A stretch of DNA of 59,182 nt from Arsukibacterium sp. UBA5043 (GTDB lineage Bacteria > Pseudomonadota > Gammaproteobacteria > Enterobacterales > Alteromonadaceae), in contig DIBV01000005.1 in the NCBI GenBank assembly GCA_002415085.1, positions 120,588 to 179,769 on the forward strand. The letters run 5' to 3'. Positions 1 to 59,182 of this stretch are shown here, piece after piece (positions within the stretch are counted from its first letter, which is position 1; every line of letters starts with the position of its first letter). The translations under genes were made by a program, and so were the position numbers. The notes beneath the pieces were generated by a model, which searched no databases, was not told the DNA's origin, and saw only the letters and a program-made list of their open reading frames with translations.

Positions 1-27
1 CCTCTTTTTTATTATTTATCAGTTGGG

Positions 28-558
28 TTAAAGGTCAGCGAATTCCTGCAGGCTCATTTCTTCATAAACCTGTTTGCACCACTGCTTTACCCGTTGCTCA
101 GTCAACTCTGGCTGGCGGTCTTCATCGACACCCAGGCCAACAAAGTGGTTGGCATCGGCCAACGCTTTTGATGCCACAAAGTTGTAGCCTGATGTTGGCC
201 AGTTTCCAACAATGATAGCGCCTTTAGGTTCGATGATATCGCGTAATGTGCCCATCGCGTCCAGAAAATATTCAGCGTAATCTTCCTGATCGCCACAACC
301 AAAAATTGCGACAAGTTTATTATTAAAATCGATACCGTCCAGCTCAGGGAAAAAATCATCCCAATCACACTGTGCTTCACCGTAATACCAGGTTGGAATG
401 CCCAGTAACAGTAAGTCGAAGCCGGCAATGTCTTCTTTGCTGCTTTTAGCAATATCACGGATCTCAACCAGGTTTTTCCCCAGCTCTTTTTGGATCATTT
501 TTGCAATATGCTCAGTGTTGCCGGTATCGCTACCGAAAAAAATTCCTACAGTTGCCAT
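28..558 (-). CDS. fldA: Flavodoxin FldA
   Basis: Long-chain flavodoxin of 176 residues, the usual FldA length. It is a cytoplasmic FMN electron carrier that feeds radical-SAM and other reductive enzymes. The N-terminus holds the FMN phosphate-binding loop (FGSDTGNTEH, about residues 8-17). The flavin-stacking segments follow (GIPTWYYGE near residue 53 and GCGDQEDYAEYF near 87-98), and the long-chain insertion is present. It reads leftward with a 14-base gap after the ybfE-like gene, an arrangement also found in enterobacteria, where fur lies next downstream. Here the window ends before any fur gene could be seen. The ATG at 558 is the natural start. Function is assigned from strong family resemblance. 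Confidence 0.97.
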   Translation of the reverse strand: MATVGIFFGSDTGNTEHIAKMIQKELGKNLVEIRDIAKSSKEDIAGFDLLLLGIPTWYYGEAQCDWDDFFPELDGIDFNNKLVAIFGCGDQEDYAEYFLDAMGTLRDIIEPKGAIIVGNWPTSGYNFVASKALADANHFVGLGVDEDRQPELTEQRVKQWCKQVYEEMSLQEFADL

Positions 559-572
559 GGTTAATTGCCTTC

Positions 573-845
573 TTACCTGGATAAAGCTTGCTCTAAAAGC
601 TGTTCAATTAAGTTACTGCGTGTGGTATTTGCCTGCTCGGCTGCCTCGCTAAGCGCATCGTATAACTGAGCTGACACTTTACATTCAATACGCTTTAAGC
701 CGTTATTACGATCGCGTTTAATCTGATTGCGTTTATTTAGCTTAAGCTGCTCTTGCCTGGGCAACGGGTTGGTTTTAGGCCGTCCCGGCCGCTTATCAGC
801 CGCAAACAAATCAATAGTGGTGCGATCAGTGGCGATTTTAGCCAT
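573..845 (-). CDS. ybfE: YbfE-like small regulator (LexA-regulated, CopG/RHH-type)
   Basis: A small basic protein of about 90 residues resembling YbfE, annotated in enterobacteria as LexA-regulated. The N-terminus MAKIATDRTTIDLF and the middle KRPGRPKTNPL are typical. The C-terminal half (KRIECKVSAQLYDALSEAAE onward) looks like a ribbon-helix-helix DNA-binding fold: one strand followed by two helices. I chose the ATG at 845 over an upstream in-frame TTG at 854, because the family starts with MAK. It lies between fldA and a DUF2788 gene on the same strand and is probably co-transcribed with fldA. I did not find a convincing LexA box, so SOS control here is only family knowledge. Confidence 0.85.
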   Translation of the reverse strand: MAKIATDRTTIDLFAADKRPGRPKTNPLPRQEQLKLNKRNQIKRDRNNGLKRIECKVSAQLYDALSEAAEQANTTRSNLIEQLLEQALSR

Positions 846-859
846 CAATCTCAACCTTG

Positions 860-1057
860 TTATTCCAGAAAATACTGGACCACCGTTTTAATCACAAACA
901 CCAGCGGTGATAGAAACAACACCAGCCAGACGAATAAACGACCAAACCGTGGAGCCTGACTCTTTTTCAGTACATCATTAATTGCCAGCACTATAAAAAT
1001 ATAGAGTACTGCTAGGCCCAGCCATAATCCGATGGTTTCAAATTGTGCAATGGTCAT
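860..1057 (-). CDS. DUF2788 family small membrane protein
   Basis: A 65-residue protein with two predicted membrane helices (about residues 8-27 and 41-60) joined by a basic loop (KKSQAPRFGR). Length, the N-terminal MTIAQFETIG and the two-helix plan fit DUF2788, a small inner-membrane family of unknown function found beside ybfE/ybfF in Alteromonadales-type genomes. The ATG at 1057 is preferred to the in-frame GTG at 1090, because the extra 11 residues are not family-like. Its stop lies 14 bases before the ybfE ATG, so it belongs to the leftward ybfF-DUF2788-ybfE-fldA run. No enzymatic role can be read from the sequence. Confidence 0.75.
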   Translation of the reverse strand: MTIAQFETIGLWLGLAVLYIFIVLAINDVLKKSQAPRFGRLFVWLVLFLSPLVFVIKTVVQYFLE

Positions 1058-1106
1058 CTGCTCTGGCCATACCTGAAAAATTGGCCGCACTATAGCACAA
1101 AAGTTG

Positions 1107-1883
1107 CTAAATTTTAGTGTGCTGGCTCAATAAAAAGTCTTTAACCAGCTTGGTAAATACGGCTGGTTTTTCGGCATGCAGCCAGTGGCCTGTACCATTG
1201 ATTATTTTTGCCTGCGCCTCAGGGAAATATTGCATTATCTGAGACCGATGCTCTGGCAATATGTAATCAGACTCCGCGCCTTTAATAAATAGTGCCGGAC
1301 CTGAATATGCGGCATTACCCTCAGGAAAACTGAGCAATTGGTCGTAACATTGAGCTAACACTGATAAGTTAAAGCGCCACGCAAAACCCTGCTCGGTTTT
1401 ATGCAGACTTTTTAATAAGAACTGCCGCACACCGGGCTCAGTTATATACTTAGTCAGTTGCTGGTCAGCCTCCGTTCTATTGGCAACCGTTGCGGTGTCT
1501 ACTGCTTTTAAACCGGCAAAAACGGCCTGATGGCTTCTGGCGTAGCTAACCGGGGCAATATCAGCAATAATAAGCTCAGTTACCCGTTCAGGGTGAGCCA
1601 ATGCAAATGCCATTGCTAATTTGCCGCCAAGTGAATGACCCAATACGGCACATCGTGCAATATTCAGGTTATCGAGGGTTGCAGCCAAATCCGCCACCAT
1701 ACTGGAATAATCCATTGTGTCACTGTGGGGTGACTGGCCATGATTAGGTAAATCGATACTGATAACGTGCCACTGGTCACTCAAGGTGCGGGCAATACCA
1801 GCTAAGTTGTCATAACTGCCAAACAACCCATGTAGTAATATCAGAGGTTGTCCGGAACCGGTGCTGTGGGAATGTAGAATCAT
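1107..1883 (-). CDS. ybfF: Alpha/beta-hydrolase esterase YbfF
   Basis: Alpha/beta-hydrolase of about 258 residues. After a short strand it has the oxyanion-hole motif LLHGLFGS, then DLPNHGQSP, and the nucleophile elbow GHSLGGK (catalytic Ser). A late Asp (GAESDYILP) and His (GTGHWLHAEKP) complete the triad. This matches E. coli YbfF, an esterase active on short acyl and acyl-CoA-type esters in vitro. The ATG at 1883 gives the family start MILHSHS; the in-frame TTG at 1922 would add a non-conserved extension. It is the first gene of the leftward run and is divergent from seqA, as in enterobacteria. Confidence 0.92.
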   Translation of the reverse strand: MILHSHSTGSGQPLILLHGLFGSYDNLAGIARTLSDQWHVISIDLPNHGQSPHSDTMDYSSMVADLAATLDNLNIARCAVLGHSLGGKLAMAFALAHPERVTELIIADIAPVSYARSHQAVFAGLKAVDTATVANRTEADQQLTKYITEPGVRQFLLKSLHKTEQGFAWRFNLSVLAQCYDQLLSFPEGNAAYSGPALFIKGAESDYILPEHRSQIMQYFPEAQAKIINGTGHWLHAEKPAVFTKLVKDFLLSQHTKI

Positions 1884-1931
1884 TGCTAACTCACTGAAAA
1901 AACTAGGCTGGTATTTTATCAAATTAAGCTG

Positions 1932-1961
1932 CTGGCGTCAGTGGCAAAGCCTTTATATAAT
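1932..1961 (+). promoter_or_regulatory. Candidate sigma70 promoter for seqA
   Basis: A perfect TATAAT at 1956-1961 lies 29 bases upstream of the seqA ATG, in the short divergent gap between ybfF and seqA. The matching -35 is weak (CTGGCG at 1932-1937, 18-base spacer), so the call rests mainly on the -10 box and its position. Confidence 0.45.
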
Positions 1962-1990
1962 GGCCCAACATACAGTTGACGGAAAAAAAC

Positions 1991-2530
1991 ATGAAAACCA
2001 TTGAAATAGAAGATGATTTATATCACTACATTGCTACACAAACCCGCCAGATCGGCGAAAGTGCTTCTGATATTTTACGTCGATTACTGCTCGGTGAGCA
2101 GGTAGCAAGCCAGACTTCAGCAGATGTAGCAAAACCTGAAACGGTTGAGGTTGAACCATTAAAACCTGCAGTGACTCTTGAAACCGCTAACCCGGGTACG
2201 GTTTTCGATTTGGTTAGCCGGCAGGATTTACAGGCAGAATCGAGTGTAGTAGGACGTTTTTTATATTTGCTTTCAGTGTTGGCACGGGTACACAAGAAGC
2301 AATTCGGTAAAGTATTGGATATTAAAGGTCGTAACCGGTTGTATTTTGCCACCACAGCAGAGGCGCTGTCCGAGGCCGGCAGCAGTACCAATCCGAAACA
2401 AATTCCAAACACCACTTTCTGGGTAATTACCAATTCCAATACCACCAGAAAAAAAATGATGTTAACCGAAACGGCCATAAAACTGGGTTATAGTGAGCAG
2501 GACGCTGAGCGGATCCGCGATTTATTATAA
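1991..2530 (+). CDS. seqA: Replication initiation regulator SeqA
   Basis: SeqA of 179 residues (E. coli 181). It binds hemimethylated GATC sites, sequesters newly replicated origins and limits DnaA re-initiation. The N-terminal oligomerisation domain (MKTIEIEDDLYHYIATQT, then ESASDILRRLL) and the C-terminal hemimethylated-DNA-binding domain (from about residue 70, including GRFLYLLSVLARVH and NTTFWVITNSNTTRKK) are both present. ATG 1991 is preferred to an in-frame TTG at 1976, because SeqA proteins begin MKTIE. The pgm start follows nine bases after the stop, giving the classical seqA-pgm operon. Its presence implies Dam methylation in this organism. Confidence 0.97.
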   Translation: MKTIEIEDDLYHYIATQTRQIGESASDILRRLLLGEQVASQTSADVAKPETVEVEPLKPAVTLETANPGTVFDLVSRQDLQAESSVVGRFLYLLSVLARVHKKQFGKVLDIKGRNRLYFATTAEALSEAGSSTNPKQIPNTTFWVITNSNTTRKKMMLTETAIKLGYSEQDAERIRDLL

Positions 2531-2539
2531 GGAACGAGT

Positions 2540-4189
2540 ATGTCTTTACATCCCCTGGCTGGACAACAAGTGCCAAACGATCTTATTCCCAACATCAGTC
2601 GGTTAATGACAGCCTACTATGTGTTGGAGCCTGATGTTCACCAGCATCCCGAGCATAAAGTCGCCTTTGGTACCTCTGGCCACCGGGGCAGTGCCCTTCA
2701 TTGCTCATTTAATGAGCCGCATGTGTTAGCGATATGTCAGGCTATTGCTGATTATCGCAAAGCTCAGGGCATTAACGGGCCGCTATTCCTGGGAAAAGAC
2801 ACGCATGGCCTGTCAGAGGCCGCGTTTGCCTCTGCACTGGAAGTGTTGATCGCCAACAAAATTCAGGTTTGTATCCAGAAAGATTTAGGCTACACCCCAA
2901 CACCGGTGATATCACACGCTATTCTCACTCAAAACGAGGGGGCAGATGGCAAACTGGCAGACGGTATTGTTATTACGCCATCACACAACCCGCCTGAGGA
3001 CGGCGGTATCAAATATAATCCCCCCCATGGCGGGCCGGCAGACACGGATGCCACTAACTGGATAGAACAACGTGCTAACGAGCTACTGGCGAAAGATCTT
3101 GATGGGGTAAAGATGATGCCCTACAGCCTGGCTATTCAGTCAGGTTATTGCCAGCATATTGATTACATTCAGCATTATGTCGACGATTTGGTAAATGTAA
3201 TAGATATGGCTGCAATTGCAAAAGCCGGTATCAGAATTGGTGTTGACCCCATGGGTGGTTCTGGTATTGGTTACTGGGGCCGAATTGCTGAAAAGTATGG
3301 TCTTGATATCACGGTAGTAAATAATAAAGTAGACCCATCGTTTGCGTTTATGCCGTTAGATAAAGACGGTCAAATTCGGATGGACTGCTCGTCCGCCTGC
3401 GCAATGGCTAATTTAATTCAGTTAAAAGACCAGTTCGATATTGCCATCGGCAATGACCCCGATTTTGATCGCCATGGAATTGTTACCCGCAGTGGCGGTT
3501 TAATGAACCCTAATCATTATCTGGCGGTAGCCATTAACTATTTGCTGTCGAACCGGCCACAGTGGTCTGCCAGTCTGGCTATTGGCAAAACCCTGGTATC
3601 CAGTGCATTGATTGACCGAGTGGTGGCTGCGCGGGGCAGGATATTGTGTGAAGTGCCTGTGGGCTTTAAGTGGTTTGTTGATGGATTGCACAAGGGTACC
3701 CTGGCATTTGGTGGCGAAGAGAGCGCCGGCGCCAGCTTTTTACGACTGGATGGCAAAGCATGGTCCACCGACAAAGACGGCATTATTATGGGGTTGTTAG
3801 CGGCAGAAATGCTGGCGAAAACCGGCGTTGATCCATATCAACAATATCAGGCACTTACCAAAGAGCTGGGATCTCCGCTGTATCGCAGATTAGATGCTCC
3901 TGCAAACGCAGCACAAAAAGCGGCGTTAAAATCACTGGATATTGCCAGTGTCACCCAAACTGAGCTCGCGGGTGATCCAATTGTGGCGGTATTAACCAAG
4001 GCACCAGGTAACCAGGCTGATTTAGGTGGCGTAAAAGTGGTCACCAGCAATGGCTGGTTTGCCGCGCGGCCATCAGGTACCGAGAATACTTACAAAATTT
4101 ATCTGGAGAGTTTTGTTGATCAACAGCACTTGCAGTTGTTAGAACAGGATGCCAAAGCCTTTGTAGATCAGGTTTTCCGTACTCTGTGA
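2540..4189 (+). CDS. pgm: Phosphoglucomutase (alpha-D-glucose 1,6-bisphosphate-dependent)
   Basis: 549-residue phosphohexomutase interconverting glucose-1-phosphate and glucose-6-phosphate, linking glycogen and sugar-nucleotide metabolism to glycolysis. Visible signatures in order: GTSGHRG (substrate loop), the active-site phosphoserine loop [11 protein letters not shown], the Mg-binding loop DPDFDRHG, the sugar-binding [10 protein letters not shown], and the C-terminal phosphate-binding [10 protein letters not shown]. Length and motif order match E. coli Pgm. It is coupled to seqA upstream (nine-base gap with a GGAACGAGT ribosome site). A strong terminator follows, so glgP is a separate unit functionally linked through glucose-1-phosphate. 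Confidence 0.97.
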
Positions 4190-4199
4190 ACGCAACACC

Positions 4200-4241
4200 A
4201 GGCCGCTTCATTGTGTAATTTTATTACACGGGCGGCCTTTA
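4200..4241 (+). terminator. Rho-independent terminator after pgm
   Basis: Nested hairpin: outer AGGCCGC/GCGGCCT (4200-4206 with 4232-4238) and inner GTGTAA/TTACAC (4213-4218 with 4224-4229), followed by TTTATTTT. Confidence 0.85.
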
Positions 4242-4361
4242 TTTTGCCAAATGAGCTAAATTAAGGTATCGTTTTCGTAATATTTCTACATTTAACAATA
4301 ATATTGGCTCAGCTCAGTAAATTGGTCTAACTAACAAGCTCAGTAAATTTCAGGATTGGCA

Positions 4362-6842
4362 ATGAAGAAAGCAACCTCACCGAAAACCGCTGTTAGCGGT
4401 GCGACAACTGAACAACTTAAACAGAATATTATTAAACACCTGCATTCCAGTCTGGGTACAGATGTGAATAAAGCCAGCAGCCAGGCCTGGTGGCGTGCAA
4501 CTTGTGCCGCGGTAAATGAACAGGTTTATGACGGTCTACGCAATACTCAGCGCACTCATTATCAACAAGATACCCGCGCTTTACATTATTTTAGTCTTGA
4601 ATATCTGATGGGCCGTTTATTCAGTAACAACTTGCATAATTTAGGTTTGCACGAGCAGGCTAAGCAAGCTTTGTCAGAACTTGGAATGAACATAGCTGAT
4701 TTGGAAGATCAGGAAGAAGATATGGCGCTTGGTAACGGCGGTCTTGGCCGTTTAGCTGCCTGTTTTATTGACTCTTTGGCTACCCTTAATTATCCGGCCA
4801 TTGGCTACGGCATTCATTATGAACATGGGTTGTTTAAACAAAGTTTTCAGGATGGCCGGCAAATAGAGCGCCCAGATAGCTGGCGTGAATATGGTAATCC
4901 CTGGGAAATATGTCGGCCAGAGTCGGTACAGGAAGTTTCTGTTTATGGTTACGTCGAAACCGTATATGACTTGCAAGGAACCATGAAAAAAGTCTGGCAC
5001 CCAGGTCGGATTATTAAGGGCGTACCTTGGGATATCCCTGTGGTGGGTTATAACGGTAGTTCAGTGAATGTGTTGCGCCTGTGGGAAAGCCGGGCCAGCG
5101 ACTTTTTTAACTGGGATGTATTTAATTCCGGCGGCTATATTGATGCAGCACGTGAAAATATTGAAGCGGAAACCATCTCTAAAGTACTTTACCCAAATGA
5201 TGAAACGGATGCAGGTAAAGAGCTGCGGCTGATTCAACAATACTTTTTTTGTTCGTGTTCACTCAAAGACATTATCCGTCGCTATAAAAGAGCGCATGGC
5301 GATGACTGGAGCAAATTTCCAGAGCAGGTCGTTATTCAGCTGAATGATACACACCCAGCTGTGGCGATTCCGGAGTTGATGCGAATTCTGATTGACCGGG
5401 CCGATATGAGCTGGGACGACGCCTGGGCACTTTGCCAGCAGGTATTTGCTTATACCAACCACACCTTGCTGCCAGAAGCTTTAGAAAGATGGCCGGTAAG
5501 GCTGTTTGAAAAAGTATTGCCACGGCATATTGAAATTATTTATGAGATTAACCGCCGTTTTCTGGTTGAGCAGGTCGACGTATTATGGCCAGGCGATAAC
5601 GCAAAAAAACGTAAGCTATCCATAATAGAGGAAGGTGACGAACCCATGGTTCGGATGGGTCATCTATCAGTAGTCGGTTCATTTAAAGTAAATGGTGTAG
5701 CAGAAATCCATTCCAAGCTGGTGCAATCCGATTTATTTCCGGAAATGGTGGCGCTTTGGCCCGACAAGTTTACTAATGTGACTAATGGGGTTACTCCTCG
5801 ACGCTGGTTAAAAGCCTGTAATCCAAGATTGTCTAAATTGCTGGATGAAAAAGTAGATGACGGTTGGCCGGTTAATCTTAAATTATTGAGCAAGCTGGCA
5901 GATTTTGCTGACGATCCACAAATCCAGGATCGCTTTATGGCAATCAAGCAGCAAAACAAAGCTGATTTTGCCAAAGAAGTTAAAAAACTGACCCGTATCG
6001 ATATTGATCCTACAGCGATTTTCGATATTCAGATTAAACGGCTGCATGAATATAAACGCCAGCACCTGAATTTGCTGCATATACTGGCGCTGTATCGCCG
6101 CATTCTGCAAAATCCGGATTATGACATGGTGCCACGGGTATTTATTTTTGGCGCCAAAGCAGCGCCAGGCTATAAACTGGCGAAAGAGATTATTTTTGCT
6201 ATCAATAAAATTGCTGACAAAATAAATAACGATAAACGGGTTAAAAACCGGATAAAAGTGGTGTTTATGCCAAATTACCGGGTAACGCTGGCCGAGAAAA
6301 TGATCCCGGCAGCCGACGTCTCAGAGCAAATTTCAACAGCGGGCAAAGAAGCGTCGGGCACCGGCAATATGAAACTGGCGTTAAACGGAGCGGTAACAGT
6401 AGGTACGCTGGATGGCGCCAATATTGAAATTGCTGAAGAAGTGGGTAGTGACAATATTGCAATTTTCGGACTCACCGTTGACGAAGTGAAAGCGCTGTAT
6501 GCTAAGGGTTACCATAGTTATGAGTACTATCATAATAATCCGGAAATTAAGGCTATATTAGACTGGTTGGAAACGGATTACTTCACCCCCGGCAAACCTG
6601 GTGAACTGGCCGCAATCAAACATAGTTTACTGGAAGGGGGAGATCCTTATCTGGTGCTGGCTGACTTTGAATCATATGCAAAAGCGCAGCAGCAAATAGA
6701 CAGCTGGTACCGTGACAAAGCCGGTTGGGCAAAAAAAGCCATTCTGAATACCGCGTTAGTTGGTAAGTTTACATCAGATCGCTCAATTGAAGATTATGTC
6801 AGTAAAGTATGGCACTTAACGCGGTGTAACATCGTAGATTAA
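4362..6842 (+). CDS. glgP: Glycogen/alpha-glucan phosphorylase
   Basis: 826-residue GT35 phosphorylase releasing glucose-1-phosphate from alpha-1,4-glucans, using pyridoxal phosphate. The N-terminal half has [20 protein letters not shown] and GYGIHYEHG. The C-terminal half has the [11 protein letters not shown] segment and the PLP-lysine motif in the [14 protein letters not shown] block, with the phosphate-binding TLDGANIE after it. The length is normal for bacterial GlgP/MalP. The ATG at 4362 is used; a TTG six bases upstream is the only earlier in-frame option. No glgB/C/A/X genes are nearby, so it stands as a single-gene unit between two terminators. It could act on glycogen or maltodextrin. 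Confidence 0.95.
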
Positions 6843-6880
6843 GTTTTAATCAGGTTGGGCGTAAAGCTAGCCTTTTTCTG

Positions 6881-6906
6881 AAACCCATCTTAAGATGGGT
6901 TTTTTA
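6881..6906 (+). terminator. Rho-independent terminator after glgP
   Basis: AAACCCATCTTAAGATGGGT forms a perfect inverted repeat (AACCCATCTT/AAGATGGGTT) followed by a T-run at 6900-6905. Confidence 0.9.
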
Positions 6907-6917
6907 TTGATAAAAAT

Positions 6918-6947
6918 TTGGCAATTGCGACAGGCTATGCGTAAAGT
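6918..6947 (+). promoter_or_regulatory. Candidate promoter for the borosin-like operon
   Basis: TTGGCA (6918-6923), an 18-base spacer and TAAAGT (6942-6947) sit between the glgP terminator and the GTG start at 6984. Both boxes deviate from consensus. It is the only plausible sigma70-type pair I see in the 77-base gap. Confidence 0.3.
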
Positions 6948-6983
6948 TAAGCATGGTTTTTCAGATCAGCTGAGGTCGGGCAG

Positions 6984-7958
6984 GTGTCATTTTTGTTCAG
7001 GAAATTAGTTAGTCAGCTAATGAAAGTGTTGCTGCTCTGCTGTGGCTTAACCGTAATGGTGCAAGCTGCCACCAAGACAAACCTTGCCGATAAAATAACA
7101 AATGAAATTCAGACGAGGCCAAAAGCATCTGAAGAACCTGCAGATAACGACAGGTTAAACTGGGCAATTAATGACGCCCCCCCGTTCCATGTGTTACATG
7201 GCGAATATCAACGCCAGGGTGTATGTGACGTGTTAATCAAAGTGGTCCATCGCTACATGTCAGAAACCCGGCCTAGATATCTGGTAATGCCGCAACCCCG
7301 GATCGCTCAGGCACTGGACAATAGAGAGCCGGTGTGTTTTCCCTGTATGATTTTTAAACCAGAAGGAGAGACCAGAGCCATCTATAGTATGCCCACGCAC
7401 CTTTATTACCCGCATCACATCATTACTGACGAAAATACAGCTAAAACGTTAAGGGCCCTCTATGGTGAACCCATATCATTAGCCGAACTACTGGCAGACT
7501 CTCGCTTCCGGTTGGGCTATCCTTCAGGCAGGCGTTATGGTGTGTTGCAGCCCTTAATAAATGAACAAGACCCCTATCTGGCCCGTTCGGGCCCGGGAGG
7601 CGCTGTTGCCATTTTACACATGATCAGTTCGGGCAGGCTAGACTACACCATTGATTACCCCATGATTGCCAACTATTTTCAGCAGTTATACAGTCGTAAT
7701 ATGGTGACCATTGCAATTTCAGAAAATGATCAGCAGCCGGTGGCTGGTGCAATAGGTTGTGCAAATAACGCCTGGGGCAAGGAACAAATATCAAGGATAA
7801 ATAAAGTCATGCCGCAAATCAGGCAAGATCCGGAGTTTCTGGAAGTAATAAGATTGTGGCACAGCGATGTCAGCAGCATTGATTTTAGCTTTTTCAATGA
7901 GCAGGGATTACGTGCTATTGATGAGGCTGCAGCGGCAACCGAGCAAAATTTAAAATAA
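6984..7958 (+). CDS. Orphan periplasmic solute-binding-like protein (TIGR02285/SBP family 3 type)
   Basis: 324-residue exported protein. An N-terminal signal peptide (basic RK then the LLLCCGLTV core, cleavage near VQAA, about residue 28) precedes a domain resembling the family-3 amino-acid-binding-protein-like TIGR02285 group: WAINDAPPFHVL, a Cys-containing VCFPCM segment, the HHIIT segment, and a periplasmic-binding-like lobe with GYPSGRRYG. The GTG at 6984 has GAGG eight bases upstream; an ATG at 7020 (MKVLLL) is a possible alternative. No ABC permease or ATPase is adjacent, so import is unlikely. It ends 20 bases before the borosin-type methyltransferase and shares its operon, which suggests a sensing role. 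That role is inference. Confidence 0.75.
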   Translation: MSFLFRKLVSQLMKVLLLCCGLTVMVQAATKTNLADKITNEIQTRPKASEEPADNDRLNWAINDAPPFHVLHGEYQRQGVCDVLIKVVHRYMSETRPRYLVMPQPRIAQALDNREPVCFPCMIFKPEGETRAIYSMPTHLYYPHHIITDENTAKTLRALYGEPISLAELLADSRFRLGYPSGRRYGVLQPLINEQDPYLARSGPGGAVAILHMISSGRLDYTIDYPMIANYFQQLYSRNMVTIAISENDQQPVAGAIGCANNAWGKEQISRINKVMPQIRQDPEFLEVIRLWHSDVSSIDFSFFNEQGLRAIDEAAAATEQNLK

Positions 7959-7978
7959 AAGCGAAAGTGGAGAAACAC

Positions 7979-8779
7979 GTGCAGCAAACAGGCAGTTTAG
8001 TTTGTGTCGGTACCGGTATGACATTAGGCTCGCATATTAGTCCATTAAGTCGCAGCTATATTGAACAAGCCGATGTGGTATTTTTGTTAGTCGCTGACGG
8101 CATTACGGAACAATGGGTAGGCGAGATGAATAACGATGTTCGCTCGTTGCAGCCTTATTATCAGACCGGGGTGTCGCGGATGCTTAGCTATCAGCAAATG
8201 GTCGCGGCGATATTAAGCGAGGTAAGGCTTAATAAAAGAGTAGTGGGGGCGTTTTACGGTCATCCAGGGGTATTTGCCTGGGTACCGCATAAAGCGATTG
8301 CCGAGGCGAAAGCTGAAGGCTTTGCCGCCCATATGGAGCCAGGCATTTCGGCAGAGGACTGCCTGATAGCCGATTTAGCAATAGACCCTGGCACCTATGG
8401 CTGCCAGCATTTTGAAACCAGCCAGTTTATGTTTTATAAACGTTGTATTGATACCGCAGCATATCTTATTTTATGGCAGGTTGGGGTGGCGGGGGATCGC
8501 AGCCTGGCTAAGCGTGGCACGGATGGCCGTTACCGGCAGTTACTTATCGACTTGTTAGCGGAATATTATCCGTTAAACCATCAGGTAATATTGTATGAAG
8601 CGGTAACCTTACCCATTCAGCAGCCGCGGATCACAACTTTGGCGCTGGCTGAGCTGGTGAATGCCGAAATGGATCCTAAAACGACCCTGGTGATCCCGCC
8701 GGCGACTAAAATGGTCGCCAACCAGCAAATGCTGGACAAACTCGCCGCGCTGCAGGCTGATGATGCCAACTATCAGTAA
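7979..8779 (+). CDS. sonM: Split-borosin peptide alpha-N-methyltransferase (SonM-like)
   Basis: 266-residue tetrapyrrole-methylase-fold enzyme that I assign to the borosin family. These enzymes use SAM to methylate backbone amides of a precursor peptide. The SAM site is seen as CVGTGMTLGSHIS (about residues 9-21), FYGHPGVF (92-99) and EPGISAEDCL. The borosin catalytic set is present with correct spacing: Tyr60/Tyr61, Arg67, Tyr71 and Tyr93; in OphMA, as I recall it, the Tyr-Arg-Tyr-Tyr steps are also 6, 4 and 22. Unlike fungal OphMA it has no fused core, and it matches split enzymes such as Shewanella SonM in length. GTG 7979 has GGAG six bases upstream; an in-frame GTG at 7967 lacks this. 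The symbol is borrowed from SonM. It overlaps the next gene by 20 bases. Alternative reading: a cobalamin-type methylase, which the context makes unlikely. Confidence 0.88.
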   Translation: MQQTGSLVCVGTGMTLGSHISPLSRSYIEQADVVFLLVADGITEQWVGEMNNDVRSLQPYYQTGVSRMLSYQQMVAAILSEVRLNKRVVGAFYGHPGVFAWVPHKAIAEAKAEGFAAHMEPGISAEDCLIADLAIDPGTYGCQHFETSQFMFYKRCIDTAAYLILWQVGVAGDRSLAKRGTDGRYRQLLIDLLAEYYPLNHQVILYEAVTLPIQQPRITTLALAELVNAEMDPKTTLVIPPATKMVANQQMLDKLAALQADDANYQ

Positions 8780-9308
8780 TCTGCTTAACCATAGCGTTTG
8801 TTTTGACACGCCGTTGTTGCGGGTACGAAGAATGGTGGCATCTGATCAAACGCTTTACTGGCAACTTTATAGTAGTAAAGAGGTAATGCAATGGATTGCT
8901 GAGCCATTAACGGATGCCCAGCTAAACACCAGTTTTGCCGCGGCGCTGCACCATAACAATGGAGCATTGAGCGAGATGGCAGTGGAAAGCCGGCTTTATA
9001 TGGTTATTGCCGCACGGCCAGCCGAGACAGCGGTCGGACTAATGGCTGTCACCTTCAAAGCGGACGATGCAACAGCCGATTCTGTCACCGTTACCGCAGA
9101 GGTTGGCATTATGCTGTTGCCTGCTGTTCAGCGCAAAAGACTGGCTCACGAAGCCTTAACTGGCTTGTTTCAGACGCTGTCTCAACTGAGCGTCGTAAAT
9201 AACATCGTATGTAATATTGCTAGTGACAATCTGGCCGCAAAAAAGCTGGTTAGCGGCCTTGGCTTTGTGTATTGTGAGAACAGCAATGACTATAAATTGC
9301 AAAAATAA
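8760..9308 (+). CDS. GNAT-family N-acetyltransferase in borosin operon
   Basis: 182-residue GNAT protein of the RimJ/RimL (Acetyltransf_3) type. It has an N-terminal LLRVRRMVASDQ strand-helix, the central beta strand EVGIMLLPAVQ leading into the acetyl-CoA pyrophosphate loop QRKRLAHEAL (motif A), then NIASDNLAAKKLVSGLGF (motif B), which is typical of this subgroup. The start at 8760 (ATG ATG) lies inside the methyltransferase gene, 20 bases before its stop, so translation is probably coupled. Its position between methyltransferase and precursor suggests it could acetylate the modified peptide or confer self-protection. That is inference. A housekeeping protein acetyltransferase is the alternative. 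Confidence 0.85.
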   Translation: MMPTISNLLNHSVCFDTPLLRVRRMVASDQTLYWQLYSSKEVMQWIAEPLTDAQLNTSFAAALHHNNGALSEMAVESRLYMVIAARPAETAVGLMAVTFKADDATADSVTVTAEVGIMLLPAVQRKRLAHEALTGLFQTLSQLSVVNNIVCNIASDNLAAKKLVSGLGFVYCENSNDYKLQK

Positions 9309-9339
9309 TAACTAAGATAACGATTTCAGGACGTTCAGC

Positions 9340-9630
9340 ATGAATAGTAATGTATTACAGTTGTTACAACGGTTGGGAGAGGATGCGACGCTGCGCCATC
9401 TGGCAGATACTCAACTGGAACAGGTTGTTAACCCGTTAAATTTCGACCCGGCAATCCAGCAGGCAATATGTCAGCATGACGATATTAAATTAGCACAACT
9501 GCTGCATGCCAATAATAAAATTGTCTGTATGATCTTACCAGCTGAAGAACCGAAGCCTGACGATGAACCCGCAAAGCAGCCGGAAGATACACCCGAACCT
9601 GCAGAGCCTGAAATTAAGCGGGTGGTTTAA
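9340..9630 (+). CDS. sonA: Split-borosin precursor peptide (SonA-like)
   Basis: 96-residue protein with an architecture like SonA. Residues 1-57 form a helical leader (VLQLLQRLGEDATLRHLAD, a helix around NPLNFDPAIQQAICQ, then DDIKLAQLLHAN), resembling the borosin-binding domain. A short beta-prone hydrophobic stretch follows (residues 60-66, KIVCMIL), then a 30-residue Pro/Glu/Asp-rich tail. In Shewanella SonA, the methylated residues lie in a similar hydrophobic stretch right after the helical leader, at about the same residue number. AGGA at 9328-9331 is placed eight bases before the ATG. The gene sits 31 bases after the GNAT gene in the same operon. Product structure, cleavage site and activity are unknown; the symbol is borrowed. 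Confidence 0.85.
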   Translation: MNSNVLQLLQRLGEDATLRHLADTQLEQVVNPLNFDPAIQQAICQHDDIKLAQLLHANNKIVCMILPAEEPKPDDEPAKQPEDTPEPAEPEIKRVV

Positions 9631-9664
9631 TTAAAAGAGAAGTAAAACACAGCAGACTGAGCGG

Positions 9665-11443
9665 ATGAAAATTATTATGGTTGGCGCTGTGCTGTTGCTA
9701 AGCCTGCTGGTTATTGTACCTGCAGGTTTTGCAAACGAGCCTGCAATATTGGCAAAGAGTCCTGCAGCTGAGCAAAATCTAACTATTCGACAACAGTTAA
9801 CCTACCTGGACAATATTAGACTGGAAGATCAATCGCAGTTTAAAGCCGGATTAGCCAGGCTAAGGCAATTACCTTTATCTGAAACTGCGGATATTGAGTA
9901 TTTAATGTTGCTAAATGCTTATGAACAGGCTCTGCTGGGGCAATATGATGGGGTATTGCCGCTACTGACTCAATTACTGGATGTCTCCTCAGATTCGACA
10001 ATGATTATTAAAGCCCGGATGTTGGCTGTTAATGTCTTACTATTGTCAAATAACCATAAGCTGGCATTTTCCCACTTTGAGCAGTTAACCAATTCTATAT
10101 CTGCGATTACTGACCCGGTGTTAATGGCGCAGGTTATTGTTTTAGTTATGTTTACTTATAACCAGCTCGAGCGTTATGATTTATCGCTATTATATTTGCG
10201 CTACATTGATTTTAATTCGATATCCCCTAAATTAGCGTGTCGGATCAACGTTATTGCACTTGAAGCAAAATTTAAACACACTGACAGTATTGCTACCGAA
10301 AATGAAACAAATACTGTGGTAGATGAATGTGTGGCGGCCAGAGAATTCATTCCTGCTAATATTGCCAGACACCATTTGATGCAGTATTTCTTGAAAAATA
10401 ATGAACCCGCTAAAACGTTGGCTATTTATCAGCAATACATTACGCAGATAGAACAAACACATTATCCAATGCTGATATCGCAAGTGTCAGTTCGCGCGGC
10501 ACAAGCTCAGCTGCAGCTTGGTAACGTGCAGCAGGCTGCTATGTTATCGACTGAGGCGTTACTTGTGGCTAAAAGCAGTCCAAATAACGTTGCGCTGGTC
10601 GACGCTTATGCCACCTTATACCAGATTGCGAAGCAGCAAAAAAATTATGCGATGGCTTTGCAGTATCTGGAACAACAGTATCAGGTAGAAGAAGAGTTTA
10701 ACGCCGGTAAAGCGAAGCAGCAAGCGGCTTATCATACGGTTAAATCTGAGATTGAATTAAAAAACCAGCGGATTAACTTACTGGACAGAGATAACGAACT
10801 GTTGTTTTTACAACAAAGCATTTATCAGGAAGAGGTAAAAAACAGTCGTTTACTGCTGCTGTTAGCTGCGTTAATTGGCGGAATTGCCCTGCTGCTGGCA
10901 TACCGCGGTCTGACTGGCCGTAGGCGTTTTAAATTAATGGCAGAGTTTGACCAACTGACCGGTATCAGTAACCGCTACCATTTTAATAATCAGGCCAAGC
11001 AGGCATTAAAGTATTGTCAGGCCAAACACTTGCCGCTGGCGATGATCTTGTTTGACCTTGATCACTTTAAAACCATTAATGACCAGTTTGGCCATGCTAC
11101 CGGAGACTGGGCACTGCAGCAGATAGTGCAGGCATGTAAGCAGTTTATGCGATCCAACGACATATTTGGTCGGATTGGTGGTGAAGAATTTGCTATTATG
11201 ATGCCTGGTTGTGAATTAGATAAAGCAACCTTACTTGCCGAGATATGCCGGGATGCCATTACCAGTATTGATTGCAATAGTACTGAACATCAATTCAGCC
11301 TGAGTGCCAGCTTTGGTGTCAGTGGCAGTAATGTCAGCGGATATGATATCAAGCTGCTATTGGCTGATGCTGACAAGGCCATGTATGAAGCGAAAAGCCG
11401 GGGCCGCAATCAGGTGGTCGAATATCAGAAAACTGATCAATAA
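9665..11443 (+). CDS. Membrane TPR-like sensor diguanylate cyclase (GGDEF)
   Basis: 592-residue protein. It has a signal peptide or N-terminal membrane anchor (about residues 1-23), a long helical region with TPR-like repeats (about 30-370), a short coiled coil, one transmembrane segment (LLAALIGGIALLLAY, near 398-415) and a C-terminal GGDEF domain (about 425-590). The active-site motif is GGEEF within GRIGGEEFAIM, with the metal-binding FDLDHFKTIND upstream. An RxxD product-inhibition site (RSND) sits five residues before GGEEF. It should therefore make c-di-GMP and be feedback-controlled. It starts 34 bases after the precursor gene and is probably the last gene of the operon, with the TPR part facing the periplasm. 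Confidence 0.9.
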   Translation: MKIIMVGAVLLLSLLVIVPAGFANEPAILAKSPAAEQNLTIRQQLTYLDNIRLEDQSQFKAGLARLRQLPLSETADIEYLMLLNAYEQALLGQYDGVLPLLTQLLDVSSDSTMIIKARMLAVNVLLLSNNHKLAFSHFEQLTNSISAITDPVLMAQVIVLVMFTYNQLERYDLSLLYLRYIDFNSISPKLACRINVIALEAKFKHTDSIATENETNTVVDECVAAREFIPANIARHHLMQYFLKNNEPAKTLAIYQQYITQIEQTHYPMLISQVSVRAAQAQLQLGNVQQAAMLSTEALLVAKSSPNNVALVDAYATLYQIAKQQKNYAMALQYLEQQYQVEEEFNAGKAKQQAAYHTVKSEIELKNQRINLLDRDNELLFLQQSIYQEEVKNSRLLLLLAALIGGIALLLAYRGLTGRRRFKLMAEFDQLTGISNRYHFNNQAKQALKYCQAKHLPLAMILFDLDHFKTINDQFGHATGDWALQQIVQACKQFMRSNDIFGRIGGEEFAIMMPGCELDKATLLAEICRDAITSIDCNSTEHQFSLSASFGVSGSNVSGYDIKLLLADADKAMYEAKSRGRNQVVEYQKTDQ

Positions 11444-11495
11444 CAGTAGAGAAAAAGCACACGCTGCAACTGCCAAGTGTAAGGAGTGACAATAT

Positions 11496-12542
11496 ATGGC
11501 ACAGCAACTAATACCTGCTGATGATTTTCTACAGCTTACCCTGGATAATCCAGATGGCTTAGCACCATTCGGTTTTACTTTATCTAACGGTATTCAGGTT
11601 AAGGTATGGGATAGTGGGGTAATAAGCTTCGAGCCTGCCGGTGAAACAACGGAAGATGTGGTGTTGTCATGCGGTGTTCATGGTAACGAAACGGCACCCA
11701 TTGAAATTTGTGCTGCGATAGTAAAGGACATACTGACTGAGCAGTTAGCCGTCAAAGTCCGCTTGCTGGTATTGTTTGGCAACCCCCCGGCAATTAATGC
11801 CGGAAAGCGGGAAATTGATGAAAACCTCAACCGACTGTTCTCTGGATATCATAGCAAAGGCGCGGGTTTAATTAATGCTGAAAGACAGCGTGCAAAAAGG
11901 CTGGAGCAGTATGTTAGTCAGTTCTATCAAAGGTTACCCGTAACCAAGCCTGTAACGCATAACCGTAGTTTATATGACTTGCATACCGCGATTCGCGGAT
12001 CGCGTTTTGAAAAGTTTGCAGTGTATCCCTATTTACATGGTAAGCCCTGGCGCCAGGCTGAGTTTGCATTTTTAGCAGCCTGTGATGTGTATACGGTGCT
12101 GCTGATGCAAACACCGGCCAGTACTTTTAGCTATTATGCTGCCAATGAGCATGGCGCAAATTCATTTACCATTGAACTTGGTAAGGTGAAGCCATTTGGC
12201 CAGAACGATATGGACCGTTTTGCCGGGGCGGATACCAGTTTGCGAGCGTTAATTCGTAATGAGCCGGTTAAATCTGGTTTGTTTGATCATAGTCAGTTCA
12301 ATATGTACCAAGTGTATCGCTCTATTATCAAACAGACTCAGGACTTTAAATTACATTTTGCTGACGATATTGAAAACTTTACCAGTTATCCGCCCGGCAC
12401 TCTGTTAGCAACAGATGGTGATACTGAATATCGGGTTGAGCAACAAGGTGAAGCATTGATATTTCCAAATGCTAATGTCGCGGTGGGTCAGCGGGCAATG
12501 CTGATGGTGGTACCCTGCAGTGTGATGGATAATCTGCAATAA
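11496..12542 (+). CDS. astE: Succinylglutamate desuccinylase AstE
   Basis: 348-residue M14-type zinc amidohydrolase catalysing the last step of the arginine succinyltransferase pathway (N-succinylglutamate to glutamate and succinate). Zinc ligands are visible in CGVHGNETAPIEI (His, Glu) and in LYDLHTAIRGS (His). The ENLNRLF segment and the catalytic Glu in NSFTIELGKV also fit. Length matches AstE (about 340-350). A strong AAGGAGTG ribosome site precedes the ATG. The other ast genes are not in the window, so it is a detached member. It begins 52 bases after the GGDEF gene with no obvious terminator between, so some read-through is possible. A terminator follows it. Confidence 0.9.
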   Translation: MAQQLIPADDFLQLTLDNPDGLAPFGFTLSNGIQVKVWDSGVISFEPAGETTEDVVLSCGVHGNETAPIEICAAIVKDILTEQLAVKVRLLVLFGNPPAINAGKREIDENLNRLFSGYHSKGAGLINAERQRAKRLEQYVSQFYQRLPVTKPVTHNRSLYDLHTAIRGSRFEKFAVYPYLHGKPWRQAEFAFLAACDVYTVLLMQTPASTFSYYAANEHGANSFTIELGKVKPFGQNDMDRFAGADTSLRALIRNEPVKSGLFDHSQFNMYQVYRSIIKQTQDFKLHFADDIENFTSYPPGTLLATDGDTEYRVEQQGEALIFPNANVAVGQRAMLMVVPCSVMDNLQ

Positions 12543-12587
12543 AACCGTGCTGCAAGGCCAATGAACTGCCTGGCAAACAGTAAATAT

Positions 12588-12620
12588 AACCTGACAGCTT
12601 AGCCGGCGGTCAGGTTTTTT
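12588..12620 (+). terminator. Rho-independent terminator after astE
   Basis: AACCTGAC (12588-12595) pairs with GTCAGGTT (from 12609) around a small internal hairpin, followed by a T-run to about 12620. Confidence 0.8.
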
Positions 12621-12715
12621 TGTGCCAGAGCACGGTTGCAATGCAGTTTACGTAAAGGTAAAGTTCCCGGCAAATAACCATAATCGACAGCGTGTCCACA
12701 ACCCAAGAGATAGCT

Positions 12716-13900
12716 ATGACCAACCCAAATAATGCCACCATCACCACGGTGCATAATGCAGCTTTTACTGCCGGTGATGCGTTAAAGATTCCCACTCTGC
12801 GAATTCTTAAAGACGATGGCAACCTTTACGATGGTGCCGATAAACCGACTCTGGATCAAGAAACCGCCCTGAAAATGTATGACACCATGGTGTTTACCCG
12901 GGTACTGGATGAGCGGATGCTGGCAGCGCAGCGCCAGGGCCGGATCAGTTTTTACATGCAGTGTCTGGGAGAAGAGGCAACTACGGTAGGTAGTGCTGCC
13001 GCCCTGGATGAGCAAGATATGATAATGGCGCAATACCGTGAACAAGGCGCACTGCGCTATCGCGGTTTCAGCCTGGAACAGTTTATGAACCAGCTTTTTT
13101 CCAATGAAAAAGATTTGGGAAAAGGCCGGCAGATGCCCGTGCATTATGGCAGTAAAGACATTTACTATATGACCATATCGTCACCCCTTGGTACTCAGAT
13201 CCCGCAGGCCAGCGGTTACGCGTATGCCCAGAAACTGCGTGGCTTGAATAAAACCACCATTTGTTACTTTGGCGAAGGTGCCGCATCAGAAGGCGATTTC
13301 CATGCTGGTCTGAATATGGCAGCAGTACATAAAGCTCCGGTATTGTTTTTTTGCCGCAATAATGGTTATGCCATTTCGACTCCTGCCAATGAGCAGTTTG
13401 TCGGTGATGGTATTGCGTGTCGGGCAGTGGGTTATGGTATGAAAGCGCTGCGCGTAGATGGTGCTGATATTCTTGCCGTGTACCAGGCGACAAAAATGGC
13501 CCGTGAATTCGCGCTTGAGCACAACGAACCCGTGTTAATTGAAGCGATGGCTTATCGTTTAGGCGCCCATTCGTCTTCAGATGACCCAAGTGGCTACCGT
13601 TCAAAAGAAGAAGAAGAGTTGTGGCGCAAAACCGATCCTATATCGCGTTTTCGTTTATGGTTGGTAAAACAGGGTTGGCTGGACGAAGAGGCTGACAAAG
13701 CAAAAATTGAAAAGTTGCGTGGTGAAATTCTGGATGCATTAAAAGTTGCTGAAAAAGTAGCAAAACCTGGAATAGAACATTTGATTTCTGATGTGTATCA
13801 ACAACCGATCCCGGCGTTACAACAACAATTAGATGAACTAAAACAACATATCAGAAAATACCCGGATGCTTATCCGGTGACGTCGGGGAGAATGGACTAA
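12716..13900 (+). CDS. bkdA1: Branched-chain 2-oxoacid dehydrogenase E1 alpha subunit
   Basis: 394-residue thiamine-diphosphate enzyme subunit that decarboxylates the 2-oxo acids from Val, Leu and Ile. The ThDP/Mg motif is [17 protein letters not shown] ending in CRNNGYAIS (GDG-type motif to NN). Substrate and phosphorylation-loop segments [17 protein letters not shown] follow. The [10 protein letters not shown] segment is typical of BCKDH E1 alpha rather than PDH E1 alpha. ATG 12716 follows AAGAGAT; the in-frame GTG at 12692 is less likely. Its TAA shares one base with the E1 beta ATG (TAATG at 13898-13902), giving tight coupling in a three-gene bkd operon. No E3 gene follows, so E3 is probably shared from elsewhere. 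Confidence 0.94.
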
Positions 13901-14877
13901 TGGCAAAAATGAATATGCTGCAAGCGATTAATAATGCGCTTGATATCGCCATGGCTAAAGATGATTCAGTAGTATGTTTTGGGGAAGACGTTGGTCATTT
14001 TGGCGGTGTTTTCCGGGCAACCAGCAAATTGCAGGAAAAATACGGCAAAGCCCGTTGTTTCAACACTCCATTAACTGAGCAGGGTATCGCCGGTTTTGCC
14101 AATGGTATGGCAGCACAAGGTATGAAGCCGGTAGCGGAAATTCAGTTTGCCGATTACATATTCCCGGCGTTTGATCAAATCGTTAATGAAACAGCCAAGT
14201 TCCGCTACCGTTCAGGTAATGAGTTTAATGTTGGCGGTTTGGTGTTTCGCAGCCCATACGGCGGTGGCATCGCGGGTGGTCATTATCACAGCCAGTCACC
14301 TGAAGCCTACTTTGCCCATACCCCGGGTTTAAAAGTGGTGATCCCGCGTGACCCGTATCAGGCAAAAGGTTTGTTGCTGGCCTCAATTGCCAGTCCGGAT
14401 CCGGTGATATTTTTTGAACCGAAAAAATTGTACCGGGCGTCAACCGGTGAAGTGCCCGAAGACTATTATGAAATCGAATTAGGCAAAGCAGATGTGGTGC
14501 AGCAGGGGAAAGACGTGACTGTTTTAGCCTGGGGCGCACAGATGGAAATTGTTGATAAGGCCGTGGCGATGGCACAAGAGCAAGGTGTCTCGTGTGAAGT
14601 TATCGACCTACGGAGCATTTTGCCGTGGGATGCTGATACCGTGGCTGCTTCAGTTAAAAAAACCGGCCGGCTGGTAATTAACCATGAAGCACCGTTAACT
14701 GGTGGTTTCGCTGGTGAAATTGCCGCTACCATTCAACAAATGTGTTTCCTGCATCTGGAAAGTCCAATAGAAAGGGTTTGTGGATTAGATACGCCGTACC
14801 CGCTGGCACTGGAAAAAGAATATGTGGCCGATCATCTTAAAACCTACGAAGCCATTATGCGCTCGGTTAATTTCTAA
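13900..14877 (+). CDS. bkdA2: Branched-chain 2-oxoacid dehydrogenase E1 beta subunit
   Basis: 325-residue transketolase-type subunit pairing with E1 alpha. It shows the N-terminal [14 protein letters not shown], the [14 protein letters not shown] glutamate-containing ThDP-binding loop, the [18 protein letters not shown] segment with the conserved Glu, the potassium-loop region [20 protein letters not shown], and the C-terminal domain with [11 protein letters not shown]. Length is the family norm. It overlaps the E1 alpha stop by one base and leaves a nine-base gap (containing AAGGAGAT) before the E2 gene. Catabolic role by homology: it supplies branched acyl-CoAs for energy and possibly for branched fatty acids. 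Confidence 0.95.
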
Positions 14878-14886
14878 GGAGATGGC

Positions 14887-15455
14887 ATGAAACAGGATTT
14901 TATACTGCCGGATATTGGCGAAGGTATTGTCGAGTGCGAAATTGTGGAATGGCTGGTTAGCGAAGGTGACACCATTAAAGAAGATCAGCCGGTTTGTGAT
15001 GTGATGACCGATAAAGCGCTGGTACAAATCCCGGCGGTGCACAACGGTGTGGTCAGCAAACTGTATTACGCCAAAGGTGAAATAGCCAAGGTGCATGCAC
15101 CGTTATTTGAAATGGAAATTGCCGGCGGCGCAGCAGCCAACGAAGCAACTCCGGCCGCGGCTAAAGCACAAGCCGCAACGGCGCCAGCTCAAAGCGGCAC
15201 CAGTGCAGATGCTTCCGGCAGCCGCAGTGAAGACTTTATTCTGCCGGATATTGGCGAAGGTATTGTTGAGTGTGAAATTGTCGATTGGCTGGTTGCTGAA
15301 GGCGACACCATTGTCGAAGATCAACCGGTTTGTGACGTGATGACTGATAAAGCGCTGGTGCAAATTCCAGCGAAATACTCCGGTGTGGTCAGTAAATTGT
15401 ATTACGCCAAAGGCGATATTGCCAAAGTACACTCGCCGTTATTTGCGATGCAGGT
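14887..15455 (+). repeat. Tandem duplicated lipoyl-domain coding segments
   Basis: The stretches 14893-15115 and 15230-15455 encode lipoyl domains sharing long identical runs such as ILPDIGEGIVECEIV, CDVMTDKALVQIPA and SKLYYAKG. They are separated by an Ala-rich linker. This looks like an in-frame tandem domain duplication within bkdB. Confidence 0.85.
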
Positions 15456-16500
15456 AAGCGGCGAAATAACGGCTGGCGCTTCACAAGCTGCAACCGCACC
15501 GGCTGGTGCGGCACAAGCTGAAAGTGCCGGGCAGAACAAAGCTGAGCTGGCAAAGCCTGATAATACTACTGCAGTGAGTAGCGGTAAGGCATTGGCCAGC
15601 CCGGCGGTACGCAGACTGGCCCGTGAACTAAGTATTGACCTGGCAAAGGTACAGGGCTCGGGTGATAAAGGCCGGGTTTACAAAGAAGATGTTAAGGCTT
15701 TTGCTGAAGGTACCAATAAGCCGGCAGCCGCAGGCAAAGCCAAAACTCAATCTGACGCCAGAACCGCTGCGCCGGTTCAGGGCCCCGCCCAATCTGCAGA
15801 CAGAGTTGAGCCTATTAAAGGTATCAAGGCGGCAATGGCGCGGCAGATGGCCGATTCAGTGGCGACTATTCCGCACTTTACCTACTGCGAGGAGATTGAC
15901 TTAACTGAGCTTATCGCCCTGCGATTAAGCCTGAAAGACAGTTATGCTAAGCAAGGCGTGAAGCTGACCATGATGCCATTTTTTATGAAGGCCCTGTCAC
16001 TGGCGATTAAAGACTTTCCGGTTATGAACAGCCAGCCCAACAGCGATTGCACTGAATTGCGCTATTTCAGTGAGCATAACATTGGGGTAGCGGTTGACTC
16101 AAAAGTGGGCTTACTGGTGCCAAACGTTAAAGGTTGTCAGGCGAAATCGATTGTGGATATTGCCCGCGATCTTGGCCGTTTAACAGATTCTGCCCGGGAA
16201 GGTCGGGTTAGCCCGGCTGACCTGAAAGGCGGTACTATTACGATTTCTAATATTGGTGCGATTGGCGGTACTGTCGCCACCCCGATCATTAATAAACCGG
16301 AAGTGGCAATAGTGGCGTTGGGTAAGGTGCAAAACCTGCCGCGCTTTAATGCCAAAGGTGAAGTGGAAGCCAGACAACTGATGCAGATAAGCTGGTCAGG
16401 CGATCACCGGATCATCGATGGCGGCACGATAGCTCGTTTTACCAATTTGTGGAAACAGTATCTGGAACAGCCAACCTCGATGCTGGTTAACATGATTTAA
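14887..16500 (+). CDS. bkdB: Branched-chain 2-oxoacid dehydrogenase E2 (dihydrolipoyl acyltransferase)
   Basis: 537-residue E2 core enzyme. It has two nearly identical N-terminal lipoyl domains (about residues 1-78 and 116-192), each with the lipoylation motif MTDKALVQIPA. Ala/Pro-rich linkers follow, then a peripheral-subunit-binding domain (ASPAVRRLARELSIDL, about 238-275). The C-terminal catalytic acyltransferase domain has TISNIGAIGG and the active-site motif DHRIIDGG near the end. Most bkd E2 proteins have one lipoyl domain, so the duplication is notable; DNA identity between copies is visibly high (14890-15110 versus 15230-15450). It ends the bkd operon and is followed by a terminator. 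Confidence 0.95.
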   Translation: MKQDFILPDIGEGIVECEIVEWLVSEGDTIKEDQPVCDVMTDKALVQIPAVHNGVVSKLYYAKGEIAKVHAPLFEMEIAGGAAANEATPAAAKAQAATAPAQSGTSADASGSRSEDFILPDIGEGIVECEIVDWLVAEGDTIVEDQPVCDVMTDKALVQIPAKYSGVVSKLYYAKGDIAKVHSPLFAMQVSGEITAGASQAATAPAGAAQAESAGQNKAELAKPDNTTAVSSGKALASPAVRRLARELSIDLAKVQGSGDKGRVYKEDVKAFAEGTNKPAAAGKAKTQSDARTAAPVQGPAQSADRVEPIKGIKAAMARQMADSVATIPHFTYCEEIDLTELIALRLSLKDSYAKQGVKLTMMPFFMKALSLAIKDFPVMNSQPNSDCTELRYFSEHNIGVAVDSKVGLLVPNVKGCQAKSIVDIARDLGRLTDSAREGRVSPADLKGGTITISNIGAIGGTVATPIINKPEVAIVALGKVQNLPRFNAKGEVEARQLMQISWSGDHRIIDGGTIARFTNLWKQYLEQPTSMLVNMI

Positions 16501-16530
16501 GCAGTTGGCAAGCTTAAGCGTTTCTGATAA

Positions 16531-16557
16531 AAACCCACGATAGCAGTGGGTTTTTTT
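16531..16557 (+). terminator. Rho-independent terminator after bkdB
   Basis: AAACCCAC (16531-16538) pairs with GTGGGTTT (16546-16553) around a short loop, followed by seven T's. It overlaps the upstream part of the following open frame, which supports a later start for that gene. Confidence 0.88.
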
Positions 16558-16590
16558 ATGGTTGACGCATCGAGCGGCACAAGGATTGAA

Positions 16591-18051
16591 ATGTACGAAT
16601 TTGAAGACTTGAGGGTGTTAGTGCAGGCAAAGAGCCCCCTTATTCTTATTGAAACTTATGAAGAGTTGCGGGCACTGGCATTGATTAAACGTCTGGCCGT
16701 TAACTTAATGCGTCCGGTGTTTCAATGGACCATTACGGACGGATTGCAACGAACCGACCGGGAGAGCAGTCCGCAAGCGTTCAATATCGAACCCGCTCAG
16801 TTGCTGGCACAAATTAAAGGCACCCGCGTGCCGGGAATTTACGTGTTGTGTGACTTTCATCCGTTTTTAAATGAACCTCGTCACATCCGGTTTATTAAAG
16901 AAATTGCCCAAGCACATGAACGCCTGGGGCATACGTTGATTTTGTTGAGTTATGCACTAGATACACCGCCGGAACTGGCACGCTTAAGCTACCGTTTTCA
17001 GCTGTCACTGCCAGGCGAGCAGCAGATCAGACAAATGATTGGTGAAGCCGCTGATAAATACAGCCGCGAGCATGGCCAGTTGGTAGAGATGGCGCCGGCA
17101 GATGTCAGTGCATTAGTTCACAATTTAGTGGGGTTGACGTTTGATGAAGCCAGACGCCTCGCCTACAAAGCCGTAGCGGATGATGGAGCGATAACGGCCG
17201 CCGACCTGCCGCGAATTAATCAGGCCAGGCTCTCTATGTTGCAAAGTGGCGGAACCCTGAGTCAGATAGTCGATACCAAAAATCTGGATGACGTTATCGG
17301 TCTGACAAATTTAAAACGTTGGCTGTTGCAACGTCAGCACGCATTTCGGCAGAATGGCATGGATACACCAAAAGGCATTTTATTAACCGGGGTGCAGGGA
17401 AGCGGTAAAAGTTTGACTGCAAAAGCAATTGCTGGCGCCTGGGCGATCCCGCTGTTACGGTTGGATATGGCTGCACTGTATAATAAGTATATTGGTGAAA
17501 CTGAAAAGAACCTTAGTCAGGCGCTGGCGCAGGCTGATGCAATGGCTCCTTGTGTGCTATGGATTGATGAAATAGAAAAGGGCTTGGCAGGTGGTGATAA
17601 CGACAATGGCGTTACCCGACGGATCCTGGGAACTCTGTTAACCTGGATGGCAGAGCGGAACAAACCGGTATTTCTGGTTGCCACGGCAAATAACATCGAC
17701 ATCCTGGCGCCAGAATTATTACGAAAAGGCAGGTTTGATGAAATATTTTTTGTGGATCTACCTGACAGCGGACAAATTAAGGCGCTGCTGGCGTTACATC
17801 TGCAGCGGCGGCAGTTAAACCTGAGCGATGCAGAGCTTGATCAGTGCGTTGCGCTGGCCCAGGGATTTTCAGGTGCAGAGCTGGAGCAGGCCGTGGTAAG
17901 CGCCAGTTATCGGATGCATACCGACGGTGGCGGTTTTAGCCAAGATCATTTACTGGCTGAGCTGAATGAAACCCAACCGTTGTCAGTTGTGATGGCTGAA
18001 CGGATTAGCAGCCTGCGACGTTGGGCACAGCAACGTTGTGTTATGGCATAA
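16591..18051 (+). CDS. Ycf46-like AAA-family ATPase
   Basis: 486-residue AAA+ ATPase. The first 240 residues form a non-catalytic domain found in Ycf46-type proteins (MYEFEDLRVLVQAKSP onward). The AAA module follows: Walker A GVQGSGKS (residues 267-274), Walker B VLWIDEIEKG (Asp326/Glu327), sensor-1 Asn in ATANNID, and an arginine-finger region LLRKGRFDEIFFVDLPD. The ATG at 16591 with AAGGATTG upstream is chosen; the frame is open from 16546, but that part lies inside the bkdB terminator. Function of the family is poorly defined (a cyanobacterial Ycf46 has been linked to photosynthesis regulation). It is followed 33 bases later by a kinase-like gene, so the pair probably works together. Confidence 0.88.
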   Translation: MYEFEDLRVLVQAKSPLILIETYEELRALALIKRLAVNLMRPVFQWTITDGLQRTDRESSPQAFNIEPAQLLAQIKGTRVPGIYVLCDFHPFLNEPRHIRFIKEIAQAHERLGHTLILLSYALDTPPELARLSYRFQLSLPGEQQIRQMIGEAADKYSREHGQLVEMAPADVSALVHNLVGLTFDEARRLAYKAVADDGAITAADLPRINQARLSMLQSGGTLSQIVDTKNLDDVIGLTNLKRWLLQRQHAFRQNGMDTPKGILLTGVQGSGKSLTAKAIAGAWAIPLLRLDMAALYNKYIGETEKNLSQALAQADAMAPCVLWIDEIEKGLAGGDNDNGVTRRILGTLLTWMAERNKPVFLVATANNIDILAPELLRKGRFDEIFFVDLPDSGQIKALLALHLQRRQLNLSDAELDQCVALAQGFSGAELEQAVVSASYRMHTDGGGFSQDHLLAELNETQPLSVVMAERISSLRRWAQQRCVMA

Positions 18052-18084
18052 CAAAAGCGATTTATCAGAATTAACAGGAATGGC

Positions 18085-19923
18085 ATGCCGGATAAAGCCG
18101 AAAAGATCCCACTGCGAAACTTCTATATTCCGGAAGAGCAATCTGTCTATTTACTCAATGCCAATGATGCTAAAAAGCTCAAGGACTGGGTTGCGCTTTG
18201 TATTGAAGAGCTGGAGAAACTGGGGTATCGCCAGATAGAGCTGATCGGCAAAGGTGCCTATGGCTTTGCATTTGCTGGTTTGGGTCAGGACGATGTTTCT
18301 TATGTGTTTAAATTTTCAAGGATAAATTTAGCGCCGCATATTCAGGAGCGCCTGGCTGACGAAGCTTACATGTTGTCACTCGTTAACCATCCGGCGGTGC
18401 CGGCTTATGTGACGTATCAGGTAGTTAGAAAGCAGGGCATCTTAATGATGGGCAGGGCGACTGGCCTGGATTTGGAGCAATACAGCCTCAAAGTAGGGCG
18501 TTTACCCGTGCGGTTATTGATCGATATCGCTGGTCAACTGGCTGAGTTACTGCTTTTTTTGCGTCAGCAACAGATTAATGGCAATGCAGCGCCGATAGTG
18601 CATGGCGATATTAAGCCTTCTAATCTGGTATTTGATGAGCAGACCGGCAAAATTAGTTTAATAGACTGGGGCTCGTCTGTGCATGCTCAGTTAGATAGTC
18701 AGGGACAGTACCTGGAAAATAATGTGATGCAGCTTATGTCAGCTGACTTACAGCATTCTAACGCCAGGATGGGTGATGTCTATTTCATTGGTCCGGAGCA
18801 ACGAACCGGGGCACTTTCCAGTCCGCGATTTGATGAGCAGGGCATTGCCAGTACGCTTTATGCTCTGGCATCGGCACAATCTTGTCGTTTTGGCCGTTTA
18901 GCGATACCTGCCCGAAGTTTAGGCTTACCCGTGGAGTTTGCCACTATGCTGGACAGCATGCTGGCAGACGATCAGAAATTGCGCCAGCAGGCAGGTGATT
19001 ATTTTATAGCCAGAATGCCCCAACTTATCCAACTGGTGCTACCGCCATTGCCAATATTGCCAGACGATGCGCTGCTACCCGTCTGGTGTAGCGCTCAAAA
19101 GCAAGAGCTGGATACCGTTGTCTATTCATCGAGAAAATCGTTTTTACGGGAGCATCAGGAAGATGCCGACTTACATTATGTTGATGATGTGCAATTAGAA
19201 CGTTACTACAAGAATTACCTGGAAGGGATGGGCGAGACTGAGAAAGCCTTTATTGCTGCTGTGGGCCGGCTGGCTCGTTACCCTGTCGTCGGCGGCCTGG
19301 CCATTCACTGGCAGGCCGACGGAGTTTATATTGATTCCAGTTTAAATTTGTATAACGAAAGTCTGAAAGTGGCGTTCAGTCATGCGGTCAATAATGTGGT
19401 TATTCTGGGCCGCGCTATTGGCAAACTCGGTGTTTTTAAAGCCTGTCTATTTGATGCCCGCAATACCATTCATATTAGTCGTGAATCCACCGGTCAGCCT
19501 TTTATCGTGCCCATAAATGCCCGGATCCCTTACCAGAGGGCGCCGATAGCCAGCCAGGATGAAGCCAGTAAACAACACTCCTATTTTGAAGATGGAAAGG
19601 ATCCGGACGAGCAACTCGTTTTGCCTGAAGCAATCATGGACGATATTGCCCAGCTAAACCTGCTCCGGCATACCGGTTGTATTATTTTTGAGGTTACCTC
19701 ACTTTACATGAAAGTTCATAGCTACTACCGGTTGTTAGATAGCACAGCCGAACCAGAATTTTCGTCTTTATTAGCCAGCATTCTGAGCAAAGTTCCGTTG
19801 ATCACTGGCGAGGGAGTAGGTGGCTTTATGAAGTTACCTTATAAGGACACCCGATTTTTCGAGCACCAGCCCCAGACCAGCGCTTGTTATTATCCGGCGA
19901 ACCCAATGCAATTTAGCGGTTGA
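18085..19923 (+). CDS. Protein kinase-like protein paired with AAA ATPase
   Basis: 612-residue soluble protein. The N-terminal half (about 48-320) is a eukaryotic-like Ser/Thr kinase domain. It has a Gly-rich loop IGKGAYGFAFAG (54-65), a candidate ATP-binding Lys76 (VFKFSRIN), the catalytic loop HGDIKPSN (173-180), and DWG (194-196) in place of DFG. The usual APE is replaced by GPEQ. Essential Lys/Asp/Asn/Asp residues are present, so catalysis is plausible. The C-terminal 290 residues are a domain I do not recognise, with no transmembrane segment or PASTA repeats. It lies 33 bases after the AAA ATPase gene; the substrate could be that ATPase, though this is inference. Confidence 0.82.
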   Translation: MPDKAEKIPLRNFYIPEEQSVYLLNANDAKKLKDWVALCIEELEKLGYRQIELIGKGAYGFAFAGLGQDDVSYVFKFSRINLAPHIQERLADEAYMLSLVNHPAVPAYVTYQVVRKQGILMMGRATGLDLEQYSLKVGRLPVRLLIDIAGQLAELLLFLRQQQINGNAAPIVHGDIKPSNLVFDEQTGKISLIDWGSSVHAQLDSQGQYLENNVMQLMSADLQHSNARMGDVYFIGPEQRTGALSSPRFDEQGIASTLYALASAQSCRFGRLAIPARSLGLPVEFATMLDSMLADDQKLRQQAGDYFIARMPQLIQLVLPPLPILPDDALLPVWCSAQKQELDTVVYSSRKSFLREHQEDADLHYVDDVQLERYYKNYLEGMGETEKAFIAAVGRLARYPVVGGLAIHWQADGVYIDSSLNLYNESLKVAFSHAVNNVVILGRAIGKLGVFKACLFDARNTIHISRESTGQPFIVPINARIPYQRAPIASQDEASKQHSYFEDGKDPDEQLVLPEAIMDDIAQLNLLRHTGCIIFEVTSLYMKVHSYYRLLDSTAEPEFSSLLASILSKVPLITGEGVGGFMKLPYKDTRFFEHQPQTSACYYPANPMQFSG

Positions 19924-20076
19924 TGCCACAGTTTGCGTGATTTATAGCCAGTTTCTTCATCTGCTTGCAGAATTCATGCTGCTATGGGCAGTCTTTCACA
20001 TTAAAAAGGTTTAAATTAACCTGCAAACCAAGTAATGTAATGCCTTTGATATTTGGTAAACAGAAACCGCAAATCG

Positions 20077-20550
20077 ATGTCTAGCGAAAAAAACAGTCAA
20101 TACGGCTTGCTGCTACAGCAAGCTCAGGCGCTCATTGCCGACGAAACCGATGTTATTGCCAATATGGCCAACCTTAGCGCGTTGTTATACAACAGCCTGC
20201 CTGATTTAAATTGGGCTGGCTTTTATATAATGCGCAATGATGAGCTAGTGCTCGGGCCTTTTCAAGGCCAGGTAGCATGTGTGCGGATCCCTGTTGGTAA
20301 AGGGGTGTGTGGTACTGCAGTTGCTACTGGTCAGGTCCAGTTGGTTGAAGACGTACACCAATTTGCTGGCCATATTGCCTGTGACTCCGCCAGCAACTCA
20401 GAAATTGTGTTACCTGTGCGTTTTCAGCAGAAAATCATTGCGGTACTGGATATCGATAGTCCACTGCTGTCACGGTTTGATAGTTGTGATCAGCAACATT
20501 TGGAGACGTTGGTCAAATTGCTTGAACAACGGCTGACCGAAACGCAATGA
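20077..20550 (+). CDS. msrC: Free methionine-(R)-sulfoxide reductase (GAF domain)
   Basis: 157-residue GAF-fold enzyme reducing free Met-R-sulfoxide with thioredoxin. Signatures: LNWAGFYIM, GPFQGQVACVRIPVGKGVCG, and HIACDSASNSEIVLPV, which together provide the three conserved cysteines of fRMsr. ATG 20077 (MSSEKNSQ) is preferred to an upstream in-frame TTG at 20053. The stop overlaps the next gene by four bases (ATGA). The order msrC-(small ORF)-proQ-prc mirrors yebR(msrC)-proQ-prc in E. coli. Confidence 0.93.
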   Translation: MSSEKNSQYGLLLQQAQALIADETDVIANMANLSALLYNSLPDLNWAGFYIMRNDELVLGPFQGQVACVRIPVGKGVCGTAVATGQVQLVEDVHQFAGHIACDSASNSEIVLPVRFQQKIIAVLDIDSPLLSRFDSCDQQHLETLVKLLEQRLTETQ

Positions 20551-20885
20551 AGGACGCACTGACAGTTCAGGATTACTTATTGAATGAGTCTGAAGTTGGT
20601 GACTGGGATGGCGAAGAAGAACTGGTAACCGATAAGATTAACAGTATTATTCATGCTGTCTGGGACGCCTTGCCCGATGATCTTGCCACTGAGCAGATAG
20701 AAAAGATAATGCCTCAACTGTGGCAGCAATTAGGAACTGATACCTTATTGCTGGACGTTGATGAGCATGAACTGACCGGTTGGGCTTTGGTATTTATGCG
20801 ACAACAAATTGAATTGGGCATTGATGATGCGGACGCTGCAGATGCAGCAGATGCGGATGTTAATGCAGATGATGAAGAAGAGTAA
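20547..20885 (+). CDS. Small acidic protein of unknown function between msrC and proQ
   Basis: 112-residue protein I do not recognise. Residues 1-90 look like a compact mostly helical domain (including INSIIHAVWDALPDDLA and HELTGWALVFMRQQIE). The last 20 residues are a low-complexity Asp/Ala/Glu tail (from about 91). It overlaps msrC by four bases and ends six bases before proQ, so it is almost certainly translated in the same operon. The high negative charge next to a basic RNA chaperone gene could suggest a partner of ProQ, but that is a guess. Confidence 0.75.
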   Translation: MKDALTVQDYLLNESEVGDWDGEEELVTDKINSIIHAVWDALPDDLATEQIEKIMPQLWQQLGTDTLLLDVDEHELTGWALVFMRQQIELGIDDADAADAADADVNADDEEE

Positions 20886-20891
20886 ATTTTA

Positions 20892-21635
20892 ATGACAACC
20901 TCCACTGAAGCGTTAAATACAGCCCGGAATACTTCGACAGCAGAAGAAACGTCGGCCAACGAGCGTGACGTTAATAAACTGACTAATGTTAAAGAAGTCT
21001 TGGCATATCTGGCCCAACAATTTCCTTTATGCTTTAGTGTCAAGGGGCAGGTAAAGCCACTTAAAATAGGCATTTTTCAAGATCTTGCCGCCAGGCTCGA
21101 GCAGGATAGCCTGGTAAGTAAAACGCAATTACGCCAGGCACTACGGGTTTATACGTCCAGTTGGCGGTATCTGGAAGCGATCCAGCCCGGCGTTTCCCGC
21201 GTAAATCTGGAAGGCGAAGCAGGTGAGCAAATTGATCAACAGCAAGCTGATCATGCCCTAAATACCCTGACTGAGAGTAAAAATAAAGCAGCCGAAATAC
21301 GTAAGGCGCGCATCGCAGAGCAGAAAGCCAAGGCGAAACCCGCTAGCGACAAACCTGCTTACAAAAAAAAGCCGAACAAATCGACAAATAGTAGCTCTAA
21401 CAGCACTAAGCTAAGCAGTAAAGCAGTGACTAAAACTACCCCTGCGGTAGCCAAAGAAACGGCTTTAGAGGCAATAGCAGATGAGCAACTGAAAGTAGGT
21501 GCTAGTGTATTGGTTAAGTTAGGCCAGTCTCCAATGATAGCAACCGTGCTTGAAGTGCATAAAGATGATGTAACGGTGCAGCTTTCGTCCGGGATGGTAG
21601 TCAAAACCCGGCGGGACAGTTTGTATCAGGCCTGA
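20892..21635 (+). CDS. proQ: RNA chaperone ProQ
   Basis: 247-residue FinO-domain RNA chaperone. The N-terminal FinO/ProQ domain (about 35-150) shows NVKEVLAYLAQQFPLCF, KPLKIGIFQDL, a basic VSKTQLRQALRVYTSSWRYL helix and PGVSRVNLEG. A Lys/Ala/Ser-rich linker (about 135-195) is followed by a Tudor-like C-terminal domain (LKVGASVLVKLGQ, ATVLEVHKDDVTVQL, VKTRRDSLYQA). In enterobacteria it stabilises sRNAs and mRNA 3' ends. It is somewhat longer than E. coli ProQ (232), through the linker. Prc follows after 17 bases. Confidence 0.95.
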   Translation: MTTSTEALNTARNTSTAEETSANERDVNKLTNVKEVLAYLAQQFPLCFSVKGQVKPLKIGIFQDLAARLEQDSLVSKTQLRQALRVYTSSWRYLEAIQPGVSRVNLEGEAGEQIDQQQADHALNTLTESKNKAAEIRKARIAEQKAKAKPASDKPAYKKKPNKSTNSSSNSTKLSSKAVTKTTPAVAKETALEAIADEQLKVGASVLVKLGQSPMIATVLEVHKDDVTVQLSSGMVVKTRRDSLYQA

Positions 21636-21652
21636 TTAACGCAGAGTAGCTT

Positions 21653-23677
21653 ATGAAGAAATTATCCATTTTAGCGGCAAGTTTAATGTTGGCTTTGGCT
21701 GTGCAAGCCGAACCAGGCAAATCTGAAGACGATCTGGTGCTGCCAGTTGTGGCCCAGGCTTCCCATCATGCTACAGCCAGTAAAAGGATAACCGCGCTGT
21801 TTACCCGTAGTCACTATGTACCGATGCAACTTGACGATGAGTTGTCAGGTCGCATTTTTGATATGTATCTTAAAAATCTGGATTATTACCGAAACGTACT
21901 TCTTCAGTCCGATGTTGATACATTTTCACGCTTTCGTGATGAATTTGATGACGGTTTAAACAAAGGCAATTTGAATTTTGCTTTTGACATGTTTAATCAT
22001 ACGATGCAACGCAGGGCAGAGCGGTTTGATTTTGCTATTGGTTTGCTTTCACAAGAGTTTGATTTTAGCAAAGATGATAGTTATCAATACGATAGAGAAG
22101 ACGTGCAGTGGCCTGCAGATCAAGCTGAGCTAAACGAAATATGGCGGCAACGGGTCAAGTTTGATGCGCTTAATTTAAAGCTGACGGGTAAAGCAGACGA
22201 TGAAATCAGAGAGATCCTGACCAAACGTTACCGGAACAGCCAGAAGCGGTTGAGCCAGACAAACAGTGAAGATGTGTTTCAGCTTGTGATGAATTCGTTT
22301 GGCCGGGCGATTGAAGCGCATACCTCTTATCTGTCCCCACGCAATGCTGATCGATTCCAGCAAGAGATGAACTTGTCACTTGAGGGCATTGGTGCCGTGC
22401 TAAGAGCTGACGAAGATTATACCGTCATTCAAAGTCTGGTACCTGGTGGACCAGCGGATCAGACTCAGAAATTAAAGCCCAAAGACAAGATTATTGGCGT
22501 TGCTCAGGACAGTGACGACTTTGTTGATGTTATTGGTTGGCGACTGGATGATGTTGTTGACTTAATTAAGGGACCCAAAGGAAGCACGGTCAGATTACAG
22601 GTGCTGGGTGGTAGTGATATTGCTGGCAACAAAGCGGATGTAATCACTATTGTCCGGGATAAAATACGGTTAGAAGACCGTGCTGCCAAAGCTGAAGTGT
22701 TAGATCCTAAACTAAACGAGCTCGATCAGAACATCGGTGTGATCAGCATCCCGGGTTTTTACAATAATCTGGCTGAAGATGTTAAAAAGCTGTTGGTCGA
22801 ATTAAAACAAAAGCAGGTTGATGGCATTATCATCGATTTACGTGGCAATGGCGGTGGTTCGCTGCAGGAAGCGACGCTGCTCACCGGCTTATTCATCGAC
22901 CGGGGCCCGGTAGTACAAATTCGTCAGGGAGATGGCAAAGTAACGGAATCTCCGGATACGGATGGGGTAAGTTATTACGATGGCCCATTAACTGTCTTGG
23001 TTGACCGCTACAGCGCATCAGCGTCAGAGATTTTTGCTGCAGCGATGCAAGATTATGGCCGGGCGATTATCGTCGGTGAACAAACCTTTGGTAAGGGTAC
23101 TGTACAACAACACCGTGGTTTAGGTCGTATTTACGATATGTTTGAAGAACCGCTGGGCAGCGTACAATATACAATTGCTAAGTTTTACCGCATTAACGGT
23201 GGCAGTACTCAGCATCAGGGAGTAATACCGGATATTCATTTTCCTACCGCTATTGATCCTGCAGAGTGGGGCGAAAGCAAAGAGCAGCACGCGTTGCCAT
23301 GGGATTCGATTAATCCTGCTAAATACGCCAGTGTTAATGATATTCAGGCAGTAGTGCCGGTATTGCTTGAGAAACATCAGCAGCGAATTAGCAAGGAGAC
23401 TGAGTTTGATTATATGTTGCAGGATATAAAAGACTATCAGCAGCGCCAGAATGACAAAACAGTGTCTTTGAAAGAATCTGTTCGGATCAGCGAACGTGAT
23501 AAAGATAAAGCGGATCAACTTGCCCGGGTTAACGAGCGGCTGGTCAGATTTGAACTTGAAAAAGTGCAGTCTGTTGATGATGCGCCTGAGATGATCACTG
23601 AACTGGACCCATTTCTTGAAGAAGCGGCAAATATAACGGCTGATTTATTAAGAATAAGCCGGATGGCTAAGAAATAA
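21653..23677 (+). CDS. prc: Carboxy-terminal (tail-specific) protease Prc
   Basis: 674-residue periplasmic serine protease. It has a signal peptide (ILAASLMLALAVQA, cleavage near residue 19), an N-terminal helical domain (about 30-220), a PDZ domain (about 235-330, with LEGIGAVLRADEDYTVI and LVPGGPADQ), and the S41 protease domain with the catalytic Ser in DRYSASASEIFAAA and the catalytic Lys in GEQTFGKGTVQ. A C-terminal helical domain follows. E. coli Prc (Tsp) has the same layout and processes FtsI and MepS. It sits last in the msrC-proQ-prc run, and a terminator follows. Confidence 0.96.
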   Translation: MKKLSILAASLMLALAVQAEPGKSEDDLVLPVVAQASHHATASKRITALFTRSHYVPMQLDDELSGRIFDMYLKNLDYYRNVLLQSDVDTFSRFRDEFDDGLNKGNLNFAFDMFNHTMQRRAERFDFAIGLLSQEFDFSKDDSYQYDREDVQWPADQAELNEIWRQRVKFDALNLKLTGKADDEIREILTKRYRNSQKRLSQTNSEDVFQLVMNSFGRAIEAHTSYLSPRNADRFQQEMNLSLEGIGAVLRADEDYTVIQSLVPGGPADQTQKLKPKDKIIGVAQDSDDFVDVIGWRLDDVVDLIKGPKGSTVRLQVLGGSDIAGNKADVITIVRDKIRLEDRAAKAEVLDPKLNELDQNIGVISIPGFYNNLAEDVKKLLVELKQKQVDGIIIDLRGNGGGSLQEATLLTGLFIDRGPVVQIRQGDGKVTESPDTDGVSYYDGPLTVLVDRYSASASEIFAAAMQDYGRAIIVGEQTFGKGTVQQHRGLGRIYDMFEEPLGSVQYTIAKFYRINGGSTQHQGVIPDIHFPTAIDPAEWGESKEQHALPWDSINPAKYASVNDIQAVVPVLLEKHQQRISKETEFDYMLQDIKDYQQRQNDKTVSLKESVRISERDKDKADQLARVNERLVRFELEKVQSVDDAPEMITELDPFLEEAANITADLLRISRMAKK

Positions 23678-23700
23678 AAACAAGGCGTAAATAGCAATTT

Positions 23701-23727
23701 AAAAGCGGTATTTATTACCGCTTTTTG
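23701..23727 (+). terminator. Rho-independent terminator after prc
   Basis: AAAAGCGGTA (23701-23710) pairs with TACCGCTTTT (23716-23725) around a TTTAT loop. Confidence 0.85.
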
Positions 23728-23768
23728 TTAGGCTCAGCCAAATATAAAAATAATTATAAAGGTTAATT

Positions 23769-25100
23769 ATGACAACTAGGGGTGTGTTTTCGTCGCGGCT
23801 TGGATTTATTCTGGCAGCGTCCGGGTCTGCAGTGGGGTTAGGCAACGTCTGGGGATTTCCGTCTCAGGTGGCCAGTAACGGCGGAGCCGCTTTTGTTCTG
23901 ATGTATCTGGTGCTGGCGTTTGTTCTGGCGTACCCGGTGCTGATGGCTGAATTATTAATTGGTCGGGCGACCGAGTCGAATGTAGTTGATGCTCTTGGCT
24001 CGGTTTCTAAAGGTCGTTCCGGACGTATTGTCGGAATGTGGGGTATTGCCACCGTCTCTTTAATCTTGGCGTTCTACGGTATTGTCGGCGGCTGGATGCT
24101 GTCTTATACCCTGGAAGCGCTAGCCAGTCTGGCCGGGCTTGAGCAACTGGCAGGATGGCTGGTAGCGTCTTCATTACCTCGAAATATTTTGTTCTGTGGC
24201 ATCTTTATGTTGTTAACTGTCGGCATCGTCAGCGGTGGGGTGGTTAATGGTATTGAACGTTGGTCTGTGCGGTTAATGCCAACCTTATTTGTGTTGATGC
24301 TGTTGCTGTTTGGGTATGTGATGACTCAGGACGGCGCTATGGATGGTTTGAAAGTTTATCTTCTTCCTGACTTCAAAGAAGTACTTAATCCGGACTTACT
24401 GATAAGTGCGATGGGCCAGGCCTTTTTCTCCATGTCATTGGGCGTTGGCACAATGCTGATATACGGCTCCTATGTCAGCCACAAAGAAAACATGCCTAAA
24501 TTAGGTGCATCTGTCGCGCTAGTCGATATTGGCGTGGCGGTTCTGGCTGGCTTACTGATTATTCCGGCAATGTATGTCGCGTTACATAATGGCGTTGAAA
24601 TCTTTGGCGCAAATGGCCAGTTACTGGCTGAAGACACGTTAATATTTACGGTATTGCCTTCTTTGTTTGCCACCATGGGCTCGGTCGGATTAGTTGTAGC
24701 CTGTGCTTTTTTCCTGCTCATGTCGATAGCGGCACTAACGTCTTCTATTTCAATGCTTGAAGTACCGGTTTCATATGTTGTCGAAAACCGCAAAGTAGCG
24801 CGCAACAGGGCAGTTTGGCTCATCGCTGCTGTTATTTTCGCAATAAGCGTACTTATTCTGTGCAACTTTGAATTGCTGTTTGGTTTTGTGATTGCACTGA
24901 CAACACAATACAGTCAACCTCTGCTCGGCTTAATGCTGTGTATTTTTGCGGGCTGGGTATGGAACCGAAATTCCATTTTAGCTGAGCTGAAAAAAGGTGA
25001 TTCACAGGCTGACAACAGTTGGTTCTGGCGGATTTGGCCTTGGTATGTCAAGTTCGTTTGTCCGGTGATCATTTTGCTGATGTTTTACCGTTCGCTCTGA
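23769..25100 (+). CDS. Sodium-dependent transporter, NSS/SNF family
   Basis: 443-residue inner-membrane protein with about 11 hydrophobic helices, the usual count for bacterial NSS proteins. The TM1 signature GSAVGLGNVWGFP (residues 17-29) carries sodium- and substrate-binding backbone positions, followed by GGAAFVLMYLVLAF. TM6 contains GQAFFSMSLGVGTMLIYGSY, another substrate and Na-site region. The C-terminus is short. The substrate is probably an amino acid (tyrosine or tryptophan carriers exist in this clade), but the sequence does not tell which. It is a monocistronic unit between hairpins, beside another sodium-linked transporter. Confidence 0.92.
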   Translation: MTTRGVFSSRLGFILAASGSAVGLGNVWGFPSQVASNGGAAFVLMYLVLAFVLAYPVLMAELLIGRATESNVVDALGSVSKGRSGRIVGMWGIATVSLILAFYGIVGGWMLSYTLEALASLAGLEQLAGWLVASSLPRNILFCGIFMLLTVGIVSGGVVNGIERWSVRLMPTLFVLMLLLFGYVMTQDGAMDGLKVYLLPDFKEVLNPDLLISAMGQAFFSMSLGVGTMLIYGSYVSHKENMPKLGASVALVDIGVAVLAGLLIIPAMYVALHNGVEIFGANGQLLAEDTLIFTVLPSLFATMGSVGLVVACAFFLLMSIAALTSSISMLEVPVSYVVENRKVARNRAVWLIAAVIFAISVLILCNFELLFGFVIALTTQYSQPLLGLMLCIFAGWVWNRNSILAELKKGDSQADNSWFWRIWPWYVKFVCPVIILLMFYRSL

Positions 25101-25131
25101 GGCGGTGCCTCTTCCATCATAATAATATTAG

Positions 25132-25154
25132 AAGGCGCTGCAAGCGCCTTTGCT
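25132..25154 (+). terminator. Possible terminator after NSS transporter
   Basis: AAGGCGC (25132-25138) and GCGCCTT (25144-25150) form a strong stem with a short loop. The T-run afterwards is weak (TTTGCT), so termination efficiency is uncertain. Confidence 0.5.
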
Positions 25155-25171
25155 AAATTGGAGCTACACTA

Positions 25172-26641
25172 ATGACTGAAAAACATCCCAGTTTTCTGGA
25201 TGCAGCGCTGCCGGTTATCGTCCTGATTGTGTTACTTTCGGCATCGGTTTATTTATTTGGCAACGACTCCTCATATGGGCCCAACCAGATTGCCTTATTT
25301 ATTGCAACAGCGGTAGCAGTCATCATTGGTTTAAAGAATGGTTATAAATGGCAGGCCATGGAAAACGCCATGGTGTCGGGCATATCACTGTCGTTGGGGG
25401 CGGTTCTTATACTGCTTTCAGTTGGCGCGCTGATAGGCACCTGGATGCTCTCTGGTACTGTTCCCACACTGATTTACTATGGTTTACAATTATTAAGCCC
25501 AAGCTGGTTTTACGCCGCAAGTTGTTTGCTTTGCGGTATTGTGGCAATGAGTATTGGTAGTTCCTGGACGACTGCAGCCACCATTGGTGTCGCGCTAATC
25601 GGGGTCGCCTCAGGGCTGGGGTTATCGCCGGCAATTACTGCCGGGGCCATTGTGTCAGGTGCTTATTTTGGTGACAAGCTGTCGCCACTGAGCGAAACTA
25701 CTAACCTTGCGCCAGCAGTCGCCGGAGCTGAACTTTTTCAACATATCCAACATATGCTCTGGACCACCGTGCCAAGCTTTGTGCTGGCGCTGTTATTGTT
25801 TACCATTATTGGTTTTAACAGTGACATTACCGCTGATTTTGCCCGTATCGAACAAATTAGTCTGGTGTTAAAGCAGCAGTTTGCTATAAGCCTGGTTTCT
25901 CTGGTACCGCTGCTGGTGTTGCTGGCAATGGCCATCAAGAAAGTTCCTGCTTTTCCAACCGTTTTTATTGGTGCGTTACTTGGCGCATTATGGGCAGTGT
26001 TTTTTCAGCAAGAGTTATTGGCTCGCCTGATTGATAGCAGTCTGCCTGCGACTGTCGGTGTTTTTAAATTAGTATGGCATACTTTTTATGCTGGGTTTGC
26101 CGTAGATACCGGCGATAACAACCTGAACGAGCTCCTGAGCGGCGGCGGTATGGCAAGTATGCTCAATACGATCTGGTTAGTGTTTTGTGCCATGATGTTT
26201 GGCGCAACAATCGAGAAAATTGGATTATTGCGTAAATTTGTAGAGTCAATTCTCTATTTTGCCAGCAGCACAGGTTCGTTAATCACCAGCACTATTGCGA
26301 CATGTTTCGTTACTAATTTACTGACTGCGGATCAATACATGTCAATAGTAATGCCTGGACGGATGTTTAAAGAGGAATATAAACGCCGTGGTTTGGCGCC
26401 GGTAAATCTGTCACGCTCATTAGAAGACGGTGGTACGATCACCAGCCCGCTGATACCATGGAATACCTGCGGTGCTTATATGCACAGTGTGTTGGGGGTA
26501 AGTCCGCTTGATTATGCATTCTATGCATTCTTTAACTTAATTAATCCACTGCTGTCGATCGTTTATGCCTATCTCGGTATAAAGGTGTTGCGGTTATCAC
26601 CTCCGGCAACCACCCGGCAAACAGAGATTTTAAAAAGTTAG
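25172..26641 (+). CDS. nhaC: Na+/H+ antiporter NhaC family
   Basis: 489-residue membrane protein with about 12 helices. Hallmarks include GSSWTTAATIGVALIGVA, AGAIVSGAYFGDKLSPLSET and the acidic EDGGTITSPLIPWNTCGAY near the C-terminus, all typical of NhaC-type antiporters of the ion-transporter superfamily. Expected role: sodium export and pH homeostasis, though some NhaC-family proteins exchange malate/lactate or other substrates (MleN-type), which cannot be excluded. The ATG at 25172 (MTEKHPSF) gives a cytoplasmic start. The neighbouring NSS symporter also depends on the sodium gradient. Confidence 0.9.
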   Translation: MTEKHPSFLDAALPVIVLIVLLSASVYLFGNDSSYGPNQIALFIATAVAVIIGLKNGYKWQAMENAMVSGISLSLGAVLILLSVGALIGTWMLSGTVPTLIYYGLQLLSPSWFYAASCLLCGIVAMSIGSSWTTAATIGVALIGVASGLGLSPAITAGAIVSGAYFGDKLSPLSETTNLAPAVAGAELFQHIQHMLWTTVPSFVLALLLFTIIGFNSDITADFARIEQISLVLKQQFAISLVSLVPLLVLLAMAIKKVPAFPTVFIGALLGALWAVFFQQELLARLIDSSLPATVGVFKLVWHTFYAGFAVDTGDNNLNELLSGGGMASMLNTIWLVFCAMMFGATIEKIGLLRKFVESILYFASSTGSLITSTIATCFVTNLLTADQYMSIVMPGRMFKEEYKRRGLAPVNLSRSLEDGGTITSPLIPWNTCGAYMHSVLGVSPLDYAFYAFFNLINPLLSIVYAYLGIKVLRLSPPATTRQTEILKS

Positions 26642-26651
26642 CACAATCAGA

Positions 26652-26675
26652 AGCCTGAATTATTTCAGGCTTTTT
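26652..26675 (+). terminator. Rho-independent terminator after nhaC
   Basis: AGCCTGAA (26652-26659) pairs with TTCAGGCT (26664-26671) around a TTAT loop, with a T-run to 26675. Confidence 0.9.
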
Positions 26676-26718
26676 CAAACTCAGAACCAGCGGATTCCAA
26701 AGGTCTCAAGGAGAAATT

Positions 26719-29301
26719 ATGAGCAGTAATTCAGCCCGCAGCAGCCGTAGCCTGGCCAATTATCGGCAGCCAGATTTTCTGATACCTGAAATTGAGCTGA
26801 CCTTTGAACTGTCCCCTGACGCTACCCGGGTTACTGCGTTGATGAACATCAAGCAGCAGTGCCCGGGAGTGCCGTTGATACTGGATGGTCAGCAGCTGAG
26901 CCTGAAATATATCGCGCTTGATGGCGTTGAACTGCGTCCGGAACAGTATCAGCTTACTGACGATCATCTTTCTATCTTTGCAGTTCCAGACAATTTCGCT
27001 CTGCTGATAATTACTGAGATTTCTCCGGCAGCAAATACGGCGCTGGAAGGGCTTTATCTGGCCGATAATGTGTTTTGTACTCAATGTGAAGCAGAGGGTT
27101 TTCGTCGAATCATGTTTTATCCCGACCGGCCTGATGTGTTGTCAGTCTATACCACCCATATAATTGCTGATCAGCGTCAGTATCCTTATTTGCTTGCCAA
27201 TGGTAATAAAGTGGCTACTGAGCAACGGGCTGATGGTACCACCCGTGTGAGCTGGCATGATCCCTTTGCCAAGCCCTGTTACTTGTTTGCGTTGGTCGCC
27301 GGCAACTTCGATTGTCTTTCAGATAGTTTCACCACTGCCAGCGGCCGGCTTGTAAGCTTGCAGCTGTTTGTAGAGCCGGGGCAGCTGGCCAAAGGTGATT
27401 TTGCGATGGCGGCACTTAAACGGGCAATGCGCTGGGATGAAACACGCTACAATCTGGAATACGATCTGGATATTTATATGATTGTTGCAGTTGATTTTTT
27501 TAATATGGGCGCGATGGAAAATAAAGGACTCAATGTTTTTAACAGTAAGTATGTACTGGCGGATGACAGTACTGCTACAGACAAAGATTACTTCAATATT
27601 GAATCAATAATTGGCCATGAGTATTTTCATAATTGGACCGGTAACAGAGTAACCTGTCGGGACTGGTTTCAGCTTAGTCTAAAAGAAGGGTTAACGGTAT
27701 TCAGGGATCAGGAGTTTAGCGCAGATATGGGCTCGGCAACATTAAACCGGATAGATGCGGTAAAGCTGATCCGTACGGCTCAGTTTGCCGAAGACGCCGG
27801 ACCGATGGCACACCCGATCCGCCCTGAGCATGTTCTTGAAATGAATAACTTTTATACCGTAACGGTTTATGATAAAGGGGCTGAAGTTATCCGGATGCTG
27901 CAAACCCTGCTTGGTCAGGCTGGTTTTAACAAAGGATTGGCGCTCTATTTACAACGTCACGATGGCCAGGCCGTAACCTGCGATGATTTTATTGACGCGA
28001 TGCAAGATGCTAATAACACAAATTTAACTCAGTTCAGGCGGTGGTATAGCCAGGCTGGCACCCCGGTGGTAACACTAAAACAACGCTATAGTGCTGAGGA
28101 TGCCACGCTGCATCTGGTGGTAAATCAGGAACATACAGCTACCGAACAACAACCGCATAAGCATGCATTGCTGATACCATTGCAATTACAATTATTAAGT
28201 CATGATGGCAAAGTGAATCAGCAACACCTTATTACACTGCGCGAGCCGACTGAACATTTTAGTTTCAGCAATTTGGCCAGTGAACCGGTAATTGTCTGGG
28301 AGAATTTTTCTGCACCAGTAAAACTGCAGCAAAACTATCAGTTATCCCAATTATTGTTGATTGCTGAGAAAGCAAACAACGGTTTTGCCAAGTGGGATGC
28401 GATGCAGGTATTCTGGTCTGACTTTATAAGGCACAAAATAACCCAACCTGACACGCAGCTGGAATTACCCGATGCGTTGCTGACTATAATGCGCCAGTGG
28501 CTTCGCCAGCCGTTGGCGGATCATGCTCTGACGGCTGAGTTATTATCTTTACCTGACTTTAATACCCTGGCCGAGCAGTATCAGTATATACCGGTGTCTG
28601 GCATCCTCAGCAGCCTGAAGACGATTAAATTGCAACTGGCAAGTGTGCTCGCTAAAGAGTGGCTTAACTGTTATCAGCTGACAGAAACCGCACCTTACCA
28701 TTATACAGAGAAGGCAGCAGGTGCCCGGGCGCTGCGTAATTGTTGTTTAAGTTATCTTGCTCTCACCAGTGATGGTCCTGTGCTGCTCAACCAACACTAT
28801 AATAATTCAGATAACATGACCGATAGTCTGGCCGCGCTTTTTGCCGCGCAACAAACCGGTATTGCCGGATTTAATGATCTTGCACAACACTTCGCCGCGA
28901 AATGGCATCAAAACGTACTGATTATGGACAAATATTTTTCTTTGCTGGCCAGTAATCCCAACGATGACGTATTTGATAGTTTAGATACCCTGAGTAACCA
29001 TCCGCTGTTTAGCTGGAAGAACCCTAACCGGGTTCGGGCGTTGTACGGTGCCTTTAGCATGCGCAACGCGGAACAATTTCATCGTGCCGACGGTAATGGA
29101 TATCGTTGCCTGGCAGACGTCGTCAGCAGGATGGACGTGATAAACCCGCAGGTCGCGGCGCGTTTAATTACCCCTTTGCTAGCCTGGAAACGTTTTAACG
29201 ATCAACGGCGGGACCATATGGTGGCAGCATTGCAGCAATTGGCAACGCAGCCATCGTTAAGCAATGATCTTTATGAGAAAATTACTAAAAGTCTGCCATG
29301 A
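26719..29301 (+). CDS. pepN: Aminopeptidase N
   Basis: 860-residue M1 zinc aminopeptidase. The exopeptidase motif GAMENKGLNVF and the zinc motif HEYFHNWTGNRVTC with the third ligand in LKEGLTVFRDQEF are intact (HExxH-18-E). A catalytic Tyr (FYTVTVYDKGAEVIRML) follows. The large helical C-terminal domain is complete, ending at SLP. It matches E. coli PepN in length (870) and is cytoplasmic, with no signal peptide. AAGGAGA lies just before the ATG. Its stop overlaps the DUF2835 start by four bases. Confidence 0.96.
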   Translation: MSSNSARSSRSLANYRQPDFLIPEIELTFELSPDATRVTALMNIKQQCPGVPLILDGQQLSLKYIALDGVELRPEQYQLTDDHLSIFAVPDNFALLIITEISPAANTALEGLYLADNVFCTQCEAEGFRRIMFYPDRPDVLSVYTTHIIADQRQYPYLLANGNKVATEQRADGTTRVSWHDPFAKPCYLFALVAGNFDCLSDSFTTASGRLVSLQLFVEPGQLAKGDFAMAALKRAMRWDETRYNLEYDLDIYMIVAVDFFNMGAMENKGLNVFNSKYVLADDSTATDKDYFNIESIIGHEYFHNWTGNRVTCRDWFQLSLKEGLTVFRDQEFSADMGSATLNRIDAVKLIRTAQFAEDAGPMAHPIRPEHVLEMNNFYTVTVYDKGAEVIRMLQTLLGQAGFNKGLALYLQRHDGQAVTCDDFIDAMQDANNTNLTQFRRWYSQAGTPVVTLKQRYSAEDATLHLVVNQEHTATEQQPHKHALLIPLQLQLLSHDGKVNQQHLITLREPTEHFSFSNLASEPVIVWENFSAPVKLQQNYQLSQLLLIAEKANNGFAKWDAMQVFWSDFIRHKITQPDTQLELPDALLTIMRQWLRQPLADHALTAELLSLPDFNTLAEQYQYIPVSGILSSLKTIKLQLASVLAKEWLNCYQLTETAPYHYTEKAAGARALRNCCLSYLALTSDGPVLLNQHYNNSDNMTDSLAALFAAQQTGIAGFNDLAQHFAAKWHQNVLIMDKYFSLLASNPNDDVFDSLDTLSNHPLFSWKNPNRVRALYGAFSMRNAEQFHRADGNGYRCLADVVSRMDVINPQVAARLITPLLAWKRFNDQRRDHMVAALQQLATQPSLSNDLYEKITKSLP

Positions 29302-29522
29302 AGCGACAATTTCTGTTTAATGCTTTCCTGGCCAGGGATAAATGCCTGCTTTATTACCAGGGTTCGCTGCGCTATGTGGTTGTCACTGCCGATAGTGGAG
29401 AGCGGATCCAGCTGGGATTAAAGCATTTCCAGCCTTTTTTTTCAGATTTGGGTTTGCGTGGTCGCTTCAGGCTGTCGTTAACCCAAAGTGGGGCTTTTGA
29501 ACGGTTAGAAAAAATTAATTAG
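29298..29522 (+). CDS. DUF2835 family protein
   Basis: A 74-residue protein matching DUF2835: a small beta-rich protein with FNAFLARDKCLLYYQGSLRYVVV at the start (shown here as residues 7-20 and beyond), then ERIQLGLKHFQPFFSDLGLRG, and ending in RFRLSLTQSGAFERLEK. Function unknown. It overlaps the pepN stop (ATGA) and is surely in the same transcript, as is common in Shewanella- and Vibrio-like genomes. Confidence 0.82.
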   Translation: MKRQFLFNAFLARDKCLLYYQGSLRYVVVTADSGERIQLGLKHFQPFFSDLGLRGRFRLSLTQSGAFERLEKIN

Positions 29523-29838
29523 AGTTAATACTTTAAACATTGGATTAAAACAAAGCTTTGCAGTTTCATCTGGTTTGACCTTTAATTTCATTAGCTTATG
29601 AAGTGGTCTCAACATGCTTAAGTCAATGATTAAACTGAAAGTGCGATTATCCGATCAGGCAGATGCTGCAATTAATAAAAAATGAATAAAAATCAACAGA
29701 TATACGCAAGGAGAGGCCTTGCTAACACCCTAAAATGATGTAATTATTTCCGTGATGCAAGCTGAGCTCCGAGCAGTTGGTTCAGCATAATAATTAAAAA
29801 GACAAAACATACCTGCAGGGACAGGGGGAGATCACAAG
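29523..29838. other. 316-base intergenic region upstream of the envelope cassette
   Basis: AT-rich non-coding gap. I see no convincing terminator for pepN-DUF2835, only a CAAAGCTTTG palindrome at about 29552-29561. A TTGACC at about 29575 lacks a good -10 partner. The 3' end holds a strong ribosome site (GGGGGAG) eight bases before the next ATG. The promoter of the DUF1302 operon is presumably here but cannot be placed. Confidence 0.5.
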
Positions 29839-31920
29839 ATGAATAGAAGGCCTAATACTTTTTATAAAAGTCCGTTAGCCTTAGGGGTTGCATCTGCACT
29901 ACTGGCACTGTCTGTTGTGCCTGCGCAAGCAGCAACCTTTGACGTTGGCAATTTCCAGGTTGTATTTGACTCAACCTTTTCATATGGGGCCAGTATCCGA
30001 ACTGAAGAGCGTAACTGGGATACAATAGCAAAAGTAAACCACCCACGTTTTGATTGGACAGGCTATAACGCGGCCACTAACTTAATTTATCAGCCAGCGG
30101 ACATCTGGGCTCAGCCTGGTGGTTACTCAAGCAATGGTGATGCAGGCAATCTTAACTTTGACCGCGGTGATATGTTCTCCAGCCTGTTCAAAGGTCTGCA
30201 TGAATTATCAATCACTAAAGATAATATCGGCTTTTTCGGCCGTTTCATGTATTTCTACGACTTTGCGATGAACGATGGTGATTTCGCTTACAGTAATCCG
30301 TTAAGCGGTCAGCAGGTTGACCCTTGCGCTGATTCAGAATCCAGTGAGCTTGCCTGTAAGGATTTCAGGGTTTTAGACGCCTACCTTTATGGCAACTTTT
30401 CGTTTAACGACGGCATGAACCCTGTGACGGTGCGGGTGGGTAACCAGGTACTTAGCTGGGGTGAAAGTACCTTTATTCCACATGGTATTAATATTACTCC
30501 GGTAGATGTCGGCATTCTGCGGGCACCCGGTGCAGATTTAAAAGAAGCCTTTATTCCAACAGGTATGGTTACGCTGTCCGTTGGCTGGACTGAAAATCTG
30601 TCGACCGAAATGTTTTATCAGTATTCCTGGCAGGAAAGCTACCTGCCACCTCCAGGCACCTATTTCTCGACAAACGATTTTGCTGGCCGTGGCGGTTATG
30701 GTCAGAATATTCAATTAGGTTTTTCTGGAAACCCGGACATTGACCTGGCGTATCTGTTGCAAAACTTAAATGGTATCGGTTCGGCTGTTGCTGCCGGTCA
30801 ACTGGATCCCGCTACTGCCGCTCAGCTTTATCTGGCATATCCAACCAAAGTTGCGCTTCGTCCAACGGGAACTGATGGCAGAATTGAACCGGAAGATGGT
30901 GGCCAGTATGGTCTGAAAATTGAATATTTCTCACCGGCGTTAAATGATACTGAATTTGCGCTTTACTACATGAATTATCACAGCCGGGTACCAGTAATCT
31001 CTGGCGTTGCTTCTGATTTCAGAGGCGCTGCAATTCAGCAGGATATTGGTTATTTAGCGCAGCTGGCAGGTAATTTAACTGCTGATAATATTGATAACTT
31101 ACTGGCATTCTCAAAAGGTAAGCTGGAATATCCGGAAGATATCAAATTGTATGGCTTCAGCTTCAACACGACTGTTGGCACAACCTCAGTTGCTGGTGAA
31201 ATAGCTTACCGCCAGGATGATCCACTTCAAATTGATGATGTTGAAATTCTGTATGCAGGTATGCCGGAGCAGCTGGCAAATGCAGGATTACGTCCTGATT
31301 TATCCGGGATCTCACAGATTGGCCGTGAAATTGGAGTGAAGGTTCAACCAGGTGATCCGGCTCAGGGCTTTATTTTACGTGACACCCTGCAAGCTCAAAT
31401 GACTTTTACTCACTTATTTGGACCAACCCGTCTACTGGCCGCTGACAACTTCACTATGCTGGCAGAAGTAGGTGGTATCCAAATTCAGGACATGCCTTCA
31501 CAAGACGTATTACGCTTAAATGGTCCAGGTACAGATCGCAGCGGTGGCCCGTTGGTTGGAACAAATGGCCCGGCACCTGGCTTACACACCGGTTTATCCG
31601 ATGGCCCGGAAACTAATCCGTTTCCTACGGCTTCAGCCTGGGGTTATCGTATTCTGGCCAAAGCAGACTACAACAACGTCTTTGCCGGCGTAAATATGTC
31701 ACAGCGTTTGGTATTCTCGCATGACGTCAATGGTATTACTCCAGACCCATTGTTTATGTTTGTTGAAGACCGCAAATCAGCGGCTTATGCAGTAAGTTTT
31801 GATTACTTAAGCAAGTGGTCAGCTGAACTGTCGTACAATTGGTTCTGGGGCGGAGTAGGTACCACTAATAATGTTGCCGACCGTGACTTTGTATCTTTTA
31901 ATATTAAATACTCTATTTAA
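29839..31920 (+). CDS. DUF1302 family outer-membrane protein
   Basis: 693-residue exported protein. The signal peptide (LGVASALLALSVVPAQA, cleavage near residue 31) is followed by a long beta-strand-rich region with many aromatic/glycine alternations, and it ends in an amphipathic strand (FVSFNIKYSI), consistent with an outer-membrane barrel. DUF1302 proteins are co-located with DUF1329, YCF48 and RND genes, as here. The exact substrate is unknown; export or trafficking of hydrophobic compounds has been proposed for such loci. First gene of a four-gene operon, with DUF1329 starting 16 bases after it. Confidence 0.85.
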   Translation: MNRRPNTFYKSPLALGVASALLALSVVPAQAATFDVGNFQVVFDSTFSYGASIRTEERNWDTIAKVNHPRFDWTGYNAATNLIYQPADIWAQPGGYSSNGDAGNLNFDRGDMFSSLFKGLHELSITKDNIGFFGRFMYFYDFAMNDGDFAYSNPLSGQQVDPCADSESSELACKDFRVLDAYLYGNFSFNDGMNPVTVRVGNQVLSWGESTFIPHGINITPVDVGILRAPGADLKEAFIPTGMVTLSVGWTENLSTEMFYQYSWQESYLPPPGTYFSTNDFAGRGGYGQNIQLGFSGNPDIDLAYLLQNLNGIGSAVAAGQLDPATAAQLYLAYPTKVALRPTGTDGRIEPEDGGQYGLKIEYFSPALNDTEFALYYMNYHSRVPVISGVASDFRGAAIQQDIGYLAQLAGNLTADNIDNLLAFSKGKLEYPEDIKLYGFSFNTTVGTTSVAGEIAYRQDDPLQIDDVEILYAGMPEQLANAGLRPDLSGISQIGREIGVKVQPGDPAQGFILRDTLQAQMTFTHLFGPTRLLAADNFTMLAEVGGIQIQDMPSQDVLRLNGPGTDRSGGPLVGTNGPAPGLHTGLSDGPETNPFPTASAWGYRILAKADYNNVFAGVNMSQRLVFSHDVNGITPDPLFMFVEDRKSAAYAVSFDYLSKWSAELSYNWFWGGVGTTNNVADRDFVSFNIKYSI

Positions 31921-31936
31921 GGGACGAGAGCCGATT

Positions 31937-33298
31937 ATGAAAAAACTCACCCTATTGTCTTCAGCGATTGCGCTAATTGTCAGTTGCAACGCTCTGGCAA
32001 AGATAACACCAGAACAAGCTGCCAGGTTGGGAAGTGATTTAACACCGCTTGGTGCTGAGAAAGCTGGAAATGCTGATGGTACTATCCCGGCATGGACTGG
32101 TGGTATCACCAATCCACCGGCAGGATACAGCCCAGGTGACCACCATATAGACCCGTTTGCCACAGATGAAATTGTTTTAACCATTGATAAATCTAATGTG
32201 GCAGATCATCGGCAGTTTTTGAGCCCGGGTATGATACAGCTTTTTGATATTTATCCTGACACGTTTAAGATGAATGTGTATCCAACCCGTCGTAGTGCAT
32301 CTTTTCCACAGTATTTTTATGATGCTACCCAGAAAATTGCTACGGAAGCTGAGTTAGTTCAAGGTGGTAACGGTTTGGTCAACGCGGCTATTGGTATCCC
32401 ATTCCCGATACCAGAAAACGGCCTGGAAGCGGTTTGGAACCATATTGTTCGCTACCGTGGTGTTGCAGCAAGCCGAAATGGTGGCCAGGCAGCGCCTACC
32501 TCTAACGGTGCTTATACGGTGATCGGTTTTGATGAACAAATTATGTTTAAGTATTCGCATCCGGATGCTACGGCAGACGCCCTGGAAGCTGAAAACATTT
32601 TGTTCAGATTTAAGCAAAGCGTTACCTCTCCAGCGCGACTGGCAGGTACCGCATTATTAGTACATGAGACGATGGATCAGGTAGCAACACCTCGTCAGGC
32701 ATGGACTTATAATACCGGTCAACGTCGTGTTCGTCGTGCACCAAACGTGGCGTACGATGCTCCAGGTACCGCCTCCGATGGTTTGCGTACCACTGATGAT
32801 TTCGACATGTTTAACGGCTCACCTGACCGTTATAACTGGGAGTTGAAAGGCAAGCAGGAAATGTATATTGCTTATAACGATTACAAACTGCACAGCAAAG
32901 AAGTGAAATATGCAGATCTTCTGATGGCCGGTCATATTAATCCTGACTATGTTCGCTGGGAAAAGCACAGAGTTTGGGTAGTTGAAGCAACACTTAAAGA
33001 CGGTACACGCCATGTATATGGTAAGCGGGTATTTTATATCGATGAAGACAGCTGGCAGATCCATGTCGCTGATTTGTATGATAACCGCGGAGATATGTAC
33101 CGGGTAGCGGTTGCGCACGGCTTGAACTATTATGAAGTACCCACTCATTGGAGTACGCTGGAAGTTTATCATGATCTTAATTCACGCCGCTATATTGCTA
33201 TCGGTCTGGATAATGAAGACAGAATGTATGATTTCTCAGTCGAACTTTCTGACAATGATTTCACGCCTGCAGCATTACGTCGTGAAGGAACTCGTTAA
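31937..33298 (+). CDS. DUF1329 family periplasmic/outer-membrane-associated protein
   Basis: 453-residue protein with a signal peptide (LTLLSSAIALIVSCNALA, about residues 4-21) and then the family hallmark region ITPEQAARLGSDLTPLGAEK, GTIPAWTGG and PFATDEIVLTID. DUF1329 proteins have a LolB-like fold and commonly follow DUF1302 genes. ATG 31937 has GGGACGAGA upstream; earlier in-frame starts inside the DUF1302 gene are not likely. No lipobox with a clean consensus is seen (the VSCNA segment is a weak candidate). Probable role: passing a lipophilic ligand between membrane complexes, an inference from fold and context. Confidence 0.85.
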   Translation: MKKLTLLSSAIALIVSCNALAKITPEQAARLGSDLTPLGAEKAGNADGTIPAWTGGITNPPAGYSPGDHHIDPFATDEIVLTIDKSNVADHRQFLSPGMIQLFDIYPDTFKMNVYPTRRSASFPQYFYDATQKIATEAELVQGGNGLVNAAIGIPFPIPENGLEAVWNHIVRYRGVAASRNGGQAAPTSNGAYTVIGFDEQIMFKYSHPDATADALEAENILFRFKQSVTSPARLAGTALLVHETMDQVATPRQAWTYNTGQRRVRRAPNVAYDAPGTASDGLRTTDDFDMFNGSPDRYNWELKGKQEMYIAYNDYKLHSKEVKYADLLMAGHINPDYVRWEKHRVWVVEATLKDGTRHVYGKRVFYIDEDSWQIHVADLYDNRGDMYRVAVAHGLNYYEVPTHWSTLEVYHDLNSRRYIAIGLDNEDRMYDFSVELSDNDFTPAALRREGTR

Positions 33299-33313
33299 GT
33301 TACGTTAGTGTTC

Positions 33314-33344
33314 AAACGGCTGGCATTAGCTGGCCGTTTTTTTT
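33314..33344 (+). terminator. Hairpin/terminator after DUF1329 gene
   Basis: AAACGGC (33314-33320) pairs with GCCGTTT (33333-33339) around a GC-containing loop, followed by a run of T's to 33344. It lies within the cassette and may attenuate rather than end the transcript. Confidence 0.75.
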
Positions 33345-33412
33345 AGTTTTAATTTCTGCCTTACGTTTGGTTGTGGCAGTAATTAATTTATTTTGCAATT
33401 TTAAGAGTAGTT

Positions 33413-34462
33413 ATGCTGCCTATGTTTAAAAAACTTTTTTTGGCTTGCAGTTGCATTATGTTAAGCAGTACAGCATTGCAGGTGCTGGCCGATGTTAATT
33501 CTGTCGAAGAAGCCAAGGCAGCATATATAATGCCGCTTACTGCAGAGTCGTTGCTAACCGATGTGCAAAAAGTCAGCGACAATTTTTATGTGGCGGTAGG
33601 TGAACGTGGTCATATTTTATTGAGTAACGATGCTACCCATTGGCGACAGTCTCCGGTGCCGACTCAAAGTATGCTAACTGCAGTGTTTTTTGTTGATGAG
33701 CAACATGGCTGGGCGGTAGGGCATGACGCATTAATACTTGCGACCAGCGATGGTGGAGCCAGTTGGCAGCTGCAGCAATTTTTACCAGAAGATGATAAGC
33801 CCCTGCTTGATGTTTATTTCCGGGATACTCAGCATGGTATGGCGGTTGGTGCTTATGGCTTATTTTATGTTACGACCGACGGTGGTAGTACCTGGGAACA
33901 GGAATTATTTGTCGAGCTCGCCGCTGAAGAAGATAAAGAATATCTGCTGGACTTACAACAAACTGATCCAGATATTTACCGGCAGGAACTGAGTTCAATT
34001 TTACCACATTTTAATCGACTATTTATTGATGGCAATACCTTGTACATGGTAGGTGAAGCCGGTTTTATAGCCAAAAGCTTAGACTTTGGCTCCAGTTGGC
34101 AGCGATTAGAGGAGTTCTATAACGGTTCTTTGTTTGATTTACACCGTACCCCAGAAATGGGTTTGTTGGCTGTCGGTTTACGCGGCCATGTTTTTCGTAG
34201 TGAAGACAATGGCCAGAATTGGCAACAAATTGAGATAAGTGAATCGGCTACTTTAAATAGCGTATTTAGTGACGCAATGGGAAACATTTACCTTACCGGC
34301 AATGCTGGTACGTTACTTCAGAGCACTGATGACGGCGTAAGCTTTACGGAACGTTCGCAGGAAGATGGCAAAGCGATTTTAAATGGCGTCGCGTTAGATA
34401 ACAGGATGTTGCTGGTCACTGAGGTTGGCATAAAAGTATTAAATCTGGATAAGTCTGAATAA
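33413..34462 (+). CDS. YCF48-like/BNR-repeat exported protein
   Basis: 349-residue secreted protein with a signal peptide (residues 1-26, cleavage near LADVN). It has about six Asp-box-like repeats of the form SxDxGxxW (for example TSDGGASWQ, TTDGGSTWE, SLDFGSSWQ, SEDNGQNWQ, STDDGVSF), spaced as in a beta-propeller of the YCF48/HCF136 type. The cyanobacterial homologues aid photosystem II assembly; in non-photosynthetic bacteria these proteins travel with RND pumps and DUF1302/1329 and may assemble or stabilise that complex. The ATG at 33413 is used, with an alternative at 33422. It ends one base before the RND gene. Confidence 0.85.
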   Translation: MLPMFKKLFLACSCIMLSSTALQVLADVNSVEEAKAAYIMPLTAESLLTDVQKVSDNFYVAVGERGHILLSNDATHWRQSPVPTQSMLTAVFFVDEQHGWAVGHDALILATSDGGASWQLQQFLPEDDKPLLDVYFRDTQHGMAVGAYGLFYVTTDGGSTWEQELFVELAAEEDKEYLLDLQQTDPDIYRQELSSILPHFNRLFIDGNTLYMVGEAGFIAKSLDFGSSWQRLEEFYNGSLFDLHRTPEMGLLAVGLRGHVFRSEDNGQNWQQIEISESATLNSVFSDAMGNIYLTGNAGTLLQSTDDGVSFTERSQEDGKAILNGVALDNRMLLVTEVGIKVLNLDKSE

Positions 34463-34463
34463 T

Positions 34464-36782
34464 ATGAGTGTAAATTCACTGGTTAATAAATTTGAATATG
34501 CGTTATTCCGGCACCGTTTATTGGTGCTTGTCGTTTTTCTTCTGGTTACTGTCGGTTTACTGGTAAAAGCAACTGATATTAAACTGGATGCCTCTTTTAC
34601 CAAAAATATACCGTTAAAGCATGAATATATGCAGACCTATCTGGAACATGCTGAAGATTTTGGTGGCGCCAACAATATTCTCATCGCTGTTTGCGATGCC
34701 AGCGGCGATATTTTTAACCCAACATTTTTTGAAACATTCCGCCAGGTGCATGATGACGTCTTGTATACCCCGGGCGTGAATCGGGTATTGGTAAAGTCAC
34801 TGTTCAGTCCCAGCACACGTTTTATCGAAGTTGTTGAGGATGGCTTTGCTGGAGGACCGGTCATCCCTGCCGATTTTGTTGCCGATAAACGTGGCCTTGC
34901 CAAGGTAAAATCCAACGTTGAGAAAGCGGGTATCGTTGGTCGTATGGTCGCCGATGATTACAGTTGTGCGATGATCACTGCGCAACTGCTTGAGATTGAC
35001 CCCGAAACCGGAGAAGCTGTCGATACACTCGATTTTGCTACGGCCTTAGAGCAAAATATCAGGGCCAAGCACCAGAGTGAACAAATTAGTGTCCATATTA
35101 TTGGCTTCGCAAAAATGGTGGGTGATGTCGCCGAAGGTGCCAAAGGTGTGGTGTTATTTTTTCTGGTTGCAATTGCCGTCACCGCATTGATGGTATTTTT
35201 CTTTTCTAAGTCAATCATGCTGACGGTGCTGCCGATTGCCTGTTCACTTATCGCGGTGGTGTGGCAGATGGGGCTTCTGACAATGCTCGGTTTTGGCATT
35301 GACCCGATGTCTATTCTGGTACCATTTCTGGTTTTTGCTATTGGTGTTAGTCACGGTGTGCAAATGATTAACTCTACCGGCAAACGTGTTGCGGCCGGTA
35401 TGGACGCGAAAACTGCGGCTGAGTCCAGTTTTCGTAAGCTATTGGTCCCTGGCGGCGTCGCCTTATTGTCTGATACCGTAGGTTTCTTAACCTTATTAAT
35501 CATAGAAATTGGGGTTATTCGTGAATTGGCGATTACCGCCAGCCTTGGTGTAGCCGTTATCATTCTGACCAACCTGATTTTGCTTCCTGTATTAATGTCT
35601 TTTGTTAAGTTCAGCGCAGCATACAAAGCGAGAGTTGCGTCGCCTTCAGTTAAGGCGGATAAATTCTGGTACGCGTTATCAGCATTTGCAACCAAACGTT
35701 TTGCGTATGCCATTATTGCAGTTACTGCTGTGTTATTTGCCCTTGGATACTGGCAAAGTCAGCAACTTAAGATTGGCGATTTACATGAGGGGGCGCCGTC
35801 CTTACACGAAGACTCCCGTTATAATCTTGATACCAAGCTTATTACCGATCGTTTTGCTATCTCTGTCGACTATATCAATATTATGGTTGAAACCATTCCC
35901 AGTGCCTGTACTGAGCATGACATTATGGATCGGATCGATCAATTTCAGTGGTTGATGGAAAATGTCCCCGGGGTGCAATCAGTAATATCGCTGGCATCGG
36001 TATCAAAAAGCATTAACGCCGCTTATAACGAAGGTAATCAGAAGTGGCGGGTGTTACCTCGAAATCCTCAGTCTCTGGTGCAGGCCACTTCCAGAGTTGA
36101 AACCAGTACCGGGTTGTTAAATGCAGACTGTTCGGTAATGCCGGTGATGGTGTTTCTGGAAGATCACAAAGCTGAAACTATTGAACAGGTGGTACTCGCC
36201 GCGAAAAAATATGGCGCTGAACTTGGCGATGAACAAACCCGCTTTATGCTGGCCTCTGGCCCTGCGGGTGTAATGGCTGCGACTAACGAAGCGGTGTCGG
36301 CGGCACAGCAGCCAATGATGTGGTACGTATACGGTGCTGTTATTATTTTATGCTTATTAAGCTTTCGCTCACTGCGGGCTACAATTGCCGTGGTAGTGCC
36401 GCTATATGTTGTATCGGTACTGGCCACTGCATTGATGACAAAACTGCAGATTGGTCTGACCGTGTCGACGTTACCTGTTATTGCGCTTGGTGTGGGTATC
36501 GGTGTTGATTATGGCATTTATATCTTGTCCAGCATGAGTCAGTTGTTACGAGACGGTATGCCTTTGCGGCAGGCCTATTTTGAAGCGCTGAAAGAGCGCG
36601 GCAGCGCTGTGTTGTTTACCGGTATCACGCTGGCGGTTGGGGTAAGTACCTGGGTGTTTTCGGCATTGAAGTTCCAGGTCGACATGGGGATCCTGCTTAC
36701 CTTTATGTTTATTGTGAATATGTTGGGTGCAATAGTGGTACTGCCAGCTTTAGCTGCAGTGTTCTGGCGGAATAATCGTTAA
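34464..36782 (+). CDS. RND-superfamily (MMPL/HpnN-like) transporter
   Basis: 772-residue inner-membrane protein with two halves, each having one N-terminal helix, a large periplasmic loop and a five-helix bundle (about 12 TM in total). Proton-relay-type segments are visible: GFGIDPMSILVPFLVFAIGVSHG (half one) and GVGIGVDYGIYILSS (half two). It resembles MMPL/HpnN lipid or hopanoid exporters more than AcrB-type drug pumps, and no membrane-fusion protein is nearby. It starts two bases after the YCF48-like stop and closes the cassette. Likely substrate: a lipid or other hydrophobic molecule. Confidence 0.88.
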   Translation: MSVNSLVNKFEYALFRHRLLVLVVFLLVTVGLLVKATDIKLDASFTKNIPLKHEYMQTYLEHAEDFGGANNILIAVCDASGDIFNPTFFETFRQVHDDVLYTPGVNRVLVKSLFSPSTRFIEVVEDGFAGGPVIPADFVADKRGLAKVKSNVEKAGIVGRMVADDYSCAMITAQLLEIDPETGEAVDTLDFATALEQNIRAKHQSEQISVHIIGFAKMVGDVAEGAKGVVLFFLVAIAVTALMVFFFSKSIMLTVLPIACSLIAVVWQMGLLTMLGFGIDPMSILVPFLVFAIGVSHGVQMINSTGKRVAAGMDAKTAAESSFRKLLVPGGVALLSDTVGFLTLLIIEIGVIRELAITASLGVAVIILTNLILLPVLMSFVKFSAAYKARVASPSVKADKFWYALSAFATKRFAYAIIAVTAVLFALGYWQSQQLKIGDLHEGAPSLHEDSRYNLDTKLITDRFAISVDYINIMVETIPSACTEHDIMDRIDQFQWLMENVPGVQSVISLASVSKSINAAYNEGNQKWRVLPRNPQSLVQATSRVETSTGLLNADCSVMPVMVFLEDHKAETIEQVVLAAKKYGAELGDEQTRFMLASGPAGVMAATNEAVSAAQQPMMWYVYGAVIILCLLSFRSLRATIAVVVPLYVVSVLATALMTKLQIGLTVSTLPVIALGVGIGVDYGIYILSSMSQLLRDGMPLRQAYFEALKERGSAVLFTGITLAVGVSTWVFSALKFQVDMGILLTFMFIVNMLGAIVVLPALAAVFWRNNR

Positions 36783-36815
36783 CGGCAGAAAAAGATTTTT
36801 GCATGTTTAAACATG

Positions 36816-36838
36816 AAAATGGCCGAAAGGCCATTTTC
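36816..36838 (+). terminator. Rho-independent terminator after RND gene
   Basis: AAAATGGCC (36816-36824) pairs with GGCCATTTT (36829-36837) around a GAAA tetraloop, a compact very stable hairpin ending in U-rich sequence. Confidence 0.85.
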
Positions 36839-37016
36839 TATTTAGACGAACTGAATAAGTTGTCAAAAGCCTTAAAAACCACTGGTTTAACCAGCATAAA
36901 AGCCGGAAATAGTGCTTCAAAAGCGCTACAATAGTCACTACACTGCGCAGCAGACAAGACCTTGTATGTTAGCTAGAACCAGCTGGTAAAGCTGTGCTCT
37001 TAAAAAGGATACAATA

Positions 37017-40000
37017 ATGGCACTGATAGACGGTCATCCTTCTGTACTACTACAAAACGTAAGCAAACTGATAACTCAAAAAGTAAAAGATCAGCCTAAG
37101 CTGGTGGAGAAATTTGCTTACACCCTTTATGGCAATATGTCGAACGAAGATTTAGTGGGTCGCAATGACAGTGATCTGTATGGTGCGGCGTTAAGTTTAT
37201 GGCAAACCTTTAATCAACATGCTGAGGCTGAGGCCCGGATCCGGGTTTACAATCCCGAGATATCGCGCCACGGTTGGGAATCCAAGCATACTATCGTAGA
37301 AATAGTAGTAAAGGATATGCCATTTCTGGTTGATTCGGTGCGCATGGCGTTAACCCGGCACGGTATCGCAGCACATTTACTCCTGCATTATCCCTTACAG
37401 ACACAGCGCGATAAAGCGGGCCATATTACTGATTTCTTCAAACTAGGCAGTAGCAATAACTCCAGTACCCAGCAAACCGTATTTCATATTGAAATCGATC
37501 GGATAACAGAGGAGTCCACGATACAATCGTTAAAGAGTGAATTGCACTCGGTAATGGAAGATGTGTCGCTGGCGGTGCAGGACTGGCAGCCAACCCGACA
37601 AAAATTACTAGACGTAATCAAAACATATGCAAAAAACAGCGGTAAGGCCGCTGCTGATGAAATTAAAGAAACAACAGATTTTCTGAACTGGTTAGTTAAG
37701 GATAACTTTACCTTACTTGGCTATCGCGAATATAAAATGACGCCGGTCAAAGGTGATTATAAAATTGCTGGAATTGATTCCAGCTCTTTAGGTCTGATGC
37801 GTCGCTCTGATTCCCGCGACCTGATGTTATCCGCTTTGCCTGATGCCGGTCGCAAACAAGCATTAAGCCCGACAATTTTGGTGTTAACCAAAACAAATAA
37901 CAAATCCCGGGTACACCGGCCGGCTTACATTGATTATGTTGGCGTTAAGCAGTTTGATAAAGATGGCAAGGTTGTAGGCGAGCATCGTTTTATCGGCTTA
38001 TATTCATCCTCGTTATACAACAACAGTGCTGCAGATATTCCACTGCTTAAAAGTAAGCTGGCCCGGGTCATGGCAATGTCTGAGTTTGCTACCGGCACGC
38101 ACGCTTATAAAGCATTGCTAAATATACTTGAAACCTATCCCCGGGATGAGTTGATCCAGGCAACAGCCGACGAACTGCTGTATGTCGCAATGGGCGTTTT
38201 GCAGATGCAAGAACGTGACATGACCCGTTTGTTTATGCGCAAAGATGCGTTTGGCCGATTTGTTACGGCTATGGTTTATGTCCCGCGCGAGCGTTATAAC
38301 ACTCAGCTACGAAAAGAAACTCAGGCCATTTTACAACGGGCACTGGGCACCGACGAGCCGGTAGAGTTTACTACCTATTTTTCAGAATCCGTGTTGGCCC
38401 GTACCCATTATCTGGTGCGGATCACTGATAGCCATGTTGAGTATAAAGTGAAAGATATTGAACGTAATCTGGTCGAAGCAGCCCGTACCTGGGAAGACAA
38501 ATTAGAAACGGCATTAACCGGCGTATATGGGGAAGCCCGGGGCCGGGAATTGGGACGTAAATATGTTAATAGTTTTCCAAGAGCCTATAAAGAAGAAATG
38601 CTGCCAAGCGATGCGTTGGTAGATATCGGCAAACTGGAAGCATTAAACGACGACAATAAGCTAGAGATGTTGTTTTACCGGCCACAAGAAGAAAGTAAAG
38701 ATAGCAAAGCGGTGCGGTTAAACCTGTTCCATAAGGATCACCCGATCCATTTGTCAGATGTCTTACCCATGCTGGAAAACTTCGGCTTACGGGTTATAGG
38801 TGAAACACCTTATGCGGTCAAATCTCCTGATGGTTCTGTCAGCTGGATTTTAAATTTCTCCATGCAGCTCAACGGGGAAGTTCCGCTGGATTTTGCCGAA
38901 GCACAGCAAAGCTTTCAGTTATCATTTGCCAAAGTATGGGCTGGGCAACTGGAAGATGACGGTTTTAACCGGCTTATTTTAGGGGCAGGTTTGACCGGAC
39001 GGCAGGCTTCTATTATTCGCGCTTTTGCCAAGTATAAACGGCAGATAGGGGGAACCTTCAGTCAGAATTATGTTGAAAGTACCTTTACCCGTTATCCGGA
39101 GCTTGCAGGTTTACTGGTGCAACTTTTTGATAAAAAGTTTTCGCCATCATCCAAAGCCACTGTTAAGTCTATAGAAAAGCTAGAAGAGCAAATTAATACC
39201 CAGTTGGAAGGGGTTGCGAATCTTGATGACGACCGGATTATCCGTCGTTTTGTTTATATGATTAATGCGACGTTACGTACCAATTATTATCAGCCAGCCG
39301 CTGACGGTACTGATAAACCTTATATTTCGTTTAAAATTAAACCCGATTTAATTCCTGATATCCCGCTGCCATTGCCAATGTATGAAATCTTTGTCTATTC
39401 ACCGCGGGTAGAAGGGGTACATTTACGTTTTGGTAAAGTTGCACGGGGCGGGCTGCGTTGGTCTGATCGTCGGGAAGATTTCCGCACTGAAGTGCTGGGC
39501 CTGGTAAAAGCGCAACAAGTTAAAAATACCGTTATTGTCCCCTCAGGTGCCAAAGGTGGTTTTGTATGTAAAAAGCTGCCGGAAACCGGTGGCCGCGATG
39601 CGTTTATTGCAGAGGGTAAAGCGTGTTACCGGATCTTTATCCGGGCATTGCTGGATATTACCGATAATATTGTTAAGGGCAGCATAGTACCGCCTGCCAA
39701 TGTTACCCGGTTAGATGAAGATGATCCCTATCTGGTTGTGGCCGCCGATAAAGGCACGGCAACCTTCTCCGATATATCAAATGGCATCTCAGAAGAATAT
39801 GGATTCTGGCTGGGTGACGCCTTTGCCTCAGGCGGATCTAATGGATATGACCATAAGAAGATGGGGATTACAGCCCGGGGGGCCTGGGAAGCGGTTAAAC
39901 GGCATTTCCGTGAAATGGGTATTAATTGCCAGACTACAGATTTCACCTGTGTGGGTATTGGCGATATGGCTGGCGATGTATTTGGTAACGGCATGTTGTT

Positions 40001-41843
40001 ATCTAAACATATTCGCTTACAAGTCGCGTTCAACCATATGCACATTTTCATTGACCCGAATCCGGATCCAGCTAGCAGCTATGTTGAACGTGAGCGCTTG
40101 TTTAATCTGCCCACTTCTACCTGGGAGGATTACGACAAGTCCCTTATTTCTGAAGGGGGCGGCATATTCGCACGTAGCGCTAAATCAATAAAATTGTCAG
40201 CGCAAATGAAAGAAATGCTAGGCACCACCAAAGCCAGCATGACGCCAAATGAACTGATCCGTGAATGTCTGATGATGCCCGTAGATCTGATTTGGAACGG
40301 CGGTATTGGTACTTACATTAAAGCGACGTCAGAAAGCCATGCCGAAGTGGGTGACCGTGGTTCTGAACCGTTACGGATTAACGGCAGAGAATTAAAAGCG
40401 AAAATATTTGGTGAAGGCGGTAACCTTGGCGCCACGCAGCGCGGTCGTATTGAGTTTGCTGCTAACGGCGGGCGGATAAATACTGACTTTGTTGATAACG
40501 TAGGGGGCGTAACCTGCTCAGATAATGAAGTTAATATCAAAATTTTATTAAACGCGTTGGTGCAAAGTGGTGATTTAACCCTGAAACAGCGCAATAAATT
40601 ACTCAATGAGATGACGGACGATGTTGCAGCGTTAGTATTAAAAGAATGCTATCGGCAAAACCAGAGTATTACCCTGTCGTCGTTGCTGGGTTCTGAGCAG
40701 ATTAAGGAATACACTCGCTTTATTCATGCGTTGGAGAAAGACGGCAAGCTTAACCGCGAACTGGAGTTTTTACCCAGCGACGATGAACTGGCAGAGCGGA
40801 TGGTAAAAGGGATTGGTCTGACTCGTCCGGAGCTTGCGATATTAACCGCTTATGGCAAAATGGTATTGAAGGAGCGTTTGGTACTGCCCGAAATTTTTGA
40901 TAATAACTACTTTAAACGACAGTTATTTACGGCATTTCCTGAAGTACTACAAAAGCAGTATGCCAAAGAGATGGAAAACCATCCGTTAAAAGCAGAGATT
41001 ATTGCCACTAAATTAGCCAATATGCTGGTTAATGAAATGGGCCCTAATTTCGCGCAACGAATGCTGGAAGAAACGGGTGCAACAATTGGTGAAGTTGCAA
41101 TGTGTTACGCCATTGCCCGTGATTTATTTGATTTGTCAAAATTCTGGAAGCAGCTTGAGCTACTGGATAATGATATTTCAGCATCGCTCCAAAACCGGTT
41201 ACTGTTCCAGTTGCGACGCACTATGCGCCGGGCAACCCGCTGGTTTATCCGCCATCGCAATAAAACCATGGACATTCAGCAAACAGTAGATTTCTTTAAA
41301 CCGGCTTATCAGGCGATATCAAATGAGCTGGCCAATTATCTCGCAGACGCTGAACTTGCTCAGCTTCGTGATAACGAGCAAGATTTGATCAGCAAAGGTA
41401 TCCCCGCTGATATAGCCCGTTATTTAACGCAGCTCAGTACGGTTTTCTCGGTAATGGATATTGCTCAGGTCAGTGATAATCAGGGAACCTCTCTGGCTCT
41501 TGTGTCAGAGATTTACTTCAAACTTGGCGACAAACTGGATTTACACTGGTTCCTGGAACAGATTACCCAGCAACCCGTTGCCAATCATTGGCAAGCACTG
41601 GCAAGGGCATCGTACCGGGAAGAACTGGACTGGCAGCAGCGCTCTTTAACGGCGGTGGTTGTTCGAAATTGTGGTAAAGCCTGTTCAGCAGATGAAGTCA
41701 TTGCAACCTGGTTAACCCAACATCAAATTCTGGTTGAACGCTGGCGCTTAATGCTGGCCGAGTTTAAAACAACTAAGAGCCATGAGTTTGCTAAGTTTTC
41801 TGTAGCCATGCGTGAACTGATGTTGTTAAGTCAATCAGTTTGA
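37017..41843 (+). CDS. gdhB: NAD-specific glutamate dehydrogenase (180-kDa class)
   Basis: 1608-residue large-class NAD-GDH that oxidatively deaminates glutamate to 2-oxoglutarate and ammonia. The N-terminal ~700 residues are ACT-like regulatory domains. The catalytic domain shows ARGGLRWSDRREDFRTE, the catalytic lysine segment PSGAKGGFVCKK, NAD-site GIGDMAGDVFGNGML, and KIFGEGGNLGATQRGR. The C-terminal helical domain is complete. It is the usual length for this family (about 1600). TACAAT at 36927 could be a -10 box. The same GDH gene lies near pepN and pyrD in Shewanella. A terminator follows. No frameshift seen. Confidence 0.96.
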   Translation: MALIDGHPSVLLQNVSKLITQKVKDQPKLVEKFAYTLYGNMSNEDLVGRNDSDLYGAALSLWQTFNQHAEAEARIRVYNPEISRHGWESKHTIVEIVVKDMPFLVDSVRMALTRHGIAAHLLLHYPLQTQRDKAGHITDFFKLGSSNNSSTQQTVFHIEIDRITEESTIQSLKSELHSVMEDVSLAVQDWQPTRQKLLDVIKTYAKNSGKAAADEIKETTDFLNWLVKDNFTLLGYREYKMTPVKGDYKIAGIDSSSLGLMRRSDSRDLMLSALPDAGRKQALSPTILVLTKTNNKSRVHRPAYIDYVGVKQFDKDGKVVGEHRFIGLYSSSLYNNSAADIPLLKSKLARVMAMSEFATGTHAYKALLNILETYPRDELIQATADELLYVAMGVLQMQERDMTRLFMRKDAFGRFVTAMVYVPRERYNTQLRKETQAILQRALGTDEPVEFTTYFSESVLARTHYLVRITDSHVEYKVKDIERNLVEAARTWEDKLETALTGVYGEARGRELGRKYVNSFPRAYKEEMLPSDALVDIGKLEALNDDNKLEMLFYRPQEESKDSKAVRLNLFHKDHPIHLSDVLPMLENFGLRVIGETPYAVKSPDGSVSWILNFSMQLNGEVPLDFAEAQQSFQLSFAKVWAGQLEDDGFNRLILGAGLTGRQASIIRAFAKYKRQIGGTFSQNYVESTFTRYPELAGLLVQLFDKKFSPSSKATVKSIEKLEEQINTQLEGVANLDDDRIIRRFVYMINATLRTNYYQPAADGTDKPYISFKIKPDLIPDIPLPLPMYEIFVYSPRVEGVHLRFGKVARGGLRWSDRREDFRTEVLGLVKAQQVKNTVIVPSGAKGGFVCKKLPETGGRDAFIAEGKACYRIFIRALLDITDNIVKGSIVPPANVTRLDEDDPYLVVAADKGTATFSDISNGISEEYGFWLGDAFASGGSNGYDHKKMGITARGAWEAVKRHFREMGINCQTTDFTCVGIGDMAGDVFGNGMLLSKHIRLQVAFNHMHIFIDPNPDPASSYVERERLFNLPTSTWEDYDKSLISEGGGIFARSAKSIKLSAQMKEMLGTTKASMTPNELIRECLMMPVDLIWNGGIGTYIKATSESHAEVGDRGSEPLRINGRELKAKIFGEGGNLGATQRGRIEFAANGGRINTDFVDNVGGVTCSDNEVNIKILLNALVQSGDLTLKQRNKLLNEMTDDVAALVLKECYRQNQSITLSSLLGSEQIKEYTRFIHALEKDGKLNRELEFLPSDDELAERMVKGIGLTRPELAILTAYGKMVLKERLVLPEIFDNNYFKRQLFTAFPEVLQKQYAKEMENHPLKAEIIATKLANMLVNEMGPNFAQRMLEETGATIGEVAMCYAIARDLFDLSKFWKQLELLDNDISASLQNRLLFQLRRTMRRATRWFIRHRNKTMDIQQTVDFFKPAYQAISNELANYLADAELAQLRDNEQDLISKGIPADIARYLTQLSTVFSVMDIAQVSDNQGTSLALVSEIYFKLGDKLDLHWFLEQITQQPVANHWQALARASYREELDWQQRSLTAVVVRNCGKACSADEVIATWLTQHQILVERWRLMLAEFKTTKSHEFAKFSVAMRELMLLSQSV

Positions 41844-41872
41844 TGCTGAAATAAGCCGATACAATGGTTACA

Positions 41873-41902
41873 ATACCCCGGTAAGTCCGGGGTATTTTTT
41901 TT
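41873..41902 (+). terminator. Rho-independent terminator after gdhB
   Basis: ATACCCCG (41873-41880) pairs with CGGGGTAT (41887-41894/5) around GTAAGTC, followed by eight T's immediately before pyrD. Confidence 0.9.
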
Positions 41903-41906
41903 ATTA

Positions 41907-42929
41907 ATGAAGGCGTCTATGTTTTACTCTATTGCAAAAAAACTAATGTTTACCTGTGATGCTGAGCGGGCTCATGATCTGGCGCTGGGCAGCCTGAAAC
42001 GATTAGCTCATACCCCAGCATCAATGTTGTGGCGCCAACAGGTTGCGCCAAAACCAGTAACTGTAGCGGGTATTTGTTTTGAGAACCCAGTAGGCTTGGC
42101 TGCGGGTCTGGACAAAAACGCTGATTGTATTGATGCTTTTGGCCAGATGGGATTTGGTTTTATTGAAGTAGGGACGGTAACACCAAGACCACAAGCGGGT
42201 AATGATAAACCCAGGATTTTCCGGCTACCTCAGGCAGAAGCAATCATTAACCGGATGGGATTTAACAATAAAGGTGTTGATTATCTGGTAAATAATGTTA
42301 AAAACGCCAGTTATAAAGGTGTTCTTGGCATAAACATTGGTAAAAACAAAGACACCAGTAATGAGCGTGGTAAAGACGATTATGTCAGCTGCATGCGTAA
42401 GGTATATCCTCACGCCAGTTATATTACCATCAATATATCATCACCAAATACACCTGGCCTGCGCGATCTGCAATTTGGTGAAGCTTTACTTGATTTGTTG
42501 CAAACCCTCAAAAATGAGCAACTGGATTTACAAGCCCACTATGACAAATATGTGCCATTGTTCGTTAAAATAGCCCCTGATATGGATAATCTGGCAGTGA
42601 GTCAGATTGCTGAAACGCTGCTAAAAAGCAAAATGGATGGTGCAATTGCGACTAATACTACTTTGGACAGAAGCTTAGTAACCGGATTGCCACATGCGGA
42701 GCAAGCTGGTGGGCTGAGTGGTTTACCTGTTCAGCAGCAAAGTACAGATATCATCAGCCAGTTGCGTCAGGCGGTTGGTCCGAAGCTGCCCATTATTGGA
42801 GTAGGCGGAATTAATGACAGTGATTCTGCCCAGGCAAAACTTTCAGCGGGTGCCAACTTGCTGCAAGTATATACAGGTTTTATTTACCGGGGACCAACGT
42901 TGATAAAGACGATCATTGACGGCTTATAA
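41907..42929 (+). CDS. pyrD: Dihydroorotate dehydrogenase (quinone), class 2
   Basis: 340-residue membrane-associated flavoenzyme oxidising dihydroorotate to orotate with quinone as acceptor (pyrimidine synthesis). The N-terminal amphipathic helix ([11 protein letters not shown]) is the class 2 membrane anchor. FMN and substrate segments: [27 protein letters not shown], the catalytic-Ser loop [14 protein letters not shown], and [15 protein letters not shown]. The start is ATG 41907 or, to match the usual N-terminus, ATG 41919. It is followed by zapC, as in E. coli (pyrD-zapC). Confidence 0.96.
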
Positions 42930-43046
42930 AGATCAATCCACGATCCGGCTTTGATATGAAGAAATAGTCTTTAATGTATTGATCAGCATGCTATAGTGAT
43001 GAAAATAAAAAGATAATTCAATAACTTGATTGCAAAGGATTTGACC

Positions 43047-43565
43047 ATGTTAACGCCGTCAGAGCGCTGGAGCTGGACATACTGTGAACAACGCGACCGC
43101 TTACTACTGGATATTAGTGAGCAAGCTCAGTTTTGCTCTAATTTAACCTTGCAACAATTAACGGTTAAGCCGGTTCAGCAGCGTTTCGCGGTAAATGAAG
43201 CAGAGCTGTTCTGGCAATATCTGGAAAGCCTGGAATCATTGACCCTGGGTTATGCTGAGACGTTGGAATTATGTTTACACGCGCTTAGCGCTCAATATTT
43301 ACAGTTGCAGGCTCACAAAAGCTGGTACTTTCCTGAACAAGTAACCTCAGCGGTACAGCATAGTGATTTAGTCAGTATTGTTGGTGCCGATGGCAGGGTA
43401 GCGGCGTTGGTTGTTGCTGAAGATCCCGACTGTGTAAGTTGTTTAATGTTAGCTGACGTGCAAACGTTGGCAGGTAAAGTGATTAAGCGGGCGAGTGTTG
43501 TGCGTGTGCTTCGCAACCGAGTTAGCCCTTTTAATCAACCAACAATGTTAGCGCGAAGTGCCTGA
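43047..43565 (+). CDS. zapC: Cell division protein ZapC
   Basis: 172-residue cytoplasmic protein resembling ZapC (E. coli 180), which stabilises FtsZ bundles at the Z-ring. The pattern MLTPSERWSWTYCEQRDRLLLDI and the SIVGADGRVAALVVAEDP segment fit the family. ATG 43047 is chosen over a TTG at 43026. Adjacency to pyrD strongly supports the assignment. The intervening 117 bases hold no evident terminator. Sequence conservation in this family is low, so part of the confidence comes from context. Confidence 0.85.
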   Translation: MLTPSERWSWTYCEQRDRLLLDISEQAQFCSNLTLQQLTVKPVQQRFAVNEAELFWQYLESLESLTLGYAETLELCLHALSAQYLQLQAHKSWYFPEQVTSAVQHSDLVSIVGADGRVAALVVAEDPDCVSCLMLADVQTLAGKVIKRASVVRVLRNRVSPFNQPTMLARSA

Positions 43566-43623
43566 AACCAGCTGACAGTGGTATAATTGCTGTTTGTTAT
43601 AGTTTTAAATTCAGGATCAGACG

Positions 43624-44850
43624 TTGACTGCTACTTTGCCTACTTCATTTACATCCTCTGAACAAAGCAGTAATACTGAGCTGCAACGTTTTTTCTCGTT
43701 AATTGAACAACTGATGCAAGAGCAGCAATTGATCCGTTTGGTTCTTAGCAAGTATCAGGGGCCTGCATTACAATTACGGCGGCTCGAAATCAGTCCGGTA
43801 GAAATTAAATCAAAGATCTGCTGGCGTTTTGTCTGGCAATACCAGACTAATCATCAAACTCAAAATTATGGGGCGGCAGACGCTCTTGCCCTACTGCGTA
43901 CTTTATTGCCTGAAGAGTTTAAAGCCGCGCAATTACAAGCAAACGCCAGTGAAACCCAGATGACAATAAGTAAAAAAGGCAAGGTATTGCTTAATAGTAA
44001 AAAAATAAGCACTAAGCAAACTGCAGATATCAGTCATAACAGAGAAAAACAGCGTTTTGTTGAGCAAAGCCGACCATTCCTGACGGCCCTTGGTGTGACG
44101 GATGTCCAGGGCAGAATAATTCCTGCGATGGCTAATAAGTGGAAGCAGATCAATAAATTTATTGAAATATTACAGGCTGCTGTCAAAGACAGCGGCTTAC
44201 TGCAAGCAACACAGTTACATGTGGCAGATTTTGGTTCGGGTAAAGCATACCTCACTTTTGCGATGCATGATTACTTTTGTCATACGCTGGGATTAACAGC
44301 AAAAATTACCGGCGTAGAGCTACGCCAGAATCTGGTTGATTTATGTAATAACACAGTAGCAAAACTAAACCTATCGGGTATTCATTTTGAACAAGGTGAT
44401 GTTAAGCATTTTCAGACGCGCGGCATTAATGTGATGGTGGCTTTACATGCTTGTGATGTCGCCACAGATTACGCTATCAATATGGGGGTTCGTACTGGCG
44501 CTGAAATTATTATGTGCTCACCCTGTTGCCATAAAGAAATCCGGCCACAGATCCGTTTGCCAGACGTCATGGCTCCCATGCTCAGCCACGGTATCCATCT
44601 GGGGCAGGAAGCAGAAATGGTAACTGACAGTCTGCGGGCATTGCTGTTGGAAGCGCACGGCTATCACACCAAAGTATTTGAATTTATCTCGCTGGAACAT
44701 ACCAGTAAAAACAAAATGATCCTGGCGACTAAACGCAAAAATGCGGTAGTAAATAGTGAAGCATTACAACAAATCGCTTCGATAAAACAGTTTTACGGGA
44801 TTAAACAGCAGTGTCTTGAACAGCTGCTGCAAGGCGCGTTTCAGAAATGA
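43624..44850 (+). CDS. SAM-dependent methyltransferase (METTL25-like/Methyltransf_32 type)
   Basis: 408-residue class I methyltransferase. The first ~170 residues are a less conserved helical domain with basic GKVLLNSKKIS. The Rossmann core has motif I VADFGSGKAYLTFAMHDYF (about residues 200-218), a GVELRQNLVDLC acidic-residue strand, QGDVKHF, VALHACDVATDYAI, and MCSPCCHKEIRPQ with paired cysteines. This resembles a widespread METTL25-like group; its RNA or small-molecule substrate is not known to me. No in-frame ATG lies near, so TTG 43624 with AGGATCAG upstream is the start. It is convergent with the next gene with only three bases between stops. Confidence 0.8.
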   Translation: MTATLPTSFTSSEQSSNTELQRFFSLIEQLMQEQQLIRLVLSKYQGPALQLRRLEISPVEIKSKICWRFVWQYQTNHQTQNYGAADALALLRTLLPEEFKAAQLQANASETQMTISKKGKVLLNSKKISTKQTADISHNREKQRFVEQSRPFLTALGVTDVQGRIIPAMANKWKQINKFIEILQAAVKDSGLLQATQLHVADFGSGKAYLTFAMHDYFCHTLGLTAKITGVELRQNLVDLCNNTVAKLNLSGIHFEQGDVKHFQTRGINVMVALHACDVATDYAINMGVRTGAEIIMCSPCCHKEIRPQIRLPDVMAPMLSHGIHLGQEAEMVTDSLRALLLEAHGYHTKVFEFISLEHTSKNKMILATKRKNAVVNSEALQQIASIKQFYGIKQQCLEQLLQGAFQK

Positions 44851-44853
44851 ACG

Positions 44854-45852
44854 TTAATCTTTAGCCATGAGTTGTTCAACCAGTAACATTACCGCCTGCA
44901 GTTGCGGCGCTTGCGTCGTAATGTACTGCTCACCGGTATAACCCCACCAATCCCAGCAACCATGTGGATTAAACGCACTGGGTGCTGCCTGGGGATAGAG
45001 TATTACCAGATTGTTGCTGTCTGCATAAAGATTAAGACCTGTCTGAGTAATATAAGCATCGCCTACTGCTGCCACATGCTGTTTGCAGCCATGAAAGCTA
45101 ATATGTAGCTGGCATGGCTCGCCAGCTTTGCAACGCTTTGGCACGTAAGCATAGCCGGTTTTTGCCATTAAACTGCCAGCCTGTGATTGGGTAAGCTCCA
45201 ACATGTCGCCGGTGCTGGTATCTGCTTTGGCATCAAGCGGGCCGAGCAGATGCTGTAACAGCGCACCCGCTGCATCATATTGGCAATTTGCAATGAATGG
45301 CGGCTCAGAAACGTCGCAGGCTGTGCCTGCGTTGTTATCTGTCGGAAAATGATGAGCAAAGCTCTTATCCGCTACAAACTTCAGGTTTTCTGGCGCCACC
45401 CATTGCTGGTATTGCCTGACCAGCGCTTTGCCAACTTCAGGATTAACCGTAGTGTCCGCGCGGCCATGTAAAATCCAGACCTTATCATCTTTTAAATGTG
45501 TTGTGTCTGGCAGCAATTGTGTTTGCTCCAGTTCATTTAAATAAGTATTAATCGCCTTAAGATCGGGGTTCGTATCTGCTTTGCCCATGCAATGTGCAAA
45601 AGCTGTAGCCAGAGTATTTTGAGCGCAATAAAGTGGGCCGCCGGCAATCAACGCCGCTCCGTTTACCTGTTCGGAAAACGCGACATGAAATTGTACTGCC
45701 ATGTACGCACCTGAAGATAAGCCTGAAACGGTTATTTGCTCGTCAAGTTGCAATTTACTGACATCCGCTATGGTATAAGCAGGTGCAATGACCAGCGTTA
45801 ATGCCAGCAGCTTTGAAGTTAGCAGGGTATTACTTAATGAGCGTTGGCGCAT
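44854..45852 (-). CDS. Secreted PHB-depolymerase-type esterase
   Basis: 332-residue alpha/beta-hydrolase with a signal peptide (LLALTLVIAPAYTIA, cleavage near residue 31). The nucleophile elbow is SGLSSGAYMAVQ, the oxyanion region is CKAGEPCQLHISFHGCKQH, and a C-terminal HGCWDWWGY motif follows, typical of extracellular short-chain PHB depolymerase-like esterases (LpqC/Esterase_PHB). The catalytic Asp is probably in HGRADTTVNPE. The ATG at 45852 has GAGG nine bases upstream; the in-frame ATG 45861 has none. No PHB synthesis genes are in the window, so the substrate could be another polyester or acyl ester. Confidence 0.85.
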   Translation of the reverse strand: MRQRSLSNTLLTSKLLALTLVIAPAYTIADVSKLQLDEQITVSGLSSGAYMAVQFHVAFSEQVNGAALIAGGPLYCAQNTLATAFAHCMGKADTNPDLKAINTYLNELEQTQLLPDTTHLKDDKVWILHGRADTTVNPEVGKALVRQYQQWVAPENLKFVADKSFAHHFPTDNNAGTACDVSEPPFIANCQYDAAGALLQHLLGPLDAKADTSTGDMLELTQSQAGSLMAKTGYAYVPKRCKAGEPCQLHISFHGCKQHVAAVGDAYITQTGLNLYADSNNLVILYPQAAPSAFNPHGCWDWWGYTGEQYITTQAPQLQAVMLLVEQLMAKD

Positions 45853-45937
45853 AGCAGACATCCTCAAATAACATAAAGTTTATAACGTGACATAGCTTTT
45901 GCAGCATAGCCATAACGCTTTAGTATTGTCCAACTTA

Positions 45938-47239
45938 CTAAGGTTTTTTACCTGCTCTCAACAACGCCTGAGCCCACTGTGGATTACCATCGTTAGCAGC
46001 CGGCGTAATTCCCAAGATACTGCACATTAAATTATATAATTCAATGTTAGCAAAGGCAGGGATGGTCTGGCCCTTTGCGAAGGCCGGACCATGGCCGATA
46101 AAAATGGCTTGCATCTGTGGTGCGATATTATCGTAACCATGACTGCCGGTCACGGGTTGCGGTGAAGGATTGTTTTGCTCACGAAAAAAGCGCTTTTGCT
46201 GGATCAAACGCCAGCCTGGCTCCGGAATAACCAGTAACGGTGCGACCCTTTTACTTTGCTGATAATGCCAGCGTGCTGGTAATTCCTCCTTACGATATAC
46301 TCGGGCAGTATCGGGTAGCGCTGTCCGCAATTGTTGATAAATGTGTTCTAACTCACCTGTTTTAGGAAAAATAGAGACGATTTCCGGGGTCCACAACGTC
46401 AGCATTGCTTTGCTGCTATCAAATAACGTATCGACGATGATAGTTTGCTCAGAGGGTACTTCTGCCATACCATGGTCTGATACCAGCAATAAATTTACTT
46501 CGTTATACAGATTCTGCTGTTCTAAACCGGCAATCAGTTGGCCAATTGCTTCGTCCACCTCCGCTACCGCTGCTTTCACTTCAGCTGAATCAGGGCCATA
46601 CTGATGGCCGGCATCATCAATAGTGCTGAAATACAACGTAAGAAAACGTGGACGCTGTGGCTTAGGTAAAGATAACCACTGCAACACGGAACGAACCCTT
46701 TCGCTATTCCTGATCTTGCCGTCATAGGGCTGCCAGTAAGTGGGGCGGACATCTTTAATCGCTGCCTCTGAACCAGGATAAAAATAGGTACCGGTTTTTA
46801 TGCCCTGTAGTTCTGCCGTTACCCAGATAGGTTCGCCAAGCCACCAGCGGGCCGCGGTAACTTCTTCAGCCTTACTCATTCGGAAAATACTATCAAAATC
46901 GGCGTCATAAATATTGTTTTCAATAATGCCGTGATTGCCGGGATATAGCCCAGTGACAATAGTGTAGTGGTTTGGAAATGTTTTGGTTGGAAATGCAGGT
47001 TGCATAGCTTCTGCTACAACACCTTCAGTAATAAGCCGTTCAATATTAGGGGCAGGGTACTTTCCAAGATACTGCTGACTGTAACCATCCAGTGAAATAA
47101 GAATTATGGTCTGCTCGCTCGCCTGCACAGGATCATTTTTCAAAATATGGGCGCAGGCTTGTTGGCTGAATAAACTAATACCCAGTAAAACGCCAATGAT
47201 ACTTTTTTGCATGGCAGTAATAAGCTTTTGCTTATCCAT
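45938..47239 (-). CDS. NPP-type nucleotide pyrophosphatase/phosphodiesterase (alkaline phosphatase superfamily)
   Basis: 433-residue exported enzyme with a signal peptide (VLLGISLFSQQACA). The ENPP signature is clear: zinc Asp in ILISLDGYSQQYL, then PAFPTKTFPNHYTIVTGLYPGNHGI with the catalytic Thr (TKTFPNHY). DDAGHQYGPDS and SDHGM supply further zinc ligands, and a C-terminal GSHGYDN His completes the set. It is expected to split phosphodiester or pyrophosphate bonds in the periplasm, for nucleotide or phospholipid-headgroup scavenging. Its exact substrate cannot be read. Confidence 0.88.
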   Translation of the reverse strand: MDKQKLITAMQKSIIGVLLGISLFSQQACAHILKNDPVQASEQTIILISLDGYSQQYLGKYPAPNIERLITEGVVAEAMQPAFPTKTFPNHYTIVTGLYPGNHGIIENNIYDADFDSIFRMSKAEEVTAARWWLGEPIWVTAELQGIKTGTYFYPGSEAAIKDVRPTYWQPYDGKIRNSERVRSVLQWLSLPKPQRPRFLTLYFSTIDDAGHQYGPDSAEVKAAVAEVDEAIGQLIAGLEQQNLYNEVNLLLVSDHGMAEVPSEQTIIVDTLFDSSKAMLTLWTPEIVSIFPKTGELEHIYQQLRTALPDTARVYRKEELPARWHYQQSKRVAPLLVIPEPGWRLIQQKRFFREQNNPSPQPVTGSHGYDNIAPQMQAIFIGHGPAFAKGQTIPAFANIELYNLMCSILGITPAANDGNPQWAQALLRAGKKP

Positions 47240-47387
47240 AATCTTTATCTCATTGGTAATACGCTACTAGTTTGGTAATGCTACTTCAATTTAACGATAT
47301 AAGGGGTAAAAGAAGATTAGCTTTGCAAAAAATACGATCAATAGCAGTGAGCTGCCTTTTTTTTAATGCGATAGCTTAACCCAGCTT

Positions 47388-48221
47388 CTAAAAACCAAGA
47401 GGATACGCCAAATAGTCGATATAGCGGTTAGGATCTAAAGACTGCGGCAAAGCCTGCCACAATTTGGTGGAAATAACAGGATACTGCTGGTAAAACGGCT
47501 TACTCAGCATCAGATAACCAACAGAATAATATACTGGCGGTTGAAGAACCTTAAGCGGCAGAGTGTCTATCTCCTGCCGATTTGCCGCTAAACCATTTAT
47601 TTCACATGTAACAGTAGTCGCATCCACCCTGCCAGAAACAACCAGTTCCAACGCTTGCTCTGGCGAGTGAGCATCCACCAATAGGGTATGGGCTGGCAAT
47701 GGCAGAGCCTGGTAACCCAGAGGTCTGGCGATGGTTAGCATAGCATCTTTATTAAGTAGTTTAGCAGGCAGTTTGTTGTCAAACCGATAGGCCAGACACA
47801 GTGCATTGCTGTTAATAGCTTTGCTCGGATCGGGTTGGCCTAACTGATCCTGAGGATAAACAGTATAATGAGCGCGCTGAGTATGATAAGCAGCCACCAG
47901 AGCATCTACTTTACCCTGCTCCAGCAGTTGTAAGCATCGCAGCCATGGCATTCGTATAAGCTCAACACCAATACCGACCGCGGCGGTTGCGTGTTGTAAA
48001 TGTTCAATCGTAGCGCCAGGATGCTCAGGTATTTTTACCGAGTCACCTGCGTAATATGGCAGTAATTGTTTATCTTCATAACAAAAACGTAATGTCAGTC
48101 TCGTGTCTGATTGCTGCTGTTGTAATGTAGCAGCGCCCGCAATCGATAATGGCATTAACATCACAATGCTTAGCATGTTGACCAGCATAAATACGACGAT
48201 GTCTTTCTTGTAAAAGCGCAA
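47388..48221 (-). CDS. Orphan periplasmic solute-binding-like protein (SBP family 3)
   Basis: 277-residue exported protein: KK-containing n-region, hydrophobic segment VVFMLVNMLSIVMLMPLSIAGAA (cut as residues 9-27 and beyond), cleavage near residue 32. The mature part resembles family-3 amino-acid-binding proteins: TLRFCYEDKQLLPYY, GIGVELIRMPWLRCLQLLEQGKVDALVAAYHT, VDATTVTCEINGL and SVGYLMLSKPFYQQ. TTG 48221 with AAGG seven bases upstream seems the start; an ATG at 48188 would lose the n-region. No ABC permease or ATPase is adjacent, and it is divergent from the Nramp-like gene. It could be a sensor or a scavenging protein. Confidence 0.72.
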   Translation of the reverse strand: MRFYKKDIVVFMLVNMLSIVMLMPLSIAGAATLQQQQSDTRLTLRFCYEDKQLLPYYAGDSVKIPEHPGATIEHLQHATAAVGIGVELIRMPWLRCLQLLEQGKVDALVAAYHTQRAHYTVYPQDQLGQPDPSKAINSNALCLAYRFDNKLPAKLLNKDAMLTIARPLGYQALPLPAHTLLVDAHSPEQALELVVSGRVDATTVTCEINGLAANRQEIDTLPLKVLQPPVYYSVGYLMLSKPFYQQYPVISTKLWQALPQSLDPNRYIDYLAYPLGF

Positions 48222-48436
48222 AATAAAACCTTAGCTATATGCTTTAAGTAACAGTGCCTTTTATGTCTAAACAATTATAGTTATTATCGTAGTATAACGG
48301 CTCAGTGGAGAACGTGCAGCCAACTCCGGCAATTGGTTGAAGAACACTGTGATAGACAGTATTTAGACATTACCGCTACACTACCACGCTTAGTGCTGCA
48401 CCTTCACTAATAAGATTAATAATAAGTAGTGCCTTT

Positions 48437-49681
48437 ATGAAAACCAAAACACCGCTATTTACGCTGGGTCCCGCGACGTTAGTTACCGCTGCCTTTATTG
48501 GTCCGGGAACCGTAATCAGTGCATCGCTGGCCGGGGCAAATTATGGTTACGCGTTGCTTTGGGCGTTACTGTTTTCTGTGATTGCCACTTTGATATTACA
48601 GGAAATGGCGGCGCGACTGGGCATTGTCACCGGACAAGGGCTGGGTGAGAATCTACGCGTCGTCTTCAAGCAACCCTGGCTGAAATATCCAATGATGTTG
48701 TTGACCATTGCGGCTGTGGTTATTGGCAATAGCGCATATCAGGGGGGAAATATCAGTGGTGCCAGCATGGGGGCCGACGCGTTGTGGCAGCATAGCTGGC
48801 TGATTACCTCCTTACGCGAGCTTGGCTTGGCTAACCCCTGGGCGCTGCTGATTGGTGCAGTGGCTATTACGGTGTTGTGGCAACGAAATTATCTGTTGAT
48901 TGAACGGTGTTTGATTGCTTTGGTTTTACTGATGAGTCTGGCATTTCTGACAACCTTGTTTTTAAGCAAACCCGATATGCCGGCGTTGCTTCGCGGCTTA
49001 TTTTTGCCCTCCTTGCCAGCAGGCGCGGTGTTATCGGTGATTGCTCTGGTTGGCACGACTGTCGTACCTTACTCACTCTTTTTACACGCAGCAGCCAGTG
49101 CCCGGAAATCGCAAGGCTCTGCGCTGGATAAAAAACAGCAGTTAGCACTGTCCAATGCCGATATTCGAACCGCAATTCCACTTGGCGGTTTGATTTCAAT
49201 TGCTATTTTATCGACAGCAGCTGCAGCGTTTTTTGGTCGGGCGCACCAGATAGACAATGCGGTTGATTTGGCGCACTCGCTTCAACCACTGGCGGGGGAC
49301 GCTGCGGTATGGTTAATGGCAGGCGGCTTACTTGGCGCTGGCGTCAGCTCTGCTATCACCGCGCCGTTGGCAGCAGCCTACGCGTTAAATGGGTTAATTC
49401 CATTGAGTAACGGGCAGTTCCGTGCTTGCTGGTTGCTTATTGTATTAATTGGCATTGGTTTATCTTCAATGGGAATAAAGCCATTGGCCGTGATCTGGTT
49501 TGCTCAGGTTGCTAACGGTATTCTATTACCATTGATAAGTCTGGCACTGCTGTTAGCTGTTAATTCTTCAATAATGGGCCAATACAAAAATACGATAAAG
49601 CAAAATATTATTGCAGTTATGGTATGGTTGCTGACGCTGCTGTTAAGCGGCCGCAGTTTGTATTTAGCGATATTTGCATGA
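48437..49681 (+). CDS. Nramp-family-like transporter with non-canonical metal motifs
   Basis: 414-residue membrane protein with about 11 hydrophobic helices in the Nramp/LeuT fold. In TM1 the canonical DPGN is replaced by GPGT (residues 22-25). In TM6 the MPH motif reads VPY (residues 210-212), although the LFLHAAAS tail around it keeps Nramp character. Canonical Mn/Fe ligands Asp, Asn and Met are therefore absent, so I avoid the name MntH. Known non-canonical Nramp relatives carry Mg, Al or other ligands; the substrate here is open. The ATG at 48437 is divergent from the SBP gene. No MntR/Fur-type site was recognised upstream. Confidence 0.82.
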   Translation: MKTKTPLFTLGPATLVTAAFIGPGTVISASLAGANYGYALLWALLFSVIATLILQEMAARLGIVTGQGLGENLRVVFKQPWLKYPMMLLTIAAVVIGNSAYQGGNISGASMGADALWQHSWLITSLRELGLANPWALLIGAVAITVLWQRNYLLIERCLIALVLLMSLAFLTTLFLSKPDMPALLRGLFLPSLPAGAVLSVIALVGTTVVPYSLFLHAAASARKSQGSALDKKQQLALSNADIRTAIPLGGLISIAILSTAAAAFFGRAHQIDNAVDLAHSLQPLAGDAAVWLMAGGLLGAGVSSAITAPLAAAYALNGLIPLSNGQFRACWLLIVLIGIGLSSMGIKPLAVIWFAQVANGILLPLISLALLLAVNSSIMGQYKNTIKQNIIAVMVWLLTLLLSGRSLYLAIFA

Positions 49682-49781
49682 TCATTTACCCTGCTAATAT
49701 TCTGCTATTTTTAAAAGGTGATGTAGTGTGGTGCAAACTTTTGATTATCTTGTTCTGGGTAGTCACGTGGCAGAGGTCTGA

Positions 49782-50837
49782 GTGTTAAAACACTTTATTA
49801 CCAACAACCATCAGTTTAAACCTTCCGATCCTGAATATCGGCAGGTTTATCTTATCAATGGCATGCTACTTAGCATGGTGGTCATATTTACTTTTTTCTT
49901 TTTTATTAACCTGGCTTTTTTTGCATTATATAGTGTTGCGTTTCTGGATTTTATCAGCGCTGCGGCCGCGTCAGTTATTTTGCGACGCTTTCAGCTATTT
50001 AATAATGTGCGTCAGGCGGCATTTCATACGGCAACGTTACTTGGCATATTCTTACTGATTTATTTAGGCGTTTCTGCTCCAGATTTTTATTCACTTTACT
50101 GGCTGTGTATTTTCCCACCATTGGTGTTTTTTCTGTTTGGCCGTAAAAAAGGATTAATTGCGACCATTCTATTCTTTACGTTGCTGATATTGCTGCTCAG
50201 TTGGCGTGCATCGTCCTGGCCTGCAGACAGCTTTCCGCTAGAAGCCTGGCTCAATGTGGTGTTTGCCACAGTTTGTTTAGTGTTGATGGTTCATTATTAC
50301 GAAGTCAGCCGACACGAGGTTATGCAGGCGCTGGCTACTCAGCACCGTCAATTACAGCGGTTGTCGGTGACCGATACGCTTACCGGGTTGTATAACCGTG
50401 TTAAACTGGATGACATTTTGTCGCGGGAAATCACTCGCTCGGTTCGTCATCAGAGTCCGTTTAGTGTCATTCTCGCTGATTTAGATTTTTTTAAAGCGGT
50501 GAATGATAACTTTGGCCATATGGCCGGCGACCAGGCATTAATTTCGTTTGCCAGTATCTTATTGCAACAGTGTCGGGAACTCGATATTGCTGGTCGCTGG
50601 GGTGGTGAAGAGTTTTTAGTTATTTGTCCGCACACTGATATCACGGGTGCTAAATTACTGGCAGAAAGAATACGATCTGCGGTGGAAAGTTTTGATTTTT
50701 CTCATGGCAAACCGCTAACCGTGAGTCTTGGCGTCGCCAGCTTTATGCGTGATGACGATGTCAGTGTTATTTTAAAACGTGCCGATGATGCCTTGTATCG
50801 CGCTAAAAGCAAAGGTAGAAACTGCGTTGAAATATAA
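49782..50837 (+). CDS. Membrane diguanylate cyclase (GGDEF)
   Basis: 351-residue protein with five or six N-terminal transmembrane helices (about residues 28-175, a MASE-like sensor) and a C-terminal GGDEF domain (about 190-350). The active site is GRWGGEEFLV with the metal-binding ADLDFFKAVND before it, and an RxxD inhibition site (RELD) five residues ahead of GGEEF. It should synthesise c-di-GMP with product inhibition. A GTG at 49782 begins the frame; an ATG at about 49857 is possible but would cut the first helix. The promoter region upstream is short and not resolved. It is the second active-looking GGDEF in this window. Confidence 0.88.
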   Translation: MLKHFITNNHQFKPSDPEYRQVYLINGMLLSMVVIFTFFFFINLAFFALYSVAFLDFISAAAASVILRRFQLFNNVRQAAFHTATLLGIFLLIYLGVSAPDFYSLYWLCIFPPLVFFLFGRKKGLIATILFFTLLILLLSWRASSWPADSFPLEAWLNVVFATVCLVLMVHYYEVSRHEVMQALATQHRQLQRLSVTDTLTGLYNRVKLDDILSREITRSVRHQSPFSVILADLDFFKAVNDNFGHMAGDQALISFASILLQQCRELDIAGRWGGEEFLVICPHTDITGAKLLAERIRSAVESFDFSHGKPLTVSLGVASFMRDDDVSVILKRADDALYRAKSKGRNCVEI

Positions 50838-50893
50838 TAATTTAATTATCCAACTTCGTACCGCGTAACCATAATGCACAGCAGGATTTAACT

Positions 50894-52237
50894 TTGACTA
50901 ATGTTCAGTTTACGCCGATCAATATAACAATAATGGTGCTGGCCACAGTGATAGTGATGTTGCTGATTGTGATGTCTGCCATGCAGCGTCGGCGACGTGA
51001 ACTGCAGTTTAGTCTTGCCAAGAGTGACAACCATGGTTCGCTGTGGCAACAACAGTATCAGCAGCTGCAGCACCAGTATCATGAGCTACAACAACAGTAT
51101 CAGCAGCTGGCTGTTGATCACGCCAGAATAGGCAGCACCTTGCAAGAGAAGCAACGTCATTTTGAAGAGCAACTACAATTGCTGCAGCAGAATAAAGCGG
51201 TGTTAAAGCAAGAGTTCGAATTGTTAGCTCATAATATTCTGGAACGTAAGAGTGAGGTGTTTAAAAACCAGAATCAGGAAAGCATGCGTCAACTGTTAAC
51301 GCCGATACAACAAGATATGCAAGGTTTCAGACAAAAAGTAGAGTCGTTACACACTGAAGAAACCAAACAGCGTGCTGAGCTTAAAACAGAACTCAAGCAT
51401 TTACAGGCACTGAATTTGCAAATAACCACCGAAGCCAGCCAACTTAGTAAAGCATTACAAGGGGAACGCAAAATTCAGGGCAACTGGGGTGAGTTGATGC
51501 TTGAAAATGTTCTGGATAACAGTGGTCTGCGTGCTGGAAAAGATTATCAGCGCGAAGCAAGCTTCAATACCGACAACGGCCGGCAACGACCGGATGTGAT
51601 TATTTATCTGCCACAGAATAAACATTTAATTATTGATGCCAAAACGTCGCTATCGGCTTATACCCGTTATGTTAATGCCCAGGACGATACAACGCGGTTG
51701 CTGGCTTTAAAAGCGCATATCAGCGCTGTAAAGGACCGGATCAATGAGCTGGCAGATAAAAATTATTACCAAATAGCAGGTTTAAACTCCCCTGAGGTAG
51801 TATTTATGTTTATTCCTATCGAATCCGCATATGTGGCAGCATTGCAACACGACAGCCAATTGTTTCAACAGGCATTAGATCGGAATATTTTGGTCACAAC
51901 GCCCACCACGCTTCTGACCAGCCTAAATATCGTTCGTCAGCTGTGGCGCTTTGAGGATCAAAATAAACACACAGCTGAACTGGCAAATCGGGCTGAAAAG
52001 TTTTATCAGAAACTGAAAACATTTTTAGACAGTATGCAAGGTGTTGGTAAGCAGTTAGATAAGGCCCGGGAAAGTTATGACAAAGCATTAGGGCAGCTGG
52101 TTACGGGCAAAGGTAATCTGATAAAACAAGCTGCGGAATTTAAAGAATTGGGCGTTGCGGTGAAAACTGAACTAGATCCGGATCTGGTTGAGCGGGCAAA
52201 ACTGGAGCTGGATACCAGCATTACTGAAAATGAGTAG
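50894..52237 (+). CDS. rmuC: DNA recombination protein RmuC
   Basis: 447-residue protein with an N-terminal transmembrane helix (MVLATVIVMLLIVMSA), a Gln-rich coiled coil (about residues 50-150), and the conserved RmuC domain: KIQGNWGELMLENVLDNSGL, GRQRPDVIIYLPQNKHLIID and AKTSLSAYTRYV, then VMFIPIESAYVAAL. RmuC belongs to the PD-(D/E)xK nuclease-like group and limits inversions at short inverted repeats. The TTG start at 50894 has AGGA seven bases upstream; an ATG 13 codons in is the alternative. The gene end overlaps the convergent glycosyltransferase gene by 17 bases. Confidence 0.92.
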   Translation: MTNVQFTPINITIMVLATVIVMLLIVMSAMQRRRRELQFSLAKSDNHGSLWQQQYQQLQHQYHELQQQYQQLAVDHARIGSTLQEKQRHFEEQLQLLQQNKAVLKQEFELLAHNILERKSEVFKNQNQESMRQLLTPIQQDMQGFRQKVESLHTEETKQRAELKTELKHLQALNLQITTEASQLSKALQGERKIQGNWGELMLENVLDNSGLRAGKDYQREASFNTDNGRQRPDVIIYLPQNKHLIIDAKTSLSAYTRYVNAQDDTTRLLALKAHISAVKDRINELADKNYYQIAGLNSPEVVFMFIPIESAYVAALQHDSQLFQQALDRNILVTTPTTLLTSLNIVRQLWRFEDQNKHTAELANRAEKFYQKLKTFLDSMQGVGKQLDKARESYDKALGQLVTGKGNLIKQAAEFKELGVAVKTELDPDLVERAKLELDTSITENE

Positions 52238-53276
52238 CAGGTTGTTGTCGCCAGATTGCCGTGGCCAGATCGGCAACCGGTATGTCACAGCCTTGTTTAA
52301 GCCAACGAGCTATGGCTGGCGCCGGGTCGGGTAATGAATGAGGGGAGTGGGCTGGCATGTCCAGCCAGCCCGATAATTTTTGCCACGTAAATTGGCTAAA
52401 CTGTTCAGCCTTGTCCATTTTCAGCAAACAATATGTATTGTACGCCTGTTCAATCTGGCCAGATAACGGCTTAATCAGTAATTTTTTCCCTGCAATAAGT
52501 GCCTCGCTGCACAAACCAAACCCACTATTACATATGACGCCACTGCATTGCTGTAAATCTAATGGAAACACATGGCGGCTTAAAGGCAATATGGTGAGAT
52601 TATCTTCAGAATATGGTTTGCTGACATTAGCATAAAGTTTGAAATGCCAGGCGGGACACTGTTTTAACCAGGCGATCACTGCTGAATTATCTTCAAAGGG
52701 CAAATATACCAGAATGAAGGGTGGCTGAAACTTTCGATCCTGGCTACCGGCAACTGGTGCGGGTGATGACGGCAGTAAAGGTGGCAATAACTCAGGAAAT
52801 GCCGGTTGCCAGTGCACGCCGAGCATATGACGGGCCGGGGCAAAGTAGCTTACCGCTGTATTTAACCACCTTACCGACTGTGTGCCGGCAAGTGGGTAAC
52901 GAAGTGCATATTGTCTTGCCAGACCCACCGACATTACGCCCTGTAATTTCGCTGCCCATGCCGTTACCGGTTCAAAATCAGTTAGTACCAAATCATAGGC
53001 TGACACATCCAGTTGCCGGACATCCCGCCAGAATGCTAAGGGCTTTAATTGTTTAACAGTGATAAGACGCTGTACTTTACCCCCGGCAGTGGCGAAGGTA
53101 AATCCATTGGCCCAGCGATAGTCGCCAAACATTTCCATATCGAATAGTTGAGCTTGCGGACGCCCGCTAAACAGAAAATCGACCTCAATACCCTGTTGAT
53201 GCAGTGCCGGTAACAACGCTCTGGCGCGCGTAATATGGCCATTGCCGGTCGCTTGCACACCATAAAGTATTTTCAT
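52221..53276 (-). CDS. Glycosyltransferase, MJ1255/VC2487 family (GT-B fold)
   Basis: 351-residue predicted GT-B glycosyltransferase. The N-terminal loop GVQATGNGHITRARALLPAL is typical of MGT/MurG-like folds and of the MJ1255/VC2487 family (TIGR00661). The C-terminal domain contains SGVICNSGFGLCSEALIAGKKLL, the nucleotide-sugar-binding part, and IEQAYNTYCLLK. Acceptor and donor are unknown; a lipid or surface glycan is plausible, since the next gene encodes a PAP2 phosphatase 18 bases upstream in the same orientation. It is convergent with rmuC, overlapping by 17 bases. Confidence 0.85.
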   Translation of the reverse strand: MKILYGVQATGNGHITRARALLPALHQQGIEVDFLFSGRPQAQLFDMEMFGDYRWANGFTFATAGGKVQRLITVKQLKPLAFWRDVRQLDVSAYDLVLTDFEPVTAWAAKLQGVMSVGLARQYALRYPLAGTQSVRWLNTAVSYFAPARHMLGVHWQPAFPELLPPLLPSSPAPVAGSQDRKFQPPFILVYLPFEDNSAVIAWLKQCPAWHFKLYANVSKPYSEDNLTILPLSRHVFPLDLQQCSGVICNSGFGLCSEALIAGKKLLIKPLSGQIEQAYNTYCLLKMDKAEQFSQFTWQKLSGWLDMPAHSPHSLPDPAPAIARWLKQGCDIPVADLATAIWRQQPATHFQ

Positions 53277-53294
53277 CTTATTCCTGCCTAGCGG

Positions 53295-53831
53295 TTAAAA
53301 GATAAAAAGTGCGCTTTGTAGCACCGCCAGGGCAATAACGCTGCCCAAACTGGCACCTGCCAGAATATCAGTAGGGTAATGCACTCCCAGTAGCACTCTT
53401 GATAGTCCGATACCCGACGCCAGCAATAGGTAATAGAAGCTAAATTCAGGATAGTAAGCGGCCAGTAGCCAGGCAAACATAAAGGCAGCCGCTGTGTGAC
53501 CGGAAGGGAAGCTAAACCGGTCAGAAGGGCGGATCGCGGGAGCCCAGCCGTGCTGTTGCGAGCCTGATGGGCGTTCGCGTTGAATTGCGTTTTTTAACAA
53601 TAAATACAGCGGCAATTCAATAGCAAACGCCAGTAGAGCATGCTGAACAAACGGACTGCCTTTGCTATGATCAAACTGCCAAAGCAACAACGCGATAATC
53701 AGATACAGTGGGCCATCTCCACAACGGGATAAGCCCAGGCTAAGTTTTCTTACCGAAGGTAGCTGGCCAATTAAATTGACCTGGAAAAACAATCTGGTGT
53801 CCAGTAATGTTAGCTTTTGCAGTGTATTCAT
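53295..53831 (-). CDS. PAP2-family membrane phosphatase
   Basis: 178-residue integral membrane phosphatase with four or five helices. The PAP2 catalytic motifs are in order: KNAIQRERPSG (KxxxxxxRP), FPSGHTAAAFM (PSGH) and SRVLLGVHYPTDILAG (SRxxxxxHxxxD). Likely substrates are undecaprenyl-pyrophosphate or phosphatidate-type lipid phosphates. It lies 18 bases upstream of the glycosyltransferase gene, probably co-transcribed; the two may act on the same lipid-linked intermediate, an inference from adjacency. Confidence 0.9.
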   Translation of the reverse strand: MNTLQKLTLLDTRLFFQVNLIGQLPSVRKLSLGLSRCGDGPLYLIIALLLWQFDHSKGSPFVQHALLAFAIELPLYLLLKNAIQRERPSGSQQHGWAPAIRPSDRFSFPSGHTAAAFMFAWLLAAYYPEFSFYYLLLASGIGLSRVLLGVHYPTDILAGASLGSVIALAVLQSALFIF

Positions 53832-53989
53832 CAGTCATATCTCTGGCGAAACCTGCAGCCATTAGAGGCACTAAAGATGACATGCCTGTTAAAAGCAGAT
53901 GAAACATTTATGACTGCCAGGGTTTAACCCAGCCCCCGATATGCAATCAGGGTTTATAACTCAACATTGCTTATTATTGCAAAGCGCCG

Positions 53990-55450
53990 CTAGGTGCCGC
54001 AAAATGTTCGCTGAACCCGTTCTTGCTCTGTAGCAGGCTGGCTAAAGGCCGCATGCGCGCCTTCAGTTTCAAATGGTGTTAGCCAGGCCTGTTTTAACTG
54101 ATTAAATAAGCTGAGATCGCCATGCTCGCTGACTTGAGTAATAGCTTGCTGCACCAAATGATTGCGCGGTATAAGTGCCGGGTTCATCTGCTGCATTGCC
54201 AGCGCACGTTCTTCTGCATTTTGCTCCTGCGAGGCTATCCGCGACTGCCAGCTTCTGCACCAGTCACGCCATTTGTTTTGATCACTGAATAATTTGCCCG
54301 CGTTATCGGCCGAGGGCTGACTTAGTTGCCGGAAAAACAGGGTAAAATCGACTTTGTCCTGCTGCATTAATGCCAGCAGACTACTGATAAGTTGCGCATC
54401 ATCTGGCGTGCTTTGCTGAATACCTAATTTTGCGGTCATTTTTTCTAAGTAAGCCGTTTGATACTGCTGATTGAACAACTCTAAAGCTGAACTGGCCAAT
54501 GTTATTGCCTCCGACTGTTCTGCATGAAGTAACGGCAACAAGGTTTCAGCAAAACGGGTGAGGTTCCACAGAGCGACCGGTGGTTGATTGCGATAAGCAT
54601 AGCGGCCGCGTCGATCAATGGCACTGAATACGGTATTTTCATCAAAGGCTTCCATAAAAGCACAGGGTCCGTAATCAATGGTTTCACCGGTGATGGTCAT
54701 ATTATCAGTATTCATTACACCATGAATAAAGCCCAGACTCATCCAATGTGCTACGGTTGATGCCTGTGCAGTAATAACAGATCGCAGTAATTCAAGATAT
54801 GGCTGGTTCTGGCTGGCACATTGCGGATAATGGCGTGTTATGACGTAGTCGGTAAACTCGGTTAACCGTGCCTCGTCACCCAATGCAGCGACATATTGAA
54901 ATGTACCAATTCTGATATGGCTTTTTGCTACCCGCGTTATAATGGCGCCGGGAAGCGTTTCGTCGCGGTAGACCCTCTCACCGCTGCTAACCGCAGCCAG
55001 AGCACGAGTGGTGGGCACGCCTAAAGCATGCATAGCTTCACTGACTAAGTATTCACGAATTACCGGGCCAATAGGCGAGCGGCCATCGCCGCCTCTGGAA
55101 AACGGGGTAGGGCCTGCACCTTTTAACTGCAGATCAAACCGCTGGCCCGAACAACTGATAATTTCTGCCAGTAATAGTGCCCGGCCATCCCCTAAACGTG
55201 GTACATAATGAGCAAACTGATGGCCGGCGTAAGCCTGCGCTACAGGCTGGCACCAGCTGGCAAGCATATTGCCTGAGAAAAGCTGCAAACCTGCATCACT
55301 GGCCCGGTATTGCTCAGGTAAGCCCAACGCTTCGGCCAATGATAAATTAAAAGCCAGCCACTCTGGTGCTTTAACCGGAGTTGGCTGACATGGTAGCGAG
55401 AACGTAGGGCCAAGCGCTGCCAGGCTATGTTGGACATTAAATTCTGCCAT
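53990..55450 (-). CDS. selO: Protein adenylyltransferase SelO (YdiU)
   Basis: 486-residue pseudokinase-fold AMPylase. Signatures: AYAGHQFAHYVPRLGDGRALLL, LKGAGPTPFSRGGDGRSPI (Gly-rich/ATP region), GVPTTRALAAVSSG, and LGFIHGVMNTDNMTITGETIDYGP (active-site loop with metal-binding Asn/Asp). SelO proteins AMPylate redox-related targets and often have a C-terminal Cys pair. Here the C-terminus is RTFCGT, with one Cys at residue 484. Length is typical (about 480). Single-gene unit on the minus strand. Confidence 0.93.
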   Translation of the reverse strand: MAEFNVQHSLAALGPTFSLPCQPTPVKAPEWLAFNLSLAEALGLPEQYRASDAGLQLFSGNMLASWCQPVAQAYAGHQFAHYVPRLGDGRALLLAEIISCSGQRFDLQLKGAGPTPFSRGGDGRSPIGPVIREYLVSEAMHALGVPTTRALAAVSSGERVYRDETLPGAIITRVAKSHIRIGTFQYVAALGDEARLTEFTDYVITRHYPQCASQNQPYLELLRSVITAQASTVAHWMSLGFIHGVMNTDNMTITGETIDYGPCAFMEAFDENTVFSAIDRRGRYAYRNQPPVALWNLTRFAETLLPLLHAEQSEAITLASSALELFNQQYQTAYLEKMTAKLGIQQSTPDDAQLISSLLALMQQDKVDFTLFFRQLSQPSADNAGKLFSDQNKWRDWCRSWQSRIASQEQNAEERALAMQQMNPALIPRNHLVQQAITQVSEHGDLSLFNQLKQAWLTPFETEGAHAAFSQPATEQERVQRTFCGT

Positions 55451-55640
55451 TATGACTTCTTCATTTGAATTAAACCATTAGTGTACTTGGCTTATCAGTG
55501 TAGGACCAGTTCAGGCTATGGAATACCTTAATCCCCGGATACTTAATGTTGTGTAATGACGTACCGGGTAGATTGCTTTATAGTTATTTTAATAAGTGTT
55601 AACAGCCCGCAAATAACTATGTGTTACTTAGGAGTTACCA

Positions 55641-56825
55641 TTGCGAATTGTCCTGCTTTGTTTTTTAGTTTTATCGTGCGGGGCTAATGGCGCAACGCAG
55701 TTAACTATCTGGCATATGTCAAAAGAACTGGACGCCGACTTTGCGGCGTTAGCAACGTCTTTTACCACTTCACATCCAGAGGTTGCTGTTGCAGTACATT
55801 TATTACCAAATGAAGAGTTAAAGGCCTCAGCGATCCGCGCGAAAGATCAACAAGGGGCACCTGACATTATTATTATTTCTTCCGATAACATCGGCTACGC
55901 CGACTTGATGCGCTTATCGGAACTCCCGCCTGAAATGGTAGATACGGCGATGCCGGCGACTACGTTGCAGACCCTGCAGTTTCGTAACAAAAATTACAGT
56001 GTGCCACTTTTTGCCGGAAATCATTTGCTTATGCTCTACAATAAAGCATTGGTTAAAACACCTGCTTCAGACTGGCCGCAATTAATTGCCCAGCACGATT
56101 TATTCAATGCTGCTGGAGTGCAGACCCTCGCCCTGAACTATCAGGAGCCTTACTGGTTTTCCATCTTTGTCAGTTTATTTGGTGGAAATTTAACCTATGA
56201 TGATACCGTAACATTGAACACGCCGGCCATGCAGCAAGCATTGCAGTTTTATCAACAGTTAGCTAAAAGTGGCGTTACTAACATGCAGTGTGGCTATCGC
56301 TGTGTTTCAGAAGATTTTTATCAGGGAAAATTCGCTTATGCCGTCAATGGTACCTGGGCGCTGACTGCAGCACGAGAACGTTTAGGGTCAGATCTGGGCG
56401 TTACATTGTTTCCGCAGTTACAAGGCCGGCAAATTAAACCTTTAGCATCCTATATCGTTATGGTATTTCCAAATCAGTCACTGTCTTCAGAGAAAGCCCC
56501 ACAGATTAAACAACTGACTGCGTTTTTTCAACGCCCCGAAAATGTGCAAGCCATAGCGACAAAACATTTTATCACCCCTTATTATCAGAGCTATCAAACA
56601 AACACGGCAGATTATCCTGATTCAGATGGTATTTACCCAAAAGTACTCGCTCAACGCGAGCTCAGCCAGCTGATGCCGACCTCAGCTGCTATGGTCTCGG
56701 TATGGAATGGCATGCAAAAGGGGATGCTGTTGTATCAAAACAAAACCCTTGATGCGTCGGCTGCAGCTGAATTTATGCAAAAAGTGTCAGCACGCGATCA
56801 GCAGATACTGGCAGCCGGTTTATGA
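55641..56825 (+). CDS. Orphan extracellular solute-binding protein, family 1 (sugar type)
   Basis: 394-residue exported binding protein of SBP family 1. The N-terminus MRIVLLCFLVLSCGANGA is a signal peptide, with VLSC a possible lipobox. The fold signatures are LTIWHMSKELDADF, DIIIISSDNIGYADLM, VPLFAGNHLLMLYNKAL, and QGKFAYAVNGTWAL near the hinge. TTG 55641 has GGAG six bases upstream, so it is used. No permease/ATPase gene follows; instead its stop overlaps the start of a membrane sensor by four bases (ATGA). The likely role is ligand sensing, with sugar specificity unknown. Confidence 0.85.
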   Translation: MRIVLLCFLVLSCGANGATQLTIWHMSKELDADFAALATSFTTSHPEVAVAVHLLPNEELKASAIRAKDQQGAPDIIIISSDNIGYADLMRLSELPPEMVDTAMPATTLQTLQFRNKNYSVPLFAGNHLLMLYNKALVKTPASDWPQLIAQHDLFNAAGVQTLALNYQEPYWFSIFVSLFGGNLTYDDTVTLNTPAMQQALQFYQQLAKSGVTNMQCGYRCVSEDFYQGKFAYAVNGTWALTAARERLGSDLGVTLFPQLQGRQIKPLASYIVMVFPNQSLSSEKAPQIKQLTAFFQRPENVQAIATKHFITPYYQSYQTNTADYPDSDGIYPKVLAQRELSQLMPTSAAMVSVWNGMQKGMLLYQNKTLDASAAAEFMQKVSARDQQILAAGL

Positions 56826-57898
56826 CATCAAAAAAATGGTCGTTAAAAAGCCTGCTAATTGTCCAGTTTGTGTTATGTGCAATGATTCCATCTTTAGTAT
56901 TAAGCAGCCTGTTAATTATGGAGTTCCGCACGATACAAACGGAGGAACAAATCATAAAACAACGAGCCCAGACCGAAAAAGCTATATTGCAAGTGGAGTT
57001 TGAGCTAGAAAAACTTTCTCTGCAGTTGCAACAGTTATCCGCAGACTCCAATGCTGCACTGGCAGCAAGTTCAGGCATTTTTGCTCAGAACGCACGCAAT
57101 AAAATGGTGCAGGTGGCAAATCAACATTCGCTGGCCAAAGCGTTACTGTTAGTGGATACCCGCTCCTGGGTTGTCGAGGCGGTGCCAATTGACGCAATGC
57201 TATTATCGTTAGCTCCAATTTCGACACAGCTGACAACACTATTTTTGCAAGATTATGCCGCAACACAAAGTACTTATCTTGTAGCGTCTAAAGAATTGAC
57301 TGAATCGTTGCTGACATCCGATAGCGACCAACATCAGCAAATGCCCGAGCTTATTGTAATGCAGGTTCCGCTAAAGCTTTCAGACACGACAACAATCGAT
57401 CCCCGCAGTAAGTTAACAGGAGCCATTGTCGCGCTATTACCGGTTGAGAGCATCAAAGCATTACTTGAGAAATACAGTCCTGATGCAACCTTACATAACA
57501 TTTACTGGCAGCAACAAGCGCTGCTTCCTAATTATTCAGTTGACGATGAAATGGTGATTACCGTCGCACCTCTTGCCGTGCCTGGATTAAATGCGAGATT
57601 AAATATTGAATTTGCAACCAGTAAAGCGACTGCGCTTAATGCGATAACTGTTTTGACTTACCGGTTCGCTGTGATTACCGCATTATTTCTTGGACTGTTG
57701 TTGTTTGTGGGTTGGTTTTTTGTGCGTTTAGAGATGAAACCGATCACAGCGCTAAGCAAATTAGTCGAACGCTATGCCGAAGGCAATTTGCAGCAGAGTC
57801 GACAGTATTTTCCGTTCACCGAATTTGAGCAGATCGCGGCGGTATTGCATACCATGTCTGTAAAACTTCACGAGCACCAGGAATTGCTAAATAACTGA
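56822..57898 (+). pseudogene. Membrane sensor truncated after HAMP domain by IS630-type element
   Basis: Frame of 358 residues. TM1 (SLLIVQFVLCAMIPSLVLSS, about 9-31) and a periplasmic region (about 34-275) lead to TM2 (AVITALFLGLLLFVGWFFV, about 278-300) and a HAMP-like segment (about 300-350). The frame stops at TGA 57896-57898, just at the end of the HAMP signalling helix. No output domain (GGDEF, kinase, methyl-accepting) follows. The IS630 transposase stop begins three bases later. Proteins of this architecture normally carry 150 or more further residues, so I read it as truncated. The remainder of the gene is not seen beyond the IS. Translationally coupled to the binding-protein gene. 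Confidence 0.7.
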
Positions 57899-57908
57899 TC
57901 CTAATTGT
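57898..57908. repeat. 11-bp direct repeat, left copy
   Basis: ATCCTAATTGT, preceded by AACTG. It overlaps the transposase stop codon and the stop of the truncated sensor. The right copy is at 59089-59099. Confidence 0.7.
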
Positions 57909-58941
57909 GATACACCCGCTTCAATCCATGCTTGCCACCTGGGAACGGAGCCGCTGTGTCCATAAAGTGGTATACCTGCTCCAGTAAGTCATCCATGTTC
58001 TTACACTGATGGTTACGGGTTATCGTTTCATGCAGCGCATGCCATAGCTTTTCAATTTTGTTGTGCCACGGGCTGTATACCGGTAAAAACAAGAGCTTGA
58101 ACTTTGGGTTCTCATTCAGCCATTTCTGCGTTTTTTTGCTCTTATGGATGATGTAATTATCCACAATTAGCGTGATACTTTTCGCTCGCCGGTATTGCCC
58201 TTTCAGTTGCTCCAACAGCGCAATAAACAAATCACTGGTCTTGCGCTCACCACCAACATAACTGATTTGTCCTGTCTGGCTGTGCAATGCCCCCGCCAGA
58301 TAGTGTTTCTTATTCTGGCCGGGTGTAGCTACCTTACGCTGTTTACCTTTAAAGCCCCAGTCGGCACCAATCTTCGGATTCAGGTGGATATCCACCTCAT
58401 CCTGATAAAACACCGGATGGTCCACGCTGCAATTTTCAAGTGCCTCCCGCATGGCTGCTAACTTAGCTTCTTTATCCGGGTCTTGGATATACAGCGTCGG
58501 TGCCGCACGACGCCAGACGATGCCGACTTGTGGCAACCACCGCCTGAGAGTTGAGCTATGAATAACGATACGGTAAAGCTTATGCAGCAGCAGTGCGAAT
58601 AATTCACTACTCCAACGCGACCGCTGATAACCCAGTGTCCTGGGTATATGGTTCACCAGCAGTTTTAAAACACCGCAGATAAAGCCTTTTGGCTGACTTG
58701 CCGGCCGCCCAACGCCCTTGGTTTTAAGGCCATCTATACCTGCTGCGTCATACCAGGTTATCCACCGGTTTACTGATGAACGGCCTGCTTGCAAAACACG
58801 CGCTACTTGCGACTTGGTTTCACCTTTTAGCACCAGTAACACCGCATTTGCCCGGCGGCACAGGTCTTTATCTCGGGTTTTATGTACAATTTTCTTCAAG
58901 CGGCGGGTTTCTGCGCCGTATAAAAATGCTATTTTGTTCAT
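57901..58941 (-). CDS. IS630-family transposase
   Basis: Intact 346-residue DDE transposase. The N-terminal half carries two helix-turn-helix modules (RRANAVLLVLKGETKSQVA and a second around RSSVNRWITWYDAAG). The catalytic core has Asp181 (FYQDEVDIHL), Asp261 (LIVDNYIIHKS) and Glu297 (SPWHNKIEKLW), about the D-35-E spacing expected for IS630 (IS630-Tc1-mariner group). ATG 58941 is preferred over a TTG two codons earlier. It is a single undisrupted frame, so the element may be active. The stop codon lies at the very left edge of the element, next to the truncated sensor. Confidence 0.93.
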   Translation of the reverse strand: MNKIAFLYGAETRRLKKIVHKTRDKDLCRRANAVLLVLKGETKSQVARVLQAGRSSVNRWITWYDAAGIDGLKTKGVGRPASQPKGFICGVLKLLVNHIPRTLGYQRSRWSSELFALLLHKLYRIVIHSSTLRRWLPQVGIVWRRAAPTLYIQDPDKEAKLAAMREALENCSVDHPVFYQDEVDIHLNPKIGADWGFKGKQRKVATPGQNKKHYLAGALHSQTGQISYVGGERKTSDLFIALLEQLKGQYRRAKSITLIVDNYIIHKSKKTQKWLNENPKFKLLFLPVYSPWHNKIEKLWHALHETITRNHQCKNMDDLLEQVYHFMDTAAPFPGGKHGLKRVYHN

Positions 58942-59005
58942 ACTCAATGCGGTTGTTGATTGGTTATGTTTGGCGACTGATCTGATCGCGCAAACCGCAT
59001 TGAGT
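58942..59005 (-). promoter_or_regulatory. 13-bp inverted repeat hairpin immediately upstream of transposase ATG
   Basis: ACTCAATGCGGTT (58942-58954) is perfectly complementary to AACCGCATTGAGT (58993-59005), with a 38-base loop. On the transposase mRNA this stem ends directly at the ATG (58941) and would mask initiation on a read-through transcript. Two GATC sites lie in the loop at 58979 and 58984. Confidence 0.7.
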
Positions 59006-59068
59006 TCCCTTCCTCGGGTGATCTACTATTTGGAACAGCTATTTAGTGTGACACCCAACCGGCCAAGA

Positions 59069-59107
59069 TAATTGTCGTCAACTGGTTCATCCTAATTGTC
59101 GCCGAAC
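59069..59107. repeat. Two 24-base-spaced TAATTGTCG repeats at element end
   Basis: TAATTGTCGTCAAC starts at 59069 and TAATTGTCGCCGAAC starts at 59093. Short repeated terminal motifs like these are known from IS21-type ends, but no istA/istB gene is in the window, so the assignment is uncertain. Confidence 0.5.
59089..59099. repeat. 11-bp direct repeat, right copy
   Basis: ATCCTAATTGT, preceded by AACTGGTTC; pairs with the left copy at 57898-57908. Confidence 0.7.
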
Positions 59108-59182
59108 ATCCCCCCGGCAATCGAGGGGGGGGCTGCGTAGGGCCGTGTGGCCCCATCCTGCAGCGTGACCTGATTGAGTCAA
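59108..59182. other. Non-coding tail with two G/C hairpins
   Basis: No open frame is supported here. Six C's (59110-59115) face eight G's (59125-59132), and GGGCC/GGCCC (59140-59144 with 59149-59153) form a second hairpin around GTGT. The composition is unlike the preceding coding DNA. It does not read as the missing part of the truncated sensor. Confidence 0.5.

Follow-up and report, generated by a model that had tools for sequence, protein, structure and literature searches.

A split borosin operon in Arsukibacterium whose methylated peptide may be the ligand of a neighbouring TPR receptor

A five-gene operon of Arsukibacterium sp. UBA5043 (contig DIBV01000005.1) is, with near certainty on sequence grounds, a type IV split borosin operon. 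We put at roughly 60% the probability that this holds together with a second proposition, namely that a periplasmic TPR receptor has the methylated peptide as its ligand and, in this organism, signals through c-di-GMP. Two observations carry the second part: across the family, the TPR-containing protein stays beside the methyltransferase, and its TPR and membrane part stays constant while its signalling output varies. Coordinates without a locus or genome label are positions in the window, the whole 59,182-nucleotide stretch analysed.

Operon layout and the split borosin genes

The operon consists of five genes on the + strand, from 6984 to 11443, in the order TIGR02285-like binding protein, methyltransferase (MT), GNAT, 96-aa precursor, and TPR-membrane-GGDEF protein. 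The features are as follows:

6880..6903, + strand: terminator-like hairpin 5' of the operon, from a pattern scan only (7 sites, against 5.5 expected by shuffling)
6984..7958, + strand: solute-binding-like protein, 324 aa, the operon's first gene (TIGR02285 E 6.8e-34, 117.3 bits against a cut-off of 143.3)
7979..8779, + strand: borosin alpha-N-methyltransferase of the SonM family, 266 aa (PDB SonM E 4.6e-81; TP_methylase E 4.9e-18)
8760..9308, + strand: GNAT acetyltransferase, 182 aa, a possible tailoring enzyme (Acetyltransf_3 E 4.5e-15)
9340..9630, + strand: split-borosin precursor, 96 aa (its family profile finds SonA first; five predicted helices)
9517..9537, + strand: KIVCMIL, precursor residues 60-66, the predicted N-methylated core (hand-set register)
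9665..11443, + strand: TPR-membrane-GGDEF protein, 592 aa (GGDEF E 5.9e-44; AlphaFold2 mean pLDDT 92.2)

The MT starts with a GTG at 7979, and an alternative in-frame GTG lies at 7967. The gene 5' of the operon is, by its appearance, presumably glgP-like, and the gene 3' of it is of the AstE/AspA type. Between 6500 and 12000, nothing scored above the gathering score of any RNA family; the promoter scan gave no signal (12 sites found, 9.4 expected), and neither an exporter nor a protease was recognised among the operon genes.

A search of PDB sequences with the MT returned 25 matches at E up to 0.001, all of them SonM entries (best E 4.6e-81) or fused fungal-type borosin enzymes, those of the OphMA and MroMA kind matching at E 5e-50 to 1e-41. 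The preliminary description had singled out Tyr61, Arg67, Tyr71, and Tyr93 together with a GHP motif, and all are where it placed them (the motif being G94 H95 P96). The four residues align with Y58, R67, Y71, and Y93 of SonM, whose alteration is reported to lower activity (PMC8429565), and are invariant in all 18 aligned sequences. With these equivalents and its 266 residues, the enzyme fits the SonM type (~263 aa). Among the relatives, MT genes fused to a GNAT domain were seen in an uncultured Steroidobacter MAG (L093:5911-7365) and in Povalibacter uvarum (L101:6001-7356), and a 1174-aa open frame (L152:4839-8363) has as its sole Pfam match an N-terminal TP_methylase at residues 70-211. Some MT matches carry in-frame stops (G917:C1:41940-42704, G934:C1:330610-331374, G961:C1:384651-385415, and G844:C3:303518-304276); in the first three of these genomes, a stop-free copy lies within 3 kb.

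As a single query, the 96-aa precursor found no PDB match up to E 1. The profile of its family (79 relatives, including its own sequence) placed seven distinct SonA sequences (E 2.1e-7 to 2.5e-6) at the top of its PDB matches, and the match that follows them has an E of 0.5. AlphaFold2 places helices at residues 2-14, 16-20, 23-33, 37-44, and 48-55 (mean pLDDT 77.2, with a low-confidence tail), and the protein divides into a leader of approximately residues 1-55, a core region, and an acidic, Pro-containing tail. For SonA, the leader is described as a five-helix bundle of residues 1-53; the profile match to SonA and the five predicted helices mark the precursor leader as a five-helix borosin-binding domain. 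A Foldseek search with the precursor model ranked SonA chains first and second, but at E 2.0 and 2.2, which is weak alone. The helical leader followed by a hydrophobic stretch, as noted before from the sequence, is thus recovered, the stretch being residues 60-66 (KIVCMIL). If the linker contains no indel, an ungapped register, set by hand from alignments, predicts that the methylated L63 and I65 of SonA would fall on M64 and L66 of the precursor. Many relatives, not all, have an (I/V)C-x-x-x-PAE-like motif at the core, and Cys is present in 92 of 126 distinct post-leader windows. Two Rhodanobacter loci (L074:6838-12728 and L077:6944-11757) have five and three precursor genes, respectively, with differing core sequences and two receptors each.

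The MT and the precursor are separate open reading frames (7979-8779 and 9340-9630), as a type IV split borosin requires, and both lie on the + strand within the interval 7979-9630 that had been given for them. The earlier proposal of a split borosin system of the SonM/SonA kind therefore finds support in the sequence, the catalytic residues, the profile of the leader, and the order of the genes, and backbone N-methylation as the chemistry of the locus is well supported by homology. The competing idea that the MT is a tetrapyrrole or diphthine-type methylase next to an unrelated 96-aa open reading frame shares with ours the fold family PF00590, but it is extremely improbable, given that the borosin residues are invariant in MT relatives and that the precursor profile matches SonA. 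The first refuting outcome named in the preliminary description, a best match to a CobI/CbiL-type or diphthine methylase, did not occur: the PDB matches of the MT up to E 0.001 comprise SonM and fused borosin enzymes only, and we reject such a methylase on that ground.

The closest described system is SonM/SonA of Shewanella oneidensis (PMC8429565; PDB 7LTC and others), a type IV split borosin that shares with the window a separate MT of similar length, the catalytic residues, a helical leader, and a core that follows a short linker. The window MT shares 50% identity with a SonM orthologue (in L127). The window operon differs in its GNAT gene between MT and precursor, in the binding-protein gene in front, and in the precursor end, which is short in SonA but here has a core with (I/V)C-x-x-x-PAE followed by a long acidic tail. 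The fused borosins of fungi (OphMA type) have an MT domain homologous to the window MT, but their precursor is fused to the enzyme.

The preliminary description had regarded the operon's composition as not known; this does not hold, since the arrangement is the common one in relatives and a published scheme of borosin types already includes a GGDEF domain. The order MT-(GNAT)-precursor-TPR/GGDEF recurs in Rheinheimera, Alkalimonas, Shewanella, Rhodanobacter, Dyella, and others, so that the composition is the family norm and not an oddity. A locus with a SonA-like precursor (L145; E 6.7e-26 against SonA) also has a TPR-GGDEF neighbour, and it is from this locus that the likeness is known. According to the legend of Figure 1 in PMC11395268, a GGDEF domain forms part of that scheme; therefore, a GGDEF link is already known for at least one borosin type. 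In the borosin literature searched, diguanylate and tetratricopeptide are not mentioned and histidine kinase occurs only in an unrelated passage, while its main texts lack the tags of the sonM/sonA neighbours (SO_1477, SO_1480, and SO_1481); the TPR neighbour may have been noticed elsewhere.

A TPR sensor linked to the methyltransferase

The protein encoded by the last gene, hereafter the sensor, has a hydrophobic N-terminus, helical repeats at approximately 33-327, a long helix at 328-427, and a GGDEF domain at 426-583. Its hydrophobic segments are 1-30, 144-165, and 391-418; the second lies inside predicted repeat helices, and the third is spanned by the long helix, which links the repeats to the GGDEF domain in the AlphaFold2 model. 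The GGDEF domain has GGEEF and RxxD (MRSNDIFGRIGGEEF; PF00990 E 5.9e-44), and with these motifs intact, the protein is a predicted diguanylate cyclase. In a Foldseek search with the sensor model, the best 50 matches listed are all GGDEF structures such as WspR, with no informative match to the TPR part among them. A pair of Cys residues in neighbouring helices is conserved in 121 of 126 sequences and is compatible with a periplasmic disulfide. A likeness exists to RcbA/RcbB of Vibrio vulnificus, in which, according to the passages of PMC12282931 consulted, a TPR domain controls a GGDEF cyclase by repressing it and a partner protein de-represses it; that system differs from the one proposed here in its predicted cytoplasmic location and in having another TPR protein as the partner, and those passages mention no borosin.

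Within the window genome, the full sensor has 47 matches, 46 of which are to the GGDEF side only, and its N-terminal 412 residues have one (the sensor profile A4 gives two). Therefore, the linkage described below concerns the TPR part and not GGDEF genes in general. That a common GGDEF gene lies there by chance is ruled out by the co-occurrence of the TPR part with the MT.

To start with, 111 sources (110 loci and the window) were picked by similarity to the window MT. Single-sequence searches found the GNAT in 92 of them, the precursor in 94, and the GGDEF protein in 110; with profiles, the precursor was found in 105 of the 111 and, after 19 further loci were added, the sensor in 130 of 130. 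The sensor lies within 3 kb of the MT in 144 of 151 MT sources. When near-copies are counted once, 118 of 126 distinct MT genes have a TPR sensor no more than 3 kb away, which shares the MT strand in 117 of the 118 cases; the loci behind this count were mostly picked by similarity to the window MT. In each of the 127 MT-bearing sources with a precursor match, a precursor precedes a sensor on the same strand, and 0-36 bases separate the two in 101 of 141 such pairs. The MT sources that lack a nearby sensor are L136-L141 and L152, and a truncated second MT in L064 also lacks one.

The MT was found in 10 of 369 genomes drawn from the class and in 15 of 398 drawn from the phylum. The sensor lies beside the MT in 4 of the 10 MT genomes of the class draw (window included) and at 16 of the 17 MT places of the phylum draw; among the loci newly fetched from both draws, 13 of 20 have it. 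In these draws, the MT profile score is at most 285 bits where the sensor is absent and at least 320 bits where it is present, which assigns the sensor link to the SonM-like group and not to all borosin-like enzymes; the MTs that lack it, those of 6 of the 10 class-draw genomes included, are of more distant types.

Among 60 relatives, 35 genomes have both MT and sensor, 3 the MT only, 1 the sensor only, and 21 neither (p 5e-12); in each of the three MT-only genomes, the profile does detect a sensor (L127, L125/L126, and L121). With 5 kb as the limit, an MT match is near 51 of 53 sensor matches in these relatives, and a sensor match is near 45 of 51 MT matches. For 295 genomes of the order, we called a sensor strong if, among the matches listed, it scored at least 137 bits. 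By this measure, 71 genomes have the MT and 71 a strong sensor among the matches listed, with 68 having both, 3 the MT only, and 3 the strong sensor only (Fisher p 4e-59). Among the matches listed, 113 of 125 strong sensors are within 5 kb of an MT and the other 12 are not; conversely, 95 of 107 MT matches are within 5 kb of a listed strong sensor, and for at least 3 of the remaining 12, a weaker match is listed close by. Although MT-adjacent copies went into the sensor profile, what it scores is sequence, not place. At a looser threshold of E 1e-20, it matches in 104 of the 295 genomes, so weaker TPR relatives occur without the MT.

The TPR and membrane part is constant while the output is GGDEF, a histidine kinase, or none. 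Among 126 full-length sensors, 116 contain GG(D/E)EF. Of the ten that do not, seven have HisKA/HATPase_c, in some cases together with receiver and Hpt domains (L121, L125, L126, L129, L134, L135, and L151); the remaining three are that of L122, with a GGDEF domain lacking the motif, that of L131, and one of L147. Output-less TPR proteins stand in tandem, two or three of them 3' of the MT, beside an MT and a 70-73-aa precursor at four loci:

L153:4799-6979: tandem output-less TPR proteins
L154:3495-5675: tandem output-less TPR proteins
L155:4388-7909: tandem output-less TPR proteins
L163:3657-5845: tandem output-less TPR proteins

A hydrophobic N-terminus, by a threshold that we set, is found in 6 of the 7 output-less proteins of L153-L155. 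In an MT tree of 67 rows, one supported group (99/88) comprises 61 rows, of which 60 have the sensor; the exception (L140) is a long branch. Supported branches force at least three changes of the histidine-kinase label, and all label changes amount to nine if the labels "none" and "other" are counted; the label "soluble" of L132 is a product of a broken frame. At that locus (L132:5517-7265, genome G005), a stop codon breaks the receptor gene, and the MT and precursor remain. The gene order precursor-sensor-MT occurs in L111-L119, L122, and L123, and a joint duplication of precursor and sensor is seen in four Rheinheimera loci (L038-L040 and L108) and one MAG (L049). We regard the TPR domain as the partner of the peptide chiefly because it is kept as outputs change and because precursor-sensor pairs are duplicated.

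Accessory genes and a candidate leader protease

Homologues of the solute-binding-like protein occur in 11 sources including the window, in 10 of them on the MT strand, and it is possibly an accessory binding protein.

In 26 of 153 sources of a redundant set, the MT is flanked on its side by a pepsin-like gene, for example L080:3481-5316; the other loci are L025, L061-L063, L065-L067, L069, L072, L075, L076, L078, L079, L081-L084, L086, L087, L089, L099, L104, L106, L124, and L147. The main pepsin cluster is on the MT strand in 24 of 24 cases, typically upstream, and Pfam confirmed PF00026 in L080 and L147. Of the 34 genomes with PF00026 among the 295 of the order, 28 contain the MT as well (p 2e-14), and 14 of 35 PF00026 genes are within 5 kb of it. 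Bacterial pepsins have been called intracellular in print. The pepsin-like protein is a candidate leader protease in the lineages that have it; PF00026 has no match in the window genome, which leaves it unsupported as a maturation enzyme in this organism.

Proposed role and alternatives

We propose that the SonM-type MT would bind the helical leader of the precursor and add alpha-N-methyl groups to a few backbone amides of KIVCMIL; such methylation of a precursor core is reported for SonM/SonA (PMC8429565). At the time of that description, none of the split borosins had been linked to a final product. The GNAT may acetylate the precursor or product, and a protease would free the latter. The product would then reach the periplasm, where the TPR domain of the membrane protein encoded by the adjacent gene would recognise it, and the long helix would relay the signal to the GGDEF domain, changing c-di-GMP. 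The borosin would thus be a signal rather than an antibiotic. We infer peptide binding by the TPR domain from linkage and output swapping, to which sequence topology adds the periplasmic placement and the relay.

Some findings count against a receptor: the operon's lack of a recognised exporter or protease, the MTs without a nearby sensor listed above, and sensors without a nearby MT, namely the 12 of 125 strong ones among the matches listed and those of L130 and L131. The latter two are receptor genes (L130:6233-7966 and L131:6923-8671) with neither MT nor precursor nearby; that of L131 precedes the same two genes that follow the window operon and is remnant-like. A test of core-sensor co-evolution as support for ligand binding was negative, showing nothing beyond shared descent: once MT, GGDEF, and leader distances were taken into account, the correlation of core and sensor distances was gone (partial -0.001; a value as high in 159 of 300 permutations).

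This absence, the sensors that occur without an MT, and the shared operon with its close spacing would also suit a TPR-GGDEF protein that merely controls borosin production or shares its regulation, with the TPR domain sensing something else. We regard such a role as unlikely, since it leaves the near-complete co-occurrence over 295 genomes and the retention of the TPR part, when the output becomes a histidine kinase or none, to be accounted for. The stand-alone output-less TPR proteins, two or three in a row beside the MT (L153-L155 and L163), could instead point to a periplasmic carrier, a maturation scaffold, or a self-protection factor; this is quite improbable, because most sensors are fused to a signalling output, either GG(D/E)EF or, in most of the others, a histidine kinase. 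Peptide reception by the TPR domain is the reading that we prefer, and the family-wide TPR partner probably reflects a peptide-signalling role.

More tentatively, and at slightly less than even odds, SonM-clade borosins may be signals for dedicated periplasmic TPR receptors whose output can be exchanged (c-di-GMP, a phosphorelay, or free binding proteins), with methyl groups that perhaps aid membrane crossing and with cytoplasmic pepsins, encoded immediately upstream in several lineages, that would release the peptides. With a near-constant, receptor-like partner whose outputs can be swapped, the role of these borosins becomes testable and points to signalling, in this organism through c-di-GMP. 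If true, this would give ribosomal backbone N-methylation a use in signalling, and it may give bacterial pepsins a substrate.
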